DNA from: Parafrankia discariae
Lineage (GTDB): Bacteria > Actinomycetota > Actinomycetes > Frankiales > Frankiaceae
Reading direction: 5' to 3'
Assembly: GCF_000373365.1 (NCBI RefSeq)
Contig: NZ_KB891181.1
Location: 1 to 64,000, forward strand
DNA: 64,000 nt
Shown piece by piece: positions 1 to 64,000 of the stretch. The notes beneath the pieces are model-generated. The model saw only the letters and a list, made by a program, of their open reading frames with translations. It was not told the origin of the DNA and searched no databases. A program made the translations under genes and the position numbers. How positions within the stretch are numbered: the first letter of the stretch is position 1; each line of letters begins with the position of its first letter.

Positions 1-169
1 CGTCTGAGAACAGACACATCGCCAACGTCAGATAGGCCGTCACATGGGGTGGGAGTTTCCCGCCCCTGCGCCGCTCACCGACGCCGCAGGCCGCCACCGC
101 CTCGTCCACCGCGTCCCGCGGCACCGCCGTCACCAGCACACCCACCGACACCTGGTCCGGAGTCACCAT
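1..169 (-). mobile_element. IS4-family transposase, N-terminal part, cut by window edge
   Basis: An open frame reads leftward from an ATG at 169 to the window edge (56 codons). It contains VSVGVLVTAVPRDAVDEAV and LPPHVTAYLTLAMCLFSD, which match the N-terminal domain typical of actinobacterial IS4 transposases (a VPRD-VDE helix, then LP-HV-YL-LA--LF). The catalytic DDE part would lie outside the window, so intactness cannot be judged. A start a few codons upstream (GTG near 178) is also possible. Bases 170-282 probably carry the element's end, but I could not define an inverted repeat. Confidence is moderate because only 56 residues are visible. Confidence 0.7.
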
Positions 170-282
170 CGAAGCCACGAACCGTGACCAAACCACCCAG
201 CGGCACCGATGCCACGCCGCCACGCCGTACCACCCGCCAGCCACGAACAGCGAACATCAACTATTCAAGATCGACTTAAGCT

Positions 283-1656
283 TCACGGCATTGGGTCCGG
301 AGTGGTCGGAGCGGTGGCTTCGACCGGGGAATGCTCGGCCGTCTCGCTGAACGCCCGGGACCGCTCCTCCGCATCGGCACTGCCGGCGAAGAGCCGGGCA
401 TCGGAGAGATCCTCCGTGTGGGCGGCCGTCCCGCCCGGCTCGGCCTTGTTCGGCCCGACCTCGACGGCCCTGGCCCGGCCCAGCCCGTTCCGGCTCGGCC
501 CGTCACCGCCCCGTCCGTCATCGCTCGGCCTGTCCTTGTTCAGCCCGGCCTTGCCGAGCTCGACGCGGTGCCCGTTGGAACGCGCGCCGCTGTGTACTTC
601 GGCGCGGGCGCCGACCATCGCGTCGTCGATCTCGATCCGGGTGCGCGGCAGCGCCGCCGCGTGGTTGCGCCGCAGCCAGTCGACCAGCGCCTCCCGGACG
701 TGGCAGCGCAGGTCGAAGACCGTCGGCCCGTCGTTCCCGCTCACCAGCACCCGGATCCGCACGTGGTCCCCGACGGCATCGGTGACCTGCAGGACGCTGA
801 CCCGCCCGTCCCAGAGGTCGGTGTTCTCGACGATCCGGTGCATCTCCGCGCGCATGTCGGCGACGGGCACCGACCAGTCCAGGTCGAACTCCACCGCGCC
901 GAGCACGGCGGACTCCCGGCGGGTCCAGTTCTGGAACGGGTTGGTGGTGAAATAGGTCGACGGCAGGATCAGCCGCCGGTCGTCCCAGATGTGCACGACC
1001 ACGTAGGTGAGGGTGATCTCCTCGATCCGGCCCCACTCGTCCTCGACGACCACCACGTCGTCGACCCGGATGGCGTCGGTGAACGCGAGTTGCAGCCCGG
1101 CGAAGACGTTCGCCAGCGACGTCTGCGCGGCGAGCCCGGCGATGATGCCGACCACGCCGGCCGACGCCACGATGCTCGCGCCGGCGACCCGCACGCTCGG
1201 GAAGGTCATCAACATCGAGGCGACCGCGATCACGGTGATCACGACGACGGTGATCCGGCGCAGCAGGGTCACCTGGGTGCGGATCCGCCGCGCGTGCCGG
1301 TTGTCGGCGATGTCCATCCGGTAGCGCGACAGCGCCAGGTCCTCCACGACGAAGGCCAGCACGCCCACCACCCACGCGAGCGCGGCGATCAGCGCGAGGC
1401 CCAGCACGCGGATGGCGGCCGGCGTCCACGACTGCTCCACCGTCGCGTTCGCCGAGATGAGCAGGCCCAGAACGACGAGTGTCAGCCGGGCGGGCCGTCG
1501 CCCCCGTTCGGCGAGATCCTCGACGATCCGTGAGTGCCGGCCGATCCGCCGCAGGATCCGGTGTACGAGCAGGGACGCCAGGTAGCCGATGACGGCCGCC
1601 CCGGCCATGATCACGAGTACCGCGAGGTCGGAATCCGTGCCATCCATGGTGTCCAT
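283..1656 (-). CDS. MscS-family mechanosensitive ion channel
   Basis: Predicted small-conductance mechanosensitive channel that releases solutes from the membrane on hypo-osmotic shock. From the ATG at 1656 the protein is 457 aa. Hydrophobic segments near the N-terminus (LAVLVIMAGAAVIGYLAS, LVVLGLLISA, VLGLALIAALAWVVGVLAF, ITVVVITVIAVASMLM) precede the Gly/Ala-rich pore helix (VVGIIAGLAAQTSLANVFAG) and a beta domain (VDDVVVVEDEWGRIEEITLTYVVV, ending near PSTYFTTNPFQNW) that is diagnostic of the MscS family. The last 100 residues are low-complexity and charged. The frame stays open to 1860, but the longer N-terminus is unlike a membrane protein, so 1656 is preferred. Nothing upstream or downstream links it to other genes. 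Confidence 0.85.
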   Translation of the reverse strand: MDTMDGTDSDLAVLVIMAGAAVIGYLASLLVHRILRRIGRHSRIVEDLAERGRRPARLTLVVLGLLISANATVEQSWTPAAIRVLGLALIAALAWVVGVLAFVVEDLALSRYRMDIADNRHARRIRTQVTLLRRITVVVITVIAVASMLMTFPSVRVAGASIVASAGVVGIIAGLAAQTSLANVFAGLQLAFTDAIRVDDVVVVEDEWGRIEEITLTYVVVHIWDDRRLILPSTYFTTNPFQNWTRRESAVLGAVEFDLDWSVPVADMRAEMHRIVENTDLWDGRVSVLQVTDAVGDHVRIRVLVSGNDGPTVFDLRCHVREALVDWLRRNHAAALPRTRIEIDDAMVGARAEVHSGARSNGHRVELGKAGLNKDRPSDDGRGGDGPSRNGLGRARAVEVGPNKAEPGGTAAHTEDLSDARLFAGSADAEERSRAFSETAEHSPVEATAPTTPDPMP

Positions 1657-2319
1657 GCTGGAGAACGGGTCGAGCGCTGTCCGGTCCGCCACGGGCGAGG
1701 CTCCTTCGAATCGGGTGCGTATCTCGACCCCGTGCCCGTTTCGTCGTGGTCTGACCTGGTGACACCCTTCACAGTCCCCGGGAGGGGTGCGCTGACACGA
1801 GAGCATCGAGCGGCGCCGCTGTGGCTGTGAGCGTGCCGACGCGGCGCGTTCCTCATTCATCGGTGGCCGAGACCGGATCTACTTCCCGGTAGAGCCGGCG
1901 CCCGATGTGACGGTGTGTGATTTGCGTGTGGTTGACGTTCTGGCGCCGCCAGCCTTGTCCACAGTGCGTTTTGTTGCTTCTTAGCAGTCAATCCAGACTT
2001 TTGGCGGTGAAAATATATCCTCTGCACATCATCCGTTTTACGGATTGTGCGCATCCAGTGAGGCATCATCGTTGTGTGCCGTCACATCCGGTTGATCACT
2101 CGGCAGGCATCTTCGTGCCAGCCGAGGGCTCCCCTTGCCTGCAGGGTAGTCTTCGCCGTGCGGCCCTCCACCGAGGAGTGACGTACCGAATATGGGAAGG
2201 TCACGGGGGTAGCGGGGGCGCTGGACGGCGCATGGGCCGTGTCAGGTCGGCTGATTTGCGCGCTTGTCTCCCACGGGCCGGCATGTCGACAGGCCAGGGA
2301 AGTCCAGGAGGGGCGAGCC
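1657..2319. other. Intergenic stretch, divergent promoters expected
   Basis: About 660 bases between the leftward channel gene and the rightward acetyltransferase gene. No convincing gene is seen. The middle (about 1915-2060) is less GC-rich than its surroundings and holds a small dyad, ATCCGT-ttt-ACGGAT, at 2031-2045. Promoters for both flanking genes should lie here, but no confident -35/-10 pair is visible. Confidence 0.5.
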
Positions 2320-2841
2320 GTGAACACGGTCATGGTGAGGGCGGTCGTCGAGGGGGACCTCTCCAAGCTCAGCAGGATCGACCAGCAGATCTTCGGTCCG
2401 CTCGCGTACCCCTACTTCGTCCTGCGCCAGCTCTTCGACGTCCACTGGCAGGAGATCCTGGTCGCCGACGAGGGCGGCGAGCTGCTTGGTTACTCGATAG
2501 CCGTGCGCTCCGGATCGGAGAGCGAAACCGATCTCGCCCACTTCCTGGCCCTCGGGGTGGATGGCTCCCGTCGGGAGCAGGGCATTGGTCGTCGGCTGGC
2601 GAGAGAGACCCTCAGACGCCTGCGCGAGCGTGGCGTGCGTTGGGTGCAGCTGGCGGTGGCACCCGACAACTCGGCCGCGATACACCTGTACAGCTCGCTG
2701 GGTTTCGTGAAGACCAGGGACGTCGACGACTATTACGGCGAGAACGAGCCGCGGCTGCTGCTCGAACTCGACCTGACGTCATCACAGCTGTCGGACGGTC
2801 GGGAAAACGGCCATCACGCGTCGCGGACCGTCACGCACTAG
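2320..2841 (+). CDS. GNAT-family N-acetyltransferase (RimI-like)
   Basis: Predicted acetyl-CoA-dependent N-acetyltransferase, possibly acting on protein N-termini as RimI does; the substrate is unknown. The 173-aa product has the GNAT core: a beta strand with LGYSIAVRSG, then DLAHFLALGVDGSRREQGIG with the acetyl-CoA pyrophosphate loop RREQGIGRRL near residues 84-93, and the late motif VAPDNSAAIHLYSSLGFVK. The GTG start at 2320 is chosen because AGGAGGGG lies six bases upstream. The frame is open to 2239, but no better site is seen there. It is a single gene, with about 290 bases before the next cassette. Confidence 0.8.
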   Translation: MNTVMVRAVVEGDLSKLSRIDQQIFGPLAYPYFVLRQLFDVHWQEILVADEGGELLGYSIAVRSGSESETDLAHFLALGVDGSRREQGIGRRLARETLRRLRERGVRWVQLAVAPDNSAAIHLYSSLGFVKTRDVDDYYGENEPRLLLELDLTSSQLSDGRENGHHASRTVTH

Positions 2842-3133
2842 CCGAGGCGGTCCGCGCCTGCTCCCGGCTGGACAGCCGGGTCCGGCTCGCCTGGACGCAT
2901 CGTACGGAGAATCGTCCGTCGAGCGGTCTCGCTCCCGGTTTCGCTCTCGCGCGCGCCGTCGCCGTTCGGCACGGCGCTGTTTCTGTCACCGCCGTGCCCG
3001 TTCGCGGGTGGTTCGTCGCCGCGTGGAGGGCCCCCGCGCCTGCCCCCGGACGCGTCCCGGGTCCGCGGCCCGTCGCCCGCCCCGGCCACAGCCTGGTTCA
3101 AAACAGTGACGCGTGTAATTCGTGGGAGCCGCT

Positions 3134-3934
3134 GTGCAGGTAGAAAAGAGCAAGTACCCGATGGACGCCTCTGACGAGCCGCGGTGGGACGAGTTCGATC
3201 CCGGTGCCTACCACGCGCACAACTACGCCGTCCTGCGTGACGACGACCGGGAGATTCTCGAGGGCGTGCGGGAGTTCTTCGCCACCCGGGCGGCGGCCGC
3301 GGCCGCCGCCCGTTCACTGCGTGGGCTGGACGTGGGCACCGGCAGCAACCTCTACCCGGCGCTGTCGATGCTGCCCTGGTGCGATCGGATAACCCTGTGG
3401 GAACGCTCCGCGAGTAACGTCGCGTGGCTGAAGGAGGAGATCCGGTCCTACAGCTCCACCTGGGACCCCTTCTGGAAGGTGTTGACCCGCGAACCCGCCT
3501 ACAGCGGCGTGGCCGACCCGCGCCGGGTGCTGGCGGACCGGGCGACGGTCGAGCGGGGAAGCGTCTTCGACCTGCCCAGGTCCCAGTGGGACATCGGCAC
3601 GATGTTCTTCGTCGCCTGTTCCATCTCGGGCCACATGGCGGATTTCCGTCGGGCCTCCGACTGCTTCCTGAAGGCGCTGGTACCCGGTGCGCCGTTCGCA
3701 ATGGCTTATATGGAGAAATCCAGCGGATACCAGGTCGGGAACATTCGTTTCCCGGCGGTTTCGGTGGCGATGGACGATATTGTCGCCAGTCTCGACGGAA
3801 CGGCGACGGATCTGAAGGCCGACCGGTTCGTCGGCACCGAGAAGCTACGCGAGGGATACGCGAGCATGGTCCTCGTCCGCGGCCGTACCAGAAAGTGGGA
3901 ACCGGCCGCCTCAGTCGCGACCGCAGGCGCCTAG
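3134..3934 (+). CDS. SCO2525-family SAM-dependent methyltransferase
   Basis: Putative class I methyltransferase of the NNMT/PNMT/TEMT-like type, about 266 aa. The SAM-binding loop LDVGTGSNLYPALS sits near residues 65-78, an acidic strand end (LWERS) follows, and the N-terminus has the family-like segment W-EFDPGAYHAHNY. The GTG at 3134 is preferred because GGGAG lies just upstream; GTG 3122 and ATG 3161 are alternatives. It is the first gene of a five-gene block whose order matches the SCO2525-to-SCO2521 families of Streptomyces, known only as conserved families without assigned function. The methyl acceptor is unknown. A small-molecule or protein target would both be compatible. Confidence 0.75.
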   Translation: MQVEKSKYPMDASDEPRWDEFDPGAYHAHNYAVLRDDDREILEGVREFFATRAAAAAAARSLRGLDVGTGSNLYPALSMLPWCDRITLWERSASNVAWLKEEIRSYSSTWDPFWKVLTREPAYSGVADPRRVLADRATVERGSVFDLPRSQWDIGTMFFVACSISGHMADFRRASDCFLKALVPGAPFAMAYMEKSSGYQVGNIRFPAVSVAMDDIVASLDGTATDLKADRFVGTEKLREGYASMVLVRGRTRKWEPAASVATAGA

Positions 3935-3965
3935 CGGCCCGGGAACGGGAAGAAGGTAGACGGCG

Positions 3966-5798
3966 TTGGATATCCGTCCGAGGCAACTTCTGCTGGAGAT
4001 GTGGGAGTCGGCCGTCGAGTACTCGTACCCGAGCGGCGAGTGGAAGTTCGGCGGCCGGGCCGAGTCGAACTCGACCAGTGACGCCGAGCAGCTTCTCTGT
4101 CTCATGTATCCGTCGTACCAGATGACCGGCATGGAGATCGTAAAGCCGGACGAGACGGCCAAGGATGTCCGTGACGCGCTGAAGCGGATCGGCGACGCCC
4201 GGCAGATCCCGCAGATCATGGTGCAGACCCTCGGTGAGTATTTCGGCCGGTACACGAACGAGCGGAAGGCCCCGGTTTTCGCCGGCGGCTCCTACTTCCA
4301 GTCGGCCGGGCCGGACGAGACACCGACCCCCGAGCAGCAGGCGCTGGAGATCGTCGACTCCTTCTCGATGTCCATCACGCTGTCGCTCGCCGTTCTCGGC
4401 TTCGTCCGGGAGTTCCGGTCGACCGTTCGGCGTGACGCGCTGCTGGCCGAGATGCTGGAGCTGGAGAGGGCCGCGTCGCGCCGGCTGACCGCGTCGATGG
4501 TGGGACTGCTGCGCTGCTTCACCGTGCGGACCTTCACTCCTTATTCAGAGGAGGGCCGGGCGCTGTGCGACCTGGTCAACACGGAGCAAAAAGCGACCGA
4601 GAAGGTGCTCGACGAGCTCCGTGACGCGCTCGTGCCCGCCCGTACCTCGCTGCGTGAGCTGAAGCTCGGCGTGGAACTGGCGGCCGACGTCGTGGAGGAC
4701 GACGGTGTGCTGTTCGAGTGCGGCTGGTCCTGGGGCATCATCCGGGAGGCGCCGCCGGTCGAACTGGAATCGAACGTCGACGTCTACCAGGCTCCGGGCG
4801 TCGCGCTGGCGAAACCGTCCCTGTATTTCACCGTCGTCGCGCTCGACGGTATCGCGGACCTCTTCTCGGAACGCACCCGGAGGCTCGGCCTGATCAACCC
4901 GGACCAGGAGAGCCTGGTGGGCGCGTTGCAGCTGCGCTCGAATCTGGCCCGCATCTACTGGAGCACCATCGCGCGTCTCGGCCGGGGCCGCTGGCCCGTC
5001 GAGGAGGTTCCCTGGCGGGGCGCGGATCCCGCCGAGGAAGGGCCGGAGACGGACTACGACACGCTGCTGGCCGCCTCGATCACGATCGAGGCGCTGGCCA
5101 GCGAGCGAGCTCGGGACGTCGACATCGCGCGGATCGGGGAGGTACTGGCGGAGCTGGCCGTGCGCGGCCGGGTCACCAGACGGGCCAGGCAGCGCGAGCC
5201 CGCGATCGGGCTGCACGTCCCGGGCGTGCGGCTGGTGCTCACCGGAGCCGAGGACCTCGGGCCGCCCCTGGTGTGGCCGGTGGCGGACTTCTCGACCGCG
5301 CTGCTCAAGCGGGTGGCGCGGGCCGCGTCCATCACCCGCGACAGTGCTCTGCGGGACCGGCTGGTCGCCCTGGCGGACGAGATCTGGAAACGTCACGTGC
5401 GGCTCCGTCAGCTCGCCGACCCCCCGGGCGCCGGGCTGTGGGACGACACCAGCCTCCTGAACGTGCCGCCGACGGACAAGGGGCCGTCGTGGTACTTCAC
5501 CGAACGGGTGATGGAGGCGCTCGTCACGGTCGCGGCGCTCACCGACCGGCGCCCGTACAGTCCCACGCTGGCCGAGCTGGCGCTGGACATGCTCGCGGAG
5601 GCCGACCACCTGCACATGACCGAGCTGCTGCGGGAGTCACCGACAGCCGCCCTCCCGGCCCGCACCCAGCTGCACGGCATCGGGGCGAACCTGCGGCGAG
5701 CCCGGGAGCTGCGTGAACGGCAGCCGGCGACGTCGATCTCGATCGTGCAGGCGGCGTTGCGCGATCTCGACGCGCTCGCCGTGGCCCGGCAGGCCTGA
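3966..5798 (+). CDS. SCO2524-family protein
   Basis: A 610-aa soluble protein of unknown function with no signal peptide or membrane segment seen. It is mostly alpha-helical by composition, rich in Leu, Ala, Arg and Glu, with few cysteines and no recognisable catalytic motif. It starts at a TTG codon (3966), with AGAAGGTAGA upstream; no ATG or GTG fits the N-terminal sequence MDIRPRQLLLEMWE better. The family name is inferred from position: it lies between the methyltransferase and the variant P-loop ATPase, as SCO2524 does in Streptomyces. It could be a scaffold or a sensing component. The function stays open. Confidence 0.6.
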   Translation: MDIRPRQLLLEMWESAVEYSYPSGEWKFGGRAESNSTSDAEQLLCLMYPSYQMTGMEIVKPDETAKDVRDALKRIGDARQIPQIMVQTLGEYFGRYTNERKAPVFAGGSYFQSAGPDETPTPEQQALEIVDSFSMSITLSLAVLGFVREFRSTVRRDALLAEMLELERAASRRLTASMVGLLRCFTVRTFTPYSEEGRALCDLVNTEQKATEKVLDELRDALVPARTSLRELKLGVELAADVVEDDGVLFECGWSWGIIREAPPVELESNVDVYQAPGVALAKPSLYFTVVALDGIADLFSERTRRLGLINPDQESLVGALQLRSNLARIYWSTIARLGRGRWPVEEVPWRGADPAEEGPETDYDTLLAASITIEALASERARDVDIARIGEVLAELAVRGRVTRRARQREPAIGLHVPGVRLVLTGAEDLGPPLVWPVADFSTALLKRVARAASITRDSALRDRLVALADEIWKRHVRLRQLADPPGAGLWDDTSLLNVPPTDKGPSWYFTERVMEALVTVAALTDRRPYSPTLAELALDMLAEADHLHMTELLRESPTAALPARTQLHGIGANLRRARELRERQPATSISIVQAALRDLDALAVARQA

Positions 5799-5809
5799 GG
5801 GCCGCGTCG

Positions 5810-6730
5810 ATGATCGTGTTTGCGACGTCCGACAAGGGCGGCACCGGGCGCTCCGTGACGAGCTGCAACGTCGCCTACCGGCGCGCGATGCAGGGCAGCG
5901 ACGTCTGCTACCTCGACTTCGACTTCGGTTCACCCACCGCGGGCGCGATCTTCGGGGTGGAGGCGGCCGGGCAGGGCACGGCGAGCGGCGGTGGGCTGCA
6001 CGAGTACCTCGCCGGCCGGGCGGCCGAAGCGGACCAGCTGGACGTCTGGGCGCAGTCGGAGCTGGGCGGGCCGCGGGCCAGGCCGCTGGGCGCCGGCCGG
6101 CTCACCCTGCTGCCGGGAGACTCCGGGGGCGGCGAGTTCCCCGTCGACGCGGCCATGGCCCGGCGGTGCAGCGACCTGTTCCTGCGCCTCGACGAGGAGT
6201 TCGAGCTCACCCTCGTCGACCTCAGCGCCGGCCGCTCCTACGCGACGGAGCTGGTGCTGCGCGCCACGGCCGACCCGGTGATCGCCGACAAGAAGGCCCG
6301 CTGGCTGGTGTTCCACCGCTGGACCCGCCAGCACATCGTCTCCGCCGCCGGCCTGGTGTTCGGCCCGTACGGCGTTCTCGACGCGGGGACGGCCTGGGGA
6401 CACCAGCGTCGCGAGCTGGAGGACTCCATCCGGTTCGTGCGCACCGCGGTCCTCGAACCGGACTCGCCTCAGCTGTCCGTCCTGCGGCCGGAACAGTCGG
6501 TGTGGCTGCAGTCGTACAACACCAGCCTGCAGAAGCTGGCGGCGAAGCTGCGGATCGGCCGCAGCGTGATGCTCGGCTCCATCCCGCTCGACCCGGTCCT
6601 GCAGTGGCGCGAGCAGATCATCGTCGAGGACGACATCTCGACCACGCGGATCGCCAACGAGGAGACCGGGCAGGCGTTCGAGGAACTCGCGAAGCGCCTG
6701 ACGGACGACGGCGCGTGGGAGGGGCTCTGA
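5810..6730 (+). CDS. SCO2523-family variant P-loop (ParA/MinD-like) protein
   Basis: A 306-aa SIMIBI-class P-loop protein. The N-terminus MIVFATSDKGGTGRSVTSCN has the deviant Walker A of ParA/MinD/NifH-type ATPases, but the lysine expected in KGGxGKS/T is Arg (KGGTGRS, residues 9-15). The strand YLDFDFGSPTAG corresponds to Walker A-prime and LVDLSAGRS to the switch region (Walker B with D-SAG). A C-terminal helical part follows. In ParA-type ATPases the second lysine contacts phosphates, so nucleotide may be bound but hydrolysed poorly, or not used at all. Eleven bases separate it from the preceding gene, which suggests co-expression. It is not accompanied by parB or parS, so a chromosome-partition role is unlikely. 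Confidence 0.75.
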   Translation: MIVFATSDKGGTGRSVTSCNVAYRRAMQGSDVCYLDFDFGSPTAGAIFGVEAAGQGTASGGGLHEYLAGRAAEADQLDVWAQSELGGPRARPLGAGRLTLLPGDSGGGEFPVDAAMARRCSDLFLRLDEEFELTLVDLSAGRSYATELVLRATADPVIADKKARWLVFHRWTRQHIVSAAGLVFGPYGVLDAGTAWGHQRRELEDSIRFVRTAVLEPDSPQLSVLRPEQSVWLQSYNTSLQKLAAKLRIGRSVMLGSIPLDPVLQWREQIIVEDDISTTRIANEETGQAFEELAKRLTDDGAWEGL

Positions 6731-6735
6731 CGCAC

Positions 6736-7734
6736 GTGGAACCTTTCCCCGGCGGGCCGGCGAGCTCCTCCGGGGCCGCGGTGTTCCGGGAGACGAGCGC
6801 CGTCGAGCGCACCGCGGAGCTGCCGCTGGCCCAGCTGTCGGTCGAGGTCGGTCACTTCTACCCGGAGGACCTGACCGGTGGTGACGGCGCGTTGGCGGAG
6901 CATTTCCGCCGCATCGCGCCGTGGGTGGACCGGCCGCGGCTGGAATCCCTGGCCGGCGTCGCCGGCCGGACCCCTCGGGTGAGTACCTGCCTGCTGATCG
7001 ACGACTACTCCGACCAGGGGAAGATGCCGCCGCCCGCGGTGGCGGTGCCCGAGCTGCTCGCCGCCGCCGGTGCCAGCGGCGTCACCGTCGACTACATCGC
7101 GCGGGAGTCGGCGTGCACGGCCACCGAGCACGCGCCGCTGGCGCGCATCGTCGAGGGAGCGCTCGTCGTCGACCCGCCCTACGGGGCGAACGGTTCGCGT
7201 CCGCCGCCGGACGAGACGGGCTGGCTGTGCAACGGGGCCCGCTCGCCGTCCCCGGTCGGGGGCCGGGCGATGGGAGCCGCGGAGTCCTGGCGGCCGCCGA
7301 CGGAGAACGGTTCCCGCCGCCATTCGGTGTTCCTCGACGTGGAGCTGTGGAGCGAACACCGGGCACACCGGGTCTGGTCATGCGCCTTCCTGGCGACGGT
7401 GTGGCAGCTGCTGCGGCTGGGCCTGTTACGGGCCGGCGGCGAGACGGTGGTTCGTCCGGTGGCGGTCGATCTGGAGAGTCTTCCCGACCGGTGGGCCGAC
7501 CTCCCGGCGATCGGCCGGCTCACCCCGGCCCCCGCGCCCTTCTGCGCCTACCGGACGTTCTCCCTGCTCGACACCGGCTACCTGCCGATCGAGCACGCCG
7601 TGCGGGTGATCCTCGGTCAGGTCGGGGTCGACTCGGCCGCGCTGTCGGTCACGAGACGTCGCGCGGCTGCCGAAGGCGTTCCGCTGCCACCCGAACCCGC
7701 GGACCGACTCTCCTACCTCTTCCTGGGCCGCTGA
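6736..7734 (+). CDS. SCO2522-family protein
   Basis: A 332-aa protein of unknown function. It contains an ordered core (QLSVEVGHFYPEDL, STCLLIDDYSD, VTVDYIARESACT, VFLDVELWSEHR) that reads like an alpha/beta fold with alternating strands, and a C-terminus ending LPPEPADRLSYLFLGR. No membrane segment or named catalytic motif is seen. The GTG at 6736 lies a few bases after the ATPase gene, with a GGGAGGGG run upstream. Its TGA overlaps the next ATG (7734). The family name comes from gene order; the central segment looks conserved rather than low-complexity. Confidence 0.6.
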   Translation: MEPFPGGPASSSGAAVFRETSAVERTAELPLAQLSVEVGHFYPEDLTGGDGALAEHFRRIAPWVDRPRLESLAGVAGRTPRVSTCLLIDDYSDQGKMPPPAVAVPELLAAAGASGVTVDYIARESACTATEHAPLARIVEGALVVDPPYGANGSRPPPDETGWLCNGARSPSPVGGRAMGAAESWRPPTENGSRRHSVFLDVELWSEHRAHRVWSCAFLATVWQLLRLGLLRAGGETVVRPVAVDLESLPDRWADLPAIGRLTPAPAPFCAYRTFSLLDTGYLPIEHAVRVILGQVGVDSAALSVTRRRAAAEGVPLPPEPADRLSYLFLGR

Positions 7735-8828
7735 TGATGGCCCCACGCGCGGCGGCTGTTCCCCGGGCGACGGCCGCCCCACGCGCACCGAAGACGCCCG
7801 AGCCGGCCGAGGAGCTGGACCTGCTCGTCGGCGAGGTGCTCACCACCCTGCTGCAGAACTCACACCGGGTCGGCGCCGCCACCGCCGCCACGCTGTTGGA
7901 CATCGTCCCGGGCGGTCGGGTCCGCAGCGCGACCCGGCCCATGGCCCACGCGTTCTCACCCGACGTCCGGGTGGGGGTGCACTGCCCCCTCGCCACCGCC
8001 TCGGGCACCAGGGCCGACGGCGCGGGAACGGTCGTGGCCCGAGCGTCCGTCACCGGAGGCACGGTCCTGCAGGCGTCCAGCAGGGCCCGGCTCATCCGCG
8101 CCGTCGGCGAGCGGCGGCTGCCATGGTCGCACTACGTGGCGAACCCCGGGACCGTCGAGGTTGTCGGACGCAGTACTGAGGACGACCTGGCAGCGGGATT
8201 CCTGACGGCGCCGACCAGGGCATCCCTTGATCTCGGCGCGGTGAGCGGCCGGTTGCTCGGCCGTGTTCAACGTAGCCCCGGTATCGATCGGGTGGCCTCG
8301 TTGCGCGCACGTCGGACGAAACTGCGTTTCGCCGTCAGCTGGCGGTCTTTCGATTCGCCTCTGCTGCCACAATCAGCCCGTAGCGTCGAGTTCGTCATCC
8401 ACGACGAGACGCTGCGGACACTGAGGCTTCGGCTGGGCAGGTGCGATCCGTCCGACGCGGTGGCCGCGTGCGAGGATCTCGCCTTTCACGACTGGCTGCT
8501 GTCCACGGTGGAGGCCCTGCTCGACAACAGCCGAATCGGGGTTGACTCCGCGCCGGAGGTGGTGCGGCGTTTCCGTCCGGTGATCGACCGCCTGCTCCAT
8601 CTGTGGATGCCCGGCGCGCGGGTCGTCGAGGAGCTGGCCGAGGTCTGGGGCGCGCTGGAAAGACGGCCCGGCTTCTCCCGGGAGTGGGCCAGCCTGACCG
8701 GGCAGATTCGGGACCAGCTCATGCTGGCCGGGCTCGAGCCGCCGTCGGACCGGTCCGCCCGGGACCGGACCGCGGGGGCCGACCAGGGGGCCGCGCGGAA
8801 GACCTTGTCGGCGTGTGACAGGGACTGA
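7734..8828 (+). CDS. SCO2521-family protein
   Basis: A 364-aa protein of unknown function, translationally coupled to the preceding gene (ATG within TGATG). After a basic, proline-rich N-terminus it has an alpha/beta core with EVLTTLLQNSHRVGAATAA, FSPDVRVGVHCPLATASGTR and RSVEFVIHDETLRTLRLRLG. The C-terminus is helical (LAFHDWLLSTVEALLDN through EWASLTGQIRDQLML). No enzymatic signature or membrane segment is visible. It is the last of the five ordered genes and is followed after 16 bases by a membrane-anchored protein. The name is assigned by order and general character. Confidence 0.6.
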   Translation: MMAPRAAAVPRATAAPRAPKTPEPAEELDLLVGEVLTTLLQNSHRVGAATAATLLDIVPGGRVRSATRPMAHAFSPDVRVGVHCPLATASGTRADGAGTVVARASVTGGTVLQASSRARLIRAVGERRLPWSHYVANPGTVEVVGRSTEDDLAAGFLTAPTRASLDLGAVSGRLLGRVQRSPGIDRVASLRARRTKLRFAVSWRSFDSPLLPQSARSVEFVIHDETLRTLRLRLGRCDPSDAVAACEDLAFHDWLLSTVEALLDNSRIGVDSAPEVVRRFRPVIDRLLHLWMPGARVVEELAEVWGALERRPGFSREWASLTGQIRDQLMLAGLEPPSDRSARDRTAGADQGAARKTLSACDRD

Positions 8829-8844
8829 ACGGGGGAGGGCGCGC

Positions 8845-9783
8845 GTGGTCAGGATCATCAGACAGGTCGTGGTGGCGGTCGCCACCGGCGGCGCAACTTT
8901 TCTGCTGAGCTATCTACTCGACGGAGAAACGACCTGGACGACGATGCTCTCCGTCTTCATCGGCGGCGTCGTCCTCACCGCGCAGCACCTGGTCGACGTC
9001 GAGAACGGCGTCGAGGCGGTCGGCCGGCGGCTGGACCGGGTCGACCGTGGCGTCCGCCTGCTGGAGTCGTTGGAGAACTCGGCTGTCGAGGTGGCGGTTC
9101 CCGGTGCCCGGCCCGTCAGCGGGCTGGTCGAGCGGGCCGCGAAGCTGGTCCCCCCGGCACCCGTGCTGGGCCGGCTCGTGGCCGAGGAGATCCGGGCGCT
9201 GAACGAGCTGCTGCGCGGCCTGGAAGGTGATTCCGTGACCTGCCAGGGCGAGGATCGGGACTGGATCCTGGCGCTCACCCGGGGAACCCGGCACACGATC
9301 TCGGCGACCAGCACCACCGCCGCCGACGGCGGGCGGCGTAGTTTCAGCGACGGATTCTGGAAGAGCGAGCTCGGCCGCGCGTATCTCGCGGCGCAGCAGG
9401 AGGCGGTCGCCCGCGGCGTGCTCGTCCGGCGGGTATTCATTCTCAACAACGAAAAGGTCCGGCGTAACGCGGATTTTATCAAGATCTGTGATGACCAGCG
9501 GAAGGCGGGCATCGTCGTCCACAGCGTCGTGGTGCCCGGCGGCGACCAGCTCGGCGGCGGGACGGGCTGGCGCAAGACCTTTCGTGACTTCATTCTGTTC
9601 GATGACGAGGTCAGCTACGAGGTGGAGGTCGGCGCTTTGCAGGGCGCCAGCATCACCAGCACCCATCTGAAGTTCGACCGGACGCGCATCGGTGAGCGCA
9701 TCGCGCTGTTCAACGAGATCTGGGCCGAGGCGCGGGCGGCCGAGGCGGGAGCGGGCGACGCGGCCGGGCCCGCGGCGAGCTGA
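8845..9783 (+). CDS. Membrane-anchored protein of unknown function, sixth gene of the cassette
   Basis: A 312-aa protein with two N-terminal hydrophobic segments (VVVAVATGGATFLLSYLL at about 8-25 and MLSVFIGGVVLTAQHLV at about 33-49), a short heptad-like linker (VEAVGRRLDRVDRGVRLLESLE) and a C-terminal alpha/beta domain. The latter holds TISATSTTA, FWKSELGRAYLAAQQEAVARG and VRRVFIL, a pattern reminiscent of the PLD-like effector domains seen in actinobacterial conflict genes, but without an HKD motif. The GTG at 8845 is chosen for the GGGGGAGGG before it; the frame is open from 8815. Close spacing to the SCO2521-like gene suggests one transcript. The protein probably tethers the cassette's output to the membrane; that is inference. 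Confidence 0.6.
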   Translation: MVRIIRQVVVAVATGGATFLLSYLLDGETTWTTMLSVFIGGVVLTAQHLVDVENGVEAVGRRLDRVDRGVRLLESLENSAVEVAVPGARPVSGLVERAAKLVPPAPVLGRLVAEEIRALNELLRGLEGDSVTCQGEDRDWILALTRGTRHTISATSTTAADGGRRSFSDGFWKSELGRAYLAAQQEAVARGVLVRRVFILNNEKVRRNADFIKICDDQRKAGIVVHSVVVPGGDQLGGGTGWRKTFRDFILFDDEVSYEVEVGALQGASITSTHLKFDRTRIGERIALFNEIWAEARAAEAGAGDAAGPAAS

Positions 9784-9826
9784 GGCCGACCGGTGGGCCG
9801 ACCCGTCGCCGCGTGGGCGGCCGTCC

Positions 9827-9856
9827 GGTCTGGAGCGTCCAGGTCTGGAGCGTCCA
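9827..9856. repeat. 15-bp tandem duplication
   Basis: Two perfect copies of GGTCTGGAGCGTCCA, side by side, in the short gap between two convergent genes. They probably arose by slippage. No stem strong enough for a terminator was identified here. Confidence 0.8.
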
Positions 9857-9875
9857 GGCTCGGCCGCGGCTCCCG

Positions 9876-10478
9876 TCAGGTGAGGACGCGGGGGGCCGGC
9901 TTGCCGGGCGGGAGGAAGCGGTGCATGACGTAGAGGTCGACCTCGCCGTGCCACGGGTGGCGGTAGGCCGCGGGCAGGGTGCCGATCACCCGGAACGCCA
10001 GTGATCTCCACAGGGCCACCAGCCGGGTGTTCGCGGCGACCACCGAGTTGAGCTGCATCGCGCGGTAGCCGAGGTCGGCGGCGTAGTCGACCATCCCCTC
10101 GGCGGCGGCCCGGCCCACCCCGCGGCTGCTGGCCAGATCGGCCCCGTAGCCGTCGGCCCCGTAGCCGCCGGGGCCGAACGCGCCCCCGCCGAAGTTGACC
10201 ACGGCCGGGTCGACCAGCAGCTGGGCCAGCGCCACGTGGTCGCCCAGACCCGGCTGGCTGGGGGTGAGCAGCGCCGTCGCGACGACACGGGTCGAACCGG
10301 GGCCGTCCTCGACTTCCATCACCAGCACGTGCGCGGGTGCCGGCAGCATCCACAGGCCCCGCGCGCTCCGCTCGTCGGTGCCCGGCGCCCACATGCACGT
10401 CTCGCCCTCGGCGACGACGGCCTCCCAGACCGGCCAGATGGCCGGCCAGTCGCCCTCCGCTGCCTGACGTGTCCGCAC
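9876..10478 (-). CDS. GNAT-family N-acetyltransferase (PAT-like)
   Basis: A 200-aa predicted acetyltransferase beginning VRTRQAAEGDWPAIWPVWEAV, typical of PAT/bar-like GNAT enzymes. The acetyl-CoA site is expected in SSRGVGRAAAEGMVDYA, followed by MQLNSVVAANTRLVALWRSL and FRVIGTLPAAYRHP, a C-terminal pattern common in this subgroup. A Gly-rich insertion (FGGGAFGPGGYGADGYGAD) interrupts the usual beta-4 region. The GTG at 10478 has AGGA about eight bases upstream; a longer frame to 10619 lacks domain-like sequence. The substrate is unknown. It converges with the SCO252x block and lies just after a leftward lipoprotein gene. Confidence 0.75.
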   Translation of the reverse strand: MRTRQAAEGDWPAIWPVWEAVVAEGETCMWAPGTDERSARGLWMLPAPAHVLVMEVEDGPGSTRVVATALLTPSQPGLGDHVALAQLLVDPAVVNFGGGAFGPGGYGADGYGADLASSRGVGRAAAEGMVDYAADLGYRAMQLNSVVAANTRLVALWRSLAFRVIGTLPAAYRHPWHGEVDLYVMHRFLPPGKPAPRVLT

Positions 10479-10515
10479 ATACCGATCCTGCCCGCGAACG
10501 CCCGGAAATGGGGCG

Positions 10516-11046
10516 TCAGCTCTCCGCGGGGGTAGCGCGTTCGACTGAGAATCCCGTGCATCCGCCCACACCGTCGACGCCGCCATCGACGCGGTCGGGT
10601 GTGCCGGCCCTCGGGGCACCCGTGAGATTCACCATCTCGTAGCCGGCGGGGCGGCTGACCCATTCGTGGCCGGTGAGCGATATCCGCCCGCCCTGAACGG
10701 ACCCGGTCATGGTGAACGAGCCGCGGGGAACAGCGGGGTTCCCCGGCAGCGGGTAGAAGTCGAAGACGGCGGTGAGCGCGGCCGGGTCGGTCCCCGCGAT
10801 CCGCAGTGACAGGCCGGTGGCTCCCTGGGCGCAGGTGTGGCTTCCGCGCCACGTCCCGTCGACCGCGACCCCGTCGACGGCCGGGCCGCTCGCGGACGGC
10901 GGGGCCGAGGCCGCCGCGCCGACGGGGCCACCGGCCCCGGGCGTGGCGCTCCCACCGCCGCAGCCGGTCAGGACGAATGTGAGACCGGCGAACAGAACGA
11001 CCGCCGGCGATCCCGTATTTCGAAGGCTTCTCGACCCGCGTCGCAT
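10516..11046 (-). CDS. Putative secreted lipoprotein
   Basis: A 176-aa protein with a type II signal peptide: a basic N-terminus (MRRGSRSLRN), a hydrophobic run and the lipobox LTGC with Cys at residue 29, followed by a Gly/Ala/Pro linker. The mature domain (VAVDGTWRGSHTCAQG, LRIAGTDPAALTAVFDFYPLP, GSFTMTGSVQGGRISLTGHEWVSRP) looks like a small beta-rich domain. GGGAGG lies eight bases before the ATG. The product should be anchored on the outer face of the cytoplasmic membrane. The function is unknown. Its gene runs divergently from the TIR-domain gene, with about 250 bases between. Confidence 0.7.
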   Translation of the reverse strand: MRRGSRSLRNTGSPAVVLFAGLTFVLTGCGGGSATPGAGGPVGAAASAPPSASGPAVDGVAVDGTWRGSHTCAQGATGLSLRIAGTDPAALTAVFDFYPLPGNPAVPRGSFTMTGSVQGGRISLTGHEWVSRPAGYEMVNLTGAPRAGTPDRVDGGVDGVGGCTGFSVERATPAES

Positions 11047-11300
11047 TCGGGGTACCTCCCATTCGCCGGTGCCGCCGTCACCGGCCGTCCGGATGAGCAG
11101 TTTTCCGGGGCGCCGAACGATCCGCGATGTGGCTGTCGTATCCCCGACGCTGCGCCGTGCGGCGGTACCGCGCCGGACCGGCCGCGTCAGGGCACTACGA
11201 TTGTGGTCGACACCAGTCGACGGGCAGCACGGAGGGCCCGCGTGGGCGTCGGAATGCATGAGGTACCGGCATACGAGGCACGAGCCGGACGGGGGAGTCC

Positions 11301-12851
11301 ATGGCCAGGTCCTTTTCCGAATCCGAGCTGGGTGAACTGGCGAGGGTCTACCACCGGAAGCTTTCCGCCACATCACTGTTGGCGCGCGCGGGTATCGACC
11401 GCGAGAGTCAGCCCAGCTGGGACAGCCACACCTCCCGGGACTTCTGGTGGGAGGTGGGCGAGGAGGTGGCGTCGGGACGAGGCGGGCCGGACGCCGCTGA
11501 CCGCGTCCTGGCCTTCGCGGCCGAGGAGTATCCCGGTAACGACGTCTTCCGCCGGTCGGCCGGCGGCCCGTCGCACGGCTCCCCGGCTCCGGCTTCGGTC
11601 CCAGCCCCGGCTTCGGCCGCGGCCGGGAGCGCCGCCGCTGTGCCGGGCGTCTCTGTCGGGGGTGGCCGGGCCGCCGAGCCCTTCGGGAGATCCGGCCCGT
11701 CCGGCTCGGCCGCTCCGGTCTCCGTCCTGGGGACGATCGTCGTGGTCGACGCGGTGGGCTTCAGCAGGAACGGTGCGCTCGTGCATCTGGAGTGGCGCAA
11801 GGGCATCAGCGCCGTCACCGCCCAGGCGGCGGCCGCCGTCCGTATCCCGGCGGACTCCATGTACTTCAACGACCGCGGTGACGGATTCATGATGATCGTC
11901 GAAGGTCGGGTACCCGCCGAGGCGGTGGTCGCCGACTTCACCCGGGAGCTGCGGATCGCCCTCGGCGAGTACAACCGCACCCGCAACAGCGTCGGACGGA
12001 TCCGGCTGCGCGTCGCCGTGCATGAGGGCCGGGCGTTCGTGGACGGCACCGGCCTCGCCGGCACCCCCGCGATCGTCACGGCGAGGCTGGTCGACGCGAA
12101 AGAGCTGCGCGGCGTCCTCGGAAAGGCCGACGGCCCGGATACCGCCCTGATCGTCTCGGACGCGATCTACCAGTCGACGGTCGCCGAGCGGCTGCGCGGG
12201 CTGGACCCGGACGACTTCGTGCGGGTCGAGGTCGACATGGAGAAGTACCAGGGCGTCGCGTGGATCGCGGGACGCGAGAACGCCGACACGGCCGACACGG
12301 CCGGCGCGGCCGGTTCGGGGGAGGAGGCCCGTACGGTGGCGGCCGAACAGCTGCCGGTGCCCGAGCCGGCGACCGGCAGGTGGGATTTCCTGATCTCGTG
12401 CACGGAGGCCGACGTGGACTGGGGCCAGTGGATCGCCCACCAGCTCCAGGTCGCCGACTACAAGGTGCACCTGGACGCCCTCGACATGGTGGCGGGCACG
12501 GGCCGCGTCGCGGAGTGGCACGACGCGGTCCAGTACTCGACCCGGACGATCGCCGTGCTGAGCGAGAGCTACCTGACCGCGGCGCGGAAGATCCAGTCCC
12601 AGTGGCAGGCGGCCTGGGAGAGCGACGGCACCGGCGCCGGCGAGGGCGGGGTGGAGCGCAGGCTGATCCCGGTGGTGGTCCGGCCGTGCAGCCCGGGTGG
12701 TCTGCTCGGGGGCATCACCCCCATCGACCTGATCAGCCGCCTGGACGACCGGGAGGTCGCCCGCGAGTACCTGCTGGAGGAGATCGAGGCCACGTTGACC
12801 GGGCGGCGCAGGCGGTCGGCCACCGCACCCCCGTTCCCGGGAAGGAGCTGA
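11301..12851 (+). CDS. EAD1 - nucleotidyl cyclase-like - TIR domain fusion protein
   Basis: A 516-aa three-domain protein. Residues about 3-85 (ESELGELARVYHRKLSATSL, then DFWWEV and AEEYPGNDVF) match effector-associated domain 1, a death-like adaptor of actinobacterial conflict systems. Residues about 145-330 form a class III nucleotidyl-cyclase-like domain with both metal-binding aspartates (VVVDAVGFS and RGDGFM). Residues about 360-505 form a TIR domain (WDFLISCTEADVDWGQWIA, LDMVAGTG, IAVLSESYL); a clear catalytic Glu of NADase TIRs is not obvious around KIQSQWQAAW. A Pro/Ala-Gly linker joins the first two domains. Family knowledge: EADs recruit partners by like-like contact and TIRs deplete NAD or make signalling nucleotides. 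A regulated immune or signalling role is inferred. Confidence 0.75.
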   Translation: MARSFSESELGELARVYHRKLSATSLLARAGIDRESQPSWDSHTSRDFWWEVGEEVASGRGGPDAADRVLAFAAEEYPGNDVFRRSAGGPSHGSPAPASVPAPASAAAGSAAAVPGVSVGGGRAAEPFGRSGPSGSAAPVSVLGTIVVVDAVGFSRNGALVHLEWRKGISAVTAQAAAAVRIPADSMYFNDRGDGFMMIVEGRVPAEAVVADFTRELRIALGEYNRTRNSVGRIRLRVAVHEGRAFVDGTGLAGTPAIVTARLVDAKELRGVLGKADGPDTALIVSDAIYQSTVAERLRGLDPDDFVRVEVDMEKYQGVAWIAGRENADTADTAGAAGSGEEARTVAAEQLPVPEPATGRWDFLISCTEADVDWGQWIAHQLQVADYKVHLDALDMVAGTGRVAEWHDAVQYSTRTIAVLSESYLTAARKIQSQWQAAWESDGTGAGEGGVERRLIPVVVRPCSPGGLLGGITPIDLISRLDDREVAREYLLEEIEATLTGRRRRSATAPPFPGRS

Positions 12852-12893
12852 CCGCTCCGGGGCACCGGCCGGTTCAGCGGGGTTCGGCGCGGT

Positions 12894-13244
12894 TCAGTGC
12901 CAGCCGAGCTCGTCCAGCCGGTCGTCGCCTATACCGAAGTGGTGCGCGATCTCGTGGATGACGGTGATCCGCACCTCACGCACGACGTCCGCCTCCGAGG
13001 CGCTCATGGCGCAGATCGGATTGCGGTAGATCGTGATGCGGTCGGGGAGCACGCCGCTGTACCAGTCGCCCCGCTCGGTGAGGGGAATTCCCTCGTAGAG
13101 GCCCAGCAGGCCGTCCGCGGAGTCGTCCTCGACCAGGATGGCGACGTTGCGCATCCGTCGTCCCAGCTCGGGCGGCAGGCTGTCCAGCGCGGCGACGACC
13201 AGTTCCTCGAACCGTTCCGGGCTGACGGTGACCACGGTTCCCAT
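12894..13244 (-). CDS. Minimal zincin metallopeptidase (DUF1025 family)
   Basis: A 116-aa protein of the short metallopeptidase-like family found in most actinobacteria. The zinc motif HEIAHHFGIGDDRLDELGWH closes the protein: HExxH, with a third ligand expected in the GxxDxxLxxLG part. The segment GDWYSGVLPDRITIYRNP precedes it, as is normal in the family. The ATG at 13244 is used; the frame extends ten codons upstream. Whether members cleave proteins is not established. It converges with the TIR-domain gene. Confidence 0.85.
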   Translation of the reverse strand: MGTVVTVSPERFEELVVAALDSLPPELGRRMRNVAILVEDDSADGLLGLYEGIPLTERGDWYSGVLPDRITIYRNPICAMSASEADVVREVRITVIHEIAHHFGIGDDRLDELGWH

Positions 13245-13313
13245 CCTGCCGTGCCGGCGCGGCACCGCCGGCACGACAGGACGGTCGGGGTCACATGACA
13301 GGACGGCCGGGGG

Positions 13314-13913
13314 TCAGGAGAGGGCGACCAGGGCGCCGAGGGCGAACCCCACGGCGGCGAGCCAGACCAGGGTCGGCAGCGCGTGCAGCCAGCCGGCCAG
13401 GGGGTGCCGCCGCGCGGCCCCGCCACCAGCGCCGGCCCCGCCACCAGCACCAGCACTGGTGCTGGCCCCGGCACCCACCGGCTCGGGAGTTCGAGTGGCC
13501 GGGGCGGGCGGGGCGGCCTGCCCGGGAACCGGCCGGCGGCCCTGCCCGGCCAGCATGGTCTCGGCGTCGGCGTTGTCGAGCTGCGGCCGCGGCGGCGCGG
13601 CCGGCGGGCGCTGGACCGGCCGGAACGCCCGGAGCAGGACCTCCGGGCCGGCCAGCCCGCCCAGCCGGATGCGGATCTCGCCGTCGACGGCGAACTGCTT
13701 CGCCCGCGCGCCCTCGCTCCAGACTCCGTTGGTGCTCAGGTCACGCGCCGTCCAGCCGTCCGGGCCCGGGGCGAGCTCGACGTGCCGGCGGGAGACCTTC
13801 GTGTCGGCGACGGTGATGTCCGCGTCGCGGCTGCGGCCGATCACATAGGACCGGTCCGGGGTCAGCTCGACAGTTCCCGTGGCCGTGGTCACCCGGATGG
13901 TGCTCAGGTCCAT
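13314..13913 (-). CDS. FHA-domain protein with C-terminal membrane anchor
   Basis: A 199-aa protein. The N-terminal forkhead-associated domain (residues about 1-95) has the phosphothreonine-binding signature YVIGRSRDADITV, SRRHVEL and DLSTNGVW, including the conserved G-R, S-R-H and N residues. A Pro/Ala/Gly-rich linker of about 70 residues leads to a single C-terminal hydrophobic segment (LPTLVWLAAVGFALGALVAL). FHA domains read Ser/Thr-kinase output, so this should be a membrane-tethered phosphopeptide adaptor. No kinase gene is visible nearby. It lies 13 bases after the stop of the Rieske protein gene, in the same direction. Confidence 0.8.
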   Translation of the reverse strand: MDLSTIRVTTATGTVELTPDRSYVIGRSRDADITVADTKVSRRHVELAPGPDGWTARDLSTNGVWSEGARAKQFAVDGEIRIRLGGLAGPEVLLRAFRPVQRPPAAPPRPQLDNADAETMLAGQGRRPVPGQAAPPAPATRTPEPVGAGASTSAGAGGGAGAGGGAARRHPLAGWLHALPTLVWLAAVGFALGALVALS

Positions 13914-13926
13914 GTTCTCCCCCTGC

Positions 13927-14382
13927 TCAGCCGCTGAAGACGGCGCCGTCGCGCACGGTCACCGGGATCGGCGCCAGCGGCTGCTTCGCCGGCCCGGCGA
14001 CGCGAGCACCGGTCCGCGCGTCGAACTTGCTGCCGTGGCACGGGCAGATGATCTGCCCTCCCTCGACCGAGCTGACGTTGCAGCCCTGGTGGGTGCAGAC
14101 GGACGTGAACGCCTTGATCCCGTCGCCGCCGTCCCGGGTCAGGACCGTGCTGGCGTCCTCGATGACCAGGCCGCCGTTCGCGGGGATGTCGGCGAGGTTG
14201 GCCAGTGGGGTCGTGGGGTTCCCCGCGGCCGGCGCGCCGCCCGCCGCGTTCGCCTCGGCGGCGGGCGGTTTCGGGTCGGCGGCACTGCTGCCCGAGGCGA
14301 TCACGTAGCCGGCGGCGGCACCCGCCGCGGTCACGACAAGGCCGGGAACCACCACGCGCCGTGTCGGAGCTTCCTGCGTCAT
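13927..14382 (-). CDS. Exported Rieske [2Fe-2S] protein
   Basis: A 151-aa protein with a Tat-like N-terminus (TRRVVVPGLVVTAAGAAAG) and an Ala/Pro linker. The Rieske domain has both cluster motifs: CTHQGC (Cys and His ligands) and CPCHGSKFD. The end, PIPVTVRDGAVF, is usual for small actinobacterial Rieske proteins. The ATG at 14382 follows AGGAAGG at good spacing. It lies 11 bases after the DUF6529 membrane-protein gene and is probably co-transcribed with it, which suggests that the two pass electrons between a membrane b-type protein and an outer-face Fe-S protein. The partner substrate is unknown. Confidence 0.85.
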   Translation of the reverse strand: MTQEAPTRRVVVPGLVVTAAGAAAGYVIASGSSAADPKPPAAEANAAGGAPAAGNPTTPLANLADIPANGGLVIEDASTVLTRDGGDGIKAFTSVCTHQGCNVSSVEGGQIICPCHGSKFDARTGARVAGPAKQPLAPIPVTVRDGAVFSG

Positions 14383-14393
14383 GCCGGCCTTCC

Positions 14394-14990
14394 TCAGTAT
14401 TTCGGGATGTCGGGGCGGGTGAAAAACCACAGCGACGCGCTCAACCAGAGCACGACGAGGGTGAGGAGAACCGCCGACCCCAGTACCGGCAGCGCCCATC
14501 CCGGGAGTTTCCGCGTCCGCAGGCCGAGCATTTTCGCCGCGTAGGCACCGTAGAAAACGCACCCCGCGAGGCTGTGCACAAGCACGCGGGAATCGCTGCT
14601 GGCGAATCCGAGGGCCCAGATGCAGTGGAACGCGACGGGCAGCGTCAGCACGAAGGCGACCGTGCCGCTCCAGCGGTGGACGGGAGCCGTCCAGCCGGGC
14701 GCCCGGCCGGCCCCGGGCAGCCGCCCCCACATCCACAGAGCGGTCGTGAGCTGCACCAACAGGAGGACGGCCGCGGCCGTGGTGAGCCAGGCCTTCATCG
14801 GCAACATGCCGGAGAAACCGAGGGTGAACAGCGGTCGACGGGCGGGGTCGTGGGTCTTCGAGTAGACCGCCAGCGCCAGCGTGACCGCCACCCCGGTCAA
14901 CAACGCGACGGCGAGGCCCAGCCCCACCGAAGGCGCACGTGTGCTATCTCGAGCCGTATCCGAACCGGAACCTTCCGTGCCCAGCGCCAT
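14394..14990 (-). CDS. DUF6529-type membrane protein (b561-like)
   Basis: A 198-aa integral membrane protein with about five or six hydrophobic segments (GLGLAVALLTGVAVTLALAV, AWLTTAAAVLLLVQLTTALW, WSGTVAFVLTLPVAFHCIWA, LVHSLAGCVFYGAYAAKML, LPVLGSAVLLTLVVLWLSA). Histidines inside or next to membrane segments (VHRWSG, FHCIWAL, VHSLAG) resemble cytochrome b561/DUF2231-like haem ligands. The gene pairs with the Rieske gene directly downstream. Haem binding and direction of electron flow are inferred from the histidines and the pairing only. Confidence 0.7.
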   Translation of the reverse strand: MALGTEGSGSDTARDSTRAPSVGLGLAVALLTGVAVTLALAVYSKTHDPARRPLFTLGFSGMLPMKAWLTTAAAVLLLVQLTTALWMWGRLPGAGRAPGWTAPVHRWSGTVAFVLTLPVAFHCIWALGFASSDSRVLVHSLAGCVFYGAYAAKMLGLRTRKLPGWALPVLGSAVLLTLVVLWLSASLWFFTRPDIPKY

Positions 14991-15128
14991 CCGCCTCCCC
15001 GTTCGCCGAAATCCCTGCTCGGCGCACTATGCAGCAAAAATGGGGGTGCGGTCTAGTTTCGTCGCTCGGCTGACAAGCCGACGGGAACTCGCGTCCTCGG
15101 ATAGAAACGGAAGTTCGATTCCGGAAAC

Positions 15129-15224
15129 CGGGCGGCGGGCGGCCGGGCGGCAGCAGGCGGGCGGCAGCAGGCGGGCGGCGGGCGGCCGGGCGGCAGCAGG
15201 CGGGCGGCGGGCGGCCGGGGGCGG
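15129..15224. repeat. GC-rich imperfect tandem repeat
   Basis: Built from CGGGCGGCGGGCGGCCGGG blocks alternating with CGGGCGGCAGCAGG; the pair occurs twice almost perfectly, with partial copies between and after. It lies between the membrane redox pair and an unknown gene. It does not encode a protein. It looks like a slippage-prone array rather than a CRISPR: there are no spacers. Confidence 0.8.
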
Positions 15225-15234
15225 CGGCCGGCCG

Positions 15235-15256
15235 GGCCGGGAGGATCCTCCCGGCC
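15235..15256. terminator. Perfect 22-bp palindrome, possible terminator
   Basis: Positions 15235-15256 read the same on both strands (centre GGATCC). In RNA this would give a strong GC stem with a minimal loop. It lies about 140 bases past the stop of the leftward gene ending at 15398, so it may end that transcript. No U-tract follows. A protein-binding role is also possible. Confidence 0.45.
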
Positions 15257-15397
15257 GGACGGGCCGATCCGGCCCTTCCGACCCGTCCGGCGGACGTCAC
15301 GCTCGGGTCGTGACCTTCTGATGCTGGCCGAGGGACCGGGAGCGGCTCTCCGGGGGTGCCCGGGTGCCCTGTCCCGCCCTGCCACGGGTGGCCGGCG

Positions 15398-15835
15398 TCA
15401 GTGCAACGGACCCTGGCAGTCCTTGCACCGCTCGCTGAGGATCGACAGGAGCTCGACCGCCTTGATCGAGGCGTCCCGCACCTTGGCCAGGTCCTGCGAG
15501 GAGTTCAGCCGGAGCAGCGCGGACTCCGCGCCGTCGGTCGCGCCCTCGCTGAGCGCGTCGACGATCTCCGCCGCCGGGGTCCCGTACTGGTACAGGAGGA
15601 CCTGCTTGTCCTGGTAGGACGGCAGCTCGGCGGGGAGGTGGCCGAGGCCGACTCCGGCGAGTTTCCGGCTGAGGATCTGCCGTACATTGGTGCCGAGCCG
15701 GCCGTAGCCGCCGATCTCGCGCAGGACTGCCATGTCGATCCGATAGACACCGTTGTTGCCGACGACCGCGGTGCGCAGTTCTTCCCATGTGATGGGCGAG
15801 CCGGTCCAGGCGTCGACGGCCTGAGCTTCCGTCAC
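15398..15835 (-). CDS. Hypothetical protein
   Basis: A 145-aa protein that I do not recognise. It has a globular-looking N-terminal half (GSPITWEELRTAVVGNNGVY, LREIGGYGRLGTNVRQIL), a central YQDKQVLLYQYGTPAAEIVDAL and a helical C-terminus ending CKDCQGPLH, where a CxxC might bind metal. Neither a signal peptide nor a membrane segment is seen. Codon use is typical of neighbours, which supports a real gene. It is the closest gene upstream of nifH but points away from it, so it shares only the intergenic region with the nif operon. Confidence 0.6.
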   Translation of the reverse strand: MTEAQAVDAWTGSPITWEELRTAVVGNNGVYRIDMAVLREIGGYGRLGTNVRQILSRKLAGVGLGHLPAELPSYQDKQVLLYQYGTPAAEIVDALSEGATDGAESALLRLNSSQDLAKVRDASIKAVELLSILSERCKDCQGPLH

Positions 15836-15880
15836 TTCCTACCGTCCTGGCTTTCGGTACCGCTGCTGATGGGACCGAGC

Positions 15881-15922
15881 TGTTTGCTGGGTGCTGTTTG
15901 CCGGGTGCTGTCTGCCGGGTGT
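15881..15922. repeat. Three tandem copies of a 14-bp unit
   Basis: The unit TGTTTGCYGGGTGC is repeated three times with one or two changes per copy, immediately upstream of the unknown leftward gene (start 15835). Given its place it could affect that gene's promoter, or it could be simple slippage. No dyad symmetry is seen in the unit. Confidence 0.75.
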
Positions 15923-17548
<1,626 letters not shown>

Positions 17549-17594
17549 GGCTCCGGCCACCTGCTCTGACACTGTCGAGGATGAGGTCCCGATC

Positions 17595-19055
17595 ATGACG
17601 ACGACTCCGGCTCCGCAGCGGGCCGAGACCGAGGCGATGATCGCCGAGGTCCTGGAGCAGTACCCCCAGAAGGCGGCCAAGTTCCGCGCCAAGCACCTCA
17701 AGTCCAACGACCCCGAGGGGTCGAAGGAGTGCGAGGTCAAGTCCAACATCAAGTCCCGCCCCGGAGTCATGACGATCCGTGGCTGTGCCTACGCCGGTTC
17801 CAAGGGCGTGGTGTGGGGCCCGGTGAAGGACCTGGTCACGATCAGCCACGGCCCGGTCGGCTGCGGCCAGTACTCCTGGGCCACCCGGCGCAACTACGCC
17901 CGCGGTCCGTGGGGTGTCACCAACTTCACCGCGATGCAGATCACCACGGACTTCCAGGAGAAGGACATCGTCTTCGGCGGTGACCCCAAGCTGGAGCAGG
18001 TCTGCGACGAGATCAACGAGCTCTTCCCGCTGGCCAAGGGCATCTCGGTCCAGTCCGAGTGCCCGATCGGTCTGATCGGCGACGACATCGAGGCGGTCTC
18101 CCGCACGGCGTCGAAGAAGCTCGGCAAGCCGGTCATCCCGGTCCGTTGTGAGGGCTTCCGCGGGGTGAGCCAGTCCCTCGGCCACCACATCGCCAACGAC
18201 GCGGTCCGCGACCACGTTCTCGGCACCGGCGGCGAGTCGTTCCAGGAGACCCCGTACGACGTCGCGCTCATCGGCGACTACAACATCGGCGGCGACGCCT
18301 GGGCGTCCCGGCGGATCCTCGAGGACATGGGCCTGCGCGTCATCGCCCAGTGGTCCGGTGACGGCACGCTGAACGAGATGGCCTCGACGCACCTGTCGAA
18401 GCTGAACCTGATCCACTGCTACCGCTCCATGAACTACATCTGCACCACCATGGAGGAGCGTTACGGCACTCCGTGGATCGAGTTCAACTTCTTCGGCCCC
18501 ACGAAGATCGTTAACTCGATGCGGGCCATCGCCGCCAAGTTCGACGAGACGATCCAGGCGAAGACCGAGGCCGCGATCGCGCGTTACCAGAAGCGCTTCG
18601 ACGAGATCACGGCCGCGTTCAAGCCGCGTCTCGACGGCAAGCGCGTCATGCTCGCCGTCGGCGGTCTGCGCCCCCGCCACACCATCGGCGCCTACGAGGA
18701 CCTCGGCATGGAGGTCGTCGGCACCGGTTACGAGTTCGCGCACAAGGACGACTACACCCGCACGTACGCCGAACTCAAGGAAGGCGTCGTGCTCTACGAC
18801 GACCCGACGGCGTTCGAGCTGGAGGAGTTCGCCAAGCGGCTCAAGCCGGACCTCATGGGTGCGGGTGTCAAGGAGAAGTACGTCTTCCACAAGATGGGCA
18901 TCCCCTTCCGCCAGATGCACTCCTGGGACTACTCCGGGCCGTACCACGGCGTCGACGGCTTCGCGGTCTTCGCCCGCGACATGGACATCGCCATCAACAG
19001 CCCGACCTGGGACCTCATGGAGACCCCCTGGTCGAAGGCCGGCGAGGTTTTCTGA
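17595..19055 (+). CDS. nifD: Nitrogenase molybdenum-iron protein alpha chain
   Basis: A 486-aa alpha subunit of the N2-reducing MoFe protein. P-cluster ligands are seen at C64 (IRGCAYAGS), C90 ([10 protein letters not shown]) and C156 ([11 protein letters not shown]). The FeMo-cofactor ligands C275 ([10 protein letters not shown]) and H442 ([13 protein letters not shown]) fall at the same numbers as in Azotobacter, so the chain is intact. The start ATG at 17595 follows GATGAGG. A 67-base gap to nifK holds a strong palindrome. Confidence 0.98.
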
Positions 19056-19071
19056 CCGGAGTCTCCGGTCC

Positions 19072-19091
19072 CCGCCGGCGATCGCCGGCGG
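19072..19091 (+). promoter_or_regulatory. Hairpin in the nifD-nifK gap
   Basis: A perfect 20-bp palindrome (core GCCGGCGATCGCCGGC) lies between the nifD stop and the nifK ribosome site. A second small dyad, ACCGGA-gtc-TCCGGT, sits just before it at 19055-19069. As RNA, two adjacent stem-loops would shield the 3' end of a nifHD message or slow readthrough. Neither is followed by a U-run, so complete termination is unlikely. Confidence 0.6.
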
Positions 19092-19122
19092 CCATCAGTC
19101 ACGGTAGAAAGGAGGATGTCCG

Positions 19123-20679
19123 GTGACGACGACTCCCGAGACAGGCAGTTCCATTCCGTTGCGGGTCCTCGACCACAGCGAGCTGTTCAAGGACGAGGTC
19201 TACCAGAAGCAGTTCGAGGGCAAGGCCGAGTTCGAGAACGGCAGTGACTCCGCCGAGGTTGCCCGCGTCCTCGAGTGGACCCGCGGCTGGGAGTACCGGG
19301 AGAAGAACTTCGCCCGGGAGGCGCTGACCGTCAACCCGGCGAAGGCCTGCCAGCCGCTCGGCGCGGTGCTCGCGGGCCTCGGGTTCCAGGGCACGCTGCC
19401 GCTCGTGCACGGTTCGCAGGGCTGCGTCGCGTACTTCCGCAGCCACTTCGCTCGGCACTTCAAGGAGCCCGTCCCCGCGGCATCCACGTCGATGACCGAG
19501 GACGCGGCGGTCTTCGGCGGCCTGAACAACCTGGTCGAGGCGCTGGAGAACACGACCGCGCTGTACAAGCCGAAGATGGTCGCGATCAGCACCACCTGCA
19601 TGGCCGAGGTCATCGGTGAGGACCTCTTCGCCTACATCGGCGCGGCCAAGGAGAAGGAGGTGGTCGCCCTCGACTACCCGGTTCCCTACGCCCACACCCC
19701 GAGCTTCGTGGGCTCGCACATCACCGGGTACGACAGCATGCTCAAGGGAATCCTTGAGAACCTGACGAAGTCGGCGGACGCGACGGAGCCGGCGGCCGGT
19801 GGGAAGCCCCGGCTGAACATCATCCCCGGTTTCGAGACCTACACCGGCAACCTGCGCGAGTACCGGCGCGTGCTCGAGCTCATGGGCGTGGACCCGCTGA
19901 TCCTCGGCGACCACGCCGACTCGCTCGACTCGCCGGCCGACGGGGAGTACGACCTCTACCCCGGCGGCACGCCGCTGGCCGAGGCGGCGAAGGCGAAGTT
20001 CAGCCGCGCCACCGTGCTCCTGCAGGAGTCCGCCACCCGCAAGACCACCGAGCTGATCCGCGACGTGTGGAAGCAGGACACGCTGGTGCTGGAGACCCCG
20101 ATCGGGGTCCGCGGCACCGACCAGTTCCTGACCGAGATCGCCCGGCTCGCCGGTGTCGAGATCCCGGCCGAGCTCACCGTCGAGCGCGGTCGTCTCGTCG
20201 ACGCCCTGACGGACTCGCACGCCTACCTCCACGGCAAGCGGGTCGCCATCGCCGGTGACCCGGACCTCGTCGTGGCGCTCACCCGCTTCGTGCTCGAGCT
20301 CGGCATGATCCCGGTGCACGTGGTCAGCACGAACGCCGACAAGGACTTCAAGCCCCGCATGGAGAAGGTCCTCTCGGCGAGCAAGTTCGGCGAGGCGGCG
20401 ACCGTCTGGCCGGAGAAGGACCTGTGGCACCTGCGGTCGCTGGTCTTCACCGAGCCGGTCGACCTGCTGATCGGTAGCACCTACCTGAAGTACATCGCCC
20501 GGGAGGCGAACGTTCCGCTGGTGCGGGTCGGTTTCCCGATCTTCGACCGGCACCACCTGCACCGCTTCCCGATCGTCGGCTACACCGGCGGGCTGCACCT
20601 GCTCACGCAGCTCGTGAACACCGTGCTGGACGAGCTTGACCGGACCAGCCCGGACCATAGCTACGACGCCGTGCGCTAG
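19123..20679 (+). CDS. nifK: Nitrogenase molybdenum-iron protein beta chain
   Basis: A 518-aa beta subunit that completes the P-cluster. The cysteine ligands are visible at C76 (NPAKACQPLG), C101 (GSQGCVAYFRSHF) and C159 (STTCMAEVIGEDL). The first of these lies in the segment ALTVNPAKACQPLGAVLAGLG, typical of NifK. The start is GTG at 19123, preceded by AGAAAGGAGG. The C-terminus (GGLHLLTQLVNTVLDELDR) is complete. It is followed by a 339-base gap with a long hairpin before nifE, so nifHDK may form one transcript segment with partial readthrough into nifEN. Confidence 0.98.
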   Translation: MTTTPETGSSIPLRVLDHSELFKDEVYQKQFEGKAEFENGSDSAEVARVLEWTRGWEYREKNFAREALTVNPAKACQPLGAVLAGLGFQGTLPLVHGSQGCVAYFRSHFARHFKEPVPAASTSMTEDAAVFGGLNNLVEALENTTALYKPKMVAISTTCMAEVIGEDLFAYIGAAKEKEVVALDYPVPYAHTPSFVGSHITGYDSMLKGILENLTKSADATEPAAGGKPRLNIIPGFETYTGNLREYRRVLELMGVDPLILGDHADSLDSPADGEYDLYPGGTPLAEAAKAKFSRATVLLQESATRKTTELIRDVWKQDTLVLETPIGVRGTDQFLTEIARLAGVEIPAELTVERGRLVDALTDSHAYLHGKRVAIAGDPDLVVALTRFVLELGMIPVHVVSTNADKDFKPRMEKVLSASKFGEAATVWPEKDLWHLRSLVFTEPVDLLIGSTYLKYIAREANVPLVRVGFPIFDRHHLHRFPIVGYTGGLHLLTQLVNTVLDELDRTSPDHSYDAVR

Positions 20680-20684
20680 GCCCC

Positions 20685-20724
20685 GTCCGGGGGACGCCTC
20701 CTGAGCGTCCGGTGTCCCCCGGGC
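20685..20724 (+). terminator. Strong stem-loop after nifK
   Basis: Arms 20685-20698 and 20711-20724 pair over 14 positions (two G-U) with a 12-base loop. The nine-base core CCGGGGGAC/GTCCCCCGG is perfect. It starts five bases after the nifK stop. It could be an intrinsic-type terminator, an attenuator or a 3'-end stabiliser that sets the nifHDK to nifEN ratio. There is no T-tract. Confidence 0.6.
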
Positions 20725-21018
20725 GGCGCGCACGGCCTTCCCAGTGGTCGGCCGGCTGGCGGCCCCGCGCCCCCGCTCCGCCGGGGCCCCCGCCCGCGCG
20801 CTGGGACCGCGCCCCCCGCGCCGCGGAGGCCGGTGCCCCGCCACTGCCGGGGCCGGCGCCCCAGCCGGCCGGCCACCATCCCGCCAGCACCATCCGCCCG
20901 CACCACCGCTACCCGGCACCCCCAGCACCATCACCGGTTCAGAAGAACTGCTGGTCCATCGAACGGCCCGCTCACCCAGCTCACCGAGGGACGACCCTCC
21001 CTAAGCCGAGAGATCGCC
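20725..21018 (+). other. nifK-nifE spacer
   Basis: About 290 bases between the post-nifK hairpin and the nifE start, extremely rich in C and G with many CCGG-type blocks. The last 60 bases are less so. No gene is seen. A separate promoter for nifE onward may lie in the less GC-rich part (20935-21000), but no clear -10 was recognised. Confidence 0.4.
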
Positions 21019-22392
21019 ATGGCCGCCACTGACCGTGCAACGCTATTCACCGAACCGGCCTGTGATCACAACCGCGAGAAATCCGCCAAGGAGCGCAAGG
21101 CCGGCTGCCCCAAGCCCGCGCCCGGCGGCACCAGCGGCGGCTGCACCTTCGACGGTGCGATGATCACCCTGGTTCCGATTGTCGACAGCGCCCACGTCGT
21201 GCACGGCCCGATCGCCTGCGCCGGAAACTCCTGGGACGGGCGGGGGAGCCTCTCCTCCGGCCCCGACCTCTACCGCCGCGGCTTCACCAGCGACGTCGGT
21301 GAGCAGGACGTCATCTTCGGCGGCGAGCAGCGCCTGTTCGACACCATCCTCGAAGCCGTCCGCCGGCACCACCCGCCGGCGGTCTTCGTCTACTCGACCT
21401 GCGTCACCGCGATGATCGGCGACGACATCGACGCCGTCTGCGCGGCGGCCGCCGAGCACACCGGCGTACCGGTCATCCCGGTGCACGCGCCTGGCTTCGC
21501 CGGCAACAAGAACCTCGGCAACCGGCTCGCCGGCGAGGCGCTGCTCGAGCACGTCATCGGGACGGTCGAGCCGTCCGACGTGACCGAGCTCGACGTGAAC
21601 CTGGTCGGCGAGTACAACATCGCCGGCGAGCTGTGGGACGTCCTGCCGGTGCTGGCCAAGATGGGCATCCGGGTCCGGGCCTGCATCAGCGGTGACGCGC
21701 GCTACGCCGACGTCGCCGCCGCGCACCGGGCCCGCGCGACGATGGTCGTCTGTTCGCGGGCGCTGTTGGGGCTGGCCCGCGGCCTGGAGGAGCGCTACGG
21801 CATCCCCTGGTTCGAGGGCAGCTTCTACGGCGTCCGGGCGATGAACGACACGCTGCGCGAGTTCGCCCGCCTGCTCGGCGGCGCGGAGCTGGCCCGGCGC
21901 GCCGAGGAGGTCATCGCCCTCGAGCAGACCGCCGTCGACCTGGCGCTGGAGCCCTACCGCGAGCGGCTCGCCGGCAAGCGCGCGGTGCTCTACACCGGCG
22001 GGGTCAAGAGCTGGTCGATCGTCTCCGCGCTGCAGGACCTCGGCATCGAGGTCGTCGCGAACGGCATCACCAAGAGCTCCGACGGCGACGTCGAGAAGAT
22101 CCGCGAACTGCTCGGCCCGGACGCGAAAATCGTCTCCGAGGGCAGCCCGCGCGAGCTGCTGCGCATCGCCGAGGAGACCCGCGCGGACATCCTCGTCGCC
22201 GGCGGCCGCAACCAGTACACGGCGCTCAAGGGCCGGCTGCCGTTCCTCGACATCAACCAGGAGCGGCACATCCCCTACGCCGGTTACCGCGGCGCGGTCG
22301 AGCTGGCCCGCCGCCTCGACATGGCGCTGTCGAACCCGGTGTGGGAGCAGGTCCGCGCCCCCGCGCCCTGGGACGTCGAGGGGGTGGCCTGA
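21019..22392 (+). CDS. nifE: FeMo-cofactor scaffold protein NifE
   Basis: A 457-aa paralogue of NifD that forms the NifEN scaffold on which the NifB precursor is matured with Mo and homocitrate. Family features seen are the N-terminal [52 protein letters not shown] and the C-terminal [17 protein letters not shown]. The cysteines equivalent to the first three P-cluster ligands are kept, as is usual for NifE, which holds a [4Fe-4S] cluster with NifN. ATG 21019 is preferred over the open upstream frame, which is low-complexity. The TGA overlaps the nifN ATG by one base. Confidence 0.95.
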
Positions 22393-23852
22393 TGGCCCGG
22401 GTCGTCACGAGTGACCGCCGGCCCGGCCTGGACCCGCTGCGGTTCAGCCAGCCGCTCGGCGGGGCGCTGGTCTTCCTCGGCCTCGCCGCGGCGATGCCCG
22501 TCATGCACGGGTCGAAGGGCTGTGCCTCGTTCGCCAAGGCGCTGCTGACCCGGCACTTCAACGAGCCCGTCCCGCTGCAGACCACCGGCGTCACCGAGGT
22601 GTCCGCGGTGCTCGGCAGCGGCGACGACCTCATCGCGAACCTGGACGGCATCCGCGCCAGGCAGAACCCGCGGATCATCGGGCTGCTCACCACCGGCGTC
22701 ACCGAGGTCAGCGGCGAGGACGTCGCCGGCCAGGTGCGCCAGTACATCGCGATGATGAACCACACCACGCCCGAGGGCGCGCCGCTGATCGTCCGGGTGT
22801 CCACGCCGGACTTCGCCGGCGGGCTGTCGGACGGCTGGTCGGCCGCGCTGCGCTCACTGGTCGCCACCGTCCCCTTCGACCACGCCGACTTCGACGAGTA
22901 TCCGGGTACGCGCGGCGCCGGCTCCGCGCCCGAGACGGTAGCCGTGCTCGTCGGACCGTCGCTGTCGGCGGCCGACCTCGACGAGCTCTGCGCGCTGATC
23001 CGCTCCTTCGGGATGGCGCCGGTGCTGGTCCCGGACCTCTCCGGCTCCCTCGACGGGCACCTGGCCCCGTCCTGGCAGCCGACGACGACCGGTGGCACCG
23101 GGCTCGCGCAGCTGCGCCGCCTCGACGAGGCCGGCCTGATCATCACCGCCGGCGCGACCGCCGCGGAGGCCGGGGTCGACCTGGCCGCGCGCACCGCCGC
23201 CGACCTCGTCCAGCACGACCACCTCAGCGGTCTCGCCGCGATGGACCGGCTGGTCACCGAACTGATGGCCTACTCGGGACGCGGGCCGGCACCCGAGGTG
23301 CGCCGCGCCCGCGCCCGGCTGGCGGACGGTCTGCTCGACACCCACTTCGTCCTCGGGGGGGCCCGGATCGCGCTCGCGATGGAGCCCGAGGCGCTGGTCG
23401 CCGTCGGCTCCCTGCTGCGCGACGTCGGCGCGGAGATCGTCGCGGCGGTGTCGCCGACGGCCGCGCCCGTGCTCGCCACCGCCCCCTGGGACGAGATCGT
23501 CATCGGTGACCTCACCGAGCTGGAGGAACGCGCCCTCGAAGGCGGCGCGGAGCTGCTCATCGGATCGAGCCACGTGCGCACCGTCGCCGACCGCATCGGT
23601 GCCGCCCACCTGTCGGTCGGGTTCCCGATCTACGACCGGCTCGGCTCCGCCCTGCGCACCACCGGCGGATACGGCGGCAGCCTGCGCCTGCTCGTCGACG
23701 CGGCCAACCGGCTGCTCGACCACCAGCACCACCACTCGGATCACCGCTCCGACCTCCATCTGGATCACCGCGCGCGGCCCGAAGACGCCGCCCAGCCCCC
23801 ACTCGCGCCGTTCGACCAGCTCGACGTTCTTTGCCAGGAGTCCCCATGTTGA
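22392..23852 (+). CDS. nifN: FeMo-cofactor scaffold protein NifN
   Basis: A 486-aa paralogue of NifK and partner of NifE. It opens with [20 protein letters not shown] and [20 protein letters not shown], the NifN version of the NifK P-cluster region, followed by [14 protein letters not shown] and the C-terminal [20 protein letters not shown]. The last 40 residues are His- and Asp-rich ([17 protein letters not shown]) and might bind metal, a feature not needed in the family. Translation is coupled to nifE (TGATG) and nifX (seven-base overlap). Confidence 0.95.
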
Positions 23853-24274
23853 AGATCGGTTTCGCGACGAGTGACGGCAGTGCCGTGGACCAGCACTTCG
23901 GCTGGTGCCGCCGGTTCGACGTGTACGAGGTCGGGCCCGAGGGCTACCGCCTGTTCGAGACCAGGGAGCTGGGGCCCGCGGAGGAGGACGAGGAGGACAA
24001 GATCGCCTCGCGGCTGGCCGCGGTCGTCGACTGCGCCATCCTCAACGTCTGCGACATCGGTGGCACCGCGGCGGCGAAGGTCGTCAAGGCCCGCATCCAT
24101 CCGATGAAGGTCGCCAAGGGCACCGAGATCGACGCCCTGCTCACCAAGTTCGTCGCGGTGCTCGCGGGCAGCCCGCCGCCCTGGCTGCGCAAGGTCCTCA
24201 AGGCGCACAGCCCGCAGGCGGCCCCCGCCTGGACCCCGGCCTCCTCGTCGCCGGCCCCCGCCGCGACGGACTAG
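23846..24274 (+). CDS. nifX: Nitrogenase cofactor carrier NifX
   Basis: A 142-aa protein of the NifX/NafY/NifB-C-terminal family that binds FeMo-cofactor or its NifB precursor during transfer to NifEN. The hallmark [18 protein letters not shown] is at residues 3-20, with His in DQHF a likely cofactor contact; [21 protein letters not shown] follows. The ATG at 23846 overlaps the nifN stop (ATGTTGA) and has CCAGGAG upstream. The C-terminus is a short Pro/Ala tail. It precedes the DUF269 gene by 52 bases. Confidence 0.92.
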
Positions 24275-24326
24275 GCCCCGCTGACCCCGATACCCAGTCG
24301 ACCCCGATGACCATGGGAGGAACGGC

Positions 24327-24794
24327 ATGACCACACCGGCCCCCAGCGCAGGCGGCCAGTTCGAGGGGTTCCTGCGGGACCTCGTCGACCAGCTCCGCGC
24401 CGGTGACACCTACGGCAACCTCGACCGGCTGCCCGACGAGCAGCTGCTCGGCCCGTTCATCCTGACCCGCGAGCAGCGGCGGCAGATCGCCTCCAACTGC
24501 GACATCGACGCCGTCATCGAGGGGCGGGTGCGCTCCTTCTACCAGGCCGTCGCCGCCTCGGTGGAGAAGGCGACCGGGGTCATCGCCACCACCGTGCTCG
24601 ACCTGAACCACGAGGGCTTCGGCCGGGTGATCGTCTTCGGCGGGCGGCTGGTGGTGCTCTCCGACATCCTGCGCGACGTCCAGCGCTTCGGCTTCAACTC
24701 GCTCGAGGACCTCGCCGCCCGTGGTGAGGCCATGGTGACCGTCGCCGCCAAGCTCGTGGAGCAGTGGGGGGAGGTCGCTCGCGATGACTCCTGA
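24327..24794 (+). CDS. NifX-associated nitrogen fixation protein (DUF269)
   Basis: A 155-aa protein of the DUF269 family, found almost only downstream of nifX and called NifX-associated protein. The family pattern is visible: FLRDLVDQLRAGDTYG, then LLGPFILTREQRRQIASNCD, and C-terminal EGFGRVIVFGGRLVVLSDILRDVQRFGF. Its role is not defined; loss is usually mild in other diazotrophs. GGGAGG precedes the ATG. Its end overlaps the next gene by 11 bases. Confidence 0.92.
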   Translation: MTTPAPSAGGQFEGFLRDLVDQLRAGDTYGNLDRLPDEQLLGPFILTREQRRQIASNCDIDAVIEGRVRSFYQAVAASVEKATGVIATTVLDLNHEGFGRVIVFGGRLVVLSDILRDVQRFGFNSLEDLAARGEAMVTVAAKLVEQWGEVARDDS

Positions 24795-25041
24795 GACCAG
24801 CGCCAGCACCGCCGCCGGTACCGACGAGGCCGCCGTCAAGGCCCGGCTGCGCAAGATGAACAGCAAGGCCTCGCAGCTCAAGCTCGATCTGCACGATCTC
24901 TCCGAGGAACTGCCGCTCGGCTGGGAGAACATCCTCGACCTCGCCCGCCGTACCTACGACGCCTACGCCGAGATCGCGCTGCTGGAGAACGAGCTGCGTG
25001 CCGGCGCGGCCGGCGGCGCCGGGAAGGGAGCGGGAGCATGA
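24784..25041 (+). CDS. CCE_0567-family (DUF683) metalloprotein
   Basis: An 85-aa helical-hairpin protein of the DUF683/CCE_0567 family, a usual partner of DUF269 genes in nif clusters. The core [20 protein letters not shown] and [19 protein letters not shown] is typical. Cyanobacterial members form small helical bundles and bind metal, but the cellular job is not known. The Ala/Gly-rich ends are likely disordered. It overlaps the DUF269 gene by 11 bases and nifW by ATGA. Confidence 0.9.
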
Positions 25042-25418
25042 GCGCCCTCACCAGCCAGCTCGAGGAGTTCCGCCGCTGCTCGACCGCCGAGCAGTACTTC
25101 GAGCTGCTCGACGTCGACTACGACCCGCGCGTGGTGGCCGTCAACCGACTGCACATCCTGCGTTACTTCGCCGAGGAGATCGCCGGCCTGCACGAGGGGG
25201 CCGACGCCGAGGTGTCCCCCGAGGTGCTGCTGCGGGACTACCGGGCGGCCCTCATCCGCGCCTACGAGGCCTTCACCACCGCCACCGCGCTGGACCACCG
25301 CCTGTTCAAGGTGCTGAAGGACCGTGCACCCGAGCCCGCCGGGTTCGTCGCCACCACCGACATCACGGTCGAGCGACCCGCGACCGCCCAATCCGACGAG
25401 AAGGGCCAGGACCGATGA
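25038..25418 (+). CDS. nifW: Nitrogenase stabilising/protective protein NifW
   Basis: A 126-aa protein that associates with MoFe protein in other diazotrophs and helps its maturation or protects it from oxygen. The family segments [37 protein letters not shown] and [19 protein letters not shown] are present. Length is slightly above that of many NifW proteins because of a short charged tail. Both ends overlap neighbours by four bases, so translation is coupled. Confidence 0.93.
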
Positions 25419-25768
25419 AGTCGACCTTCGATGTAGGCGATGTCGTCGCCACCACCAAGGCCCTGCGCCAGGACGGGACGTTCCCGGACCCGAACATCGC
25501 GACCGGCCAGATCCTGGTCGAGCCCGGCACCCGGGGCGAGGTCATCAACGTCGGCCTCTACCTGCAGGAGCACATCGTCTACGCCGTCGCGTTCGAGAAC
25601 GGCCGGGTGGTCGGCGCGCTCGAGCGTGAGCTCGAGCCCGCGGCGCGGGCGACCTCCGCGTCCAGCCGGGCCGCCGACGGCGGTACCGCCCATGCCACAA
25701 GTTCCGCGGCTGACAGCAGCGCCGCCGTGACCAGCGGGACCACCGACGAGGAGGAGGGCCTGTCGTGA
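25415..25768 (+). CDS. nifZ: P-cluster assembly protein NifZ
   Basis: A 117-aa protein whose first 75 residues are the NifZ domain ([50 protein letters not shown]). In other bacteria NifZ helps form the second P-cluster of NifDK. The last 40 residues are Ser/Ala/Thr-rich and likely unstructured. ATG overlaps the nifW stop; the TGA overlaps the nifB GTG. Confidence 0.92.
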
Positions 25769-27705
25769 CCAACGAGCCCGTCATGCTTCCGGTGCTGCCC
25801 GCCGCTCCGGCGGCGTCGCTACCCGCCACCACGGGCGGCGGCTGCGCCTCCAAGAAGAGCTGCGGCAGCGGCACTCCGGCCACCGACCCGGAGATCGCCG
25901 AGAAGATCGCCAACCACCCCTGTTACAGCCAGGAAGCGCACCAGTACTACGCCCGGATGCACGTCGCGGTGGCGCCCGGCTGCAACATCCAGTGCAACTA
26001 CTGCAACCGCAAGTACGACTGCGCGAACGAGAGCCGGCCCGGGGTCACCAGCGACCTGCTCACCCCCGAGGACGCTCTCGCCAAGGTCAAGCTGGTCGCC
26101 AGCGAGATCAAGCAGATGAGCGTGCTGGGCATCGCCGGCCCCGGCGACCCGCTCGCCAACCCGAAGCGCACCTTCCGCACCCTGGAACTGGTCGCCCGGG
26201 ACTGCCCGGACATCAAGCTGTGCCTGTCGACGAACGGGCTGACCCTGCCCGACCACGTCGACCGGATCGCCGCGCTGAACGTCGACCACGTCACGATCAC
26301 GATCAACATGATCGACCCCGAGATCGGCGAGCTGATCTACCCCTGGGTCGCCTACAAGGGCAAGAAGTACACCGGCCGGGAGGCGTCGAAGATCCTCTCC
26401 GAGCGCCAGCTCGAGGGCCTCGCCATGCTGGCCGAGCGCAAGATCCTCGCCAAGGTCAACTCGGTGATGATCCCGGGGGTCAACGACGAGCACCTCGTCG
26501 AGGTCTCGAAGACCGTCCGCGGGCTCGGTGCCTTCCTGCACAACGTGATGCCGCTGGTCTCCGCCCCGGAGCACGGCACCGTGTTCGGACTCGCCGGCCA
26601 GCCGGGCCCGACGCCCCAGCAGCTCAAGGCCCTGCAGGACCGCTGCGAGGGCGAAGACGGCGCCGACATGAACATGATGCGGCACTGCCGGCAGTGCCGG
26701 GCGGACGCCGTCGGCCTGCTCGGCGAGGACCGCGGTGACGAGTTCACCCCGGAGACCTACCAGGGCCGCGAGATCGCCTACGACCTGGAAGGCCGCCAGG
26801 CCGCCCACGCCGAGATCGAGCGGTGGCGTCAGGAGACCCGCGCCGAGCGCGAGACGGTCACCGTCGCCGGCCCGGCGACCAGGCCCGACGAGGTCGTCCT
26901 GGTCGCCGTCGCGACCAAGGGCAGCGGCGTGGTCAACCAGCACTTCGGCCACGCCACCGAGTTCTGGATCTACGAGGCCGGCCACAACTGGGCCCGGCTC
27001 GTCCAGACCCGTGACGTGCAGCGCTACTGCGAGGGCCCGACGGAGTGCGGGGACGGCGCCTCGGTGCTCGACAAGACCATCGAGATGCTCTCCGACTGCT
27101 CCGCCATCCTGTGCAGCAAGATCGGCCCGGGGCCGTACGACGCGCTCGAGGCCGCCGGGATCGAACCGGTCGAGGTCTACGAGCTGATCGAGAAGGCCGT
27201 CGCCGCCGCCGGCGCCCGGCTCACCGCCACCGGCACCGCCACCGGCACCGCCACCGGCACCGCCACCGGCACCGGCACCGGCCGCGCGGCCGTCCCGGCG
27301 AACCCGGACCCCGCCGGCACCGGTTTCGCCGACCTCGACGAGATCGACCTCGACGAGGTGGAGGCCGAGATGGCCGAGGCCGAACTGACGCAGGCCGAGC
27401 TGGTGGACGTCGACCTGCTCGACCCGGACCTCATGGACGACGACCCGTTCGAGTTCGCCGTCAGCGTCCGCCCCGGCTCCTGCTCGGGTGGGCGTGACAA
27501 GTCCGGCTCCTGCTCCGGTGGCGGCCACCGCCACGACGCCGAGCACGCCCGTACCGAGCCGCGCGCCGAGAAGCCCCGCGCCGAGAAGCCCCGCGAGGAG
27601 CGGACCGCTCCGCGGAAGGCGCGCGCCGACCTCGCCGGCACGAACAGCGCCAGCACGAACAGCGCCAGCACCGACATCGCCGACCTGGAGGTAGCGCGGT
27701 CATGA
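25765..27705 (+). CDS. nifB: FeMo-cofactor core synthase NifB with NifX-like domain and long C-terminal tail
   Basis: A 646-aa radical-SAM enzyme that builds the Fe-S-carbide precursor (NifB-co). The SAM-cluster motif is C73-x3-C77-x2-C80 ([10 protein letters not shown]). Extra cysteines at C27, C33 and C53 and the C-terminal [18 protein letters not shown] fit the two auxiliary cluster sites. Residues about 374-490 form a NifX-like domain ([20 protein letters not shown]). Beyond that the chain continues for about 155 residues: a Thr-Gly-Thr-Ala repeat, an acidic stretch, two SCSGG motifs near residues 570-585 and a basic tail. This tail is not part of normal NifB. GTG start within GTGA; GAGGAGGG upstream. 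Confidence 0.95.
27226..27273 (+). repeat. 12-bp tandem repeat inside nifB
   Basis: Four perfect copies of GCCACCGGCACC encode an Ala-Thr-Gly-Thr linker between the NifX-like domain and the C-terminal tail of NifB. Because the unit is a multiple of three, copy-number change would alter only linker length. Confidence 0.85.
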
Positions 27706-28322
27706 CCCTCGTCCAGAGCACCATCGAACTGACCGAGCGTGCCCGCGCCCAGGTGCGGACCCTGCTCGGCGGCAGCACGGAGACGGCCGGCTACGGCCTG
27801 CGCGTGGGCGTGAACCCGGGCGGCTGTTCCGGCCTCACCTACAACCTGGCGCTGGCCCCCGGGGCGGAGAGCGACGACATCGTCATCCACTCCGACGGGT
27901 TCGACGTCTTCGTCAACTCGTCGATGATGGGGCACCTGCGGGGCCTGCGGATCGACTACGTCGAGTCGCTGACCTCCTCCGGGTTCACCTTCACCAACCC
28001 GAACGCGACCAGCTCGTGCGGCTGCGGCAACTCGTTCGGCACCCCGGAGGAGCCCGAGCGCGCCGAGGCCGACGAGCGGCTGCGCGGCCAGGTCGAGGAC
28101 GTCATCGCCGAGATCCGGCCGTTCCTGCAGGGCGACGGCGGCGACGTGCAGCTCGTCACCGTGCTCGCGGGCAACGGGCAGCCGGGCACGGCCGAGGTCC
28201 ACATCCGGCTCGTCGGCGCCTGCAACGGCTGCTCCAGCGCCTCGGCCACCGTCACCGCGGTGATCGAGAAGCGGATCAAGGAGAGCCTGCCCGAGATCGG
28301 CCGCGTCGCCCTCGTCTCCTGA
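27702..28322 (+). CDS. A-type (HesB/IscA) - Nfu fusion Fe-S carrier
   Basis: A 206-aa two-domain Fe-S protein. Residues about 5-110 are an A-type carrier (HesB/IscA) with all three ligand cysteines: GGCSGLTY and SSCGCGNSF. Residues about 125-206 are an Nfu domain ([12 protein letters not shown]) with the CxxC scaffold [10 protein letters not shown]. In E. coli NfuA the N-terminal A-type domain has lost its cysteines, whereas here both halves could bind clusters. The likely job is to receive clusters built with NifS sulfur and hand them to NifB, NifH or NifEN. No separate full-length nifU is in the window, so this may replace it. It overlaps nifB by ATGA. Confidence 0.88.
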
Positions 28323-28387
28323 CGGCGAACCCCGGCCCACCACACCGACCCCCCGACGGAACCCACGGACCAGTCATGGAGCGCAGC

Positions 28388-29386
28388 ATGATAGCGACCC
28401 GGCGTAGTTCGCCGCCGGCGTCCGGCCCGTCCGGCCCGTCTGGCCCGGCCGACCAGACAGGTCCGGTCGATGCCCGCGGGGCGTCCGAGACCGCGGTGTC
28501 AGCAACGGCGCTGGCACCGACGGGTCTGGCACCGGCTCCCGTCCAGGCCCCGGCCGCGCCGGCCGCCGGGACGCTCGCGCCGGAGGGCGCGCCCCCGGCG
28601 CAGCGCAGCGGGGGAGCGAGCCTGCCCGGTCGGTACGACCGGCAGCTCGGCCTGCCCGGCTTCGGCCCGGCGGCCCAGGAGCGGCTGCGCGGCGCGACCG
28701 TGCTCGTCGCGGGCATCGGCGGCGTCGGCGGGGCGGCGGCGACCTATCTCGCCGCCGCCGGGGTCGGCCGGCTGGTCCTGGTCCACCCGGGCGCGCTGGA
28801 GGAGCCCGACCTCAACCGGCAGACCCTGATGCGTCCCGAGTGGATCGGTGGCTCCCGGGTGGCCTGCGCGGAGCAGACCCTGCGCGCGCACCACCCGGGA
28901 GTCGAGATCGTCGCGCTCGACCGAGAGCTGTCCCAGCTCCCCGAGCTGGGCCGCCTCGTCGCCGAGGCGGACGTCGTCGTGGACGCCCGGCACAACTTCC
29001 CCGACCGCTACCTGCTCAACGACGTCTGCGTGGCGACCCGGACCCCGGCGGTCGTCGCCGCGATGAACGCCACCGAGGGGAACATGCTCGTCGTCCGGCC
29101 CGGGTCGCCGTGCCTGCGCTGCGTCTTCGCCGAGGGCGACCCGTCCTGGCAGCCGCTGGGCTTCACCGTCCTCGGCGCCGTGTCCGGGATGGTCGGCTGC
29201 CTCGCCGCGACCGAGGCCATAAAGATCATCTCCGGGTTCGGTGAGCCGGCGGCCGGCAGGCTGCTCCAGTTCGACCTCTGGGACCTGGACTTCCAGGTGC
29301 TGCGGGCCCGGCGCGACCCGCACTGCCCGACCTGCGGCGGACCGTCCGGCAGCAGCCAGCGGCCCGGCCCCGGGGAGCCACAGTGA
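28388..29386 (+). CDS. hesA: HesA/MoeB/ThiF-family E1-like adenylyltransferase
   Basis: A 332-aa E1-like protein as found in nif clusters of Frankia and cyanobacteria. After a Pro/Ala-rich N-terminus it has YDRQLGLPGFGPAAQERLRG, the nucleotide loop LVAGIGGVGGAAATYL, the adenylation segment EEPDLNRQTLM, and zinc cysteine pairs CLRC and CPTC. Family members adenylate the C-terminus of ubiquitin-like sulfur carriers; HesA may serve Mo or S supply to nitrogenase. The start is uncertain: ATG 28388 has GGAG seven bases upstream, while ATG 28376 is four codons longer. The stop overlaps nifS (GTGA). Confidence 0.85.
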   Translation: MIATRRSSPPASGPSGPSGPADQTGPVDARGASETAVSATALAPTGLAPAPVQAPAAPAAGTLAPEGAPPAQRSGGASLPGRYDRQLGLPGFGPAAQERLRGATVLVAGIGGVGGAAATYLAAAGVGRLVLVHPGALEEPDLNRQTLMRPEWIGGSRVACAEQTLRAHHPGVEIVALDRELSQLPELGRLVAEADVVVDARHNFPDRYLLNDVCVATRTPAVVAAMNATEGNMLVVRPGSPCLRCVFAEGDPSWQPLGFTVLGAVSGMVGCLAATEAIKIISGFGEPAAGRLLQFDLWDLDFQVLRARRDPHCPTCGGPSGSSQRPGPGEPQ

Positions 29387-30609
29387 TCTATCTCGACCAC
29401 AACGCGACCACACCCGTCGACCCGCGGGTGGTCGAGGTGATGCTCCCGCTGTTCACCGAGCGGTTCGCCAACCCGGCCAGCAAGCACGCCCCCGGCCAGG
29501 AGGCGACCCGGATCGTCGAGCGGGCCCGGCGTGAGGTCGCGTCGCTCGCCGGCGCCCGCCCCCGCGAGGTCGTGTTCACCTCCGGGGCGACCGAGGCCGC
29601 CAACCTGGCGATCGGCGGGGTCCTCGCCACCGCCGAACCCGGGCGGCGCCGGATCCTCGTCGGGGCCACCGAGCACCCCGCGGTGCTCGGCGCCGCCGAC
29701 GCCGCGGTGTCGGCCGGCAGCGCGGTGTCGGCAGACAGCGCGACGGCCGCCGAGCGGATCGCCGTCCACCCCGACGGCACCATCGACGTCGACGACCTGC
29801 GGCGCCGGCTCGGGCCGGACGTCGCGCTGGTCGCGGTGATGGCCGCGAACAACGAGACCGGGGCCGTGAACGACCCGCGGCCCCTGGTCGAAGCGGCGCG
29901 TTCCGCCGGGGCGTTGCTCCTGTGCGACGTCACCCAGGCCCTCGGCCGCATCCCGGTCGAGTTCGAGCGGACGGGCGTCGACCTGGCCGTCGCGTCCGCG
30001 CACAAGCTCTACGGCCCCAAAGGTGTCGGCGCGCTGATCGCGTCGAAGGACGCCTGGCCGCGCCTCGCACCCAGGGTGCACGGCGGCGGTCAGGAACGCG
30101 GCCTGCGGGCCGGCACCCTCAACACCGCCGGGATCGCCGGCTTCGGCGCGGCCGCCCGCATCGCGGCCGAGTCGATGGCCGACGACGGCACGCGGCAGCG
30201 CGCACTGGTGGCGCTGCTGACGGAGCTCCTGGCGAAGCGGCTCGGGCCGGGGGCCGTCGAGCTCAACGGCCCGGTCCGCGCCAGGCTGCCGAACACCGTC
30301 AATCTCCGCTTCGTCGGCGCCGGTGCCGACGAGGTCCAGGCCTGTGCTCCGCGCGTGGCGATCTCGGCCGGCTCGGCGTGCAGCGGCGGCGGGGACGAAC
30401 CGTCCCACGTGCTGCTGGCCATGGGCCGCACGGCCACCGAGGCCCGGGAGAGCCTGCGTTTCAGCCTGGGCCGCGCCACCACGACGGAGGAGATCCGCGC
30501 CGCCGCGGATCTGGTGGCCCGCGCTGTCCTGCGCGTCCGCTCCCTTTCCCAGAGCACCCCCATCCAAGACGAGGTTCGAGATGACAACCGAGCTCTTCGA
30601 ACAGCCTGA
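29383..30609 (+). CDS. nifS: Cysteine desulfurase NifS
   Basis: A 408-aa PLP enzyme that takes sulfur from cysteine for Fe-S cluster assembly. The start IYLDHNATTPVDPRVVE is typical; SAHKLYGPKGVGAL carries the PLP lysine (K208), and ISAGSACSGGGDEPSHVL holds the persulfide cysteine (C333). The last 20 residues are not family-like and overlap the korA start by 29 bases. It probably feeds the A-type/Nfu fusion one gene upstream. Assigned as nifS rather than iscS from its place in the nif block. Confidence 0.9.
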   Translation: MIYLDHNATTPVDPRVVEVMLPLFTERFANPASKHAPGQEATRIVERARREVASLAGARPREVVFTSGATEAANLAIGGVLATAEPGRRRILVGATEHPAVLGAADAAVSAGSAVSADSATAAERIAVHPDGTIDVDDLRRRLGPDVALVAVMAANNETGAVNDPRPLVEAARSAGALLLCDVTQALGRIPVEFERTGVDLAVASAHKLYGPKGVGALIASKDAWPRLAPRVHGGGQERGLRAGTLNTAGIAGFGAAARIAAESMADDGTRQRALVALLTELLAKRLGPGAVELNGPVRARLPNTVNLRFVGAGADEVQACAPRVAISAGSACSGGGDEPSHVLLAMGRTATEARESLRFSLGRATTTEEIRAAADLVARAVLRVRSLSQSTPIQDEVRDDNRALRTA

Positions 30610-32593
30610 ATCGCGGGTCCGCCGCCTCAAAGGAGTCGTGATCCGGTTCGCCGGCGACTCCGGCGACGGCATGCAGCTCACCGGCGACCGCTTCGGCGCG
30701 CAGGCCGCGGAGGCCGGCAACGACGTGGCCACGCTGCCGGACTTCCCCGCCGAGATCCGGGCGCCAGCCGGCACCGTCGGCGGCGTCTCGAGCTACCAGC
30801 TGCACGTCGCCGACCACGACATCACCACCCCGGGTGACCAGCCCGACGTCCTCGTCGCGATGAACCCGGCGGCGCTCAAGGCGACGCTGAAGGACCTGCG
30901 TCCCGGCGGCGTCCTGATCGTCGACTCGGGCGCGTTCAACGTGCGCTCGCTGGAGAAGGCCGGGTACGACTCCGACCCGCTGACCGACGGGTCGCTGGGC
31001 AACTACATCGTGCACGCGGTCGACCTGACCGGGCTCGCCGTCGGCGCCACCGACGGCCTCGGCCTCAAGCGCAAGGACGCCGCCCGGACGAAGAACATGT
31101 TCGCCCTCGGCCTGGTCTCCTGGATGTTCAACCAGGGGACCGACAGCACCGTCGCCTACCTGGAGAAGCGCTTCGCCAAGAAGCCGCCGGAGATCCTCGC
31201 CGGCAACCTGGCGGCGCTCAAGGCGGGCGTGAACTACGGCGACACCACCGAGGCGTTCGCCGTCTCCTACGAGGTGAAGCCCGCCGCGCTGCCCCCGGGC
31301 ACCTACCGGCACATGCGCGGCAACAAGGCCATCGCCTTCGGCCTCGTCGCCGCCGCGCACCAGGCCGGGATGCCGCTGTTCCTCGGCGCGTACCCGATCA
31401 CCCCGGCGACCGACGTCCTGCACGAGCTGAGCAAGCTCACCTCGCACGACGTCCGCCACTTCCAGGCCGAGGACGAGATCGCGGCGATCGGCGCGGCGAT
31501 CGGCGGCTCGTTCGCCGGCATGCTCGGCGTCACCGTCACCTCCGGCCCCGGCATGGCGCTCAAGTCCGAGGCGATCGGCCTGGCGATCTCGCTGGAGCTG
31601 CCGCTGGTCATCGTCAACGTGCAGCGCGGTGGCCCGTCCACCGGTCTGCCGACGAAGACCGAGCAGTCCGACCTGCTGCAGGCCCTCTACGGCCGGCACG
31701 GCGAGGCCCCGCTGCCGGTGCTCGCCGCGCAGTCGCCCGCCGACTGCTTCGACGCGGCGTTCGAGGCGGCGCAGATCGCGCTGGAGCGCCGCACCCCGGT
31801 CATCCTGCTGTCCGACTCCTACATCGCCAACGGCAGCGAGCCGTGGAAGGTCCCGGCGGTCGAGGAGCTCCCCGAGCTCGGCATCGAGTTCGCCACCGCG
31901 CCCAACGCCGTGGGCAAGGACGGCAAGCCGGCGTTCCACCCGTACGCCCGCGACCCGCGCACCCTCGCCCGCCCGCTGGCGATCCCCGGCACCCCCGGGC
32001 TGGAGCACCGCATCGGTGGTCTGGAGAAGGCCGACGGCAGCGGCGAGCTCTCGCACGACGCGGACAACCACGACCTGATGGTCCGCACCCGCCAGAACAA
32101 GGTCGACGGCGTCAAGGTGCCGAAGCTGGAGGTCGACGACCCGAGCGGGGCGCCCGGTTTCGGCGCCCGGGTGCTGGTGGTCGGCTGGGGCTCGACCTAC
32201 GGGCCGATCGGCGCCGCCTGCCGGCTCGTCCGCGACCAGGGGCTGGCCATCGCCCAGGCACACCTGCGCTACCTCAACCCGCTGCCGGCGAACCTCGCGG
32301 CCGTGCTGTCGTCCTACGACACGGTGCTGGTCCCCGAGATGAACCTCGGCCAGCTCTCCGGCCTGCTGCGGATGCAGTGCGGGGTCGAGACCGTCGGCTA
32401 CACCCAGACCCGCGGGCTTCCCTTCCGCGCGGTCGAACTGGCCGCGGTGTTCACCCGGCTCGTCCACGGGGCCGACCTCGGCGACACCGAGATCACCAGT
32501 GAGGACATCAAGGCCGCGGGCGGCGCCAGCACGCTCGGCATCAGCGAGCTGGGCCGCAGCGAGCTCGGATCGGATTCGGAGGCGGGCAAGTGA
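30581..32593 (+). CDS. korA: 2-oxoacid:ferredoxin oxidoreductase, fused gamma-alpha subunit
   Basis: A 670-aa subunit of the KorAB-type enzyme that oxidises 2-oxoglutarate (or a related 2-oxoacid) with CoA and reduces ferredoxin. Residues about 12-190 are the gamma domain (VVIRFAGDSGDGMQLTGDRF), followed by the pyruvate/2-oxoacid alpha domains (AYPITPATDVLHELSKL, FQAEDEIAAIGAAIGGSF, GPGMALKSEAIGLAI). The start ATG lies inside the nifS end, with GAGG upstream. Actinobacterial KorA normally serves the TCA cycle; its place here, coupled to nifS and followed by a ferredoxin gene, suggests a nitrogenase electron supply. Substrate choice is inferred from family resemblance. Confidence 0.88.
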   Translation: MTTELFEQPESRVRRLKGVVIRFAGDSGDGMQLTGDRFGAQAAEAGNDVATLPDFPAEIRAPAGTVGGVSSYQLHVADHDITTPGDQPDVLVAMNPAALKATLKDLRPGGVLIVDSGAFNVRSLEKAGYDSDPLTDGSLGNYIVHAVDLTGLAVGATDGLGLKRKDAARTKNMFALGLVSWMFNQGTDSTVAYLEKRFAKKPPEILAGNLAALKAGVNYGDTTEAFAVSYEVKPAALPPGTYRHMRGNKAIAFGLVAAAHQAGMPLFLGAYPITPATDVLHELSKLTSHDVRHFQAEDEIAAIGAAIGGSFAGMLGVTVTSGPGMALKSEAIGLAISLELPLVIVNVQRGGPSTGLPTKTEQSDLLQALYGRHGEAPLPVLAAQSPADCFDAAFEAAQIALERRTPVILLSDSYIANGSEPWKVPAVEELPELGIEFATAPNAVGKDGKPAFHPYARDPRTLARPLAIPGTPGLEHRIGGLEKADGSGELSHDADNHDLMVRTRQNKVDGVKVPKLEVDDPSGAPGFGARVLVVGWGSTYGPIGAACRLVRDQGLAIAQAHLRYLNPLPANLAAVLSSYDTVLVPEMNLGQLSGLLRMQCGVETVGYTQTRGLPFRAVELAAVFTRLVHGADLGDTEITSEDIKAAGGASTLGISELGRSELGSDSEAGK

Positions 32594-33630
32594 CCAGCTC
32601 GGACGCGGTAGGCAAGCAGCTCACGGCGAAGGACTTCTCCACCGGGCAGGACGCCCGCTGGTGCCCGGGGTGCGGTGACCACGCCATCCTCAACGGGATG
32701 CGCAACCTGCTCCCGACCCTCGGGATCCCGCGCGAGAACTTCGTGGTGGTCTCCGGCATCGGGTGCTCGTCCCGGCTGCCGTACTACCTGGAGACCTACG
32801 GCATCCACTCGATCCACGGGCGGGCGCCGTCCATCGCGACCGGCATCTCGATCAACCGGCCGGACCTGTCCGTCTGGGTCATGACCGGTGACGGTGACTC
32901 GCTGTCGATCGGTGGCAACCACCTGATCCACGCGCTGCGCCGCAACGTGAACCTCAAGATCGTCATGTTCAACAACCAGATCTACGGTCTGACCAAGGGC
33001 CAGTTCTCGCCCGCGACGAAGCCCGGCACGGTCACCCCGTCCAGCCCGTTCGGCTCGCTGGACCACTCGTTCAACCCGGCCGCGCTGGCCCTGGGCGCCG
33101 AGGCGACCTTCCTCGCCCGCACGGTCGACACCGACCGCAAGCACATGCTGGAGATCCTCGCCGCCGCCCACGCGCACGACGGCTCGGCGCTGGTGGAGAT
33201 CCGGCAGAACTGCCCGACCTTCAACGTCGCGCCGCGCGACGAGGCCGCGGCCTCCGCGACCGAGCCCACCGCGGCCGACGGCCCGATCCGACTCGAGGCC
33301 GGCCAGCCGATCCTGTTCGGCGCCGACAGCCAGTGGGCGATCCTGCGCGACCCCGAGACCGGCGACCTGAAGTTCGGCCGGTCGACGGAGAAGGGCATCG
33401 TGATCCACGACCCGCGCTCGACCAGCCCGACCTACGCCTACGCCCTCGCCCGGATCGCCGACACCCACCCCGAGCTCGCGCCGATCGGCGTGTACCGCGC
33501 GGTGGAGCGGCCCAGCTTCGACAAGCAGTACCAGGAGCGCCTCACCACCGCCCGCGCGGGCGGCCGAGGTGACCTGCAGGAACTGCTCACCGGCGAGGAC
33601 TCCTGGACGGTGCCGGCCGGTCGGGCCTGA
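32590..33630 (+). CDS. korB: 2-oxoacid:ferredoxin oxidoreductase, beta subunit
   Basis: A 346-aa beta subunit with the TPP site and one [4Fe-4S] cluster. Cluster cysteines are seen in WCPGCGDHAIL (C25, C28), GIGCSSRLPYY and IRQNCPTFN. TPP/Mg contacts are in MTGDGDSLSIGGNHLIHALR and MFNNQIYGLTKGQFSPAT. GTG start inside the korA stop (GTGA), so the two subunits are made in equal amounts. Together with KorA it should give reduced ferredoxin for the 7Fe ferredoxin encoded 94 bases downstream. Confidence 0.9.
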   Translation: MTSSDAVGKQLTAKDFSTGQDARWCPGCGDHAILNGMRNLLPTLGIPRENFVVVSGIGCSSRLPYYLETYGIHSIHGRAPSIATGISINRPDLSVWVMTGDGDSLSIGGNHLIHALRRNVNLKIVMFNNQIYGLTKGQFSPATKPGTVTPSSPFGSLDHSFNPAALALGAEATFLARTVDTDRKHMLEILAAAHAHDGSALVEIRQNCPTFNVAPRDEAAASATEPTAADGPIRLEAGQPILFGADSQWAILRDPETGDLKFGRSTEKGIVIHDPRSTSPTYAYALARIADTHPELAPIGVYRAVERPSFDKQYQERLTTARAGGRGDLQELLTGEDSWTVPAGRA

Positions 33631-33643
33631 GCCCGTCCATCCG

Positions 33644-33702
33644 GCCGACCAGGTAACGAGGCCGACCGCGTAACGAGACCTCCCCCGGACGCCCGGCGTC
33701 CG
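33644..33702 (+). repeat. Tandem 17-bp repeat and small hairpin before the ferredoxin gene
   Basis: GCCGACCAGGTAACGAG at 33644-33660 is followed directly by GCCGACCGCGTAACGAG (two changes). Then CGGACGCC-c-GGCGTCCG at 33686-33702 can form a tight stem just before the ribosome site of the ferredoxin gene. The hairpin may tune ferredoxin output relative to korAB. Confidence 0.6.
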
Positions 33703-33724
33703 TGAAGAAGGAAAGAGAATTCCG

Positions 33725-34066
33725 ATGCCCTACGTCGTCACGTCACCCTGCATCGACGTCAAAGACACCGCATGCCTGGACGAGTGCCCGGTCGACGCCA
33801 TCTACGAGGGCGACCGGAAGCTCTACATCAACCCCAACGAGTGCACCGAGTGCGGCGCCTGCGCGTCCGCCTGCCCGATCGGCGCCATCATGCTCGACCT
33901 GGAAGTGCCCAAGGCCGAGCGGCCCTTCGTGAAGAGCGAGAAGGAGTTCTTCACCAAGGTGCTGCCCGGCCGGGACGAGCCGCTCGGCGATCCCGGTGGC
34001 GCCAAGACCGTGGGCAAGATCAAGGCCGACACGCCCTTCGTGGCCGAGTACGAGGCCTCCGCCTGA
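33725..34066 (+). CDS. 7Fe (3Fe-4S/4Fe-4S) ferredoxin
   Basis: A 113-aa FdxA-type ferredoxin. Cysteines C9, C17, C21 (PCID, ACLDECPVD) and C40, C43, C46, C50 (ECTECGACASACPIG) give one 3Fe-4S and one 4Fe-4S cluster: the motif around C9-C17 lacks the cysteine that a second 4Fe-4S cluster needs. The C-terminal extension (SEKEFFTKVLPG) is common in actinobacterial FdxA. It is the last gene of the nif block and the probable carrier between KorAB and NifH. AAGGAAAGAG precedes the ATG. A strong dyad follows its stop. Confidence 0.92.
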   Translation: MPYVVTSPCIDVKDTACLDECPVDAIYEGDRKLYINPNECTECGACASACPIGAIMLDLEVPKAERPFVKSEKEFFTKVLPGRDEPLGDPGGAKTVGKIKADTPFVAEYEASA

Positions 34067-34088
34067 CCCCACGCGGGGCAGGGCCGCC

Positions 34089-34145
34089 GTGACCCGGGCC
34101 GGCGCGGGGAGCAGTCACCACGCTCCTCGATCCGGCCCGGGTCAC
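34089..34145. terminator. Bidirectional terminator closing the nif block
   Basis: Perfect 14-bp inverted repeat, GTGACCCGGGCCGG at 34089-34102 and its complement at 34132-34145, with a 29-base loop that itself holds a GGAGC/GCTCC stem. It lies between the convergent ends of the ferredoxin gene and the glycosidase gene and could serve both strands. No T-tract is present, as is common in high-GC actinobacteria. Confidence 0.7.
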
Positions 34146-34153
34146 GGCCCGGG

Positions 34154-36487
34154 TCACTGGCCGCCGGGGCCGCCACTGCCGCCGGCTCCGGCTCCGGCTC
34201 CGGCGCCGGCGCCGAACAGCTCCAGGTACCGCTGCGCGGCCAGCGGGTTCAGCGGCGGGTCGATCAGCGAGGAACGCACGTTGTCCGTCTCGGCGGTGCT
34301 GAAATACGCCTCGTAGGCGAGGATGTCCCGGTTCCGGTCGAACAGGTCGTGCATCTTCTCGACGAACAGCGGATTGTCGCCGCCGCCGTTCCCGTCCACC
34401 CGGACGAGCCCCCACTCGGGCACCGCGAACTGCTTGCCGTGCGCCCGCGCGAACGCGGCCACCGTGCACGCCCCCGACGGGACGTCGCACTGCTGGTCGA
34501 AGGTCTCCGCGGAACGCGACGGCGGGTAGGAGTCGTAGGCGTCGCTGCTGACGATGTTCACGAACTCGTCGCCCGGGTAGGCCGCCCACACGTCGTCCCC
34601 GTTGGGCATCCGGTCCCGGTGCGCGCTGACGTTGAAGTCGATCCGCACCGCCGGCGCCGTCGACCGGATCTGGGTCACCGCCCGCTGGAAACAGGTCTTC
34701 CAGGTCGCGGTGTCCCGCGGATACCACCAGAACCAGTTCCCGTTGAACTCCCAGCCGAGCCGGACGATGGCGTCGGGCCGGCCGTTACGCGTCAGGGTCT
34801 GGCCGAACGCCGCCCAGTAGGCGTCATAGTGACCCCGGGCGCAGGTCCGCTCGTCACCGGAGCGCGGGAACAGCGGCTGGGCGATGGACAGCTGCCCGTT
34901 GTACAGCCCCGGCGGGTAGTCCGACATCGGCCAGTTGTCGTAGGCGATCTGGCTCCAGTCGTTACGCTTGGTGAAGACGACGGCGACGTTCGTCGGCCGC
35001 CCCGTCCACGTCTCCCAGGCCCGGATGTCCAGCGGCGGGTTCCCGTTCGCCCCGGAGGGCCACCGCACCCCCGGCGCGGCCGGCCCGCTCGGGGTCGGTT
35101 CGGGCCGCGGCTGCGCGGGCTGGGCCCCGGGCTCCTCCGCCGTGACCGGGGCCTGACTCGCCGCCGGGCCGGTGGCCGAACGCGGCGAGTCCGGGCCGCC
35201 GGTGAGCGTCACCAGGCCGATCGCGCCGAGCAGGATGACCATCGCGGCGGCGGCGACCCCGAACACTGAGCGGCGACGCCGTCGGCGTGGCCCACCGCGG
35301 CGGGCCGCCCCACCGCGGTGACTACCGCCGCGGTGGCCGTCCTTCCCCCGGCTCCCGGCCCCGGGCTCAGGCCCGGCCGGAACGGGACTCTCGCCGGTGC
35401 TTCCAGCCGAGCTCCCGCCTTCGCTCACGGCGCCGCCCAGGCCGGGGGGGCCGGTCTGAGCCGCTGAGTCGACCCGAGTCGCGGTACTGGTTTGAGTCGC
35501 CGGGCTGGTCCGAACCGCCGGGCTGGCGAGAGTCTTTTCCGGCCGCATCGGCGAGTGCGGCGCCGCGGGGAGCTCATATGGCCGGGTCCGAGCCATCACG
35601 TCCCTGTCCGCACCACTCCCGGCGGGCCCGCCCGTCCCGGCACCGTTCAAGCCGGCGCCGCCGCGACCATCGTCGGCCTCACCGAGACGTTCACCGGCTC
35701 CATCCGTGTCCGCGCCGCCTCCGTAGGCGACTCCGCCTGAAGGTACCGGGTCGGTGCCTGATCCGGACGCGGTCTCCGTCTCGGAGGCGGTGCCCGTCTC
35801 GGAGGCGGTGCCCGTCTCGGAGGCGGTGCCCGTCTCGGAGGTGGTGCCCGTCTCGGAGGTGGTGCCGGCGATCTCGGCGGTGGTGGCCCCGGTGGTGATG
35901 TCCTGAGCGGTGATGACCTCGACGGTGTCGGTCACCACGTCGCCTGGGGCGGCGGCTCTCCGGCTCATGCCGGTCGCCCTGCTTCCGCCCGTGCTCGGGG
36001 CCGAGTCGTTGTTCCGGCCGGGCCCGGCGCTCCGCCCCGGCACGGCAGCTCGACCTGGCCTGGCCGACCGGCCGGACCCGGCCTGTTGACCCGCCGCGGT
36101 CTTGCGCTCTGGCGCGGTCTTGCGCTCTGGCGTGGTCTTGCGCTCTGGTGTGGCCGCCGGGCCTGGCCTGGCCGACCGGCCGGACCCGGCCTGCTGACCC
36201 GTCGCGGTCTTGCGCTCTGGCGTGGTCTTGCGCTCTGGTGCGGCCGCCGGGCCTGGCCTGGCCGACCGGCCTGCTCCGGCCTTCCGGTCTGGGCCGATCT
36301 TCAGGCCTGGGTCGGCTTTCCGGTCTGGGTCGGCCTTCCGGCCCGAGCCGGTGTTCCGGCGTGTGCCGGTGGTTTCCTGGGCGCCGACGTTCTGGTGCGC
36401 GTCGAAACTGTCCCGACCCGCGTCCGCTGTCGGCGGCGCGTTACCTGCTTCGTGCCGTTGCACGTACGTCCCCCATCGAGCCCCCAC
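34154..36487 (-). CDS. GH26-like glycoside hydrolase with long disordered N-terminus and membrane anchor
   Basis: About 777 aa from a GTG at 36487; the true start is uncertain because the first 380 residues are low-complexity. These contain PERKT/QQAGSGRSARPG repeats and SETGTA repeats (coded by 18-bp units at 35776-35865). A membrane segment (FGVAAAAMVILLGAIGLVTLTGG) follows a basic run, then a Pro-rich linker and a catalytic domain of about 300 residues. VRLGWEFNGNWFWW carries the likely acid/base Glu and FAVPEWGLVRVDG the likely nucleophile, as in family 26 mannanase-like enzymes. The domain should face outside the cell. It converges with the nif block and is not part of it. Confidence 0.7.
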   Translation of the reverse strand: MGARWGTYVQRHEAGNAPPTADAGRDSFDAHQNVGAQETTGTRRNTGSGRKADPDRKADPGLKIGPDRKAGAGRSARPGPAAAPERKTTPERKTATGQQAGSGRSARPGPAATPERKTTPERKTAPERKTAAGQQAGSGRSARPGRAAVPGRSAGPGRNNDSAPSTGGSRATGMSRRAAAPGDVVTDTVEVITAQDITTGATTAEIAGTTSETGTTSETGTASETGTASETGTASETETASGSGTDPVPSGGVAYGGGADTDGAGERLGEADDGRGGAGLNGAGTGGPAGSGADRDVMARTRPYELPAAPHSPMRPEKTLASPAVRTSPATQTSTATRVDSAAQTGPPGLGGAVSEGGSSAGSTGESPVPAGPEPGAGSRGKDGHRGGSHRGGAARRGGPRRRRRRSVFGVAAAAMVILLGAIGLVTLTGGPDSPRSATGPAASQAPVTAEEPGAQPAQPRPEPTPSGPAAPGVRWPSGANGNPPLDIRAWETWTGRPTNVAVVFTKRNDWSQIAYDNWPMSDYPPGLYNGQLSIAQPLFPRSGDERTCARGHYDAYWAAFGQTLTRNGRPDAIVRLGWEFNGNWFWWYPRDTATWKTCFQRAVTQIRSTAPAVRIDFNVSAHRDRMPNGDDVWAAYPGDEFVNIVSSDAYDSYPPSRSAETFDQQCDVPSGACTVAAFARAHGKQFAVPEWGLVRVDGNGGGDNPLFVEKMHDLFDRNRDILAYEAYFSTAETDNVRSSLIDPPLNPLAAQRYLELFGAGAGAGAGAGGSGGPGGQ
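35776..35865 (-). repeat. Five tandem 18-bp units coding SETGTA
   Basis: CCGTCTCGGAGGCGGTGC is repeated five times on the plus strand (last two with GTGG for GCGG). On the coding strand this gives the Ser-Glu-Thr-Gly-Thr-Ala/Thr run in the disordered N-terminus of the glycosidase. A second, longer duplication of the same gene lies around 36040-36290. Confidence 0.85.
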
Positions 36488-37066
36488 CCCACATTCACCG
36501 CCCGCGCCGGGGACCTGCCGGACTCCGGGTGGCGTGTTGCCGTAGCGGCGCTACCGCCGGTCGGCGCCGGTTTCATCTTCGCAACCTTGTTACGAAGCAA
36601 CCCTGGCTGACACTCAACAATCCGTCACCCTCGGCCACCACCACCGGGCGCTCACCAACGGTGTGGTCCTGAGTTCCGCTGCTCCCGCACACGTCGCCTG
36701 CTCGACGTCGTGGCCGTGCGCACCTCAGCCGTCCGGACCCCGTCGTCCGAATCCCGCCGTCCACAGCTAAGTGGATCATGGTGTTCCGTGGATCCGGGAC
36801 CCCCTCGCAGGCCGCGGGCATCTCGGAGCACGGTCGATGTCGGTGGTCCGTGGGAACTGGAGGGCCCGGCACCCCACCCCTGCGTCCGCCGTGTCGCTCG
36901 CCCACCGGGTCTCGAGCGGTCCGCCGCCGCGCGAGGCGACGAGCGCAGATCAAATCGGACCCGCGGGCCTGCGTGGCTGGATCCGTGGCGCGGGATCCCC
37001 GGTCGACGGTCCTGCCACGCTGCGGTTGACCCGAGCGGAGACCGTTCACGAGTGCCGCACACCGCC

Positions 37067-37117
37067 GTACCCGGTACTGCCGCGTACCCGGTACTGCCGC
37101 GCACCCGGTACTGCCGC
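37067..37117. repeat. Three tandem copies of a 17-bp unit
   Basis: GTACCCGGTACTGCCGC occurs three times in a row (third copy GCACCC...). The unit contains the near-palindrome GTACCCGGTAC. It is too short, with no spacers, to be a CRISPR. A cluster of protein-binding sites or slippage are the two options. Confidence 0.85.
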
Positions 37118-37210
37118 GCCGGCCGGCGGTATCGCCTGACGACTGATCCGTCCGCCGCTCGACGAACAAACATCGGAAGCCAGACGGAGGCCCGGCTCAA
37201 TATATTTTCC

Positions 37211-37340
37211 CCGATATCTTTCTCCGCCCGGACTGTCCGTTCCCGCTCGGAACCGCCGCCATATGGGACCGCGCTCACGGTGACCCTGTCGAATTGCTCG
37301 TTCGAGGACTACGGGCCCGGCCCGGCCGGAAAGATATCGG
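37211..37340. repeat. 12-bp perfect inverted repeat flanking 106 bases
   Basis: CCGATATCTTTC at 37211-37222 is matched by GAAAGATATCGG at 37329-37340. The spacing of about 130 bases end to end resembles a miniature inverted-repeat element, though no target-site duplication was recognised outside the arms. The arms are AT-rich against a GC-rich background, so a chance match is less likely. Confidence 0.5.
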
Positions 37341-37635
37341 CTATCCGAGGGTGGAAACGGGATGTGCGAGGTGTGCCTCCTCCGGATGTTCCTTATGGCC
37401 TCCGTCTCAAACTGGCGGTCTCGGCAAAGCTTGCACCCGCGGGACCTCGGGCGTCTCGCCGCTACCACGTCAATGGGAAACATCAGCCATTCCGTAGATT
37501 TCACCTCCTGTTTGTTGCTCGAAACGCGGAATCCATCGCGGCGAATGTGAACTCGGCGTGGTCTCGTCGGATTCGATCTTGTCGGGATGGGGTGCGCACC
37601 TCTAGTATCGAATGTATGTTCGATAAGGTCGCGAG

Positions 37636-38994
37636 GTGGATGTCTGTGCCATGAAAGCTTGCGGAACGACAGCCGTTTGCGGAGTGACAGCCATGCGGAG
37701 TGCGGAGGTCGACGAGGGTGGTGCGAGCCCGGTCGAGTCGTCGGATCAGGAGGGAGTGTTCGAAGCACGGGTGCGTGCGCTGCTGGCGGGGATCGGCGCG
37801 GCCGTGCGGTCGATCGCGGCGGGGAACGCGGATCTGTTGACGCTGTTGGCGCAGTTCGCCAGCCTGCGGCCCCCGACAGCGGGCGGGGAGGTTCTGTTCG
37901 AGGAGTTCGCGCCGGAGGAGGTCGCGGCGGTGCTGGGGGTGTCTCCGCAGTCCGCGGCGAGTCAGCTGCTGTTCGCGTGCACGGTGGCGAGCCGGCTGCC
38001 CCACGCGTTGGAGGCGCTGAGTACCGGCATCTTGGATCTGCAGCGACTGCGCTCCCTGGAGAACGCGGTGCGCCCGTTGGACGACTCGCTCGCGGCGCAG
38101 GTCGAGGCGCGGGTGCTGGCTGGTGGTGCGCGGGTGAACCGGGGGGCGTTCACCGAGGGGTGCCGCCGTGCCGTGCACAGGCTGGACCCGGCCGGGGCGG
38201 CCGAACGGGCACAGGAGCGGAAGAAGGAACGGCGGGTGTGGGTGTCGCCGGGGGAGGACGGGGTCAGTTGCCTGTCCGCGGTGCTGCCGGCCGAGGAGGC
38301 GGCGGCCTGCTACCGGCGGGTTGATCTGATCGCGCAGGGGATCGCCGCGTGCCGGGCTGCCGGGGATTCCCGTAGCCGTGATCAGATCCGCGCGGATGTC
38401 TTGGTCGATCTGCTCTGCGGGCGTGCCGAGCACGCGGTGCCGTTGCCGTGCGAGGTGCAGGTCGTGGTCCCGGTGACGGTCCTGCTGGGGTTGGCGGAGG
38501 AGCCTGGGGAGATCGTCGGATACGGTCCGATTCCCGCCGCAGTGGCCCGGGAGATGGCTGCCCGGCCGGGGTCGACATGGCGGCGGATCCTCACTGATCC
38601 TCAAGGCGCGCTGGTGGAGATCGCCGACCGGCGTTTCCCGACCGCGGCCCAGGCCCGCCACGTCCGGGCGCGAAACCGTGACTGTGTCTTCCCGGGGTGC
38701 GCGCGTACGTCGCAACGTGCCGACATCGATCACACGGTCGCGCACGGATGCGGTGGGCCGACGCTCACCCGGAATCTCGGACCGGTGTGTCGCAAGCACC
38801 ACCGTATGAAACATTCTGGTCGTTGGGAGGTGACCCAGCCGCAGGAAGGGATCTTTGTCTGGAAGGGTCCGTTCGGGGCGACGCTTGTCACCAACCCTCA
38901 CTCATACATCGAACCACAGAAAAGCGCTGGAACGGCGAAAGCGGGCGGCGGTGAATCGTCGGGAAACACCGTGGACCTTTGTCGACCTGGCTGA
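37636..38994 (+). CDS. DUF222 / HNH endonuclease-domain protein (13E12 type)
   Basis: A 452-aa protein with an N-terminal DUF222 helical region (residues about 30-330; FEEFAPEEVAAVLGVSPQSA, GAFTEGCRRAVHRLDP) and a C-terminal HNH nuclease fold: CVFPGCARTSQRADIDHTVA, GGPTLTRNLGPVCRKHHRMK, with C-x4-C, DH-x3-H, N and HH. This is the 13E12 repeat family, abundant in actinobacteria and often near mobile DNA. Its function is unknown. Starts at 37636, 37651 or 37693 are possible; the last has GGAG seven bases upstream. The nuclease residues are complete. Confidence 0.85.
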   Translation: MDVCAMKACGTTAVCGVTAMRSAEVDEGGASPVESSDQEGVFEARVRALLAGIGAAVRSIAAGNADLLTLLAQFASLRPPTAGGEVLFEEFAPEEVAAVLGVSPQSAASQLLFACTVASRLPHALEALSTGILDLQRLRSLENAVRPLDDSLAAQVEARVLAGGARVNRGAFTEGCRRAVHRLDPAGAAERAQERKKERRVWVSPGEDGVSCLSAVLPAEEAAACYRRVDLIAQGIAACRAAGDSRSRDQIRADVLVDLLCGRAEHAVPLPCEVQVVVPVTVLLGLAEEPGEIVGYGPIPAAVAREMAARPGSTWRRILTDPQGALVEIADRRFPTAAQARHVRARNRDCVFPGCARTSQRADIDHTVAHGCGGPTLTRNLGPVCRKHHRMKHSGRWEVTQPQEGIFVWKGPFGATLVTNPHSYIEPQKSAGTAKAGGGESSGNTVDLCRPG

Positions 38995-39033
38995 TCGCGG
39001 CAGTGCGGGCGTTGAGGCCGGGTCTGGGAAGAG

Positions 39034-39256
39034 GTGAAGCTCCTGGTAGACGGGTTGTCGACCGAGACCGCCCTGTCCACCCGCACCCTGTGCTTCCTCA
39101 CCGACCTGCTGAACACCCGCCGCCGCGAACGCGGCACCCGCTGGCGGCGCCTGCCCGTGGACCGCCAAGCCCTGCTCATGCTGGTACACCCGCGCTGCGG
39201 ACACACCTACACCAAGCTCGCCGCCGGCTTCAGGGCCGGGGTCGGCACCGTCTTTA
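39034..39256 (+). pseudogene. Truncated IS5-like transposase, N-terminus only
   Basis: From the GTG at 39034 about 74 codons read like the N-terminal helix-turn-helix of a Tnp4/IS5-type transposase: TRTLCFLTDLLNTRRRERGT, RRLPVDRQALLMLVHPRCGH, TYTKLAAGFRAGVGTVFR. After about 39255 the resemblance stops and there is no DDE domain. The remnant abuts a second broken gene. It shows that an insertion sequence once lay here. Confidence 0.6.
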
Positions 39257-39297
39257 GATCTTTGTGGCGGCAAATACGGTTGCCGTGGGATAGCCGG

Positions 39298-39579
39298 AGG
39301 ACGGACGATCGGCTGGTGATGACCGCCGGCAGCCCCGTGGAGGACGCGGCGGAGCTGTTTGCCCGTGAGCGCCCGACGCCCGTGCCCTGGCTGGAGCGTT
39401 CTCGATCTGTGCCGCAACCTGCTCGGCGATGACGTCGGCTGGCTGGCTCGCCACCGCGATGGGTACCACGGCACTCCTGGGCCTACCCGTACCGGCTCGG
39501 CCAGGTCGCCGCGAGTCAGGGAGACACGGTCACCGTGGACATCGCCGGGCCAGTGACGCGCGCCTGGCATTTCGTCTGA
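39298..39579 (+). pseudogene. Frameshifted remnant of a mycothiol-dependent (maleylpyruvate isomerase-like) protein
   Basis: VEDAAELFARERPTPVP continues in the next frame as GWSVLDLCRNLLGDDVGWLA and RHRDGYHGTP, the N-terminal helix pattern of MDMPI-type proteins. The break is a single extra T at 39388 (CCC-T-GGC). After GTPGP the frame is lost again; a later stretch, YPYRLGQVAASQGDTVTVDI, AGPVTRAWHFV then stop at 39579, looks like a C-terminus. The centre is deleted. The family call is from pattern memory and only fair. Confidence 0.55.
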
Positions 39580-39600
39580 TCGCCGCATTGTCCCTGTCAG

Positions 39601-39782
39601 GTCGAGCATCTCGGGGACGTCGTCGGCGCCGAGCATCACGATGTCCGGGTCCGCGCCCGCCGCCGCGCCCGTCTGTCGGCCTCGGCGAACGAGGCGTGTG
39701 GTCCGGTCAGTGCCGCCCAGACCGGATTGTCCAGGACGTCATCGACCAGCAGGGCGTTCTCCACGGGGTCATCCGTCGTCAC
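39601..39782 (-). pseudogene. Truncated, frameshifted GNAT acetyltransferase N-terminus
   Basis: From a GTG at 39782 the frame reads ALLVDDVLDNPVWAALTGPH then ASFAEADRRARR, a common start of a group of actinobacterial GNAT proteins, and ends at a stop at 39636. The expected continuation, VMLGADDVPEMLDL, is found directly after in another frame, down to about 39601. The rest of the enzyme is missing. The GTG overlaps the P450 stop codon (GTGA), so the intact gene was probably translated with the P450. Confidence 0.6.
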
Positions 39783-41005
39783 CGGTCAATTCTGCGGGGG
39801 GTGAAGGTGATGGGGAGATGCAGGGGCGCCCGGGTGAGCGTCGAATGGAAATGGATGTCGGCGTCCTCGCGGAGGCGGATGTCGTCCATCCGCCGCAGCA
39901 GTTCCTCGAGGGCGATCCGCAGGTTCAGCCGGGCGACGTTCGAGCCGAGGCAGCGGTGCGGCCCGGCGCCGAACGCGAGATGGCGGTTCGGTGAGCGGTC
40001 GACGTCGAAGGCCTTCGGGTTCGGGAACTCGGCGTCGTCGTGGTTGGCCGAGGCCCAGTAGATGAGGACCCGGTCGCCCTTGCTGATCCGCTTTCCGTTC
40101 AGCTCGATGTCCCGGGTGGCGGTCCGGGCGATCGCGATGAACGGCCCGTCGAGGCGCAGCAGCTCCTCCACCCCGGCGGGAATCCGCTCGGGGTGCGCGC
40201 GCAGGTAGGCGGGGATCTCCGGCTGCCGGGTGAAACGCAGCAGCATCAGACCGAGTGCGCCGGCCGTCGTCTCCAGCCCGCCCAGGATGACGAGCTGGAC
40301 GATGCCGACGATCTCCTGCTGGGTGAGCGGTCGGCCCTCGAACTCCGCCTTGAGCAGGGCGTCGACAACGTCACCGCGGGGTGGGCGGGCCCGCCGCCGC
40401 TCGACGAAGTCGTTGATCCACTCGGAGAGCCCGGCCCAGCACTCCTTGCCCTGTGGATCGTTGGGCAGGGAGGCCTTGGACGCGAGGAAGGAGACCTTGT
40501 CGAGATCCTCGGTGGGGGCGTCCAACGCGAACTTGAAGAACGACAGGCTCGGGAAGGGGCGGGCGAAGTCGTCCATGAACTCGCACTCGCCGCGCTCGAT
40601 GAACTCGTCGATGAGGTCGGTGACGAGCGCGCGTGACGGGGCCTCCCAGCCGGCGATCGCCTTCGGCGTGAAGTGCGAGTTGACCAGCCTCTTGTAGACG
40701 CGCTGCTCCGGCGGGTCGACCTCGACCGGGATGTTGCGGACGTGCGTCGTGCTCGGCGGGATCGCCAGGCCGTGGGCGGAGCTGAACGACTCCCAGTCCT
40801 GGGCGACGTCGAGGACGTCCCCGTACTTCGTCACCACCCAGAAGCCACCGTGCTGCCCGGTGTGTGTGACCGGGCATAAGTTCCGCATCCGGTCCATCGT
40901 CTCGGGGAAGACGGCCGCGAGGTCGGTCGAGAGATGGTCGAAGTCCTTCAGGCACCATTCGTCGGGCATCGGGGCGGCGGCGGCTGGCGTGGGCATCTGG
41001 TTCAT
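39779..41005 (-). CDS. Cytochrome P450
   Basis: A 408-aa soluble bacterial P450. The haem-binding motif FGAGPHRCLGSNVAR is intact, the K-helix ExxR is in EELLRL, and the I-helix has LVILGGLETTAGAL, where the usual acid-Thr pair appears as E-T. EVDPPEQRVYKRLVNSHFTP is the usual region before the C-helix. ATG 41005 (MNQMPTPAAAAP) is preferred to a longer GTG start at 41047. The 3Fe-4S ferredoxin at 57013 could donate electrons. It sits at the start of the catabolic island, with an aldehyde dehydrogenase upstream in the same direction. The substrate is unknown. Confidence 0.93.
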   Translation of the reverse strand: MNQMPTPAAAAPMPDEWCLKDFDHLSTDLAAVFPETMDRMRNLCPVTHTGQHGGFWVVTKYGDVLDVAQDWESFSSAHGLAIPPSTTHVRNIPVEVDPPEQRVYKRLVNSHFTPKAIAGWEAPSRALVTDLIDEFIERGECEFMDDFARPFPSLSFFKFALDAPTEDLDKVSFLASKASLPNDPQGKECWAGLSEWINDFVERRRARPPRGDVVDALLKAEFEGRPLTQQEIVGIVQLVILGGLETTAGALGLMLLRFTRQPEIPAYLRAHPERIPAGVEELLRLDGPFIAIARTATRDIELNGKRISKGDRVLIYWASANHDDAEFPNPKAFDVDRSPNRHLAFGAGPHRCLGSNVARLNLRIALEELLRRMDDIRLREDADIHFHSTLTRAPLHLPITFTPRRIDR

Positions 41006-41089
41006 CCCTCTCTCCGAGACGTTCACGGGTGGTCGTGTCGTTTCCACCAGGGCGCCCGCACCCGGCCGGACCGGATCAGGCCGTCCGGA

Positions 41090-42598
41090 TCAGGCCGTGT
41101 CGATCCAGACCGACTTGACGTTGAGGTACTCGTCGAGCGCCTGGTGCCCCATCTCCCGGCCCCAGCCGCTGGCCTTGTAGCCCCCGAAGGGGACGGCGGG
41201 GTCCATGAGGTTGAAGTTGTTCACCCACACCGTGCCGGCCCGCAGGTCGCGGGCCAGCCGGTGGGCCTTGCCGACGTCCCGGGTCCACACCCCGCCGGCC
41301 AGGCCGAACTCGGTGTCGTTGGCGCGGGCCGTCACCTCTTCGACCGAGTCGAAGGGCAGGACGCAGGCGACCGGGCCGAAGATCTCCTCCCGGACCACCC
41401 GCATCCCGTCGTGCACGTCGGTGAGGACGGTGGGTGCGACGAAGTAGCCCCGGGCCAGGTCGTCGGTCTCGACGCGGGCACCGCCGGTCGCGGCGCGCGC
41501 GCCCTCCTCCCGGGAGAGGTCCAGGTAGCCGACGACGCGCTTGAGCTGCTCGGCCGAGACCAGCGGCCCGATCCTGGTCTGCGGGTCGAGGCTGTTGCCG
41601 ACCCGCAGGTTCGCGGCGAACGCGGCGACCCGCTCGACGAACTCGTCGTGGATCGACCGCTCGACGAAGATGCGGGTGCCCGCGCAGCAGATCTGGCCGG
41701 AGTTGGTGAACACCGCCATCGCCGCGCCGGGCACCGCCCGCTCCAGGTCCGCGTCGGCGAAGACCACATCGGGCGACTTGCCGCCCAGCTCCAGGGAGAC
41801 CCGCTTCAGGTTGCCGGCCGCCGCCCGCACGATGTGCCGCCCCGTCGTCGTGGACCCGGTGAAGGCCACCTTGTCGACGTCCGGGTGCGCGGCCAGGGCG
41901 GCGCCCGCCGTCTCGCCGGGGCCGGTCACGATGTTCACCACGCCGGGCGGCAGCCCGACCTCGGTGAGCAGCTCACCGAGCCGCAGCGCGGCCAGGCTGG
42001 CCTCCTCGGCCGGCTTGAGCACCATCGTGCAGCCCGCGGCGAGCACGGGCGCGATCTTCCAGATGGCGTTGCTGACCGGCCGGTTCCAGGGCACGATCGC
42101 GGCGACCACCCCGATCGGCTCCTTGAGCGTGTAGCTGAGGACCTCGCGCGGGATCGAGTTCGGGATGGTCTCGCCGTGGATCTTGGTGACCCAGCCGGCG
42201 AAGTAACGCAGGACGCCGGCCTCCCAGGAGGAGCCCGGCTTCGTACCGGGCCGGCGGCGCCCGATCGGCGCGCCCATGTCGAGCGCTTCGAGTAGCTTCA
42301 GCTCCTCCTGATGTGCCGTGACGGCGTCCGCGAACGCCCAGATCAGGTCCTGCCGTTCGCTGGGGAGCAGGCGCCGCCACGGGCCCTCGAAGGCGGCGCG
42401 GGCCGCGGCGACGGCCCGGTCGACGTCCGCGGCGCCGCCCTCGGCGATCTCGGTCAGCGTCTCGCCGGTGGACGGGTTGATACTGGGAAAGGTCCGGCCG
42501 GAGGCCGCCCCGGTCCATTCGCCGCCGATCAGCAGCCGTCGTGGCCCGCCGTCGAGGAACGGGAGGGCCACCGCGTCGGGGGGCGTGAGTGTCGACAC
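41090..42598 (-). CDS. Aldehyde dehydrogenase (NAD-dependent family), copy 1
   Basis: A 502-aa aldehyde dehydrogenase. The NAD site FTGSTTTGRHIV, the general-base Glu in LELGGKSPDV and the catalytic cysteine in NSGQICCAGTR are present; the C-terminus has VWVNNFNLMDPAVPFGGYK. GTG 42598 is preceded by AGGAG. It probably oxidises an aldehyde formed after the P450 hydroxylation in the next gene, about 85 bases downstream. The substrate is not defined. Confidence 0.93.
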   Translation of the reverse strand: MSTLTPPDAVALPFLDGGPRRLLIGGEWTGAASGRTFPSINPSTGETLTEIAEGGAADVDRAVAAARAAFEGPWRRLLPSERQDLIWAFADAVTAHQEELKLLEALDMGAPIGRRRPGTKPGSSWEAGVLRYFAGWVTKIHGETIPNSIPREVLSYTLKEPIGVVAAIVPWNRPVSNAIWKIAPVLAAGCTMVLKPAEEASLAALRLGELLTEVGLPPGVVNIVTGPGETAGAALAAHPDVDKVAFTGSTTTGRHIVRAAAGNLKRVSLELGGKSPDVVFADADLERAVPGAAMAVFTNSGQICCAGTRIFVERSIHDEFVERVAAFAANLRVGNSLDPQTRIGPLVSAEQLKRVVGYLDLSREEGARAATGGARVETDDLARGYFVAPTVLTDVHDGMRVVREEIFGPVACVLPFDSVEEVTARANDTEFGLAGGVWTRDVGKAHRLARDLRAGTVWVNNFNLMDPAVPFGGYKASGWGREMGHQALDEYLNVKSVWIDTA

Positions 42599-42618
42599 CG
42601 GTTCTCCTCTTGGCGACG

Positions 42619-42651
42619 GGGACTGTTGGTGATCTGGGACTGTTGGTGATC
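42619..42651. repeat. Duplicated 16-bp word
   Basis: GGGACTGTTGGTGATC occurs twice with one base between, in the gap upstream of the aldehyde dehydrogenase gene. It may be part of its promoter or a slippage product. Confidence 0.7.
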
Positions 42652-42699
42652 CGGCCGGCCCCGACGCGTGGGCGCCGGGGCCGGCCGGCGCGGCCGGTG

Positions 42700-43032
42700 C
42701 TAGTCGAGGAGCTCGTAGAAGGTCCGCAGCGGCGGCGGGTCGGTCTGCAGTGAGGTGCTGCGCCGGACCCGGCCCTCGTTCGAGGAGGTCCGCAGGTCCC
42801 GCAGCGGCGTGGCGAGGTCGTCAGCCTCGATCTCGTAGATGGTGATGTACTCGGGCGTCCCCGGATCGGCCTGCACATCGGCGGTGTCGCGAACCCGGTA
42901 GCGGCGCGCGCCCACAAAACCGGGGATCTTGAGAATGTCGGGGACGTGCTCCTCGGAATACCACTTGTTGTACTCGTCCTCGCGCTCGGCGGAGACGGGA
43001 CGGGTCTGCACGACCAGAATGCCCTTCGGCAC
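42700..43032 (-). CDS. EthD/DUF4286-like dimeric alpha-beta barrel protein
   Basis: A 110-aa protein opening GILVVQTRPVSAEREDEYNK, then WYSEEHVPDILKIPGFVGAR and YITIYEIEADD: a ferredoxin-like dimeric alpha/beta barrel as in EthD and DUF4286 proteins. Members are often small accessory or ring-modifying proteins beside oxygenases. It lies between the two aldehyde dehydrogenase genes on the same strand, so it likely belongs to the same pathway. The exact role is unknown. Confidence 0.75.
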   Translation of the reverse strand: MPKGILVVQTRPVSAEREDEYNKWYSEEHVPDILKIPGFVGARRYRVRDTADVQADPGTPEYITIYEIEADDLATPLRDLRTSSNEGRVRRSTSLQTDPPPLRTFYELLD

Positions 43033-43151
43033 GCGATCCTCCCGGTGTCGTTGGCGGCCGCCCGGGACGGTTCTCCGCGTCGGAAAGCATCGGCATCCCG
43101 GACGAGGTGGATGCTAAGCCGTGCTCTCCCGGCATGAGACGTTTCCCGAAG

Positions 43152-44633
43152 TCACGGGGTCGGCCGGGACGCCGCCACCAGCGCCGCGGGAAGACCGATG
43201 CTGCGGGTCTCCAGGAAGCCGGCCAGACCCTCGGGACCGAGCTCGCGGCCGAGACCGGACTGCTTGAACCCGCCGAAGGGCACCAGGGGGAACGGCGGGT
43301 AGGCGCCGTTGACGGCCACGCTGCCGGTGCGGATGCGCCGGGCGACCGCCACGCCGCGCGCCGGGTCGGCCGACCACACGCCGCCGGACAGCCCGTACTG
43401 CGAGTCGTTCGCGATGCGGACGGCGTCATCGAGGTCGTCGTAGGGGAGGAAGCAGAGGACCGGCCCGAAGATCTCCTCCCGGGCGATCCGCATGGTGTTG
43501 TCGACGTCGCCGATGATGGTCGGCGCGACGTACCAGCCGCGCGGCAGGTGCGCCGGGCGGACGCCGCCGGCGACCACCCGGGCGCCGTCCCGCACCGCGC
43601 CCTCGATGTAGCCCTCGACCCGGGTGCGCTGCCGCTCGGCGACGAGGGGGCCGACGAAGACGGACGGGTCGTGCGGGTCGCCGACCGAGACGCCCTCGGC
43701 GGCCGCGCCGGCGATCTCGAGCACCTTCCCGTAGCGCGACCGCGGCACCAGGACACGGGTGTGCGCACCGCAGACCTGGCCGGAGAGGTGCATGCCGCCA
43801 CGCACGACGGCCGGGACGACCGTGTCGAAGTCGGCGTCGTCGACCAGGATCGAGGCCGACTTGCCGCCCAGTTCGAGGGACACCCGCCGGACGGCCTCGC
43901 CGCACAGGCTCATGATCCGCTGACCGGCCGCCGTGGACCCGGTGAACGCGACCTTGGCGACGTCCGGATGGGTGACCAGGTACTCGCCGACCTCACGGCC
44001 GCCGGGGACGACGTTGACCACGCCGGGCGGGACACCCGCCTCGTCCATCGCGTCGGCGAGGACGAAGTTGCTCAGCGGGGCCTCGGGTGCCGGCTTGAGG
44101 ACGACCGTGCAGCCGGCGGCCAGCGCCGGCGCGGTCTTCCACGCGGCCAGCGTGACCGGAGCGTTCCAGGGCACGATCGCGGCGATGACGCCGACCGGCT
44201 CCTGCGTGACCAGGGCGCCGCGGTCACCGGCCAGCACGGTCCGCTCGAACTCGTAGGTGCGGACCAGTTCGCTGTAGTAGTCGAAGACGGGGGCGACCAG
44301 GCCGGTCTGGGCGGCCCTGGCCTGGCTGGTGGCGCAGCCCATCTCGTCGGTGGTGACCTGGGCGATCTCGGACTCGTGCTTGCGCAGGGCCTCGGCGGCC
44401 CGGGCGAGGACGTCGGCCCGCTCGGCGGCGGACATGCGCGGCCAGGGGCCGTGCTCGAAGGCGTCACGCGCGGCGCGGACCGCCCGGTCCATGTCCTCGC
44501 GGGTGGCTTCGGGTAACGCGCCGACGACCTGCTCGGTCGAGGGCGACACGACGTCCAGAGTCCCGGAGCCGGCCGGCGCGGCCCACGTTCCGTTGATGAA
44601 GAACGCATCCCGGTACATCAGCCGGTCACGCAC
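43152..44633 (-). CDS. Aldehyde dehydrogenase family protein, copy 2
   Basis: A 493-aa protein of the same superfamily as copy 1 but clearly distinct (FTGSTAAGQRIM, LELGGKSASIL, catalytic Cys in LSGQVCGAHTR). The start is GTG 44633, with AGGGAGG upstream. An operator-like dyad (44677-44690) and a TGAG-CTTACT site (44749-44760) lie between it and the upstream TetR gene, so it is a likely target of that regulator. The substrate is unknown. Confidence 0.92.
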   Translation of the reverse strand: MRDRLMYRDAFFINGTWAAPAGSGTLDVVSPSTEQVVGALPEATREDMDRAVRAARDAFEHGPWPRMSAAERADVLARAAEALRKHESEIAQVTTDEMGCATSQARAAQTGLVAPVFDYYSELVRTYEFERTVLAGDRGALVTQEPVGVIAAIVPWNAPVTLAAWKTAPALAAGCTVVLKPAPEAPLSNFVLADAMDEAGVPPGVVNVVPGGREVGEYLVTHPDVAKVAFTGSTAAGQRIMSLCGEAVRRVSLELGGKSASILVDDADFDTVVPAVVRGGMHLSGQVCGAHTRVLVPRSRYGKVLEIAGAAAEGVSVGDPHDPSVFVGPLVAERQRTRVEGYIEGAVRDGARVVAGGVRPAHLPRGWYVAPTIIGDVDNTMRIAREEIFGPVLCFLPYDDLDDAVRIANDSQYGLSGGVWSADPARGVAVARRIRTGSVAVNGAYPPFPLVPFGGFKQSGLGRELGPEGLAGFLETRSIGLPAALVAASRPTP

Positions 44634-44676
44634 AGTGCCTCCCTGGGGGTGACTCTCGGCGGAGCCTAACACCATG

Positions 44677-44690
44677 AGCGAGTGCTCGCT
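44677..44690. promoter_or_regulatory. Operator-like dyad before aldehyde dehydrogenase 2
   Basis: AGCGAG-tg-CTCGCT, a perfect 6-bp dyad in a short AT-richer gap. It lies about 45 bases upstream of the GTG start, a usual place for a repressor site. Its half-site resembles those in the related sites at 44749, 53974 and 58266. Confidence 0.5.
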
Positions 44691-44748
44691 AGCTTAGGTT
44701 GATCTTCTTTGGTGTGGTCCGCGCTGGTGGCTGACCCTATCAACCATG

Positions 44749-44760
44749 TGAGCACTTACT
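44749..44760. promoter_or_regulatory. TGAG-CTTACT operator-like site
   Basis: TGAGCACTTACT, close to a full palindrome of the form AGTAAGCGCTTACT. The same pattern appears in front of the D-aminoacylase-like gene (45738), the amidohydrolase gene (53974, weaker) and the alcohol dehydrogenase gene (58266). Probably bound by the adjacent TetR-family protein. Confidence 0.5.
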
Positions 44761-44806
44761 CGCTAATGGCGCCCCGGAGTGGCCGGTGGGTGCGGCGGCC
44801 GGGGGG

Positions 44807-45481
44807 TCAGCGGCGGCGGCGGGAGGGCTCGATCGCGGGGAAGAAGCCCTTGATCGTGCTCTCGCTGATCAGGGTGACCGCCCGATCGCGGTTGAACAGG
44901 TCGTTGTGGCGACTCTCCATGGCCAGGACGAGGGCGATGCCCATCACCGCGCGGGCGGAGAGGTCGGGCGACTCGAACTCGAACCCGTAGCGGTCCTCGA
45001 CGTCGCGCCAGGCGTCGGCGAGCCGGTCCATCGCCACGGCGAAGTGCTTGCGGTAGAAGCGCCGGCCGACCTTCGGGTCGCCGAAGAGCACCAGGCCCAG
45101 CAGCGGGAGGACTTCCTCCAGGGTGGAGATGAGCTGGCGGTAGAGGCCGTTCATCGTCTGCAGCTGCCGCTCGGGGGTCAGCGGCTCCTCGAGATCGACG
45201 ACCTCGGTCGCGGCGACGAGCTCGTCCACGGCCTCGCGCAGCGGCTCGACCACGGCCTCGTAGAAGAGCTGGTCCTTGCTCTCGAAATGGCGGTAGATCA
45301 CGCCTTCGCTGATTCCGCCGCGCTCGGCGATCGTCTTGATGGTCGTGCCGTTCATGTCGCCCGTCTCGATGAAGGCCTGGCGGGCGGCCTTCAGGATCGA
45401 GCGCTTGCGGGCCTCGGCGGTGAGCCGGCGAGGCCGTTGCGACCCGGCGGCGTCGGGGGAGTGGGCTACCTGCTCGGCCAT
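44807..45481 (-). CDS. TetR-family transcriptional regulator
   Basis: A 224-aa repressor. The helix-turn-helix is at about residues 45-65 (TTIKTIAERGGISEGVIYRH) followed by FESKDQLFYEAVVEPL. The C-terminal ligand domain is helical (LISTLEEVLPLLGLVLFGDP). ATG 45481 has GGGAGGA directly upstream. The gene faces a D-aminoacylase-like gene across a 311-base gap and lies upstream of aldehyde dehydrogenase 2 on the same strand. It likely controls itself and nearby catabolic genes through the TGAG-CTTACT sites, with an acyl-CoA or pathway intermediate as inducer (inference). Confidence 0.9.
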   Translation of the reverse strand: MAEQVAHSPDAAGSQRPRRLTAEARKRSILKAARQAFIETGDMNGTTIKTIAERGGISEGVIYRHFESKDQLFYEAVVEPLREAVDELVAATEVVDLEEPLTPERQLQTMNGLYRQLISTLEEVLPLLGLVLFGDPKVGRRFYRKHFAVAMDRLADAWRDVEDRYGFEFESPDLSARAVMGIALVLAMESRHNDLFNRDRAVTLISESTIKGFFPAIEPSRRRR

Positions 45482-45792
45482 GGTTCCTCCCGGCGTGCCT
45501 GTGCCACAGCTGCCCGGCGCTACAGCTGGTGAATGAACGTACACTACTTCAGTCGGGTGAATCGTCGGCGCCGGGAAACGCCGCTTCTCCGTGTTTTCGG
45601 TGTCAGGTGCGTCACTGTCGCCCGCGGCATTCATGTCCGTGTCCCGGGTCGGCGGGCCGGGGCCGGCCCGGGCGACCCGCGGGCGGCCTCCGTGCCGCTT
45701 GACGGAGACGTCGGGCCTCCCTAGCATTTTTGATGAATGAGGGCTTACTTATCTGTCGACCGCCCGTCCGGCGGACCGGAGGAACGGATGCC
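45482..45792. promoter_or_regulatory. Divergent promoter region with operator-like sites
   Basis: Gap of 311 bases between the leftward TetR gene and the rightward amidohydrolase gene. TGAGGGCTTACT at 45738-45749 matches the sites at 44749 and 58266. A weaker dyad with outer arms TGAA/TTCA lies at 45530-45551, close to the TetR start. The middle is ordinary GC-rich DNA with no gene. Confidence 0.5.
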
Positions 45793-47496
45793 ATGCACGA
45801 CATCGTGATCTATGGCGGCGAGGTGGTCGACGGGTCCGGTTCCGCGCCCCGCCGCGCGGACGTGGCGATCGACGGGGAGCGGGTCACCGCGGTCGGCGCG
45901 GTGAGCGAGCCCGGCCGCCGCCGGATCGACGCCCGCGGGCGCCTGGTGACCCCGGGCTTCGTCGACATCCACACCCACCTCGACGCCCAGCTGTTCTGGG
46001 ACCCGGTGGCCAGCCCGTCCTCGTGGCACGGCGTGACCAGCGTCGTCCTGGGCAACTGCGGCGTCACGTTCGCGCCGGTGCGGCCGGGTGAGCAGCGCTA
46101 CCTCGCCGAGATGATGGAGTCCGTCGAGGACATCCCGGCTGACACGATCATGGACGGGGTCGACTGGAGCTGGGAGAGCTACGGCGACTACCTGAAGGCG
46201 CTCGGCCGCCGGCGGCTCGGCGTCAACGTCGGCGGCATGATCGGCCACTGCGCGCTGCGCTACTACGTCATGGGCCCGCGCGGCCTGGACGAGGCCCCCG
46301 CGACCGACGAGGACATCGCGAAGATGGCGGCGGTCGTCGGCGAGGCGATCGACGGCGGCGCGCTCGGCTTCTCGACCTCGCGCAGCTTCATGCACACCGT
46401 GCCGGACGGCCGCGCCGTGCCGGGCACGTACGCCCTGCAGGCGGAGCTCGCCGCGATCGCCGGGGCGCTCGCCTCGCGCGGGCGCGGCACGATCGAGGTC
46501 GTCCCCCGCATCGGCGAGCGCGACGGACCGGAGCGGCAGAACTCCGTCGCCGAGCTGGCCTGGATGGAGGAGGTGAGCCGCGCCTCGGGGCGCCCGCTCA
46601 CTTTCGCGATCATGCAGAGTGACCGCCGGCCCGGCCTGTGGTCGTGGGTGATGGACGAGGTGTCCGCCGCCCGTGGCCGCGGCGCCGACCTGCGCCCGCA
46701 GACCGCGGCCCGCGGCAGCGGCATCCTCTACGGGCTCGTCGGCCGCACGCCGTACGACGCGCTGCCGGGCTGGGGGAAGTTCATGGCGCGGCCGTGGGCG
46801 GAGCGGCTCGCGGCGCTGCGCGACGCCGAGGTGCGCCGCGCGCTGGTCGAGGAGGCGGAGAACCCGGTCGAGCTGTCCGGCCCGCTGGCACCGAAGGACC
46901 CGGCGAAGCTGTACCTGCTCCCGCCCGGCCCGGCGCGTTACGACGTCGACCCGGGCAACAGCCTCGCGGCCGAGGCGGCGCGGCGCGGGGGCAGCCCGGC
47001 GGCGGCGTTCCTCGACTTCACCCTGGCGACCGACGGCCGCGGGCTGCTCTACTACCCGGTGCTCAACCAGGACCTCGCCGCCGTGGCCGCGATGATCACG
47101 AATCCGGACGTCGTCGTCGGCGTCGGGGACGCGGGCGCGCACGTGGCCCTCACCATGGACGCGGGGCAGCCCACCTTCCTGCTGCGGCACTGGGTGCGGG
47201 AGCGGGGCCTGCTCGACGTCGGCACGGCGGTGCGCAAGCTGAGCGCCGAGGGCGCCGAGCTGTTCGGGATCGCCGACCGGGGCGTCCTGCGGCCCGGCGC
47301 GTTCGCCGACGTCAACGTGATCGATCTTGATCGGCTCGACCTGGACGCCCCCGAGATGCTCGCGGACCTCCCGCACGGGGCGAACCGGTTCGTGCAGCGT
47401 GCGCGGGGTTACGACTACACCCTCGTCAACGGCCGTGTCCTGATCGAGGGGGATGAGTTGACCGAGGAGCGTCCGGGACGGATCGTGACCGCATGA
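45793..47496 (+). CDS. N-acyl-D-amino-acid deacylase-like amidohydrolase
   Basis: A 567-aa amidohydrolase of the D-aminoacylase/Amidohydro_3 group. The metal motif HxH is in GFVDIHTHLDAQLFWDP; GNCGVTFAPVRPGEQ and VVGVGDAGAHVALTMDAG (late Asp) follow, and the end has the composite beta domain (VLRPGAFADVNVIDLD). The group hydrolyses amide or related C-N bonds; many environmental members have unknown substrates. The ATG at 45793 follows GGAGGA. The stop overlaps the SDR gene (ATGA). Probably TetR-controlled. Confidence 0.85.
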   Translation: MHDIVIYGGEVVDGSGSAPRRADVAIDGERVTAVGAVSEPGRRRIDARGRLVTPGFVDIHTHLDAQLFWDPVASPSSWHGVTSVVLGNCGVTFAPVRPGEQRYLAEMMESVEDIPADTIMDGVDWSWESYGDYLKALGRRRLGVNVGGMIGHCALRYYVMGPRGLDEAPATDEDIAKMAAVVGEAIDGGALGFSTSRSFMHTVPDGRAVPGTYALQAELAAIAGALASRGRGTIEVVPRIGERDGPERQNSVAELAWMEEVSRASGRPLTFAIMQSDRRPGLWSWVMDEVSAARGRGADLRPQTAARGSGILYGLVGRTPYDALPGWGKFMARPWAERLAALRDAEVRRALVEEAENPVELSGPLAPKDPAKLYLLPPGPARYDVDPGNSLAAEAARRGGSPAAAFLDFTLATDGRGLLYYPVLNQDLAAVAAMITNPDVVVGVGDAGAHVALTMDAGQPTFLLRHWVRERGLLDVGTAVRKLSAEGAELFGIADRGVLRPGAFADVNVIDLDRLDLDAPEMLADLPHGANRFVQRARGYDYTLVNGRVLIEGDELTEERPGRIVTA

Positions 47497-48275
47497 CAGC
47501 GGTTCCCGACCAGTTCGGGTTGTTCGACCTGTTCGCCCTCAAGGACCGGGTCGCGGTGGTGACCGGCGCGTCGTCCGGCCTCGGCGCGGGCATCGCGCGA
47601 GCACTGGCCACGGCCGGTGCCCGGGTGGCCGTGGTGGCCCGCCGCCGCGACCGGCTCCTCGCGCTCGCCGAGGAGCTGGGCGGCCTGGCCGTCGGCGCCG
47701 ACCTGCTCGACCCGGAGCAGGTCGACGCGGTGGTGCCGCAGGTCGCCGCCGAGCTCGGCGGGCCGGAGATCCTGGTGAACGCCGCCGGCGCCCGCCTCAG
47801 CGAGGAGCGCGCCGAGAGCGAGCCGATCGACGCCATCAACCGGACCCTGGCGCTGAACCTGGTGGCCCCGCTCCGGCTCAGCCAGGCGGTGTTCCCGCAC
47901 ATGAAGGCGGCCGGGCGCGGCTCGGTGGTCAACATCTCGTCGATCAGCGGCATCGTCGGCATCCCGGGCATCCCGCAGGCGTCGTACGCGGCGAGCAAGG
48001 CGGGGCTGTCCGGGCTCACCGCCGAGCTGGCCGTCCAGTGGGCCCGGCACGAGATCCGGGTCAACACCATCGCCCCGGGCTTCTTCCGCAGCGAGATCAC
48101 CGACAGCCTCTACGACACCGAACGCGGCCAGAACTGGCTGCGGCGCAACACCCCGCTGCCCGGCGACGGCCGGGTCGAGGACTTCCTCGGCGCCGTCCTG
48201 TGGCTGGTCAGCGACGCGGGCCGGTACGTGACCGGCCAGACCATCGCGGTGGACGGCGGCTGGACGGCCCGCTGA
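47493..48275 (+). CDS. SDR-family NAD(P)-dependent oxidoreductase 1
   Basis: A 260-aa classical short-chain dehydrogenase: cofactor motif VVTGASSGLGAGIA, NAAGA, catalytic Ser in VNISSISGI and the Y-x3-K pair in SYAASKAGLSG; VRVNTIAPG-type (IRVNTIAPGFFRSE) and YVTGQTIAVDGGW complete it. Translation is coupled to the amidohydrolase gene. It should oxidise or reduce a hydroxyl/keto group of a pathway intermediate. The substrate is unknown. Confidence 0.93.
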   Translation: MTAVPDQFGLFDLFALKDRVAVVTGASSGLGAGIARALATAGARVAVVARRRDRLLALAEELGGLAVGADLLDPEQVDAVVPQVAAELGGPEILVNAAGARLSEERAESEPIDAINRTLALNLVAPLRLSQAVFPHMKAAGRGSVVNISSISGIVGIPGIPQASYAASKAGLSGLTAELAVQWARHEIRVNTIAPGFFRSEITDSLYDTERGQNWLRRNTPLPGDGRVEDFLGAVLWLVSDAGRYVTGQTIAVDGGWTAR

Positions 48276-48320
48276 CCGTCCACGTTCGGCGTGCTGGCCC
48301 GGGCGCGACGTACGTCCGGG

Positions 48321-49136
48321 CTAGACGCGCCAGATGGGGTTCGGGACGGCGTCCGTCTGCCGGGACCTCGCGTCGGTGACGGTGACCACGCTGTCGTCGA
48401 ACCTGTCGAGGAGGTAGGCCTGTGAGGCGGTGAGGTGGGCGCGGGTGATGCGCTCGGCCGCCGGCGCGTGGCCGGCCGCGATCTCGGTGAGGATCCGCCG
48501 GTGCGTGCGGACGACCTGCTCGGCCTCGACCTCGCCGGGGTACGCCCCCCGGCTGGCGGCCGACTCGGCCCAGGCCTGCTCCTGGGCGGACCACAGCGCC
48601 ACCAGGCTGCTGACGATGTGGCGGATCGTGGCGTTCGGGGTGAGCGCGACGACGAGCTCGTGGAACTCGCGGGCGGCCTGTGTGAACGCGCTGCCGGTGC
48701 CCACGGACCCGGCGGTGGCCTCGACGTTCGCCCGCAGCACGGGGACGATCCGCTCGTGCCGGTCCGGCGCCGCCGCGCACTGCGCGGCGCACAGCGGCTC
48801 GAGGGTCTGCAGCCCGGTGGCCAGGTCGCCCAGGGTGACCCGGCCGGCCTGCAGCGCGAGCCCGAGATGGTAGGCGGCGGACGCCTCGTCCGGGCGGTGC
48901 ACCTCGGCGCCGCCGACCTTGCCGCGCCGCACGGTGACCAGGCCCTCGGTCTCCAGGATCCGGATGGCCTCCCGCACGGACGGATAGCTCACCCCGAACT
49001 CCTGGACGAGCTGGTCCTGGGTCGGGAGCTGGTAGCCGTCCGTCCCGTCGCCGGCGAGGATGCGCGCGCGCAGGGCCGCGGCCACGGTCTCGGCGATCCG
49101 GACCTGCGAGACACGCCCGCGGCGACTGATCGACAC
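48321..49136 (-). CDS. GntR-family (FCD-type) transcriptional regulator
   Basis: About 271 aa. The winged helix (ALRARILAGDGTDGYQLPTQ, EFGVSYPSVREAIRILETEG, VRRGKVGGAEVHRP) is followed by an all-helical FCD-like domain (AAREFHELVVALTPNATIRH, VRTHRRILTEIAAGHAPAAE) that usually binds a metal and a carboxylate ligand. The GTG at 49136 is the most natural start, though no strong ribosome site is visible; the frame is open further upstream. It faces the acyl-CoA dehydrogenase operon and is its likely regulator. Confidence 0.85.
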   Translation of the reverse strand: MSISRRGRVSQVRIAETVAAALRARILAGDGTDGYQLPTQDQLVQEFGVSYPSVREAIRILETEGLVTVRRGKVGGAEVHRPDEASAAYHLGLALQAGRVTLGDLATGLQTLEPLCAAQCAAAPDRHERIVPVLRANVEATAGSVGTGSAFTQAAREFHELVVALTPNATIRHIVSSLVALWSAQEQAWAESAASRGAYPGEVEAEQVVRTHRRILTEIAAGHAPAAERITRAHLTASQAYLLDRFDDSVVTVTDARSRQTDAVPNPIWRV

Positions 49137-49207
49137 CTTGTGAGCATACCGCTCGTTATCTTTATAAGTATTGAAGGTTGACGCGATTCGGACTAATTTT
49201 CCGGACC
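49137..49207. promoter_or_regulatory. Divergent promoter of GntR gene and dehydrogenase operon
   Basis: A short 71-base AT-rich gap (TTATCTTTATAAGTATTGAA) must hold promoters for both directions. TGAGCATACCGCTCG at 49141-49155 is an inverted-repeat-like site (GAGC/GCTC) that could be an operator. The exact contacts are not predictable from sequence. Confidence 0.45.
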
Positions 49208-50356
49208 ATGGAGTACGAGATGGGCGAGGGCGTGGCGACGCTGCGCCAGGAGCTTCGTCAGCTGGTCCGCGAACACGTGCCACCCGACTTCCTCGGTGCC
49301 TTCACCGCCGACCCCGCTGACCTCGAGGTCGCCCAGGCGTTCTGTCGGACGCTCGCGGAGCGCGAACTGCTGTGCATGGCCTGGCCCCGCGAGTTCGGCG
49401 GGCGCGAGTCGTCCCCGTGGGAGCAGATGGCCGTCCGCGAGGAGATGTGGGCCCTGCACGAGCCGCGCGGCGCGCAGTACATGGGCGTCAACTGGGTCGG
49501 GCCGACGATCATGCGGCACGGCACGGCCGAGCAGCAGGCCCGCCACCTGCCCCCGATCTCCCGCGGCGAGGTGATCTGGTGCCAGGGCTTCAGCGAGCCC
49601 GAGGCGGGCTCCGACCTGGCCTCCCTGCGCACCACCGCCCGCCGCGACGGCGACGGCTGGCGCGTCACCGGCCAGAAGGTCTGGACGTCCTACGCCACCA
49701 TGGCGCAGTGGTGCTTCCTGCTGGCCCGGACGTCCAGGGGCGCCCGCCGCCAGCAGGGCCTCACCGTCTTCCTGGTGCCGATGTCCGACCCGGCGATCGA
49801 GGTCCGGCCCATCGCCAGCATGATCGGCCCGCACCATCTCAACGAGGTGTTCTTCGACGAGCTGCGGGTGACCGAGGCGGACGTGCTCGGCACCGTGGAC
49901 GAGGGCTGGGCGCTCGTCCAGGAGGTGCTGGCCTTCGAGCGGGTGGGCATCGCCCGCTACGCCCGGGTCGAGCGGCTGCTGCAGGCCGCGCCCGTCGTGC
50001 TCGGTGACCAGTGGGAGAACCTGCCGGGGGAGCTGCGCGGCCGGTGGGCCCGGATGCTCGTGCACGCCCGGCGGGCTCGGCTGCTCGCCTACCGCGTCGT
50101 GTCGCTGCAGGCCAGCGGCCGGATCCGGCCGGACGACTCGGCCGCCTACCGGATCGCGGTGACCCGGCTGGACCAGGAGAGCGCGGAGGTGCTCATGGAC
50201 ATCGTCGCCGAGGCGTCCCTGCCCGACGAGGAGGGCCGCCGGTTCCGCCGGGCGGTCGCCGACCATCGGCGCTACTCGGTGTCGGCCACCGTGGCCTCGG
50301 GCAGCGTGGAGATGCAGCGGATCCTGATGGCGCGCGCCCTGCTGGCGGCGTCATGA
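49208..50356 (+). CDS. Acyl-CoA dehydrogenase 1
   Basis: A 382-aa flavoprotein that desaturates an acyl-CoA between alpha and beta carbons. FSEPEAGSDLASLRTTARRD is the FAD/substrate loop; VTGQKVWTSYATMAQW and GWALVQEVLAFERVGIARYA are family signatures; the end has ATVASGSVEMQRILMARALL. ATG 49208 is used; 49220 is possible. It is the first of four dehydrogenase genes joined by overlapping stop and start codons or very close spacing, which suggests a pair of heteromeric enzymes such as those for sterol or ring-bearing acyl-CoAs. Confidence 0.92.
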   Translation: MEYEMGEGVATLRQELRQLVREHVPPDFLGAFTADPADLEVAQAFCRTLAERELLCMAWPREFGGRESSPWEQMAVREEMWALHEPRGAQYMGVNWVGPTIMRHGTAEQQARHLPPISRGEVIWCQGFSEPEAGSDLASLRTTARRDGDGWRVTGQKVWTSYATMAQWCFLLARTSRGARRQQGLTVFLVPMSDPAIEVRPIASMIGPHHLNEVFFDELRVTEADVLGTVDEGWALVQEVLAFERVGIARYARVERLLQAAPVVLGDQWENLPGELRGRWARMLVHARRARLLAYRVVSLQASGRIRPDDSAAYRIAVTRLDQESAEVLMDIVAEASLPDEEGRRFRRAVADHRRYSVSATVASGSVEMQRILMARALLAAS

Positions 50357-50418
50357 CCGCCGTCCTGGGCGCGGCCACGGCCGCGGGGGCGGCCACGGCC
50401 ACCGTCAGGAGTACGGAC

Positions 50419-51510
50419 ATGAACACCGAGCTGAGTGACGAGGCCACCGAGTACGGCCGGACGGCCCTGCGCGCCTTCGAGGCGGCCGGCGGCGACGAGC
50501 TCGTCCAGGCCGCCGAGTGGGAGCCGGAGAAGCGGGGCGGCCTGATCGAGCCGCTGCTGGTCGAGATCGGCGCCTGGGAGCTCGACCCGCGCGCCGGCGG
50601 CGACGAGCTGGAGGCCGCGGCCGCGCTCTGCCGGGCCGCCGGCTGGTGGGCGCTGCCCTACCCGCTGGCCGAACGGCTGTGCCGGCCGGCGGACGGCTCC
50701 ACGGCCGGCCTGGTCGTCGCCCCCGGGACCGGGACCGGCGCCGGAAGCGGGCCGACCCCGGCGGCCGCGGTCGCCGGGCTCGGCCCGCGCTGGTCGACAG
50801 TGACCCTGGACGGGCGCCGCGGCGTGGCCACGGCCCGCCCGCCGGCGGAGGGGCCCCGGTACGGCGCCTTCGTCGCCGAGCTCGAACTCGAACCGGCTTC
50901 CGCCGCCGAGATCGCCGTTGAGACCGGTACCGAGGCCGGTACCGAAGCCGGCGCCGCGGCCACCGCCGACGGCCTCGCGGACGCCGCGCTCGGGCTGGTG
51001 CTGCCGGTCTGGACGCTGCTCGGCATGCTCGACCGCGCGCTCGACCTGACCCGGGCGCACGTCCTCGCCCGCCAGCAGTTCGGCCAGCCGCTCGCCCGGT
51101 TCCAGGGCGTGCAGTTCCAGCTGACCGACGCCGAGGTCGAGCGGGTCGGGGTCGAGGAGCTGGCCAAGTTCGCGCTGTGGAGCATCCAGGCCGGCCACGG
51201 GGACGCCGTCGAGGACGCGCTCGCGCTCCGGCTCGCCGCTCTGGAGGCCGCCGACCTGGTGTTCCGGGTGACCCATCAGCTGCACGGCGCTATGGGCTTC
51301 TGCGACGAGACCACGCTGTCGTGGATCTCCCGTTACAGCCAGCCGGTGCGCCGCCATCCGCTGAGCCTGTCGGCGACCCGTGACCACCTGACCCGCCGGA
51401 TCGGCCGGGCGGGCCTGTCCGGCCCGTTCGCCGGGTCCGGGTCCTGGTCCGCGGCCCGTTCCGGCGCGGGTGCCGGCGCGGGCCTCGGCGAGGAAGGGCA
51501 GCCGCGATGA
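50419..51510 (+). CDS. Acyl-CoA dehydrogenase 2 (divergent, small-subunit type)
   Basis: A 363-aa acyl-CoA dehydrogenase-like protein. The N-terminal half is shortened and lacks the usual FAD/substrate loop; the C-terminal half keeps LDLTRAHVLARQQFGQPLAR, QFQLTDAEVERVGVEEL and VTHQLHGAMGFCDETTLSWI. Such divergent chains pair with a full partner to make alpha2-beta2 enzymes in actinobacterial sterol and bile acid pathways. AGGAG precedes ATG 50419; an earlier ATG at 50353 overlaps the stop of gene 1. The stop overlaps gene 3 (ATGA). Confidence 0.85.
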   Translation: MNTELSDEATEYGRTALRAFEAAGGDELVQAAEWEPEKRGGLIEPLLVEIGAWELDPRAGGDELEAAAALCRAAGWWALPYPLAERLCRPADGSTAGLVVAPGTGTGAGSGPTPAAAVAGLGPRWSTVTLDGRRGVATARPPAEGPRYGAFVAELELEPASAAEIAVETGTEAGTEAGAAATADGLADAALGLVLPVWTLLGMLDRALDLTRAHVLARQQFGQPLARFQGVQFQLTDAEVERVGVEELAKFALWSIQAGHGDAVEDALALRLAALEAADLVFRVTHQLHGAMGFCDETTLSWISRYSQPVRRHPLSLSATRDHLTRRIGRAGLSGPFAGSGSWSAARSGAGAGAGLGEEGQPR

Positions 51511-52712
51511 ACACGTCCACCGAGGACCTGACGGAGTTCCGCGCCGAGGTCCGTCAGTGGTGCCGGGAGCACGTGCCGGCCGACTGGCGGCGGGCGCAGA
51601 CGCTCGCCGGCGACGCGGAGTTCGTGGCCTTCCAGCAGTCCTGGTTCCAGGAGCTGCGCTCGGGTGGCTACGCCGTCCCGCACTGGCCCGCGGAGTGGGG
51701 CGGCGGCATGTCGGCCGCCCGGCAGGTGGTGCTCTACCAGGAGCTGGCCGCCCACGACGCGCCGCGGCTGGTGCTCGGCTTCGTCTCCATCCACCACGCC
51801 GCCTCGACGCTGCTCGCCGCGGGCACCGCCGAGCAGCGGGCCCGGCACCTGCCGGCGATCCTCGACGGCGAGATCTGGGTGCAGGGCTTCTCCGAGCCGG
51901 AGGCCGGCTCCGACCTGGCCGGCCTGCGCACCACCGCGCGCCGCGAGGGTGACGGTTTCGTCGTCGACGGGCAGAAGCTGTGGGCCAGCGGGGCCGCGCA
52001 CGCCGACTGGTGCCTGCTGCTGGCCCGCACCGATCCCGCCGCGCCCAAGCGGCGCGGGATCTCCTACTTCCTGATGGACATGCGCTCACCCGGGCTGGAC
52101 GTCCGTCCGGTGCGCAACGCGGCCGGCGAGTCGCACTTCTGCGAGATCTTCCTCAACGGGGTGGTGATCCCGGCGGAGAACCTGGTCGGCCCGGTGAACC
52201 AGGGCTGGCAGGTGGCGCAGGCGACGCTCAGCGCCGAGCGGGGGATGACGATGCTCGAACTGGCCGAACGCCTCGGCAACGCCGGGTTCCGCTGGCTGGT
52301 CGAGGCCTGCCGCGGGCCGGCGCCCGGCGGGGGGCGGCTCGTCGACGATCCCCGGGTGCAGGACCGCCTCGCCGAGCTGGAGACCGAGATCGCCGGTCTG
52401 CGGGCGCTGTGCCTGGGGCTGGTCGAGCGGCACGAGGCCGGCACCGCCGGCCCGGCGGACGCCTCGGTCGTCAAGCTCTACTACAGCGAACTGCTGCAGC
52501 GGACGATGGACTTCGCGGTCGAGGTCACCGGGCTGCCGGCGCACACCGAGCTGCGCAAGCCGGCGTCCAGCGGCTGGGAGTCGGGGGCCTGGGTGCTGGA
52601 CTTCATCGGCTCCTGGGAGTGGACGATCCCCGGCGGCACCAGCGAGATCCAGCGCACGATCATCGGTGAGCGCGGGCTCGGCCTGCCCCGTGAGCCGGTG
52701 GTGCCGGCATGA
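51507..52712 (+). CDS. Acyl-CoA dehydrogenase 3
   Basis: A 401-aa full-length acyl-CoA dehydrogenase: QGFSEPEAGSDLAGLRTTAR, VDGQKLWASGAAHADWCLLL, GWQVAQATLSAERGMTMLEL and the end SWEWTIPGGTSEIQRTIIGE, the last being the flavin-adenine contact. It overlaps genes 2 and 4 by four bases at each end. It most likely pairs with gene 4 or gene 2. The substrate chain is unknown. Confidence 0.93.
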   Translation: MNTSTEDLTEFRAEVRQWCREHVPADWRRAQTLAGDAEFVAFQQSWFQELRSGGYAVPHWPAEWGGGMSAARQVVLYQELAAHDAPRLVLGFVSIHHAASTLLAAGTAEQRARHLPAILDGEIWVQGFSEPEAGSDLAGLRTTARREGDGFVVDGQKLWASGAAHADWCLLLARTDPAAPKRRGISYFLMDMRSPGLDVRPVRNAAGESHFCEIFLNGVVIPAENLVGPVNQGWQVAQATLSAERGMTMLELAERLGNAGFRWLVEACRGPAPGGGRLVDDPRVQDRLAELETEIAGLRALCLGLVERHEAGTAGPADASVVKLYYSELLQRTMDFAVEVTGLPAHTELRKPASSGWESGAWVLDFIGSWEWTIPGGTSEIQRTIIGERGLGLPREPVVPA

Positions 52713-53893
52713 GCGCCGGAACGGGCACCGGGGATGCCGCGGGCGCCGCGGGCGGGCCGCAGGAGGTGGATGACCTGCGCGAGCTGCACCGCGAGCTGCG
52801 TGACGTGGCGCGCGACATCCTGCGCAAGACCACCGGCCACACCGGTGCCGACGAGGCGCCCGTCCCGGTGGACTGGTCGCTGCTGGCCGGCTCCGGCTGG
52901 CTGGGGCTGGAGGTGCCCGAGGAGCTCGACGGCGCCGGCGCGACCTTCGCCGAGGTCGCGGTCGTCCTGCACGAGATCGGCCGGGCCGCCGCCAGCACCG
53001 GCTATCTCGGCTCGGCCGTGCTCGGGGTCGGCGCGCTGCGCCTGCTCGCGCCCGGCGCCGGCCGGGACGAACTGCTCGGCGCCGTGGCCGCCGGCGACCA
53101 GCGCCTCGCCGTCGCGCTGCCAGCCGGCGACGACGTCACCATCCCGTTCCACCTCCGCCCGGCGGCGCCCGGGGCCGGCGGGGATGTACGGGTCGACGGT
53201 GGCTCCGGCTTCGTGCTCGACGCGGTCAAGGCCGACCAGCTGCTCCTGGTGGCCCTCGACCCGGCGGGCGAGCCCGTGGTGGTGCGGGTCCGACTGGGTG
53301 ACCCCGGAGTCACCGTGACCGGGCAGCCGGTGGTCGACGAGACCCGCGGCCTGGGCACCGTCGCGGTGGACGGGGCGGTGGTGGGCGCCGAGTCGGTGTG
53401 GCGGTTCGGCGCGGACCCGGCCGGGTCCGTCCGCCGCCTGCTGGACCGCGCGGCGCTGGCCGTGGCCTGCGACAGCCTCGGCCTGGCGGAGGCGATGCTC
53501 GAGGCCACCGTCGACTACGCCGGCACCCGGCGGCAGTTCGGACGTCCGATCGGGTCGTTCCAGGCGGTGAAGCACGCCTGCGCCGACATGTTCGTGCGGA
53601 TCTCGGTGGGCCGGGAGCTGCTCGCGGCGGGCGTGGCGGCGGTGGCATCCGACGCCCCGGACGCCTCGGTGGCGGTGTCGCGGGCGAAGTCCTACGTCGG
53701 CGCGGCCGCGGTCGACGTCGCCGGCCAGGCCATGCAGCTGCATGGCGGAATCGGATACACCTGGGAGGGCGGCGTCCACGTCTACCTCAAGCGGGCGCTG
53801 CTGAACCGGGCGCTGTTCGGCGGGCCCGCCGCGCACCGTGCCCGCCTCGCCGCGCGCTTCGCCGAGCCGGCGGACGACTCGGGCACCGACTAG
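52709..53893 (+). CDS. Acyl-CoA dehydrogenase 4 (divergent)
   Basis: A 394-aa acyl-CoA dehydrogenase-like chain. The middle beta domain is atypical (VDGGSGFVLDAVKADQLLLV, VDETRGLGTVAVDG), and the usual substrate loop is not clear. The C-terminal half is well kept: LAVACDSLGLAEAMLEATVD, YAGTRRQFGRPIGSFQAVKH, and MQLHGGIGYTWEGGVHVYLK with the motif that contacts FAD. It overlaps gene 3 by ATGA. A 12-bp stem follows its stop. Confidence 0.9.
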   Translation: MSAGTGTGDAAGAAGGPQEVDDLRELHRELRDVARDILRKTTGHTGADEAPVPVDWSLLAGSGWLGLEVPEELDGAGATFAEVAVVLHEIGRAAASTGYLGSAVLGVGALRLLAPGAGRDELLGAVAAGDQRLAVALPAGDDVTIPFHLRPAAPGAGGDVRVDGGSGFVLDAVKADQLLLVALDPAGEPVVVRVRLGDPGVTVTGQPVVDETRGLGTVAVDGAVVGAESVWRFGADPAGSVRRLLDRAALAVACDSLGLAEAMLEATVDYAGTRRQFGRPIGSFQAVKHACADMFVRISVGRELLAAGVAAVASDAPDASVAVSRAKSYVGAAAVDVAGQAMQLHGGIGYTWEGGVHVYLKRALLNRALFGGPAAHRARLAARFAEPADDSGTD

Positions 53894-53901
53894 AGGAAGG
53901 C

Positions 53902-53932
53902 CCGCCGGACCGGGTGTCGACCGGTCCGGCGG
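53902..53932 (+). terminator. Terminator hairpin after the dehydrogenase operon
   Basis: Twelve-base-pair stem, arms 53902-53913 and 53921-53932 (CCGCCGGACCGG and complement), with a seven-base loop GTGTCGA, nine bases after the stop of the last dehydrogenase gene. There is no T-tract, as is usual in this genome. Confidence 0.75.
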
Positions 53933-53973
53933 CTCCCCTGGTGCTCCGGGCGCACCCTGAGCTACGATATAGG

Positions 53974-53985
53974 TGAGCGTTCGCT
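53974..53985. promoter_or_regulatory. Operator-like site before the amidohydrolase gene
   Basis: TGAGCGTTCGCT, related to the sites at 44749, 45738 and 58266 (TGAG at the left, CT at the right, same 12-base length). It lies about 45 bases before the GTG start and next to GATATAGG, a possible -10 element. Confidence 0.45.
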
Positions 53986-54028
53986 TTCTTATGGCTGCGC
54001 TCCCTTGTGTCGAAGTCAGGGAGGACTT

Positions 54029-55234
54029 GTGTCGTTCAGCTGGTTCGTTTCGGTCGACGACCACCTCATCGAGCCGGCGCGGCTGTGGCAGGAGCGCCTG
54101 CCGCGGCGCTGGCGCGACACCGGGCCCCGCATCGTGCGGGACGGCAAGTCGGAGTTCTGGGTCTACGAGGACCGCCAGATCGTCACCACCGGCCTCAACG
54201 CCGTGGCGGGCAAGACCCGCGAGGAGTTCTCGCCGGAGCCGATCTCGTACGAGGACATGCGGCCCGGCTGCTACGAGCCCGCGGCCCGGGTGGCGGACAT
54301 GAACCAGGGCAACGTGCTGTCCTCGATCCTGTTCCCGTCGTTCCCGCGCTACTGCGGCCAGGTCTTCCACGAGGCCAAGGACAAGGAGCTCGGGCTGCTC
54401 TGCGTGCAGGCGTGGAACGACTTCATCCTGGAGGAGTTCGGCGCGGCCTACCCCGGCCGCTTCATCCCCATGATGATCATCCCGCTGTGGGACCCGGTGG
54501 CCGCGGCGGCCGAGATCCGGCGGACGGCGGCGCGCGGCGGCCGGTCGATCGCCTTCTCGGAGAACCCGACCAAGCTCGGGCTCCCGTCGATCCACACCGA
54601 CTTCTGGGACCCGATGCTCGAGGCCTGCAACGAGACCGGCTATGTGATCTCGATGCACGTCGGGTCGTCGTCCAACCTGATCCGCACCTCGCCGGACATG
54701 CCGACGCTGGCCTTCATGGCCTACTCGGCGGCGGCGAACCAGGCCGGCACGTTGCTGGACTGGCTGTTCAGTGGCATCTTCGACCGGTTCCCGAACCTCA
54801 AGATCGCTCTTTCCGAAGGCTCGATCGGCTGGATTCCGTACTTCCTGGAGCGGGCCGAACAGGTCATCGACAAGCAGCGGTTCTGGGCGTCCCGGTTCGA
54901 CATCGACATGAACGCCTCGCACGAGCGCGGCGAGACCAAGGGCGAGGCGAAGTTCAACCTCGACACCAACATTCGCCAGCTCTTCGCCGACCATGTCTTC
55001 GGCACCTTCATCGAGGATCAGGCCGGCGTCCGTCTGCTCGACATCATCGGCGAGGACAATGTGATGCTCGAGTGCGACTATCCGCACTCGGACTCCACCT
55101 GGCCGGACACCGTGAAGCTGGCCGGCGGCTGGCTCGGGCACCTCTCCGACGAGGTCCAGCACAAAATCACGATCGGAAACGCCGCGCGCGTCTACAACTT
55201 CACGCCCGCGGACCCGGCAACCATCACGCTCTGA
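54029..55234 (+). CDS. Amidohydrolase-2-family protein (LigW/ACMSD-like)
   Basis: A 401-aa TIM-barrel hydrolase or decarboxylase of the Amidohydro_2 family. The start SVDDHLIEPARLWQERLP has the DxHxxEP variant common in actinobacterial members; later ligands are in GYVISMHVGSSS and ECDYPHSDSTWPDTV. Members include decarboxylases of aromatic acids as well as hydrolases. The GTG at 54029 follows AGGGAGGA. It is followed by a Rieske oxygenase gene, so it may act on the same ring compound. Confidence 0.88.
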   Translation: MSFSWFVSVDDHLIEPARLWQERLPRRWRDTGPRIVRDGKSEFWVYEDRQIVTTGLNAVAGKTREEFSPEPISYEDMRPGCYEPAARVADMNQGNVLSSILFPSFPRYCGQVFHEAKDKELGLLCVQAWNDFILEEFGAAYPGRFIPMMIIPLWDPVAAAAEIRRTAARGGRSIAFSENPTKLGLPSIHTDFWDPMLEACNETGYVISMHVGSSSNLIRTSPDMPTLAFMAYSAAANQAGTLLDWLFSGIFDRFPNLKIALSEGSIGWIPYFLERAEQVIDKQRFWASRFDIDMNASHERGETKGEAKFNLDTNIRQLFADHVFGTFIEDQAGVRLLDIIGEDNVMLECDYPHSDSTWPDTVKLAGGWLGHLSDEVQHKITIGNAARVYNFTPADPATITL

Positions 55235-55298
55235 GGTTCTCCGGCGTCTCACCGGCGCCGGAGGCCGCGGAGAATCGTCAGAACGACGGGAGTGGGGC

Positions 55299-56480
55299 GT
55301 GGACCGAGAGGCTTTCGACCACGAGCTGGTGCGCCGGCTGATCGACCACATCGAGAACCGGACCACCGACCAGGCGGAGTCGGTCCTCGAGGTGTCGACG
55401 GACATCTACTCGGCCGAGTACCACCGCGAGGAGGTCGAGGCGCTCTTCCTCGACCAGCCGATCGTGCTGAGCCTCTCCGGCGCCCTGGTCGGACCGGACT
55501 CCTACCGCACGGTCGACATCCTCGGGACGCCGATCCTGCTGACCAGGGACGCCACGGGCCAGGTGCGGGCGCTGGCGAACGTCTGCCGGCACCGCGGCGT
55601 GCGGCTCGTCGACGGCGCGGGCAAGGCCGCGCGGTTCAGCTGCCCGTTCCACTCCTGGAGCTACGACAACACGGGCCGGTTGGTCGGGGTGCCCTCGGCC
55701 GAGTACTTCGACGGGATGTGCCTGGCGGACAAGGGCCTCGTCGAGCTCCCGGTCGCCGAGGGCTACGGGCTCATCGTCGGGCGGCTGCGCCCCGGCCAGC
55801 CGCTCGACATCGACGACTACCTCGGCCCGCGGCTGGCCGGCGAGCTGGAGATGCTCGACTTCGCGGGCTGGGAGCAGCACAGCGAGCCGCACCCGCACGA
55901 GGTCACCGCGAACTGGAAGGTCACCCTCGACACCTTCCGGGAGAACTACCACTTCAACTACCTGCACCGGAAGACGCTGCGCACCTACGCCTACGGCGGG
56001 GTGCTGACCTTCGACCCGCTGGGGCGGCACCTGCGCAACGCCTCGGCGCTGCGTTCCATCGACGCGCTGCGCGACACCCCGGAAAGCGAGTGGGGAGATG
56101 TGACGCAGCACTTCAGCCCGCAGTACTCGCTGTTCCCCAACACCTGTCTGACTTTCGACAGCCGGCACGTCGAGCTGTGGCAGATCCTGCCCGTCGACAG
56201 CACCACGTCGCGGGTCCTGCACTCGGTCTACCTGCGTCCCGGGCTGTCCGCCGAGGAGCGGACCAAGGCCGTCGACATGGCACCGTGGATCTGCGAGACG
56301 GTGGTGGACGGCGAGGACTTCTGGGTCGCCGGCCGCACGGAGCCCGGCCTGCGGGCCGGGATCGTCGACACGGTGGTGTTCGGGCGCAACGAGCCGGCTC
56401 CACAGCACCTGCACCGGGGCTTCACCGAGACGATCCGGGCGTACCGGGAGCGCCGGGCCGCGCCGGCCGGCGGGAAGTGA
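55299..56480 (+). CDS. Rieske-type ring-hydroxylating oxygenase, alpha subunit
   Basis: A 393-aa oxygenase with an N-terminal Rieske domain, C96-x-H98 ... C115-x2-H118 (NVCRHRGVRL, SCPFHSWSYDNTG), and a C-terminal catalytic domain. The mononuclear iron site is expected in DTFRENYHFNYLHRKTLRT, with its two His. No beta subunit of standard type is next to it, but the following NTF2-like gene may fill that role. GTG start at 55299 with GGGAGTGGGG upstream. Reductase and ferredoxin partners: the 3Fe-4S type ferredoxin at 57013 is the nearest candidate. Confidence 0.92.
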   Translation: MDREAFDHELVRRLIDHIENRTTDQAESVLEVSTDIYSAEYHREEVEALFLDQPIVLSLSGALVGPDSYRTVDILGTPILLTRDATGQVRALANVCRHRGVRLVDGAGKAARFSCPFHSWSYDNTGRLVGVPSAEYFDGMCLADKGLVELPVAEGYGLIVGRLRPGQPLDIDDYLGPRLAGELEMLDFAGWEQHSEPHPHEVTANWKVTLDTFRENYHFNYLHRKTLRTYAYGGVLTFDPLGRHLRNASALRSIDALRDTPESEWGDVTQHFSPQYSLFPNTCLTFDSRHVELWQILPVDSTTSRVLHSVYLRPGLSAEERTKAVDMAPWICETVVDGEDFWVAGRTEPGLRAGIVDTVVFGRNEPAPQHLHRGFTETIRAYRERRAAPAGGK

Positions 56481-56481
56481 C

Positions 56482-56913
56482 GTGAGCGCCGAGGAGGCCG
56501 AGGAGAAGGACCCCGTCGCGATCGTCGAGGAGCTGGCGCGGCGGTTCCTGGCCGCCGACGCGGCCGGGGCGTTCGCGCTGTTCGACCCGGAGATCCGGAT
56601 GCAGCAGCCCGCGTCCCTGCCGCACGGCGGCTGGTACGAGGGCCACGCCGGCGCGCGCCGGATGGGCGTCGAGTTCGGCCGGTACTGGACCCGGGTGATC
56701 AGCCCACCCAGGATCTCCGGATGCGGTGACCTGGTCGTCCAGCTGACCACACAGACCTGGACGGCGACGTCCACCGGCCGCTCGGCGACGGTCGACGTCG
56801 TCGAGCTGATCACGGTGACGGCCGGGCTGGTCCGCGAGATCCGGGTTTTCCAGCAGGACACCCATCTGCTGCTCGGGACACTCGACCGGCCCGGGGCATC
56901 TGGCGCCCGCTGA
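56482..56913 (+). CDS. NTF2-like / SnoaL-type protein
   Basis: A 143-aa protein with the NTF2-like cone fold by pattern: VEELARRFLAADAAGAFALF, then LFDPEIRMQQPASLPHGGWY, EGHAGARRMGVEFGRYW, and late strands TWTATSTGRSATVDVVELIT and IRVFQQDTHLLLGTL. Ring-hydroxylating dioxygenase beta subunits share this fold, which makes it a possible small subunit of the Rieske oxygenase one base upstream. Ketosteroid-isomerase-like enzymes are the other option. GTG start at 56482. Confidence 0.8.
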   Translation: MSAEEAEEKDPVAIVEELARRFLAADAAGAFALFDPEIRMQQPASLPHGGWYEGHAGARRMGVEFGRYWTRVISPPRISGCGDLVVQLTTQTWTATSTGRSATVDVVELITVTAGLVREIRVFQQDTHLLLGTLDRPGASGAR

Positions 56914-56939
56914 GTCCACCACCCGGCTGAGTCCACCCG

Positions 56940-56997
56940 GAACCGGAACCGGCCCGCCGACCCGTGACAGCACGGGTCGGCGGGCCGGTTCCGGTTC
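56940..56997. terminator. 27-bp perfect hairpin, bidirectional terminator
   Basis: Arms 56940-56966 and 56971-56997 are fully complementary over 27 base pairs with a four-base loop (ACAG). It lies between the convergent ends of the NTF2-like and ferredoxin genes and should stop transcription from both sides. It is the longest perfect stem in the window. Confidence 0.85.
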
Positions 56998-57022
56998 AGT
57001 CGCTGTTCCGGTTCAGTCGCTG
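56989..57022. repeat. 17-bp tandem duplication over the ferredoxin stop
   Basis: TTCCGGTTCAGTCGCTG is present twice, end to end. The right copy contains the stop and last codons of the leftward ferredoxin gene, and the left copy overlaps the hairpin arm. A local duplication that copied the gene end is the simplest reading. Confidence 0.85.
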
Positions 57023-57204
57023 ATGGTGATCGCGCGCTCCGGGCAGTTGCGGGCGGCGTCCGCCGCCTGTTCGGCCAGCTCCGCCGGGATCTCCGACAGG
57101 ATGACCGTGCCGTGGCCCTGCTCGTCCAACTCGAAGACGCCGGGGCTGATGTCCCAACAACGCGCGTGACCCTCACAGCGGTCCGGGTCGACCTCGATAC
57201 GCAC
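57013..57204 (-). CDS. Small 3Fe-4S-type ferredoxin (P450/oxygenase partner)
   Basis: A 63-aa ferredoxin: DPDRCEGHARCWDISPGVFE and ARNCPERAITI. Ligand cysteines C10, C16 and C54 are present, and His13 stands where 4Fe-4S proteins have Cys, as in P450-linked actinobacterial ferredoxins. GTG 57204 with GAAGGAGG upstream is a strong start. It probably serves the P450 at 39779 or the Rieske oxygenase. An SDR gene lies upstream on the same strand. Confidence 0.92.
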   Translation of the reverse strand: MRIEVDPDRCEGHARCWDISPGVFELDEQGHGTVILSEIPAELAEQAADAARNCPERAITISD

Positions 57205-57298
57205 AGGTCCTCCTTCGCTCGTGGCCCGGTGGCGGCCGTTTCGCTCGTGGCCCGGTGGCGGCCGTGCCGCCGGGTCGGCCGGAAAGCGTGGTGTCCGG

Positions 57299-58114
57299 TC
57301 AGAACGTGGCGGACAGGGCCCACGGCCCGTCCGGGAACGGCCTGCCAAGGTATTCCATGCTGTAGGTGATACGCCCGGTCAACTCGGCGGGGTTCCCGCT
57401 GCACAGCAGCAGGGCCGCCTCGGCCATGGCCTCGTCCGGCTCCACCGGGGCGTTGTCCGGGGTGTGCGGCGAGACGGCGGCGACGCCGGGCGTCATGACC
57501 AGCCCGGACGTCCCGAGCGCGTTCACGGCCACCCCGGTGCCCGCCAGCTCCGCGGCCAGACCGGTGGACAGCCGATCCAGCGCGGCCTTGCACATGCCGT
57601 ACGGGACGCACCCGTCGCTGGCCCACTCCGGATAGGGCGGGCCGATCGGGTGCCGGGCCTGTTTTGACGTGATGTTCACGATCCAGCCCTGCCCGCGGCT
57701 GACCATTCCGGGAACCACCAGCTGGCAGAGCCGGAACGGGGTGTGGACCATCATCTGGAACATCAGCCCGTAACGGCGCGGCGGGATGTCGAGCGCCGGC
57801 CCGTAGAAGTTGACCCCGGCGTTGTTGACCAGAATGTCGGCCGGGCCGACGGCCGCCTGCGCGCGCTCGATGATCGTCTCGACGTCGTCGGGCGCGGTGA
57901 GGTCGGCGGGAACGGCGACGGCGTGACCGCCGCCGGCCCTGATGCTCTCGATCACCTCGGTGATCGAGCCGGGCAGCCGGGAGGTACCCGCGTCGACCGT
58001 GCGCGCGACCAGCGCGACCGCGGCCCCCTCCGCGGCCAGGCGCGTCGCGACGCGCGACCCGATCCCGCGACTGGCGCCGGTGACTATGGCTACGCGGCCA
58101 TCCAACGATCCCAC
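57299..58114 (-). CDS. SDR-family NAD(P)-dependent oxidoreductase 2
   Basis: About 271 aa. VAIVTGASRGIGSRVATRL binds the cofactor, ILVNNAGVNFYGPAL follows, catalytic Ser lies in WIVNITSKQA and the Y-x3-K is YGMCKAALDRLSTGL. It has a C-terminal extension (TGRITYSMEYLGRPF) not seen in SDR1. The GTG at 58114 with GAGG upstream is preferred. The divergent gap to the alcohol dehydrogenase holds a TGAG-CTTACT type site. The substrate is unknown. Confidence 0.9.
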   Translation of the reverse strand: MGSLDGRVAIVTGASRGIGSRVATRLAAEGAAVALVARTVDAGTSRLPGSITEVIESIRAGGGHAVAVPADLTAPDDVETIIERAQAAVGPADILVNNAGVNFYGPALDIPPRRYGLMFQMMVHTPFRLCQLVVPGMVSRGQGWIVNITSKQARHPIGPPYPEWASDGCVPYGMCKAALDRLSTGLAAELAGTGVAVNALGTSGLVMTPGVAAVSPHTPDNAPVEPDEAMAEAALLLCSGNPAELTGRITYSMEYLGRPFPDGPWALSATF

Positions 58115-58349
58115 GAGAACCTCACGATCGACGTCGTCGCGCCGGGCCCGGCACGCCAGGGACGGATCCGTAGGGCGCCATGCTAACAGGGTGCTCACAT
58201 ACTTACCTGCCCAGAGCGGAGCTGGGCGCAATATAAGCAGGCCTGTCGGCGAGCCTCTTGTGGAGTGAGCGGTTACTGAATATCCTCGGCGTTGCGCGCG
58301 GCCCCCGTCACGATCCCTGGGGCCGGCGGTGCTGACAGGAGGGTCGCCG
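58115..58349. promoter_or_regulatory. Divergent SDR/alcohol dehydrogenase promoter region with operator-like site
   Basis: TGAGCGGTTACT at 58266-58277 matches the proposed TetR site (AGTGAGCGGTTACT is near-palindromic). A second, weaker element, GTGCTCACATACTTACC, is at 58191-58207. The segment between (ATATAAGCAG) is AT-rich and could hold a -10 element. Confidence 0.5.
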
Positions 58350-59426
58350 GTGCGGGTCGCCGTCGCGTACGAGGCCGGGAAGCCGCTGGTAGTCGAGGAT
58401 CTCGACCAGCCTGCCGTGGGCCCGCGGGATGTGCTCGTGCGCATCGCCGCGAGCGGTATCTGCCACACCGATCTCCACGTCATCAACGGGCAGTCGCCGC
58501 TGCCGCTGCCGATCGTTCCCGGTCACGAGGCGTGCGGTGTGGTCGAGGAGGTGGGCGCCGAGGTCCGCCGGGTGAAGGTCGGCCAGCGGGTGCTCGCCGC
58601 CGTCTCGCCGGCCTGCGGCACCTGCTGGTGGTGCGTCAACGGCATGTCGAACCACTGTGAGCTCGGCGGGCCGGTCAAGGCGGCGCCGCGGTTCACCCTG
58701 GCCGACGGCCGCACGGCGGCCGCCGTGTGCGGCTGCGGCACGTTCGCCGAGGCGATGGTGGTCGACGAGGCCTCGGTCGTGCCGACCGCCACCGACCTGG
58801 CCGACGAGGAACTGGCGCTGCTCGGCTGCGGGGTGACCACCGGGCTCGGCGCGGCCCTCATCACCGCCGGGGTGACCCCCGGCTCGTCCGTCGCGGTGAT
58901 CGGCTGTGGCGGGGTCGGGCAGTCGGTGATCCAGGGCGCGCGCATCTCGGGGGCGGCCACCATCATCGGTGTCGACCTCGTGCCCGGCCGCCGGGAGGCC
59001 AGCCTGCGGGCCGGTGCCACCCATGTGGTCGACCCGGCGCGGGCCGACCCGGTCGAGCAGGTGCGCGCGCTGACCGAGGGGCGCGGGGTGGACTTCAGCT
59101 TCGAGGTCGTCGGGCTGCCCGACCTGATGGTGCAGGCCTTCGACATGGCCCGTAAGCAGGGGGTGGTCACGCTGGTCGGCATGCCGTCCACGACGGCGAC
59201 CCTGACCCTGCCGGCCATCTCGGCGATCTTCTCCGGCAAGCGGCTCGCCGGTTCCGTGGTCGGCGGTGCCCAGATCCTGCGTGACCTGCCGCGGTTCATC
59301 CGGCTGGCCGAGACCGGCCGGCTCGACCTGGGCGCGATGGTGTCCAACCGGATCCGGCTGGACGACATCAACGAGGGCATCGCCCTGCTCGACCGCGCCG
59401 AGGGCACCCGGACCGTGATCATCTAG
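58350..59426 (+). CDS. Zinc-dependent alcohol dehydrogenase (MDR family)
   Basis: A 358-aa medium-chain dehydrogenase. Catalytic zinc ligands: C in SGICHTDLHV, H and E in GHEACGVVEEVG. Structural zinc: SPACGTCWWCVNGMSNHCEL with four cysteines. Cofactor loop: VAVIGCGGVGQSVIQGA. GTG 58350 with AGGAGGG upstream is preferred to the frame start at 58329. Similar enzymes oxidise long-chain or cyclic alcohols; here it would act before the aldehyde dehydrogenases. Confidence 0.93.
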   Translation: MRVAVAYEAGKPLVVEDLDQPAVGPRDVLVRIAASGICHTDLHVINGQSPLPLPIVPGHEACGVVEEVGAEVRRVKVGQRVLAAVSPACGTCWWCVNGMSNHCELGGPVKAAPRFTLADGRTAAAVCGCGTFAEAMVVDEASVVPTATDLADEELALLGCGVTTGLGAALITAGVTPGSSVAVIGCGGVGQSVIQGARISGAATIIGVDLVPGRREASLRAGATHVVDPARADPVEQVRALTEGRGVDFSFEVVGLPDLMVQAFDMARKQGVVTLVGMPSTTATLTLPAISAIFSGKRLAGSVVGGAQILRDLPRFIRLAETGRLDLGAMVSNRIRLDDINEGIALLDRAEGTRTVII

Positions 59427-59536
59427 CGGCGGTCGTCGGAAGGTGGCGCCGAGGGGCGACCGCGGGTGACCCTCGGAACGGGGTTCGCCGCCGGGGCGGC
59501 GGGCGCGCCGCCGACGTGTCGGGAGGAAAGGCGAAT

Positions 59537-60817
59537 ATGACCGATCGCACTCTGATCCGGAACGCGAAGATAATCACCTGCTCCGCTCCCGGCACCGACT
59601 CCGCTCCCGGCACCGGCACCGGGCCGGCTGTCATCGCCGACGGTGACCTCCTGATCGAGGGCGACCGGATCGCGCGGGTGGCGGCGGGGCGGATCGAGAT
59701 CGACTCGGGCTCGGCCCGGGTCGTCGACCTGCACGGGGCGACCGTCTTACCCGGGCTCGGCGACGCCCACGTGCACATGAGCTGGCCGCTCGACTTCGTC
59801 TTCGACCACGTCGCCGTCGCGAACGCGCCGGCCGCGCCGCACGCGCTCGACGTCGCCGCCGTGGCCCGGACGTTCCTGGAGAGCGGCTACACCCTCGTCG
59901 TCGGGGCCGGTGTCTCCCAGCCGCTCGACGACGTGCGCACCAGGGACGCGATCGAGCGGGGCCTCATCCCCGGCCCGCGGGTCGTCCCGAGCGGCACGAT
60001 GATCACCGAGCGGGGCGCGATCAGCGCGGACACCGGGATGACCACCGTCGTCTCCGACGCCCGGGACCTCCGCGAGGCCGTCTCCCGCCAGTGCGACACC
60101 GGCGTCAGGGCGCTGAAACTGTTCGTCTCCGGGGACGGCATCGTCCCCGAGTACCCTTCCGACGACCTCTACATGAACGACGAGATGCTGGCCGCGGCCG
60201 TCGACGAGGCCGACCGGTACGGGGCGTTCATCACGGTGCACGCCCGCGGGTCGGACAGCGTCGCGATGGCGGCGCGCACCGGGGTCCGGGTCATCCACCA
60301 CGCCTGCTTCCTCGACGACAAGGCGGTGCGCGAGCTCGAGGCCCGCCGGGACGACGTCTGGGTGTGCCCCGGCCTGCACTACCTGTACGCCATGGTCAGC
60401 GGCCACGCCGAGCCCTGGGGCGTCACCGCGGAGAAGATCGAGCGCTCGGGCTACGAGAGGGAGTTCCGCGCCCAGGTCGAGGGCATCGGCCTGCTGCGCG
60501 CGGCGGGCATCCGCATCCTGGCCGGCGGCGACTTCGGCCACCAGTGGACGAGGCACGGCACCTACGCGGCCGAGCTGCAGCGTTACGTGGAGCTGGTCGG
60601 CATGTCACCGCAGGAGGCGATCGACACGGCGACCCGGAACCTGGGCCCGCTGGTGGGCCTGGATGTCGGCCAGGTCCGCGCGGGTCACCTCGCCGACCTG
60701 CTGATCGTCGACGGCGACCCGCTCGTCGACATCACCGTGCTGCAGGATCCCGACCGCCGCCGCGCGGTGGTCAAGGGCGGGGAGTTCGCGTATGTGAACC
60801 CGCGGATGTTCCCGTGA
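59537..60817 (+). CDS. Imidazolonepropionase-like amidohydrolase
   Basis: A 426-aa metal-dependent hydrolase. Metal ligands are visible in GLGDAHVHMSW (HxH), ALKLFVSGDG (possible carbamylated Lys), FITVHARGSDS, VIHHACFLDD and LAGGDFGHQW (late Asp). The N- and C-terminal beta domain (DRTLIRNAKIITCSA; HLADLLIVDGDPLVDITVLQ) is complete. GGAGGAAAGG precedes the ATG. The stop overlaps the next gene (GTGA). The substrate could be a cyclic amide or lactone-like intermediate. Confidence 0.88.
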   Translation: MTDRTLIRNAKIITCSAPGTDSAPGTGTGPAVIADGDLLIEGDRIARVAAGRIEIDSGSARVVDLHGATVLPGLGDAHVHMSWPLDFVFDHVAVANAPAAPHALDVAAVARTFLESGYTLVVGAGVSQPLDDVRTRDAIERGLIPGPRVVPSGTMITERGAISADTGMTTVVSDARDLREAVSRQCDTGVRALKLFVSGDGIVPEYPSDDLYMNDEMLAAAVDEADRYGAFITVHARGSDSVAMAARTGVRVIHHACFLDDKAVRELEARRDDVWVCPGLHYLYAMVSGHAEPWGVTAEKIERSGYEREFRAQVEGIGLLRAAGIRILAGGDFGHQWTRHGTYAAELQRYVELVGMSPQEAIDTATRNLGPLVGLDVGQVRAGHLADLLIVDGDPLVDITVLQDPDRRRAVVKGGEFAYVNPRMFP

Positions 60818-63800
60818 CCGGGGTGACCGGCGAGCCCGCGGCGGCCGGTGACGTGATCGAGGCGTCCCCGTCGGAGGGGCCGCTCGTCGCCGATCCGCCT
60901 GCGGCCGAGCCCCCCGTGCCCGCCCCGCCCGCTGCGGCGCTGCTCTCGGGCGTCGAGACCGTGGCGCGCCTGCTCGTGCTGCGCGAGCGGCTGGACGCCC
61001 GCGACGGCCTGACCACCGCGACGATGGTGTCGGGCTATCCGGGCTCGCCGCTGGGCACGTTCGACCTGACCCTGGACAAGCTCGGCGACCAGCTGGCCGA
61101 GCACCGCGTCCTGCACCGGCCGGGGCTGAACGAGGAGCTCGGCGCCGCCGTGGTGTGGGGCAGCCAGATGGGCGCGGTCAGCGGCTACGCCGGCGTCGAC
61201 GGCGTCGTCGGCGCCTGGTACGGCAAGACCCCGGGCCTCGACCGGTGCGGGGACGTCCTGCGGCACGCCAACGCCATGGGCGCCGGCCCGAACGGCGGCG
61301 TCGTGATGTTCTGCGGCGACGACCCGACCGCCAAGTCGTCCACGCTGCCCTGCGACAGCCAGTACACGTTTGAGGACGCCTGCGTCCCGGTGCTGTATCC
61401 CGGTGACCAGCAGGAGGTCCTCGACCTGGGCGTGCACGCCTACCGGCTGTCCCGGTACGGCGGCTCCTGGGTGGGAATGAAGATCGTCACGGCGGTGGCG
61501 GACGGCATCGGCAGCGTCGACCTCGACCTTGCCCGGCACACCCCGGAGGATCCCGAGGACATCCTGGTCGACGGCGTGCCGTGGCGGCACCGGCCGCAGG
61601 CCAAGGTCGGTCCGCACGCGGTGCCCGGCCAGGAGGCGCTCGTCGTCGACCACCGGCTGCGCGCCGCGCAGGCCTACGTCCGGCACAACGGCCTGGACCG
61701 GGTGGTCGGCGCCGGGCCGGGCGCGCCGCTGGGCGTCGTGTGCGCCGGCAAGACGTACTTCGACGTGGTCCAGGCGTTCGCCGATCTCGGTGTCCGCCCC
61801 GGCGACCTGGCCGCGGCCGGGGTCCGCGTGCTCAAGCTGGCGATGACGTACCCGGTGGTCGAGAGCACCGTCGTCGAGTTCGCCCGGTCGGTCGAGGAGA
61901 TCCTCGTCGTCGAGGAGAAGCGGCCGTTCGTCGAGACGCAGCTGCGCTCGATCCTGCACCAGGCCGGGATCACGGCTCCCGTCGCCGGCAAGAAGGACCT
62001 GGACGGGCGCGCGCTGCTGTCGACGGTCGGTGAGCTGGACCCGGCCGCGGTCGGCAGGGCCCTCGTCCGGGTCCGCCCGGCGCTGGCCGCCGGCCGGCGC
62101 GACGAGCCGCGGCGGACGGCGCTGCCGCTGCTCGCGCTGCCGTCCCGCCCGCCGGGCTTCTGCAGCGGCTGCCCGCACAACCGCTCGACGGTCTTCCCGG
62201 ACGGCGCCCTCGTCGGCGGCGGCGTCGGCTGCCACGGGATCATGTACTTCGAGACCCGGCACCAGGGCATGACCAGCCTGCCGCCGACCCCGATGGGCGC
62301 CGAGGGCGTGCCGTGGATCGGGCTGGCGCCGTTCGTCGACGAGCCGCACCTCATCCAGAACCTCGGCGACGGCACGCTGAGCCATTCGGGCATCCTGGCG
62401 ATCCGGGCGAGCGTCGCCGCCGGGGTCGCCGTCACGTTCAAGATCCTGTACAACACCGCGGTCGCCATGACCGGCGGCCAGGACGTCGTCGGGCTGATGG
62501 ACGTCCCGGCGATGACCCGGGCGCTGGAGGCCGAGGGCGTGCGCCGCGTCGTGGTGTGCGCCGAGGATCCGAAGCGCTACGGCCGCCGGGCCCGCTGGGC
62601 GCCGGGCGTCAGGGTGCTCGGGCGGGACCACCTCCCGGAGGTGCAGGAGGAACTGCGGGGCGTGGCCGGCGTCAGCGTGATCATCTACGACCAGCGCTGC
62701 GCGGCGGAGTCGCGGCGGCTGCGCAAACGCGGGCTGCTGCCCGAGCCGCCCCGGCGGGTCGTCATCAACGAGGCCGTCTGCGAGGGCTGCGGCGACTGCG
62801 GCGCCAAGAGCAACTGCCTGTCGGTGCTCCCGGTGGAGACCGAGCTCGGCGTGAAGCGGCGCGTCGACGACCTGTCCTGCAACCGCGACTACACCTGCCT
62901 GGACGGCGACTGCCCGTCCTTCGTCACCGTGCAGCCCCGGTCGCGGACCTGGCCGTGGACGAGATCCCCGGCGCAGCGTCAGGCCCGCCGCGCGGCGAAG
63001 GCCAGGCGGGCCGCGGCGGCCGGCGGGACCGATGGCGCGGCCGGCGGGACAGGCGGGTCGGGGTCGGCGCGGCCGGCGCTGCCCGCCGGCACCCTGCCGG
63101 TGCCCGCCAACCCGGGCGTCGACGGCCAGTACGGCATCTACGTCACCGGCATCGGCGGGACGGGCATCATCACCGCCAGCCGGATCCTCGCGGCCGCGGC
63201 CGAGTCGGCCGGCCTCGTCGTCGGCGGTGTGGACCAGACCGGCCTGTCGCAGAAGGCCGGGGCCGTGGTCTCCCACCTGCACCTGGCGGCGACCAGGGCC
63301 GAGATCGGCTCGGCGACGGTCGGCCCGGGCGGGGCCGACCTCTACCTCTCCGGCGACATCCTGCAGGCCGCCGGCGGGCCGCAGCTGGAACGGGTCCGCC
63401 CCGGCCACACCGTGGCGGTCGTCGAGACCGAGCTGACCCCGACCACGCCGATGCTCCAGGGCGGCGTGACCGCGCCCGACGACGCGCAGCTGCGCCGGGC
63501 GATCACCGACCAGGTCGGCCCCGAGCGGGTCGCCTTCATCGCCGGGCGGCGGATCGCCGAGCGGGTGTTCGCCGACCAGCTCCTCGGCAACGTCGTCCTG
63601 CTCGGCGCCGCCTTCCAGCTCGGCGGGCTGCCGTTCACGCTGGACGACGTCGAGCACGCGATGCGCCGGCAGGGCCGGGCCGCGGCGAAGAACCGGGAGG
63701 CCTTCGAGTGGGGCCGCTGGGCCGCGCACGACCCGGCGGCCGCCGAGGCCAGCCTCGCCGGGCCCGCGGGTGCGGGGTCCGCTGGCAGCGGGACCACCGG

Positions 63801-64000
63801 CGCCGGGCCGGCACCGGGCAGGCAGCCCAGCCTCACCGACCCGTCGCCGGCGGCGCTGGCCCGCGCGGCGGCGCTCGTCGCCGAGCGCCCGCCGCCCCCG
63901 GCGCTGCGTGACCTGCTGGTCCGCCGGGCCGCCCAGGTGATCGACTACTCGGGCGACTCGCTGGCGCGGCGCTTCCTCGGCCTGGTCGAGCAGGCGTCGG
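60814..64000 (+). CDS. Indolepyruvate-type ferredoxin oxidoreductase, fused, cut by window end
   Basis: At least 1062 codons from the GTG at 60814, still open at the window edge. This single-chain type joins an alpha-like part (VSGYPGSPLGTFDLTLDKLG, WGSQMGAVSGYAGVDGVVGA), a TPP part (FCSGCPHNRSTVFPDGALVG, LGDGTLSHSGILAIR, LYNTAVAMTGGQDVVGLM), a ferredoxin-like cluster site (VCEGCGDCGAKSNCLSV, CNRDYTCLDGDC) and a gamma domain near 63140 (ITGIGGTGIITASRILA-like). Such enzymes turn aryl pyruvates or other 2-oxoacids into acyl-CoAs with ferredoxin. An N-terminal Pro/Ala stretch is unusual. GTGA overlap with the amidohydrolase gene suggests one operon. Confidence 0.9.
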   Translation, partial: MTGVTGEPAAAGDVIEASPSEGPLVADPPAAEPPVPAPPAAALLSGVETVARLLVLRERLDARDGLTTATMVSGYPGSPLGTFDLTLDKLGDQLAEHRVLHRPGLNEELGAAVVWGSQMGAVSGYAGVDGVVGAWYGKTPGLDRCGDVLRHANAMGAGPNGGVVMFCGDDPTAKSSTLPCDSQYTFEDACVPVLYPGDQQEVLDLGVHAYRLSRYGGSWVGMKIVTAVADGIGSVDLDLARHTPEDPEDILVDGVPWRHRPQAKVGPHAVPGQEALVVDHRLRAAQAYVRHNGLDRVVGAGPGAPLGVVCAGKTYFDVVQAFADLGVRPGDLAAAGVRVLKLAMTYPVVESTVVEFARSVEEILVVEEKRPFVETQLRSILHQAGITAPVAGKKDLDGRALLSTVGELDPAAVGRALVRVRPALAAGRRDEPRRTALPLLALPSRPPGFCSGCPHNRSTVFPDGALVGGGVGCHGIMYFETRHQGMTSLPPTPMGAEGVPWIGLAPFVDEPHLIQNLGDGTLSHSGILAIRASVAAGVAVTFKILYNTAVAMTGGQDVVGLMDVPAMTRALEAEGVRRVVVCAEDPKRYGRRARWAPGVRVLGRDHLPEVQEELRGVAGVSVIIYDQRCAAESRRLRKRGLLPEPPRRVVINEAVCEGCGDCGAKSNCLSVLPVETELGVKRRVDDLSCNRDYTCLDGDCPSFVTVQPRSRTWPWTRSPAQRQARRAAKARRAAAAGGTDGAAGGTGGSGSARPALPAGTLPVPANPGVDGQYGIYVTGIGGTGIITASRILAAAAESAGLVVGGVDQTGLSQKAGAVVSHLHLAATRAEIGSATVGPGGADLYLSGDILQAAGGPQLERVRPGHTVAVVETELTPTTPMLQGGVTAPDDAQLRRAITDQVGPERVAFIAGRRIAERVFADQLLGNVVLLGAAFQLGGLPFTLDDVEHAMRRQGRAAAKNREAFEWGRWAAHDPAAAEASLAGPAGAGSAGSGTTGAGPAPGRQPSLTDPSPAALARAAALVAERPPPPALRDLLVRRAAQVIDYSGDSLARRFLGLVEQAS

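Follow-up and report, generated by a model that had tools for sequence, protein, structure and literature searches.

Effector-associated domain (EAD) systems form a large class of networks in multicellular bacteria, for which a role in immunity or cell death has been proposed mainly from sequence analysis. The closest described relatives of the protein studied here, which is encoded in a 64,000-nucleotide stretch of Parafrankia discariae DNA (the window), are the EAD-coupled NTP-dependent conflict systems of Kaur et al. (PMC7159879, 2020; PMC8195603, 2021). According to the main-text passages of these papers, such systems share with our locus the combination of EAD1 with nucleotide-signal domains (cNMP cyclase, TIR), a VMAP core in the same genome and the occurrence of inactive cyclases. 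The largest number of EAD1 proteins in these passages, 22, is that of Frankia inefficax. Signalling proteins that combine an EAD with a cyclase or a TIR domain, inactive ones included, are already a known kind of protein. The triple fusion in the fixed order EAD1-cyclase-TIR, the alternating active sites, the PPPFPG tail and the absence of the TIR at syntenic loci were not found in these main-text passages, and an earlier listing of the architecture may exist.

The Pycsar system (PycC and PycTIR) also associates a class III-type cyclase with a TIR domain. Unlike Pycsar, the window protein is a single chain, its TIR catalytic Glu is absent and it has no cyclic-nucleotide-binding domain. PycC is absent among the PDB profile matches to E=0.1 and PADLOC gives no Pycsar match for the protein, membership of Pycsar was therefore rejected. 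None of the PycC specificity residues (PMC11224242) was recognised in the window cyclase. Among the neighbours of the gene there is no separate adjacent effector with a cyclic-nucleotide-binding domain and an active TIR or TM, and no TIR-partner effector gene is recognisable in the immediate neighbourhood. Thoeris and other TIR NADases share the TIR fold, but the catalytic Glu is missing in the window protein.

The nearest solved cyclase by profile is Ma1120 (PDB 4wp9, 5d0g), which also lacks the canonical Asn (Ala there). It is a stand-alone domain with a wild-type Lys/Asp specificity pair, whereas the window protein has Asn/Gly. For the TIR, a profile of window-type domains finds the animal adaptor MyD88 (PDB 4dom) as its best match in the PDB (2.9e-11); where the window protein has its Gln, MyD88 has Gln as well. 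MyD88 carries a Death domain instead of EAD1-cyclase, and the parallel is one of functional analogy, not descent.

The EAD1 domain scores 54.9 bits against a Pfam cut-off of 24.2, and the TIR region matches TIR_2 at residues 363–485 (Table 1). The protein thus has EAD1 fused to signalling domains, as is characteristic of EAD1-associated proteins. The middle domain has no Pfam match, the protein has no match in NCBIfam, and PADLOC returns only weak matches confined to the TIR region. A profile of the middle domain built from 19 relatives matches class III cyclases in the PDB (Ma1120 E=1.7e-7, 3mr7 1.2e-5). The AlphaFold model, with 28 homologues as input, has a mean pLDDT of 77, with the cyclase mostly at 86–96, EAD1 high, the TIR moderate to high and the linkers low. 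Foldseek matches this model to the cyclases 3et6, 1wc1 and 4wp9, with E values between 4e-7 and 5.5e-6, and to the TIR domain 4w8g at E 1.7e-5. The Pfam, profile and fold searches agree on the three domains that the original prediction had placed in this chain. The orthologue in a second genome of the genus (G003), 80% identical, retains the full architecture and the Gln at the Glu column, which rules out chance or a sequencing artefact. The EAD1-cyclase-TIR triple fusion is real.

Table 1. Features of the EAD1-cyclase-TIR gene and of the partner operon (window positions unless another locus is given)
Feature	Position	Strand	Evidence
EAD1-cyclase-TIR protein gene, 516 aa	11301..12851	+	ORF beginning with ATG, GGGGGAG run (SD-like) directly upstream; G003 orthologue 80% identical
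All-helical adaptor domain EAD1, aa 6-87	11316..11561	+	PF19955 E=1.2e-14; genome search 5.0e-15; AlphaFold helices 7-87
Disordered Ala/Ser/Pro-rich linker, aa 88-139	11562..11717	+	pLDDT <50 over 90-137; fast-evolving, NG dN/dS 1.8 vs orthologue
Class III nucleotide cyclase-like domain, aa ~140-335	11718..12305	+	Profile vs PDB Ma1120 E=1.7e-7; Foldseek 3et6/1wc1/4wp9
D150, first metal-binding Asp	11748..11750	+	Alignment
N190, in place of the purine-specifying Lys; most relatives have Gln	11868..11870	+	Alignment
D194, second metal-binding Asp, NDRGDG motif	11880..11882	+	Alignment
I258, at canonical transition-state Asn position (R-4)	12072..12074	+	Alignment; Ala in Ma1120
R262, catalytic Arg, invariant across family	12084..12086	+	Alignment
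TIR domain, aa ~360-500	12378..12800	+	PF13676 E=8.6e-19; MyD88 nearest in PDB to the TIR profile; Foldseek 4w8g
Q434, at TIR catalytic Glu position, helix alpha-C	12600..12602	+	Alignments; AlphaFold secondary structure
C-terminal PPFPG tail motif, aa 510-514	12828..12842	+	Recurrence among family vs background ORFs
VMAP ternary operon, EAD2-EAD1 adaptor gene in front	L089 7887-16084 (G000 contig C2)		

The middle domain has the class III fold, the two metal-binding Asp residues (D150, D194) and the transition-state Arg (R262). The transition-state Asn is replaced by I258 and the purine-specifying Lys/Asp pair by N190 and G251. We do not take the missing Asn as excluding class III membership, since it is equally absent from Ma1120. 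This solved mycobacterial protein is an active adenylyl cyclase, as its PDB title also indicates. With the Asn and the purine-specifying residues absent, the window cyclase may be weak or act on another substrate; the base of the predicted cyclic nucleotide is not predictable from the Asn/Gly pair. In the TIR domain, helix alpha-C spans residues 432–443 of the AlphaFold model, and the column of the catalytic Glu falls within it at Q434. The original prediction was thus right about both metal Asp residues and about the lack of a clear TIR catalytic Glu.

We surveyed 35 Frankiaceae genomes and classed 32 TIR-bearing cyclase chains by their cyclase metal site and TIR Glu. EAD1 proteins whose cyclase site is intact are present in 27 of the 35 genomes, among them 26/27 of those in genera g1, g5 and g6. 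The g5 relatives are Frankia: a search with the g5 alignment matched Frankia gtarii, F. tisae, Frankia sp. QA3 and F. torreyi, and a search of the named genomes with the window protein alone gave no match. In 19 of the 32 chains an intact metal site accompanies a TIR without Glu (A, S, V, G or Q), and in eight the metal site is broken, the equivalent of D194 being G, A, T or P, and the TIR retains its Glu. Both active sites survive in only two chains (L010, L013), and neither does in three (L023, L030, L031). The Glu is therefore absent from 22 of 32 cyclase-fused TIR domains, and it is present in 21 of 22 sampled TIRs of the same genomes that are fused to neither EAD1 nor cyclase. The metal site and the Arg are intact in nearly all EAD1-cyclases without a Glu-bearing TIR. 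A poor alignment was considered as the source of the reciprocal pattern and rejected, because a separate TIR profile, which also spans the 22 TIRs fused to neither domain, confirmed the Glu column. Parsimony on the tree gives about two changes for each trait, too few independent pairs for reciprocal loss to stand as a statistical law, and that claim was rejected as unproven. The pattern is strong as a description and carries no independent-contrast result.

Other domain arrangements occur in the survey. Three EAD1-TIR proteins without a cyclase (L142 757-1710, L143, L144) have Glu-less TIRs (Q, H, V) that resemble the cyclase-fused ones, and in genome G005 EAD1-cyclase and EAD1-TIR are encoded as separate genes. 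The order cyclase-EAD1-TIR is found in G014 (L016 3155-4513, the same protein as L078 5393-6823) and in G010 (L019, reverse strand, 3073-4428), in both cases in tandem and directly downstream of an EAD1-cyclase-TIR gene. The G014 protein has the canonical Asn and is possibly a heterodimer partner.

The cyclase is the constant part of the family. No TIR accompanies it in 12 of the 13 g5 genomes (Frankia) or in G005, at the syntenic counterpart of the window gene, whereas the corresponding genes of the window genome (G000) and G003 have the TIR. In the cyclase tree the TIR-less EAD1-cyclases of the 12 g5 genomes are sister to the intact-cyclase, Glu-less-TIR chain of genome G013, and in the 11 g5 genomes tested the TIR-less gene sits in the slot of the G013 gene, flanked by the same neighbours. 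The 12 genomes carry a second TIR paralogue elsewhere, with the cyclase broken in 11. A PPFPG-type tail is found at the C-terminus of 26/27 EAD1-cyclase-TIRs, 12/14 EAD1-cyclases and 3/2537 background ORFs. The TIR-less g5 proteins still end in PPPFPG, the tail located after the TIR in fused chains, which makes loss of the TIR the likelier direction. Some EAD1-TIR and TIR-only proteins carry a PP[FY]PG tail too, and the motif may be a short docking motif.

The Glu-less TIR is under purifying selection. In a comparison of the window gene with the G003 orthologue, which also has Gln at the Glu column, NG dN/dS is 0.44 for EAD1, 0.49 for the cyclase, 0.37 for the TIR and 1.8 and 4.1 for the linkers, values that are crude at the GC content of these genes. 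This implies that the domain is retained for a role different from NAD cleavage through that residue. A residual pseudogene was rejected on the same domain-level selection and on the conservation of the architecture at 80% identity.

The window genome has seven places with EAD1, six besides the window gene. On contig C2 a 265-aa EAD2-EAD1 adaptor gene lies directly upstream of an EAD2-VMAP-M0-VMAP-C gene, in an operon that also contains a gene for a MoxR-like AAA protein and one whose 1554-aa product has NB-ARC, TPRs and a weak vWA-like match. This operon fits the VMAP ternary system as it is described in the main text of Kaur et al. (PMC7159879), and the genome thus holds a core system with a matching EAD. 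The link to proposed EAD1 immune systems drawn in the original prediction holds, and the check it suggested, for an EAD1 partner elsewhere in the genome, gave the six other places, this adaptor included. Similar adaptors adjoin VMAP-C genes in many relatives. VMAP-C is absent from 8 of the 27 genomes with an intact EAD1-cyclase, and G013 has a window-type protein with no other EAD1, no VMAP-C and no core system of this kind, so the link to VMAP cannot be obligatory. Two EAD1-STAND NTPase-TPR proteins of the window genome (L092 9132-11873 and L093) are further possible EAD1 partners.

Ordinary genes flank the window gene, coding for GNAT, Zincin_1, FHA and Rieske proteins and for a hypothetical protein, and the neighbourhood is syntenic in three genomes of the genus; a position in a defence island is not supported. 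Stand-alone relatives of the cyclase in other Actinomycetes (L162 6173-11810, L164 1073-6815, L165 6022-11596, L167 1501-6768) lie in a different setting, a conserved run of genes for the cyclase (~230-325 aa), a STAND-like protein of ~680-770 aa with weak nSTAND3 matches, a ~330-410 aa protein without assignment and DUF4407 (E 1e-47 to 1e-65). At L162 a gene for a CRP-type cNMP-binding regulator lies just upstream.

The explanation we prefer, to which we give about an even chance, is that the window protein makes a cyclic nucleotide when recruited through EAD1, and that its TIR serves as a non-enzymatic, MyD88-like assembly module. EAD1 would dock the protein on other EAD1 proteins by homotypic contact, in G000 most probably on the EAD2-EAD1 adaptor encoded beside the EAD2-VMAP/AAA/weak-vWA-NB-ARC-TPR operon. 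The resulting crowding, aided by TIR-TIR contacts, would pair the cyclase domains, which are active only as dimers, and so switch on synthesis of a cyclic nucleotide that would act on separate effectors; the TIR itself would have no NADase activity. Such homotypic contacts would connect the window protein to VMAP by a concrete, though inferred, route.

Several observations point to a signal maker. The cyclase metal site and Arg are intact here and in nearly all EAD1-cyclases without a Glu-bearing TIR, the Glu is lost from most cyclase-fused TIRs and kept by nearly all those fused to neither domain, and at syntenic loci (G005 against G000 and G003; 11 g5 genomes against G013) the TIR is absent and the cyclase kept. 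An adaptor and an EAD2-VMAP-C operon are present in the genome, with similar pairing in relatives, and EAD coupling of this type is proposed in the main text of Kaur et al. (PMC7159879). That the TIR is a scaffold is suggested by the constraint on it (0.37) and by MyD88, with its Gln, being the nearest sequence in the PDB. The chains that keep both sites (L010, L013) and those that keep neither (L023, L030, L031) count against the signal-maker explanation.

The reciprocal pattern may also be read as a division of labour, in which an ancestral chain had both enzymes and the lineages kept one each, the window protein being the signal half. In g5 the EAD1-cyclase would then make the signal, and the EAD1-pseudocyclase-TIR paralogue would receive it, or dimerise with the cyclase, and cleave NAD+. 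All 12 g5 genomes with a second TIR chain (its cyclase broken in 11) do carry a separate intact EAD1-cyclase, G013 having instead its one intact-cyclase, Glu-less chain, and the eight broken-cyclase chains keep the TIR Glu. However, with about two changes per trait on the tree the reciprocity is not statistically independent, there are the five chains with neither site or both, and no Glu-bearing EAD1-TIR was found among the EAD1 places examined in the window genome. We consider this division unlikely, if quite conceivable. The related proposal is equally doubtful that this is an immune-type family in which a fused cyclase and TIR NADase were inactivated alternately, the Frankia halves forming an EAD1 relay where a pseudo-cyclase, rather than a CNBD, would sense a cyclic nucleotide or an active cyclase and bring about NAD+ loss. 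It is rather improbable that the cyclase too is catalytically dead, binding nucleotide only, and that the whole protein is a scaffold. The absence of the transition-state Asn and of the purine-specifying Lys/Asp is consistent with this, as are the inactive cyclases in vWA-fused positions noted in the main text of Kaur et al. (PMC7159879). Retention of the metal Asp residues and the Arg in nearly all EAD1-cyclases without a Glu-bearing TIR is unexpected of a dead enzyme, though, Ma1120 likewise lacks the Asn, and one stand-alone relative adjoins the CRP-type cNMP-binding gene.

The original prediction held that one chain might both make and read a signal, with a TIR that either consumes NAD or senses nucleotides. 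The idea of making and reading in one chain does not hold: the TIR has Q434 and is readily dispensed with, only two of the 32 chains keep both sites, and nothing found shows nucleotide sensing by the window TIR. A self-contained Pycsar-like protein, whose own cyclase product activates NAD+ cleavage by its own TIR, is very improbable for the same reasons. Pycsar does pair a cyclase with a TIR effector (PMC11224242), here the two share a chain, and L010 and L013 show that both sites can be kept. Against this stand the Gln in place of the Glu, the loss of that Glu in 22 of the 32 chains, the TIR being sometimes wholly absent and the failure to find a cyclic-nucleotide-binding domain in the window protein. 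There are acidic residues near the site in the window TIR, and one of these, for example E440 later in the helix, might substitute for the Glu in an NADase or base-exchange enzyme. This is scarcely probable, as the family alignment shows no conservation of E440 and the Glu column has the diversity of replacements (A, S, V, G, Q) that relaxed catalytic constraint would produce.

The EAD1-cyclase family is a compact member of the EAD systems, present in 26/27 genomes of three Frankia-type genera (g1, g5, g6). Our preferred explanation of the window protein, a signal maker with a scaffolding TIR, predicts that the cyclase is the output of window-type proteins, that their TIR is a scaffold and that NADase activity resides on a paralogue. 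If this is true, the family would offer a parallel to animal TIR adaptors such as MyD88 inside a bacterial second-messenger system, and its cyclase-TIR logic would be distinct from that of Pycsar.

Follow-up and report, generated by a model that had tools for sequence, protein, structure and literature searches.

Three gene remnants lie side by side at approximately 38971-39782 in the genome of Parafrankia discariae BCU110501, between two apparently intact genes. We read this locus as a small pseudogene cluster, a variable spot between two conserved blocks, which would have arisen when an IS5-like element entered a DUF222-HNH gene at its 3' end and ordinary deletions then joined the remnants; taken jointly, we give this reading a probability of roughly 0.9. 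The cluster is real but represents ordinary genomic decay, and intergenic transposase remnants have already been described in Frankia (PMC2770080). A sequence-only reading of the window (i.e., the whole 64,000-nucleotide stretch that was analysed, to which all coordinates refer) had proposed three decayed genes here, and the IS, MDMPI-like and GNAT similarities were all found, each with clear ends. That reading did not include a fourth, clipped gene: the comparisons support a DUF222-HNH gene whose native C-terminus appears to have been replaced by the end of the IS.

The window belongs to a draft assembly of 7,891,711 bases in 194 contigs. Parafrankia soli NRRL B-16219 (G003) served as the comparison genome from the same genus, and all gene-breadth counts among the 35 family genomes include the window genome itself. 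On the upstream side, the conserved block contains a GH26-like gene (34154-36487) and, next to the remnants, the DUF222-HNH gene (37636-38994, plus strand), which forms the conserved 5' flank and matches the DUF222 profile at 81 bits (cut-off 24.4 bits, E 1.3e-22). The Pfam scan listed DUF222 only for this gene, and what we take to be its HNH motif was recognised by eye in the translation. The other flank is an intact-looking cytochrome P450 gene (39779-41047, minus strand), which is 94% identical to its P. soli ortholog and has homologs in 26 of the 35 family genomes (E<=1e-60). The downstream block also contains an aldehyde-dehydrogenase-like gene (41090-42598), labelled, like the GH26-like gene, by eye from its translation. 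Both genes that border the remnants have kept their domains. DNA homology between the P450 gene and P. soli begins at 39794, and the last P450 codons lie within the junction.

The first remnant (38971-39254, plus strand) is what is left of an IS5-like element: its left end and its N-terminal part, without the right part. Window positions 38977-39253 share 75% DNA identity with a second copy elsewhere in the genome (E 7.9e-66), and near 38971 the left end looks like the ends of related elements. Homology stops at 39254 when the own-genome copy is used, in good agreement with the earlier claim of a transposase N-terminus that breaks near 39256, and at 39282 when a distant transposase is used. 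Like IS5-family transposases (NF033581; Pfam HTH_Tnp_4 and DDE_Tnp_4), the piece has a probable N-terminal helix-turn-helix region and a similar left end; unlike them, it has neither the catalytic DDE part nor a right end. The HTH_Tnp_4 match in the open frame 39034-39429 scores 21.8 bits (E 1.5e-4), under the 27-bit cut-off, and the second copy scores 49.4 bits, above it. Two scanned relatives fall under the 140-bit cut-off of NF033581, the IS5 model: the second own-genome copy (62.1 bits) and an open-frame relative from G016 (106.8 bits). Since the second copy scores under the model's cut-off, we use the wording "IS5-like".

The only other window match to the distant transposase at E<=1 has an E-value of 0.19, so the DDE catalytic domain is absent from the window, and for this reason we call the piece a remnant and not an IS. 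The window copy stops within the transposase gene, has no right end and hence no pair of terminal inverted repeats, and relative to its sister copy it is missing 46 bp near 39072/39073. Substitutions between the two copies (24 in 182 aligned bases) fall 10/9/5 on codon positions 1/2/3, which gives no sign of protein-level selection and would be expected if both copies were dead. The second copy (G000:C115, locus L015 2114-2758) seems likewise to be internally deleted, with a DDE_Tnp_4 match that spans only profile positions 97-156 of 158. Related transposase starts occur in 8 of the 35 family genomes (E<=1e-5). A search for distant matches found 35 plasmid records, none of which covered 80% of the query, and among the matches listed (8 of the 35) only the IS part matched.

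The position of the left end is what points to an insertion. Native DUF222-HNH sequence continues to approximately 38971-38973, and the last codons and stop of the gene come from the left end of the IS. DNA homology stops at 38972 against the syntenic P. soli gene and at 38971 against a P. soli paralog; because the left end of the IS adjoins the point where P. soli homology stops, insertion at the 3' end of the DUF222-HNH gene is likely. After the common residues SGNT, there are 14 residues in the syntenic P. soli gene, 38 in the paralog and 7 before the stop in the window. Each of the two P. soli copies carries a frameshift further upstream and gives split matches, so the native tail rests on two loci that are both broken genes, i.e., the junction is supported and the exact tail is less so. 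Three other DUF222 copies in the window genome lose DNA homology earlier, at 38840, 38855 and 38921.

The second remnant (39257-39496, plus strand) is a piece of the N-terminal domain of an MDMPI-like gene, with a broken frame. It aligns in two blocks with a sequence from another family genome (G031:C156), at 84% DNA identity over 39267-39363 (E 2e-22) and at 87% over 39363-39489 (E 9.5e-40), and weak similarity may begin as early as 39257. The G031 relative scores 28.4 bits against MDMPI_N (cut-off 24.2 bits; profile positions 22-71 of 140). The window piece scores 15.3 bits (profile positions 25-73 of 140), short of a complete MDMPI_N domain. It shares the CPGW...LLGDD...HRD region with MDMPI_N (PF11716) proteins; unlike them, the window has a piece of the N-terminal domain only, and in a broken frame. 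The piece also matches two MDMPI-like proteins (47-54% identity over 28-34 aa). When the MDMPI pieces were compared with all long frames in three loci, many chance matches appeared (E 0.01-10), and of the MDMPI comparisons we therefore used only the matches to the G031 sequence and to these two proteins.

The assignment to an MDMPI-like gene thus stands, with a close relative that itself scores for MDMPI_N. The frame was said to be broken by one extra T at 39388, and this can be ruled out because the closest relative has the same bases there, the T included. The frame changes instead through a net loss of ~50 bp between ~39363 and ~39380, which an alignment can show either as a single deletion or as a deletion of slightly greater length plus one inserted base. 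Substitutions relative to G031 fall at third codon positions in 8 of 12 cases in the second block and in 3 of 5 in the first, which suggests that the gene may have been under selection for much of its divergence and decayed late. The piece occurs in 2 of the 35 family genomes (E<=1e-3). Across 393 genomes of the class, relatives were found in three (E<=1e-8): the window genome, G031 (the source of the query) and G300 (40% identity). In these searches no intact ortholog of the piece was found, the G031 relative itself matching only profile positions 22-71. Further along, 39490-39576 (plus strand) is a candidate C-terminal piece of the same MDMPI gene, following the internal deletion that the earlier reading had proposed; it has a weak match (pairwise E 0.008, 27% over 26 aa) at the position that colinearity predicts in one MDMPI-like protein. 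It has no Pfam match, and besides the window it gave one match in the 35 family genomes (E 0.08), in an ORF that by eye is glycosyltransferase-like.

Where the IS and MDMPI pieces meet, a 132-aa open frame (39034-39432) runs from the transposase helix-turn-helix into the MDMPI start without a change of frame. One could imagine a new, expressed chimeric protein, e.g., a small DNA-binding protein of recent origin that was caught between the DUF222-HNH and P450 genes, and the frame does stay open across the junction. Judged on the sequence, we regard both the expressed chimera and the captured DNA-binding protein as barely credible: substitutions in the IS part have no third-position bias, the last part of the frame reads MDMPI sequence out of frame, and the only one of the 34 other family genomes to have both pieces (G031) has them on separate contigs (C156 and C5). 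It is also unlikely that the three remnants make a working product. We recommend that open frames in 38970-39780 stay unannotated as genes.

The third remnant is on the minus strand and consists of two colinear pieces of a GNAT gene. The first runs from a GTG at 39782 (39678-39782); the second (39598-39672), for which relatives have short DNA matches, stops before the acetyltransferase domain. In a 501-bp search, the pieces matched a homolog from G008 with E-values of 3.8e-8 and 6.3e-5, and the second piece matched two intact homologs (E 6.3e-5 and 2.0e-4). When the GNAT stretch was shuffled by triplets 200 times as a control, one shuffle reached E<=1e-3, the best value being 6.2e-4. In the G008 homolog, the first piece is equivalent to residues 20-37 and the second to residues 104 to ~128, and BLAST extends the second weakly to 139. 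The FR47 acetyltransferase domain of that homolog comprises residues 147-229, and the remnant has no acetyltransferase domain since its pieces end ahead of the equivalent of this range.

A GNAT start on the minus strand, as the sequence-only reading had it, is therefore confirmed. The same reading placed a frameshift near 39636, and a simple frameshift there is ruled out by an internal loss: ~190 bp are missing between the two pieces near 39651-39681, and the exact place of the break, between 39681/39678 and 39672/39651, varies with the homolog used. In common with the FR47-like GNAT proteins (PF08445) of Frankiaceae, the remnant has the LDNPVWAALTGPHA start and the LGADDVPEMLDL piece; unlike them, it is without the ~190 bp between these pieces and without the acetyltransferase domain. 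Matches to the GNAT start occur in 16 of the 35 family genomes (E<=1e-3).

The corresponding place in P. soli has the order GH26-like gene, DUF222-HNH, short gap, GNAT remnant, Lrp/AsnC, MFS and P450. The GNAT remnant there includes 44 bp that are 95% identical to window 39694-39737, and window 38973-39693, which includes the IS and MDMPI pieces, has no match at the P. soli locus (E<=1e-3). A GNAT remnant at the same spot with no IS match means that the IS is not required for GNAT decay. The P. soli DUF222-HNH gene (G003:C279, locus L071 3150-4409) is frameshifted and lacks the counterpart of approximately 38718-38868 in the window; together with the GNAT remnant and the lack of an IS match, this makes part of the decay independent of the IS. 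By these alignments the spot is variable in both species and has decayed along different routes, two species being too few to root every gain and loss. At the deletion junction in the P. soli DUF222-HNH gene, ~15 bases are matched by both sides. The Lrp/AsnC regulator and MFS transporter genes (G003:C279, locus L071 4602-7389) lie between the P. soli GNAT remnant and the P450 gene, and the pair is absent from the corresponding place in the window. Of the pair, the MFS protein was compared with 6 genomes of the genus; 3 of these have a match at E<=1e-60, and among the matches listed, all those outside the query's own place are 33-35% identical.

Two accounts of how the remnants came together need to be weighed. 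In the one we prefer, the IS5-like element would have entered the DUF222-HNH gene at its 3' end, a step supported by the position of its left end at the limit of homology. Ordinary illegitimate recombination may later have deleted the right part of the IS, along with parts of the MDMPI-like gene and most of the GNAT gene, leaving the stumps side by side; the junctions are the basis for this, and the order of events is our reconstruction from them. In the other account, the IS itself caused the rearrangement, with transposition-linked deletions removing neighbouring DNA and joining unrelated genes. When a transposase drives the deletion of adjacent DNA, the IS normally stays complete and its end marks the junction, whereas here the IS is cut inside the transposase gene and has an internal absence of 46 bp. 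The decay of GNAT and DUF222 at the same spot in P. soli, with no match to the IS piece, also argues against the IS as the cause. On the other side, the left end of the IS does lie at the end of DUF222 homology, and IS elements have been linked to rearrangement and deletion in Frankia (PMC2770080). On balance, we consider rearrangement by the IS unlikely. The earlier suggestion that an IS event had deleted and joined unrelated genes therefore holds for the insertion step and is weaker for the joining: the IS probably landed at the spot, and ordinary deletions probably did the joining.

Some of the frame breaks might be assembly errors, given a draft genome of 194 contigs and G+C-rich sequence. 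We consider this highly unlikely, because tens to hundreds of bases are lost at the breaks, and domains with them, and because the P. soli locus decayed independently.

The closest known parallel comes from Frankia, where intergenic transposase remnants number 21 fragments in CcI3 and 32 in EAN, with 123 pseudogenes in EAN (PMC2770080). The resemblance lies in IS fragments between genes of IS-rich genomes; the differences are that those cases come from other strains and that the BCU110501 locus also has MDMPI and GNAT remnants. The locus has little consequence beyond annotation, where the tail of the DUF222-HNH gene should be noted as IS-derived, and it offers one clear sister-species pair in which the same spot took different decay routes.

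One minor observation concerns the downstream edge, where the GTG with which the GNAT remnant begins shares bases with the stop codon of the P450 gene (39779-39782). The two genes may once have been a coupled pair, or the junction may be due to chance. The 110 bases around and 3' of the P450 end in 13 relatives were compared by eye only. A GNAT match and the best P450 homolog are on one contig in just three genomes: the window genome, G003 and G014 (millions of bases apart).
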